Under the pieces are notes generated by a model. That model was not told where the DNA came from and did no database searches. It worked only from the letters and a program-made list of their open reading frames with translations. Both the position numbers and the translations under genes were made by a program. A stretch of DNA of 8,330 bases, from the NCBI GenBank assembly GCA_003353825.1, contig PIVW01000255.1, positions 1 through 8,330 on the forward strand. The letters run 5' to 3'. The stretch comes from Chloroflexota bacterium (GTDB taxonomy: Bacteria; Chloroflexota; Anaerolineae; J102). Positions 1 to 8,330 of this stretch are shown here, in pieces. Positions within the stretch are counted from its first letter, which is position 1, and each line of letters opens with the position of its first letter.

Positions 1-1032
1 TTTGATAGCCTCGATTGCCTGCAGGGAACCGACGATGCCGGGTAACACGCCCAGTACACCTGCCTCCGCACAACTCGGTACCTCGCCCGGTGGAGGAGGC
101 TCGGGATAGAGGCAGCGGTAGCAAGGGCCGCCCTCGATGCCATGTGCCTGATCCTCTGGCCGGTATATGGTCACCTGACCTTCGAACATAAATATCGATG
201 CGTCGACCAGGGGGATGCCCAAGAGATGGGCGGCGTCATTGACCAGATAGCGCGTGGGGAAGTTATCAGAGCCATTGAGAACGATATCGTAGCCACGCAT
301 AATTTCGAAGGCATTGTCGCTGCGAATCGGTTCCTGGTAGCCAATGACCTCGACATCGGGGTTCAAGTCATGCAAGCGCCGGATTGCTGATTCGACTTTG
401 GCTTGGCCGAGGGTAGCTTCGCCATGCAGGATCTGTCGTTGCAGGTTGGAGCGGTCCACCACGTCGTAGTCGACGATGCCGAGGGCGCCGACACCGGCCG
501 CTGCCAGATAGAGTGCAGCCGGAGAACCCAAGCCGCCGGCGCCGATCAACAGTACTTTGCTGTCCAGCAGTTTAATCTGACCCGCTTCTCCTACGTCGGG
601 CAGAATCAAGTGGCGGTCATAACGCTCTCGCTGCTCTTCGGTCAAAAAACGGGGTGTGTCGAAGGTCAGGCCGGCGTTCTTCCAGCCACTGAAACCGCCG
701 ATCATAGAGAGGACATTGTCGTAGCCCATCTCTTGCAGATTGCGGGCGGCCAGCAGGCTGCGCACGCCTCCGGCACAGTACAGCACGATCTGCGCATCCC
801 GGTCAGGCTCGATCTGCTCTATCTGCAGCTCCAAATAGCTACGACTGAGATGGGTGGCGTCTGGTAAGTGGCCTTGCACCCACTCATCACGTTCGCGGAT
901 GTCGATAACAAAGACATCCTCACCATCGCCGTTTTTGCCATTGCCCAGCCATTCACTGACCTCAAATGGGTTGGTCTCGGGAACCTGTGAACGAACCTGA
1001 GCGAGTAATTGATCTCGTGTTAATCTCGTCAT
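1..1032 (-). CDS. moeB: Rhodanese-MoeB/ThiF fusion: E1-like sulfur-carrier adenylyltransferase (3' end outside window)
   Basis: Reading the minus strand from ATG at 1032 gives 344 open codons that run off the left edge. Residues about 35-125 are a rhodanese domain with active-site loop CAGGVRS, Cys86 being the expected persulfide cysteine. From about residue 130 a MoeB/ThiF domain follows: RYDRHLILP at 138-146, the nucleotide loop GAGGLGS at 164-170, DYDVVDRSNLQRQ near 188-200, the conserved Asp256 in NGSDN, and the first half of the zinc site, CYRC (304-307). The second CxxC should lie outside the window. The family adenylates the C-terminal glycine of MoaD/ThiS-like carriers; the rhodanese part would supply sulfur for the thiocarboxylate. 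Rhodanese first is the reverse of the MoeZ/Uba4/MOCS3 order. The start follows GGAAAAAG about 10 nt upstream. The carrier gene lies 128 nt upstream on the same strand, probably co-transcribed. The choice between moeB and moeZ as a name is uncertain. Confidence 0.93.
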   Translation of the reverse strand, partial: MTRLTRDQLLAQVRSQVPETNPFEVSEWLGNGKNGDGEDVFVIDIRERDEWVQGHLPDATHLSRSYLELQIEQIEPDRDAQIVLYCAGGVRSLLAARNLQEMGYDNVLSMIGGFSGWKNAGLTFDTPRFLTEEQRERYDRHLILPDVGEAGQIKLLDSKVLLIGAGGLGSPAALYLAAAGVGALGIVDYDVVDRSNLQRQILHGEATLGQAKVESAIRRLHDLNPDVEVIGYQEPIRSDNAFEIMRGYDIVLNGSDNFPTRYLVNDAAHLLGIPLVDASIFMFEGQVTIYRPEDQAHGIEGGPCYRCLYPEPPPPGEVPSCAEAGVLGVLPGIVGSLQAIEAIK

Positions 1033-1060
1033 AATCTTTTTCCGAGTAAGGGGGTAAGGT

Positions 1061-1139
1061 CTTAGGACAAAACAATATGCGGAGGTTTACACTCGAATTA
1101 GGACACAGTTCCGCACATTATTGAATTCTCAGTCCTAAG
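1061..1139. repeat. TTAGGAC repeats between the carrier and E1 genes
   Basis: The 128-nt gap holds three copies of one short word: CTTAGGAC at 1061-1068, TTAGGAC at 1098-1104 (both followed by A), and the exact inverse GTCCTAAG at 1132-1139. In the minus-strand transcript the first-read copy can pair with either of the other two, giving two mutually exclusive stems of 7-8 bp. This could be an internal regulatory or processing element or a protein site. No known family is recognised. Confidence 0.4.
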
Positions 1140-1160
1140 TCGTCTACCACACATATGATC

Positions 1161-1448
1161 TCAGACCTGCGGCCACTGCCCACCCGCCATCGCCGGAACA
1201 ATGGAGATGCGGTCGCGCTCGCCAACCGGGGTCACGAGTCCTTGCAGAGTGCGGATTTCGTCATCATTGCGGAAGATGTTGATAAAGCGTTTGACCTCGC
1301 CCTGGTCATCGAAGATACGGTCGCCGATGCCGGGATAGGTGTCGTTGAGCGAGTTGAGAATATCGCCGACGGTATCGGCTTCGATTTGGATTTTGGATTG
1401 GTTGCCGGTCAAGCGGCGAAGGGCAGTGGGGATGTAAACGGTGCTCAT
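1161..1448 (-). CDS. MoaD/ThiS-family ubiquitin-like sulfur carrier with a five-residue tail after Gly-Gly
   Basis: This 95-residue protein has a beta-grasp ubiquitin-like pattern: MSTVYIPTALRRLTG at the N-terminus, EADTVGDILNSL, YPGIGDRIFDD, FINIFRNDDEIR, then GERDRISIVPAMAGG. MoaD/ThiS/CysO-type carriers normally stop at the diglycine, whose C-terminal carboxylate is adenylated and converted to thiocarboxylate. Here Gly89-Gly90 is followed by QWPQV and a stop, so the translated product would be an inactive precursor. QbsE, a tailed carrier, is trimmed by the JAMM peptidase QbsD; the JAMM protein at 3165-3797 is the likely counterpart. The start at 1448 is chosen because AGGAG (1467-1463) precedes it; an in-frame upstream ATG at 1487 lies just after the terminator U-run without an SD. 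The gene is preceded by an attenuator-type leader and followed by the E1 gene. It could serve molybdopterin, cysteine, thiamine or tRNA thiolation; the sequence does not decide. Confidence 0.9.
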   Translation of the reverse strand: MSTVYIPTALRRLTGNQSKIQIEADTVGDILNSLNDTYPGIGDRIFDDQGEVKRFINIFRNDDEIRTLQGLVTPVGERDRISIVPAMAGGQWPQV

Positions 1449-1462
1449 TGTGGTTAGGAAAT

Positions 1463-1467
1463 CTCCT
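1463..1467 (-). promoter_or_regulatory. Ribosome binding site AGGAG of the carrier gene
   Basis: AGGAG on the minus strand lies 14 nt before ATG 1448. The spacing is long, but it is the only SD-like sequence downstream of the leader terminator. It argues against the in-frame ATG at 1487. Confidence 0.5.
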
Positions 1468-1490
1468 GAGAAGAATGCGGCGGACATAAC

Positions 1491-1517
1491 AAAAAAACTC
1501 ACCGCAATACGGTGAGT
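1491..1517 (-). terminator. Intrinsic terminator inside the leader (attenuator)
   Basis: On the minus strand ACTCACCG (1517-1510), loop TATTG and CGGTGAGT (1504-1497) form a perfect 8-bp stem running straight into seven Ts (1497-1491). It sits 43 nt before the carrier start, in a divergent intergenic region. No minus-strand gene ends there, so its natural role is premature termination of the carrier-E1 transcript. On the plus strand the hairpin lacks an adjacent U-run. Confidence 0.85.
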
Positions 1518-1712
1518 CGATGTTTTGGCTATTTCCAAGTCAGGCGCCTAAAAGAATGCGTCACTTGATGGTAAAATATAATGGTTCGAACGAACTACGC
1601 GACTCACCGCAACTGTAACGTTGGCGGGGCAGTCGGCTTCTTTGGCCGGCTACGCCCGCTCCATACAGGAGCAGGTGAAGCAAAATGCGGGTGATGCGTA
1701 GAAAAACATGTT
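1510..1712 (-). ncRNA. Riboswitch-like leader RNA of the carrier-E1 operon, unrecognised class
   Basis: A transcript starting near 1712 can fold into a closed domain at 1701-1595. The outer stem is CTACGC (1701-1696) with GCGTAG (1600-1595). It continues after an internal loop as CACC/GGTG and GCA/TGC (1693-1686 with 1611-1605). Inside are a hairpin GCTCC-TGTAT-GGAGC (1672-1658) and a second GC-rich hairpin (about 1657-1625, loop CAAAGAA). The first loop, TGTA (1667-1664), can pair with TACA (1617-1614) as a pseudoknot. The 3' strand of the closing stem, CGGTGAGTCG (1609-1600), is also a perfect 10-bp partner of CGACTCACCG (1519-1510), the 5' arm of the terminator. A stable aptamer would therefore free the terminator (OFF), and opening it would give an antiterminator (ON). 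I see no match to the TPP, SAM, FMN, cobalamin, Moco, T-box or glycine consensus. The ligand is unknown. Confidence 0.65.
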
Positions 1713-1718
1713 GGCAGC

Positions 1719-1747
1719 AGTGTAAGTGTTTGTACGGCTTCTGTCAA
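1719..1747 (-). promoter_or_regulatory. Sigma70-type promoter of the carrier-E1 leader
   Basis: The minus strand carries a perfect -35 TTGACA (1747-1742), a 17-nt spacer and -10 TACACT (1724-1719). This predicts transcription from about 1712, about 10 nt before the 5' strand of the closing stem of the folded leader. Spacing and placement agree with the attenuator model. Confidence 0.7.
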
Positions 1748-1837
1748 GGAAGGATAAATACGATTGCCAGATTCTGATGCATTTCGGCACTCGTATCTTA
1801 CTAATCAATCACGCACGCTCTCGCTTACGAGATCCTA

Positions 1838-3109
1838 ATGCAGCGAAAGGCTCGACGACAAAACATCTTCATACGCTGGATGGCGCTACTGACTGCGTTG
1901 CTGCTAGTGGGTATGCAGCCGCTTCAGCCACCGCCGACTGTGTTTGCTAACGCGCCTTTTCCAGACACGGAACTCTTTCTGATTCAGGAATCGAGCCAGA
2001 CACAAAGCTCAACCTCTCTGCAACCTGTGCTGTCCGGAAATTTCCGCTGGCTTGATGTCGCCGATCAGCCTTATAGCGTCTCCTATCGAAGCGGTTACGA
2101 CTATAGCCACGCCCAAGTTGAGCTAACTTATGCCACGAACGCCCCAACCTTTCAGGGTACTTTAATTGCGCAAAATCTCAAACCGAATTTCGCCTATCAA
2201 ATGAAGCTCGAGGGATTAAGTGGTACCTCCGAGAACGAGTGCATCGGCCTGAGTGGCCGTTGGTGGGAAGAGGAATGGAGCGGTATTTCCTGGTACAATG
2301 GCAGGAATCTAAACAACAAAGGAGATGGTGCTGCTCCGAATCCTAATGATGAGGTTTACTTCAGCCATCGTGATGAACTGTGGACTGCGGACCCTCCCAT
2401 ACCGAGATATAAACACAGCGGCTATCTGGTGCTTGCCTACTTCGTCACAGATGAAAACGGCGATGCTACGGCGCCATTTACAGCTGACAGCAGCTATCAT
2501 GTTTTGTGGAAAGTGTCGCAGCGCCCACACAGTGTGTCAGACGGACCTCTCATCACCGCCACATTTGATGCCGATGCCTCTGATGCTTATGATGATTCGG
2601 GTGGGGACGATTTTCCTTTGAAAGTGACGCAGGTATTTGGGGAATGGGAGCGATTGCCGGTTGGTGGTGTGACGTTACGAAGTGGCAATTATGCTGCTTC
2701 TCTGTTTCTAACTGAGGAGTCATTCCATGGCAGTGGGGGCAGTTTCGCCGGTGTTTGGGCCGCGGCGATGTATGCACCTGTGAGTTTTGCCATTGCCGGT
2801 GATGCTGTCGCCCCCGAGCCAATGTCGACCTCTATCTCGGGCGCTGACCTCACCCTGGCATGGCCAGCCAACCCCGCCAATGCTGCTTACAAACTTTACC
2901 AGGGCACTGCCCCATATTTTGATCCTGTCCCGCCCGCCGATCTCGGCCCTCTATCACCCTACACCCAAAGCATCACTATCGAGGGCGCAGTGGGTGATGG
3001 CGCGGCCAACTATTTCTATGTCGTCCGGGCACTGAATTGCAGCGGCGAAACGGCTCGGTCTGCAACTATCGGGGTTTTTGCCTTCAGCCTGGTGGCCGGT
3101 AGGTCATGA
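1838..3109 (+). CDS. Secreted protein with C-terminal fibronectin-III-like domain, function unknown
   Basis: This 423-residue protein begins with a Sec-type signal: basic QRKARRQNIFIRW, hydrophobic MALLTALLLVGM (15-26), then a likely cleavage near VFANA (35-39). The start at 1838 keeps the basic n-region; an in-frame ATG at 1880 would lose it, though no good SD supports either. Residues about 60-330 contain a module with LIAQNLKPNFAYQMKLEG (109-126), a Trp-rich stretch (141-153), GYLVLAYFVTDENGDA (195-210) and SSYHVLWK (218-225), spacing that suggests an extracellular beta-sandwich. Residues about 330-420 resemble a fibronectin type III domain (LTLAWPANPA, YKLYQG, NYFYVVRALNCSGETARS), ending in FAFSLVAG, a tail style I associate with Chloroflexota surface proteins. 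No catalytic motif and no LPXTG-like anchor is visible. It is divergent from the carrier operon and convergent with the JAMM gene. A role in the neighbouring sulfur-carrier pathway is not implied. Confidence 0.85.
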   Translation: MQRKARRQNIFIRWMALLTALLLVGMQPLQPPPTVFANAPFPDTELFLIQESSQTQSSTSLQPVLSGNFRWLDVADQPYSVSYRSGYDYSHAQVELTYATNAPTFQGTLIAQNLKPNFAYQMKLEGLSGTSENECIGLSGRWWEEEWSGISWYNGRNLNNKGDGAAPNPNDEVYFSHRDELWTADPPIPRYKHSGYLVLAYFVTDENGDATAPFTADSSYHVLWKVSQRPHSVSDGPLITATFDADASDAYDDSGGDDFPLKVTQVFGEWERLPVGGVTLRSGNYAASLFLTEESFHGSGGSFAGVWAAAMYAPVSFAIAGDAVAPEPMSTSISGADLTLAWPANPANAAYKLYQGTAPYFDPVPPADLGPLSPYTQSITIEGAVGDGAANYFYVVRALNCSGETARSATIGVFAFSLVAGRS

Positions 3110-3164
3110 TGATGTCGGATATCGTCTGGCCGCTGATCCCGGCACTTGCTCAATGGGGCTGATC

Positions 3165-3797
3165 CTAAACCAACTTGATGGCTACCGGTTCGACCGACAC
3201 CACGCGTACGTCAAACTTCCCCGCCCCCTCCTTCTGGTACACGACATAAAGCGCCAGCCCCAGCGGTAGGTCGAGATGGGTGAGGCTGGCCGGGGTTGGG
3301 GCCGTGGTCGAGAGATAGGCGCCCCAGCGCCCGGGCCGTGTTTCATCGAAAATCAGGTCGCCCCGTATTACATCCAGGTCGATGTCACCTCGATGCTGGC
3401 GCAGGTGAAAACCATTTAGCACAGGGTTGTCATCATCCTTCAGGGAACAAATAAGATACACAGCGTCCGGATAGTAGGCATTGTAGGCATCGGAGGCTGA
3501 AGGATAGGCGGGGCTGAGGGGATGGCTGTGGTAGATGGCGATCAGTTCGCCACCTTCGTCCTCCCACTGGAATTGAACCAGCAGGGCGGCGGGGTCGATC
3601 TCATAATCCATGATGCGATTTAGGGCGACATTCCAGGCTCGCCGTATATCGCTAACGACGTCGTCTTTGCCACGCAGTAACCCGCAAATTTCCTCTGGTT
3701 TGCCCTCGCGGGCGTGGGTGATGATGGCGTCGTGGATGGAGGTGGGCAGAAGGAGTGAGCGAGAATGCTCGGCGTTAGTTAAGTTGTTAGCAGACAT
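3165..3797 (-). CDS. JAMM/MPN+ metallopeptidase (Mec+/QbsD-like), predicted carrier-tail processing enzyme
   Basis: The 210-residue product carries the full JAMM zinc-protease signature: Glu36 in PEEICGLL (34-41), then His90-Ser-His92-Pro, and Ser100-x-x-Asp103, that is HxH-x7-SxxD. The fold region runs from about residue 15 to 137. A further 70 residues (from about 140), including the segment DETRPGRWGAYLS, form an extension longer than in minimal Mec+ proteins. The family cleaves isopeptide or peptide bonds after the C-terminal glycine of ubiquitin-like proteins; bacterial members release cysteine from CysO (Mec+) or trim a carrier tail (QbsD). The tailed carrier at 1161-1448 and the E1 at 1-1032 make trimming, with or without amino-acid release, the best guess. 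The start ATG follows GGAG about 11 nt upstream. The gene is on the same strand as the carrier operon but separated from it by an opposing gene, and divergent from the toxin-antitoxin pair. The substrate is not proven. Confidence 0.92.
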   Translation of the reverse strand: MSANNLTNAEHSRSLLLPTSIHDAIITHAREGKPEEICGLLRGKDDVVSDIRRAWNVALNRIMDYEIDPAALLVQFQWEDEGGELIAIYHSHPLSPAYPSASDAYNAYYPDAVYLICSLKDDDNPVLNGFHLRQHRGDIDLDVIRGDLIFDETRPGRWGAYLSTTAPTPASLTHLDLPLGLALYVVYQKEGAGKFDVRVVSVEPVAIKLV

Positions 3798-3885
3798 GTT
3801 ATTTTTGCTCCGTCAATCCAGAAAGCCTTGTGGTGGGCAGGGAAGAGCAAAGATGACTTGTCAGGTTATTTGCCGCCCTGGTCAA

Positions 3886-3910
3886 TTATACACAGCTGAG
3901 CTGCGTATAA
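3886..3910. promoter_or_regulatory. Palindromic operator upstream of the antitoxin
   Basis: A 25-bp inverted repeat with 12-nt arms, TTATACACAGCT and AGCTGCGTATAA, separated by one G, has one mismatched pair per arm set. It ends 2 nt before the antitoxin ATG at 3913. RHH antitoxins autorepress through such palindromes, with the toxin as co-repressor. On the minus strand the same bases contain TATAAT (3890-3885), a potential -10 for the divergent JAMM gene, although no convincing -35 is seen. Binding could therefore affect both directions. Confidence 0.7.
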
Positions 3911-3912
3911 AA

Positions 3913-4158
3913 ATGTGGCTTTTTCGGAATTTGTGTATTAGCCAGACACATCTTTATGGTTTGCTGAAACAGTCTGCCGAAATAAATCGCCGCAGTATCA
4001 ATAGTGAAATCATTATCTGCATTGAAAAAGCTGTGAGTAGCCGGCAGGTAGAAATCGAAACGGTCTTAGCGCGAGCAAGAGAAATACGTGGAAGAACGAA
4101 AAACCATTTGCTGACAGAAGATGAAATCGCGCAGGCAAAGATAGTAGGACGGCAATGA
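3913..4158 (+). CDS. RHH (FitA-like) antitoxin of a VapBC-type module
   Basis: This is an 81-residue protein. Residues about 3-42 match the ribbon-helix-helix pattern of FitA/VapB antitoxins: a short strand (FRNLCIS), LYGLLKQSAEINRRSINSEI (14-33), then helix 2. The C-terminal half (about 45-81; REIRGRTKNHLLTEDEIAQAK) is the charged segment that in this family wraps and inhibits the PIN toxin. The open frame extends far upstream, but ATG 3913 is chosen because it places the RHH strand at the N-terminus and directly follows the palindromic operator. The first residues, MWLFRNLCIS, diverge from the usual TLTVRNLP strand. There is no strong SD; GAG lies 12 nt upstream. Its stop overlaps the toxin start as ATGA, giving translational coupling. 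Base composition is visibly AT-richer than the flanking genes, which suggests transfer. Confidence 0.85.
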   Translation: MWLFRNLCISQTHLYGLLKQSAEINRRSINSEIIICIEKAVSSRQVEIETVLARAREIRGRTKNHLLTEDEIAQAKIVGRQ

Positions 4159-4559
4159 TCGTAGTAGATACGAATGTAATTGCATATCTGTATTTGAGCA
4201 ATGAACGCTCGCAGCAGGTTGAGCGTTTGTTAGAAAAAGATTCAGAATGGGCAGCGCCTTTGTTGTGGTGGAGTGAATTGCGTAATGTGTTGGCTCTTTA
4301 TATGAGAAAGGAAATCTTGTCAATACAAGAAGCGCAACAAGTGATGGAGAAAGCCAGTTTTTTGATGAGCGGGCGGGAATATGATGTCGCATCGTTCCGG
4401 GCGCTAGAATTAGCCGCTTCAAGTGCATGTTCAGCATATGATTGTGAATTTGTGGCATTAGCGCAGGAATTAAGGAAGCCGTTAGTAACGGTTGACAAAA
4501 AAATCTTGAAAGAGTTTCCGGACATCGCGGTATCATTGGCTAAATTTGTTGGTTTGTAG
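4155..4559 (+). CDS. vapC: PIN-domain ribonuclease toxin, VapC family
   Basis: This 134-residue protein has the four conserved acidic positions of VapC toxins: Asp5 in VDTN, Glu41 in SELRNVL, Asp96 in AYDCEFVALA and Asp114 in TVDKKI. These bind divalent metal for endoribonuclease cleavage, usually of tRNA or rRNA; the target here cannot be told. The length is normal and the domain appears intact, so it is probably functional and must be held by the upstream antitoxin. AGGA lies 5 nt before the ATG, within the antitoxin 3' end, and the ATGA overlap couples the two cistrons. The operator before the antitoxin is the likely control point. No clear terminator follows. AT-rich composition and isolation between unrelated genes suggest a mobile stress or addiction module. 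Confidence 0.93.
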   Translation: MIVVDTNVIAYLYLSNERSQQVERLLEKDSEWAAPLLWWSELRNVLALYMRKEILSIQEAQQVMEKASFLMSGREYDVASFRALELAASSACSAYDCEFVALAQELRKPLVTVDKKILKEFPDIAVSLAKFVGL

Positions 4560-4741
4560 AACGTTCCATGTTTGGCTTGCTGGGTGGCGCAGCCTGTGGA
4601 GGCCGACTTGAGATGAAGTAATTTGTGGTATGAGTTTCCCATTCTCCTTGACGGCGTACAGTATGAATCATGGAGATAGCCTGAAATCCTATCCATTTAT
4701 GCGATGTGCGGAAATGCTCTTACTGTACATGTCAGGCTGGT

Positions 4742-4771
4742 TTGCTCACCCCTGTCGCCAGCGTTTACAAT
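4742..4771 (+). promoter_or_regulatory. Candidate promoter for a leaderless transcript of the nucleotidyltransferase
   Basis: TTGCTC (4742-4747), an 18-nt spacer and TACAAT (4766-4771) lie so that ATG 4779 begins 7 nt after the -10. TANNNT-N7-ATG is the classic leaderless arrangement. No SD precedes the gene, which supports this reading over one using an earlier in-frame start. Confidence 0.45.
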
Positions 4772-4778
4772 GCTAGCC

Positions 4779-5279
4779 ATGACTGAACGGATACTCGATC
4801 TCAGGGCTGCTGCCGACTTGGCGGCGGTCTGGGGCGCTGAAGGCGGTGTCGTTGTATTCACGAATGGCCATTTCGATATGTTGCATGTCGGCCATCTGCA
4901 TTATCTGCAATCTGCTCGCGCCCAAGGTGACTGCCTGATAGTGGGGTTGAACTCGGATGCCAGTACTAGGTTGCGCAAGGGCCCGGGCCGGCCTGTGATC
5001 CCGCAAGAGGAACGTGCCGCCCTGTTGGCTGCGTTGCGCTGTGTCAGTGCGGTAGTTATCTTCGAAACCGAAGATTGCAAGGAGTTAGTAGCGGAGATTC
5101 GACCCCAAGTGTACGTGAAGGGCGCAGACTGGAACCGGCCGGGGGGGGGGCGTCCGCCCGAGGCAGATATCGTGGCGGGGTATGGAGGGCGTGTAGCCTA
5201 CATCGATCTGGTGGCGGGACGTTCGACCACGCAGATCATCCGCTCGATCCACCAGTCCGTCCCTACAAGAGAGGGTTAG
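4779..5279 (+). CDS. rfaE2: RfaE2/HldE C-terminal-type nucleotidyltransferase (ADP-heptose synthase-like)
   Basis: This 166-residue stand-alone nucleotidyltransferase has the cytidylyltransferase-like fold: VVFTNGHFDMLHVGHLHYL (25-43) with HVGH (36-39) as the nucleotide-binding HxGH, VGLNSDAS (55-62), the conserved RPVIPQEERAALLAAL (71-86), VYVKGADW (111-118) and the terminal GRSTTQIIRSI (147-157). In the family it moves AMP from ATP onto D-glycero-beta-D-manno-heptose 1-phosphate. No kinase half is fused and no other heptose gene is in the window, so a different sugar- or glycerol-phosphate substrate is possible. The usual GCFD is GHFD here. A start at 4704 would add 25 residues that match nothing in the family; 4779 (or 4770) is preferred. 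A Gly/Pro-rich insert (NRPGGGRPP, 119-127) is encoded by a run of ten Gs. murJ follows after 10 nt, so the two are likely an operon for envelope glycan or precursor work. Confidence 0.88.
   Translation: MTERILDLRAAADLAAVWGAEGGVVVFTNGHFDMLHVGHLHYLQSARAQGDCLIVGLNSDASTRLRKGPGRPVIPQEERAALLAALRCVSAVVIFETEDCKELVAEIRPQVYVKGADWNRPGGGRPPEADIVAGYGGRVAYIDLVAGRSTTQIIRSIHQSVPTREG
5141..5150 (+). repeat. G10 homopolymer inside the nucleotidyltransferase gene
   Basis: Ten consecutive G residues encode part of Pro-Gly-Gly-Gly-Arg. A one-base change would shift the frame before the conserved C-terminal GRSTT motif. Such runs are prone to replication slippage and to sequencing error. Shorter G runs occur in murJ at 6045-6051 (G7) and 6602-6609 (G8). 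Confidence 0.9.
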
Positions 5280-5289
5280 CGCTCCCCAG

Positions 5290-6861
5290 ATGTCGCAAGC
5301 AGTGGAGCAGAGCGAGGGGTCAGGGGCGTCGGTTGCGCGCAATGCTGCGATACTGAGCGCTGCCAGTATCGTCAGCCGGGTGCTGGGCATGGTGCGGGAG
5401 ATTATCATCCCCCACTATTTTGGCGCCACCGGCATGGTGTCCGCTTTCAGGTTATCTGAATTCGTCGTACGCACGCTCTATGATCTGTTAGTAGGCGGTA
5501 TGTTGTCGGCGGCGTTGGTGCCAGTGCTCAGCGACTACTGGCGACCAGAACGGCGAGCCGAATTCGCCCAGGTTGCCAGCATTATCCTGACAGCGGTGGC
5601 GCTGATTGCCGCTGTAGCAGTACTTGGTATCGAGATCTTTGCCGAGCGGATTATCTACCTGATCGGCGGCAACCTGGATGCCGAATATCAGAGTGTAGCC
5701 GTTGATCTGATGCGTCTGACCGCGCCGGCAGTGTGGGTCTTTACAAGTTCGGGTGTGCTGGCGGGGATCTTGTTTGCGCGTGAGCGCTTCACCCTGGTGG
5801 CGTTGGGTGACGCCCTTTACAATTTAGGTGTTATTCTCATCGTGCCCCTCTTTCATGATCAGCTAGGTGTCGCCTCGTTGGCTGTGGGCATATTGCTCGG
5901 CAGCCTGATCCAGATCGGCTTTCGGTTGCCCGAACTTCGTGGGCTGGGAATTCGCCCTAACTTTGATTTTCGCCATCCCATATTGCGCAAGGTCTGGCAT
6001 CTCTATTTACCGATCCTGGTATCGGTACTGGTGGGGATGATTCAGGGGGGGATCGACAGACGTTTGGCCAGCGGTACAGGTGCAGCCAGCCTGGCTTACA
6101 TGGGTACGGCCACAACCCTTTACCAGTTTCCCCACGGCCTGGTAGCGGTAGCGATTTCGATGGCCGCTCTGCCTTCGCTCTCTCGCTTAGCGGCCCGGCA
6201 GGACTGGTCGGGTTATCGCCGCACGTTAGGGTCAGCACTGAGGGCGGTCATGGTACTGGTGGTTCCGGCCACGATCGGGCTTTGGGTGCTGGCAGAGCCG
6301 GCCGTGCGTTTACTGGCCGAGCATGGCAAATTCACTGCCGTAGATACGGCCTGGACCTATCAAGTCCTGCGCTATTATCTGGTCGGCCTGATCTTTGCCA
6401 GTGTGGATTGGCCCCTCAATTTCTCTTTTTACGCTCGAGGTGACAGCAAGACGCCCGCTATTGTCGGCATCATCTCCGTTTTCGTGTACCTGGCTGTTGC
6501 CCTCAGTTTGTTGGATACCTTAAGTTTTTTGGGCCTGGGCCTGGCCAATGGTGTGATGCACGCGGCTCATGCCACAATGATGGCCTTCCTCATCTACCGC
6601 TGGGGGGGGAGATTGCACCAAGGTGTTTTACGGACATCGCTGTTGACACTGATGGCCGGCCTGGCCATGGGGGTGTTTGTCTATGTCTCGGCGGAAGCGC
6701 TGCTGCAGGCGTTGGGCACGGCTGGGCTGGTCCCCCGTGTGCTGGTCTTGCTCATACCGGGACTGCTTGGCGCAATTGTTTACTATTTGATCCTACGAGT
6801 GTTGCGAGTGCCAGAAATCGGCATGTTCGAAGGCATGTTCAGGCGTATGATCAAGCGGTAG
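5290..6861 (+). CDS. murJ: MurJ/MviN lipid II flippase
   Basis: This 523-residue polytopic membrane protein of the MOP superfamily is within the usual MurJ length, with hydrophobic segments throughout that fit about 14 helices. Diagnostic stretches are SIVSRVLGMVREIIIPHYFG (26-45), LYDLLVGGMLSAALVPVLSDY (63-83), the mid-protein region around GGIDRR (about 252-257) followed by LYQFPHGLVAVAISMAALPS, and SFYARGDSKTP (about 378-388). MurJ moves undecaprenyl-pyrophosphoryl-linked peptidoglycan precursor across the cytoplasmic membrane. The N-terminal motif has SRVLGMVRE rather than the commoner FVRD form, which is conservative. The start ATG is 10 nt after the upstream stop, with GAGAGGG before it at a long distance, so translation may be coupled. 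Ordinary O-antigen or polysaccharide flippases share the fold, but the motifs favour MurJ. Confidence 0.93.
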   Translation: MSQAVEQSEGSGASVARNAAILSAASIVSRVLGMVREIIIPHYFGATGMVSAFRLSEFVVRTLYDLLVGGMLSAALVPVLSDYWRPERRAEFAQVASIILTAVALIAAVAVLGIEIFAERIIYLIGGNLDAEYQSVAVDLMRLTAPAVWVFTSSGVLAGILFARERFTLVALGDALYNLGVILIVPLFHDQLGVASLAVGILLGSLIQIGFRLPELRGLGIRPNFDFRHPILRKVWHLYLPILVSVLVGMIQGGIDRRLASGTGAASLAYMGTATTLYQFPHGLVAVAISMAALPSLSRLAARQDWSGYRRTLGSALRAVMVLVVPATIGLWVLAEPAVRLLAEHGKFTAVDTAWTYQVLRYYLVGLIFASVDWPLNFSFYARGDSKTPAIVGIISVFVYLAVALSLLDTLSFLGLGLANGVMHAAHATMMAFLIYRWGGRLHQGVLRTSLLTLMAGLAMGVFVYVSAEALLQALGTAGLVPRVLVLLIPGLLGAIVYYLILRVLRVPEIGMFEGMFRRMIKR

Positions 6862-6885
6862 CTTTCGTGGTAGGATATGGTTTGG

Positions 6886-6972
6886 GTGTCGTGTGTCGTG
6901 TGTCGTGTGTCGTGTCGTGTCGTGTGTCGTGTGTCGTGTGTCGTGTGTCGTGTGTCGTGTGTCGTGTGTCGC
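6886..6972 (+). repeat. Heptanucleotide tandem repeat (GTGTCGT)n downstream of murJ
   Basis: The tract reads as four GTGTCGT units, two shortened GTCGT units, six more GTGTCGT units and a final GTGTCGC. It starts 25 nt after the murJ stop and ends 17 nt before a good promoter. It is not self-complementary, so it is not a hairpin terminator, and there are no spacers, so it is not CRISPR. Frames through it give only low-complexity peptides. Copy number is expected to vary between strains through slippage. Confidence 0.97.
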
Positions 6973-6989
6973 GTGTGATCCAACCTGCT

Positions 6990-7019
6990 TTGACCTGCTC
7001 CCATAGCCTGTGCTATGAT
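6990..7019 (+). promoter_or_regulatory. Promoter of the small membrane protein gene
   Basis: TTGACC (6990-6995), an 18-nt spacer and TATGAT (7014-7019), with an extended -10 TGC directly before it, give a strong sigma70-like signal. A start near 7026 would leave a leader of about 40 nt before ATG 7067. The heptamer repeat ends 17 nt upstream of the -35, so repeat number could influence upstream DNA. Confidence 0.65.
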
Positions 7020-7066
7020 CTCTTGGTTCTAAATCCAAAACTTTCAACACCACTTGAACAACGAAC

Positions 7067-7375
7067 ATGGCAAAGAGATCTCGAAAAAAACGAAAGCAGC
7101 AGAGACAACCTAACGTTCCCCAGTATGAAGTGCCGGTTGAGAGCGCCTCTCTGGTTGAAAGCGCCTCTGAGGATAAAGAAGATGCCGGTAGCACGGCCGC
7201 TGTTGTGGCGCCGGTTGCTGCAGTACCTGCGGCATCTATTACCGGGCGATCTACCATCGACGCGGTTGATTGGAAGAGTGAATATCCGTTCGTAATGGCT
7301 GATCTACGCAGGCTCTTTATCGTGTCTGTCTTGATGTTAGCGTTGTTATTGGTTTTGAATTATTTTCTTGTCTGA
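7067..7375 (+). CDS. Small basic protein with one C-terminal transmembrane helix, function unknown
   Basis: This 102-residue protein has three parts. The N-terminus is strongly basic (AKRSRKKRKQQRQ, 2-14) and could bind nucleic acid or phospholipid. The middle is acidic and Ala/Val/Pro-rich (about 20-60), with a small in-frame duplication PVESASLVESAS. After the segment WKSEYPFVMADLRRL (69-83) comes a single hydrophobic helix, FIVSVLMLALLLVLNYFLV (84-102), at the very end. The topology suggests a tail-anchored protein with its basic part in the cytoplasm. Layouts of this kind (a charged disordered region, then DLRRL plus a helix) are, as I recall, common among short unnamed Chloroflexota proteins. 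It has its own promoter and appears monocistronic. The clear charge and membrane pattern and the promoter support a real gene; no function is assigned. Confidence 0.75.
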   Translation: MAKRSRKKRKQQRQPNVPQYEVPVESASLVESASEDKEDAGSTAAVVAPVAAVPAASITGRSTIDAVDWKSEYPFVMADLRRLFIVSVLMLALLLVLNYFLV

Positions 7376-7388
7376 TGTGATAGTCATA

Positions 7389-7598
7389 CCCCCAGGCTGT
7401 CAAATCCACATCAGAGCGTTCGTGAAAGAGGGCGGTTCCGGCCAGTGAGCCAAATAGGGCGATACGATCGGCCGCAAACAGAGTTCGTAGTATTTCCGCT
7501 GTCTCAAGGGCTAAAGCCCATGCGCGCACTCGCCGCGCCTCCACCCGTTGCTGCCGAGCTTGCGTCCGTGCTTGCGCGCTTCACACGTAAGCTTGCAT
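7389..7598 (-). pseudogene. Remnant of a MNT-type nucleotidyltransferase
   Basis: The minus-strand frame from ATG 7598 reads MQAYV, then an in-frame TGA (7583-7581), then a helix rich in Arg, Gln and Ala (AQARTQARQQRVEARRVRAW), and continues into AEILRTLFAADRIALFGSLAG and HERSDVDLTAWG. The GS-x(n)-DVD motif is that of minimal nucleotidyltransferase (KNTase-like) domains, often the MNT half of HEPN/MNT antitoxin pairs. After AWGYD the similarity ends and the frame drifts into the neighbouring gene, so the C-terminal part (including the third acidic residue) is missing. An internal stop and 3' truncation point to a dead gene; a GTG start at 7544 could give only a short fragment. No HEPN partner is visible. 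Confidence 0.65.
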
Positions 7599-7732
7599 AA
7601 AGTCGGCTGTCACTTCAAAGTCACCGACGCGCAATGGGGTATCGGTTCATAGAGATAGTATAGGTGAATTGTGAAGCAAGTGAAAATCGTTCTGGAATGG
7701 GATATAGGGACCCGGATCTAGACATGCCTGTG

Positions 7733-7806
7733 TATGCCAAAGTTCAACAGGTTTTAATATCTGAGTAGTTACATCTGATCAACTACTGAAAAGAACGGCT
7801 GGCATA
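7733..7806. repeat. Nested inverted repeats, possible small structured RNA
   Basis: TATGCCA (7733-7739) is the exact inverse of TGGCATA (7800-7806). Inside, AGTAGTT (7764-7770) is the exact inverse of AACTACT (7781-7787) with a 10-nt loop. The terminator-like hairpin follows after 2 nt. The order stem, inner stem, terminator fits a short RNA, but there is no clear promoter and chance pairing is possible. Confidence 0.35.
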
Positions 7807-7808
7807 GA

Positions 7809-7841
7809 AAAGGGCCGGTTCATAGAGTGATCCGGCCCTTT
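7809..7841. terminator. GC-rich terminator-like hairpin, possibly bidirectional
   Basis: AAAGGGCCGG (7809-7818) and CCGGCCCTTT (7832-7841) form a perfect 10-bp stem with a 13-nt loop. The A and T ends serve as short U-tracts in either direction, but only three Us follow. It could end the small membrane protein transcript 430 nt upstream or insulate the transposase remnant. Confidence 0.6.
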
Positions 7842-7945
7842 AATGTAATTGTCATCAACTACGGTCGAGATGAAAACGCGAGGTGTGAGCTAGGGCAATC
7901 GCATCTAATATGTCAAGTAGAGGGGCTTGAAAAAGTAGAGAATTA

Positions 7946-8330
7946 ATGGCAGAATGGGCGTTCTATCCCAGATACAAGGAGAGAGCGCTCATGAAACAGG
8001 TTCCAGCCGGCATCAAAGAACATTTTGCATGTGTAATTGTGACCATGGATGCGATGGGCTGCCAAACTGAAATTGCCGCACAGATCATCGACCAAGGCGG
8101 GGATTATCTCCTGGCATTGAAAGGCAATCAAGCCTCAGTGAGGATACGGTCAGACTATTCTCAATATCGCGCCAATCTGATTTCATGAACATGGAGCATG
8201 ATTTCTTCGAGACTGAGAATAAAGGACATGGTCGAACAGAAACCCGCCAGTGCTGGATCATTGACCCCTTTCATTACTCAGAGCATTTCCGCACACTGCA
8301 TAAATGGAAAGGACTTGAGGCTATCGCCAT
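7946..8330 (+). pseudogene. ISAs1-family transposase remnant: 5' truncated and frameshifted, continues past the window
   Basis: The first frame encodes [20 protein letters not shown] followed by [17 protein letters not shown], the hallmark central block of ISAs1/H-repeat-type DDE transposases with a catalytic Asp in TMDAMGC. After KGNQ (codon ending 8131) that frame runs into unrelated residues and stops at 8186-8188. The -1 frame from 8131 continues the family pattern: [10 protein letters not shown], then DFFETENKGHGRTETRQCW and FRTLHKWKGLEAIA to the window end. No A-AAA-AAG-type slippery site is present, so a base loss is more likely than programmed frameshifting. Before residue about 20 (near 8000) nothing resembles the family N-terminus, which should be well over 100 residues longer, so the 5' part with the first catalytic Asp is missing. 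No terminal inverted repeat was found. Inactive as it stands. Confidence 0.85.

Follow-up and report, generated by a model that had tools for sequence, protein, structure and literature searches.

In the trp, his and leu attenuators of Proteobacteria, the regulatory codons of a leader peptide choose between an antiterminator and a terminator. Cys-rich leaderless short ORFs reportedly occur in mycobacteria, as Canestrari is said to have described in 2020. For cysteine, the one other predicted attenuator with an intrinsic terminator that we found in the open-access literature is the uORFC-8-2 motif, which lies upstream of cysS in Rhodobacterales and is a predicted ribosome-mediated attenuator according to the accessible part of PMC8632094. 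The parts of PMC1262725 and PMC4633059 at hand describe, respectively, actinobacterial Cys leader peptides that lack conserved terminators and Cys-rich leaderless short ORFs in mycobacteria; PMC13236596, in its available section, cites Canestrari 2020 on mycobacterial Cys-rich leaderless small ORFs. The thiS motif, or HMP-PP riboswitch, precedes thiS sulfur-carrier genes and involves a terminator (PMC6478431, accessible part), and some cysteine and methionine genes of Chloroflexi have been assigned to SAM riboswitches (PMC3766115, accessible part). The accessible parts of PMC2965389 and PMC3766115 contain no Chloroflexi leader peptide, and among the matches listed the open-access literature held no description of the element presented here or of any Chloroflexota cysteine attenuator.

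Based on comparative and folding analyses, we propose that the leader ahead of a moaD-type operon is very probably a ribosome-mediated transcription attenuator that senses cysteine via tRNA-Cys charging. The window, i.e. the whole stretch of DNA analyzed (8,330 nt), carries this leader on its minus strand. A sigma-70-type promoter, TTGACA-N17-TACACT (1747-1719), retains 10 of 12 consensus bases and is present where the initial annotation placed it; the 1001-base region holds two promoter-like sites against a mean of 0.9 in shuffles. A Cys-rich uORF that was overlooked in that annotation spans the leader at 1709-1650 and encodes 19 residues, MFFYASPAFCFTCSCMERA, from an ATG at 1709-1707 to a TAG stop codon at 1652-1650. 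Direct reading of the sequence places its regulatory Cys codons at 1682-1680 (TGC), 1673-1671 (TGC) and 1667-1665 (TGT), all on the minus strand and all within or adjoining the strand that sequesters the antiterminator. This strand 1, TTCACC-TGC-TCC-TGT (1679-1665), includes the C-x-C codons and forms a covarying helix with strand 2, TGCGGTGAGTCG (1611-1600). Between them an inner hairpin, GCGGG (1659-1655) with CCCGC (1628-1624), spans 1659-1624 and encloses the uORF stop codon. An outer stem, CTACGC (1701-1696) with GCGTAG (1600-1595), closes the 5' domain at 1701-1595; its 5' side consists of uORF codons 3-5, and the stem, already drawn in the initial annotation, is part of the minimum-energy fold. 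The same annotation had pointed to two copies of TTGCGGTGAGT, which indeed lie at 1612-1602 and 1507-1497, and to a terminator ahead of the sulfur-carrier gene, which is a 10-bp hairpin at 1518-1496 formed by strand 3, GACTCACCG, and strand 4, GCGGTGAGTT (1505-1496), with a T run to 1491. The antiterminator it described does exist, but comprises 12 bp (strand 2, 1611-1600, with 1519-1508) rather than 10. Sequence and folding bear out the competition that had been envisaged, in which antiterminator, strand-2 sequestration and terminator are mutually exclusive pairings; the possible TGTA/TACA pseudoknot, of four bases, is not required by this scheme.

The 5' domain, 121 nt long, has a folding energy of -47.0 kcal/mol (z -3.6; 0 of 200 shuffles equally stable), and the whole leader has a z of -2.6 (3 of 200 shuffles equally stable). 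The Rfam comparison that had been suggested found no family at gathering level in the window and, up to E 10, three unrelated matches only, the best at E 0.13; the T-box (RF00230) gave no match in the window, and the leaders of 11 related loci gave no Rfam match. Cobalamin, TPP, SAM, Moco, T-box and thiS/HMP-PP classes, being without an Rfam match in the window, were dropped. The thiS/HMP-PP riboswitch is not among the window's matches to E 10, a result that counts only if Rfam 15 includes the family. The single T-box leader of the 11 related loci (RF00230, 115.8 bits) is that of L052 (1118-1344, minus strand), away from its cysteine leader.

The first gene of the operon is a moaD/ThiS-family sulfur carrier gene (1448-1161, minus strand; Pfam ThiS), whose product also gives an NCBIfam SAMP1 match barely over the cut-off. 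It is followed by a moeB-type adenylyltransferase gene with a rhodanese domain (rhodanese-ThiF/MoeB; 1032-1, minus strand), which extends beyond the window. A JAB/JAMM protease gene is located at 3165-3797. The protein closest to the window MoaD is 97% identical, and the closest named ones belong to Caldilineales and Caldilineae MAGs. An in-frame upstream ATG of moaD is found at 1487, directly past the terminator T run; a 97% identical protein (P0001) is annotated with an N-terminal extension matching this ATG, and the other homologues favor the ATG at 1448. Elsewhere in the window, a 423-aa ORF without a Pfam or NCBIfam match at E 0.001 occupies 1838-3109 on the plus strand and starts near the attenuator promoter in the opposite orientation; an Arc-like DNA-binding fragment and, after it, a PIN-domain protein (3952-4559) resemble a toxin-antitoxin pair; and a row of short TGTCG/TGTGTCG-type repeats (6888-6970) lies between murJ and a small gene.

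The window MoaD was aligned with 35 homologues; 87 genome-contig places encode relatives, and the best 80 of these were taken as loci. Of the 80 loci, 68 have a moeB relative downstream of moaD, at a distance of up to 800 nt from the moaD start in 63, and 32 have a JAMM relative on the upstream side of moaD, counts that include several short loci; among the 51 loci with a leader the figures are 49 and 25. All eight loci tested contain cysM, either as the next tested ORF past moeB (L005, L023, L048, L055, L036 and L052) or one ORF further (L001 and L020), the intervening ORF of L001 being sulfurtransferase-like. The eight candidates all score below the cysM equivalog cut-off and six of them above the cysKM cut-off. 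In L001 a second leader (MHYPLTCICL) stands ahead of a cysK gene that scores well over its cut-off. The mycobacterial CysO-MoeZ-CysM pathway ties MoaD-, MoeB- and CysM-like proteins to cysteine. Because a Cys uORF precedes it, the moaD-moeB-cysM operon would, by analogy, serve cysteine synthesis through a CysO/MoeZ/CysM-like route rather than molybdopterin or thiamin.

The uORF recurs in relatives. Under a rule that called for TGY, an optional codon, a second TGY, a stop no more than nine codons further on and an upstream start codon, with an added CGGG filter that was waived for three loci, a Cys uORF was found in 51 of the 80 moaD loci (best 80 of 87) and in the window. Examples of the peptides are MKFCAHLAFTHTCSCMERA (L001), MREQRQATYLKTCSCP (L005), MLPVVSVCTCICL (L023), MLNVLTNAICCCICCMRAR (L048), ..MCCICCRRAP (L053) and MICQLIALKCVCIKRGR (L055). 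By the same rule 29 of the 80 loci have no such leader. These include L038-L040, L045, the loci with an Ardenticatenia label and those whose labels name other phyla; two loci with this result have short upstream DNA (L044, 108 nt; L046, 176 nt). Together with 24 leaders from the genome search described below and the cysK leader of L001, the 52 moaD-side leaders (window included) make a set of 77. A C-x-C near the stop is present in 77 of 77, under a picking rule that allowed C-C too. The codon between the paired Cys codons is variable (TCG, TCC, ATC, TTG, ACC or GTT), and the Cys clusters vary as well (CCCICC, CCICC, CTCIC, CCSC). Cys makes up 202 of 1173 uORF residues (17.2%) in the 77 leaders; its share is 1.2% in long ORFs from these loci and 6.5% and 2.2% when the leaders are read in their two alternative frames. 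This enrichment is partly built in, because the selection rule included Cys. Comparison of 20 independent pairs of closely related leaders yields 62 codons with a single change, of which 35 are synonymous, whereas uniform mutation predicts 24% (p 4e-8); codon positions 1, 2 and 3 changed 37, 42 and 64 times. Past the uORF stop there is no third-position excess (35, 23 and 27, in the pairs still alignable). By these substitution patterns the uORF evolves as a coding sequence under selection.

In the window the uORF ATG lies 9 nt past the end of the -10 box, and the transcript is predicted to start at the ATG or 1-3 nt before it, i.e. to be leaderless or nearly so. In 30 of 58 representative leaders, against 1.6% of shuffles, the 75 nt ahead of the uORF start include a strong promoter; the other 28 show none. 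The -10 box stands 6-12 nt from the uORF start in 12 of the 30 and 27-45 nt from it in the other 18. An SD-like word is present ahead of 13 of 58 uORFs, compared with 31 of 35 moaD genes. The short spacing and the few SD-like words make it probable that the clade of the window uses leaderless or near-leaderless uORFs. Short Cys-containing frames also stand before moaD in Bacillota-labelled MAGs (L068, L071 and L080); that of L068, VCICTSAHSPAEVCRRE (3835-3906), begins six bases past a TATAAT and has no T run ahead of moaD. Frames of this kind are possibly an independent leaderless Cys uORF without an intrinsic terminator.

Do the four strands hold together across leaders? In a swap test on 58 representatives, in which kinship was reduced and some remains, own partners pair more stably than swapped ones for 2:3 (-24.2 versus -20.4 kcal/mol), 1:2 (-18.1 versus -15.5 kcal/mol) and 3:4 (-23.7 versus -14.2 kcal/mol), with 0 of 5000 permutations in each case; the linker ahead of strand 3, taken for comparison, reaches only -13.7 kcal/mol. 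The own strand 3 is the top partner in just 2 of 58 leaders (median rank 14 of 57). Anchoring of strand 2, which picks the best of several offsets and is biased toward pairing, succeeded in 53 of 58 representatives and failed in 5; one 2:3 position is A-U in 35 and G-C in 12, and rarer double changes occur at pairs 3, 4, 5, 9 and 10. The 1:2 helix shows compensatory changes (U-A 17 and C-G 10; C-G 14 and U-A 7) at the last base of the codon before the C-x-C and in the codon between the two Cys codons, which are sites where the peptide tolerates change. On an alignment of 35 leaders (A2), obtained from the 52 moaD-side leaders after 13 were left out by script and then L019, L037, L048 and L055, our structure pairs 87% of cells and has a covariation score of 0.205; shuffles give 0.157 (0 of 500), and sliding the structure never yields more than 0.134. 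The structure given by RNAalifold was set aside, as gap placement led it to misplace the CCCGC arm. GCGGG is invariant in A2 and the other invariant columns fall within codons or stems; the inner loop differs between leaders in both sequence and length, and longer, different hairpins replace the inner one in L031, L041, L042 and L052. Covariation in relatives, which the initial annotation had proposed to look for in the 1701-1595 stem and the inner hairpins, is seen in the 1:2 helix and also in 2:3; the GCGGG/CCCGC helix has no compensating change in A2, with 75% of its cells paired. Of the 77 leaders, 76 have a hairpin of -11 kcal/mol or lower next to a T run, compared with 139 of 770 shuffles, and the terminator lies 103-231 nt past the uORF stop. 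Automatic strand assignment chose wrong partners in a few leaders (e.g. L005, L008, L009, L035 and L065), and these were kept in the Cys counts, the swap test, the ribosome-masking calculations and the terminator-hairpin counts.

An open genome search was carried out with a covariance model, R1 (89 positions), built from the A2 leaders with our own structure. The downstream gene plays no part in a match, and neither frame, start, stop nor downstream gene is built into the model; the Cys codons partly are, because it contains TGC/TGT bases. R1 recovered 31 of the 39 genomes holding leader loci. It misses seven with a Cys uORF by rule (L031, L041, L048, L053, L055, L065 and L066), which thus share the design but hardly or not at all the sequence, and also L059, which is without a uORF. 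In 199 genomes of one Chloroflexota class, that of the genome of L010, 36 matched under strict filters that lose weak matches and with rough E-values; the 43 rows, one of them antisense of another, correspond to 42 places. Thirty-nine of these precede moaD (16), moaD-moeB fusions (3), cysK (13) or cysM (7), and 37 have a short Cys uORF (moaD 16, moaD-moeB fusion 3, cysK 11, cysM 7). Two further places, L117 and L140, lie before cysK and carry a Cys-containing frame of greater length; the remaining three matches (L111, L139 and L141; 25.5-27.1 bits) look like chance. The 37 uORF-bearing places comprise 13 known moaD loci and 24 new ones. Among 301 control genomes across the phylum, R1 matched at E 0.001 in two, both within the class sample, and one match at E 0.01, a partial one, came from 151 genomes belonging to the class of L076 (Acidobacteria by label). 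Twenty-four genomes from 25 leader-negative moaD loci gave three matches, one cysK leader and two weak ones. One genome (G158, also that of L061) has a leader at cysK (L132) and none was found at its moaD. These sequence comparisons demonstrate the uORF and its coding conservation, the four covarying strands, the terminator and the link to cysteine genes.

We suggest the following mechanism. RNA polymerase would start at, or directly before, the uORF ATG. With ample Cys-tRNA, the ribosome would pass the Cys codons to the stop and leave, and strands 1 and 2 would pair, with the inner hairpin between them; strand 3 would then be available to strand 4 and transcription would end before moaD. When cysteine is short, the ribosome would stall on the C-x-C codons and cover strand 1, leaving strand 2 free to capture nascent strand 3, so that no terminator forms and moaD-moeB, with cysM in relatives, is transcribed. 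Without translation 1:2 would presumably form and the operon would be off. The effect of a stalled ribosome on pairing is supported by folding calculations that mask the RNA as far as a ribosome positioned at the first C-x-C codon. In transcripts ending at strand 3, the mean hold of strand 2 on strand 3 over 77 leaders rises from 0.35 in free RNA to 0.75 in the stalled state, with a rise above 0.1 in 59 of 77 and a fall in none. In full leaders the mean terminator occupancy declines from 0.78 to 0.56; at equilibrium the drop exceeds 0.1 in only 26 of 77 and there is a rise in 2, so the rest must rely on co-transcriptional folding. For the full leader of the window, terminator occupancy is 0.88 in free RNA, in line with the off-by-default state that the initial annotation had assumed, 0.37 with a ribosome stalled on the first C-x-C codon and 0.88 with a ribosome at the stop. 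The window departs from the 77-leader mean for transcripts ending at strand 3, with 2:3 at 0.91 free and 0.87 stalled, which in this model points to refolding at a later step or to a degree of leakiness. With a ribosome at the stop, 2:3 stays high in transcripts ending at strand 3 (mean 0.67); therefore the ribosome must leave before strand 3 is made. The 103-231 nt from stop to terminator may provide the time for 1:2 to reform after ribosome release. The response to cysteine itself is a prediction.

Could the leader instead be a metabolite riboswitch of an unrecognized class, as the initial annotation held? The 5' domain would be the aptamer, and a ligand would stabilize 1:2 and hence termination. 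Such a reading draws on a 5' domain that is closed, stable and conserved, with GCGGG invariant in A2, and on a terminator present at several operons, while the lack of an Rfam match leaves room for a new class. However, the invariant bases are Cys-uORF codons or stem bases, the loops vary, and no conserved unpaired ligand pocket is found among the invariant A2 columns. Coding selection on the uORF, Cys clusters that differ in frame between leaders, the replacement of the inner hairpin in the four leaders named above and the cysteine-making role of the regulated genes all tell against an aptamer, and we consider it extremely improbable.

Two other explanations accept the uORF. Its peptide might act as an arrest peptide or redox sensor, through nascent C-x-C thiols or a metal, instead of through codon-level stalling. 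A C-x-C near the stop in every one of the 77 leaders, able to oxidize or bind metal, is what such a peptide would have; yet the residue between the Cys and the preceding residues are variable, and forms such as CCCICC, CCICC and CCSC occur, whose extra Cys codons fit tRNA supply. This explanation is very unlikely. That the uORF merely couples translation to moaD, the hairpin being an ordinary transcript end or the control being translational only, has a precedent in the mycobacterial Cys uORFs without conserved terminators (PMC1262725, accessible part), but has next to no probability here: the hairpin stands 103-231 nt past the uORF stop, adjoins a T run far above shuffles and has a 5' arm complementary to strand 2, and in 31 of 35 cases an SD-like site belongs to moaD itself. 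We regard the element, with high probability, as a real and conserved cysteine attenuator that is ribosome-mediated and not a riboswitch.

How does the attenuator compare with the systems described before? As in the trp, his and leu type, regulatory codons here would decide between antiterminator and terminator. Unlike in that type, strand 1 is the regulatory codon stretch itself, and strand 2 of the window begins ~41 nt past the stop codon, so that a ribosome at the stop leaves strand 2 uncovered; we infer that the off state, in contrast to the trp/his/leu type, is set by 1:2 refolding. The uORFC-8-2 motif likewise has two conserved Cys codons in its first stem and a terminator-like U run, but is set apart by its description, in the accessible part of PMC8632094, as an element of Alphaproteobacteria with a cysteinyl-tRNA synthetase gene, tandem CC and two stems. 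The genes downstream here are moaD, cysK and cysM, not cysS, and the motif is C-x-C, not tandem Cys. With the mycobacterial short ORFs, as far as the available parts of the sources go, the uORF shares Cys richness, a place near the 5' end, a position before cysteine genes and, by prediction in the clade of the window, a leaderless start; it differs from those of PMC1262725 in its four competing strands, its intrinsic terminator and its occurrence in Chloroflexota instead of Actinobacteria. The thiS motif/HMP-PP riboswitch (PMC6478431, accessible part) is similar in its downstream sulfur-carrier gene and its terminator, but the operon here would belong to cysteine and not to thiamin. What is new is a family without an Rfam match or an earlier description found in Chloroflexota; the attenuator type is known.

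What are the implications of such an attenuator? A conserved fold before a terminator without an Rfam match is not yet a riboswitch, and a uORF should be checked for first. Beyond the locus, we tentatively envisage, at somewhat less than even likelihood, a class-wide Chloroflexota cysteine regulon in which a leaderless or near-leaderless mRNA opens with a Cys-sensing uORF that feeds a terminator attenuator; a 70S ribosome would load at the 5' end, the Cys codons would be the pairing strand and the GCGGG hairpin would time the off-state refolding. If true, a leaderless Cys uORF of the mycobacterial type would be combined with a terminator switch of the trp type, and MoaD, MoeB-rhodanese and CysM, probably with JAMM too, would be marked as a cysteine pathway of Chloroflexota. 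A large, mostly uncultured class would in this way be given a concrete cysteine regulatory signal and a function for its sulfur-carrier operon.
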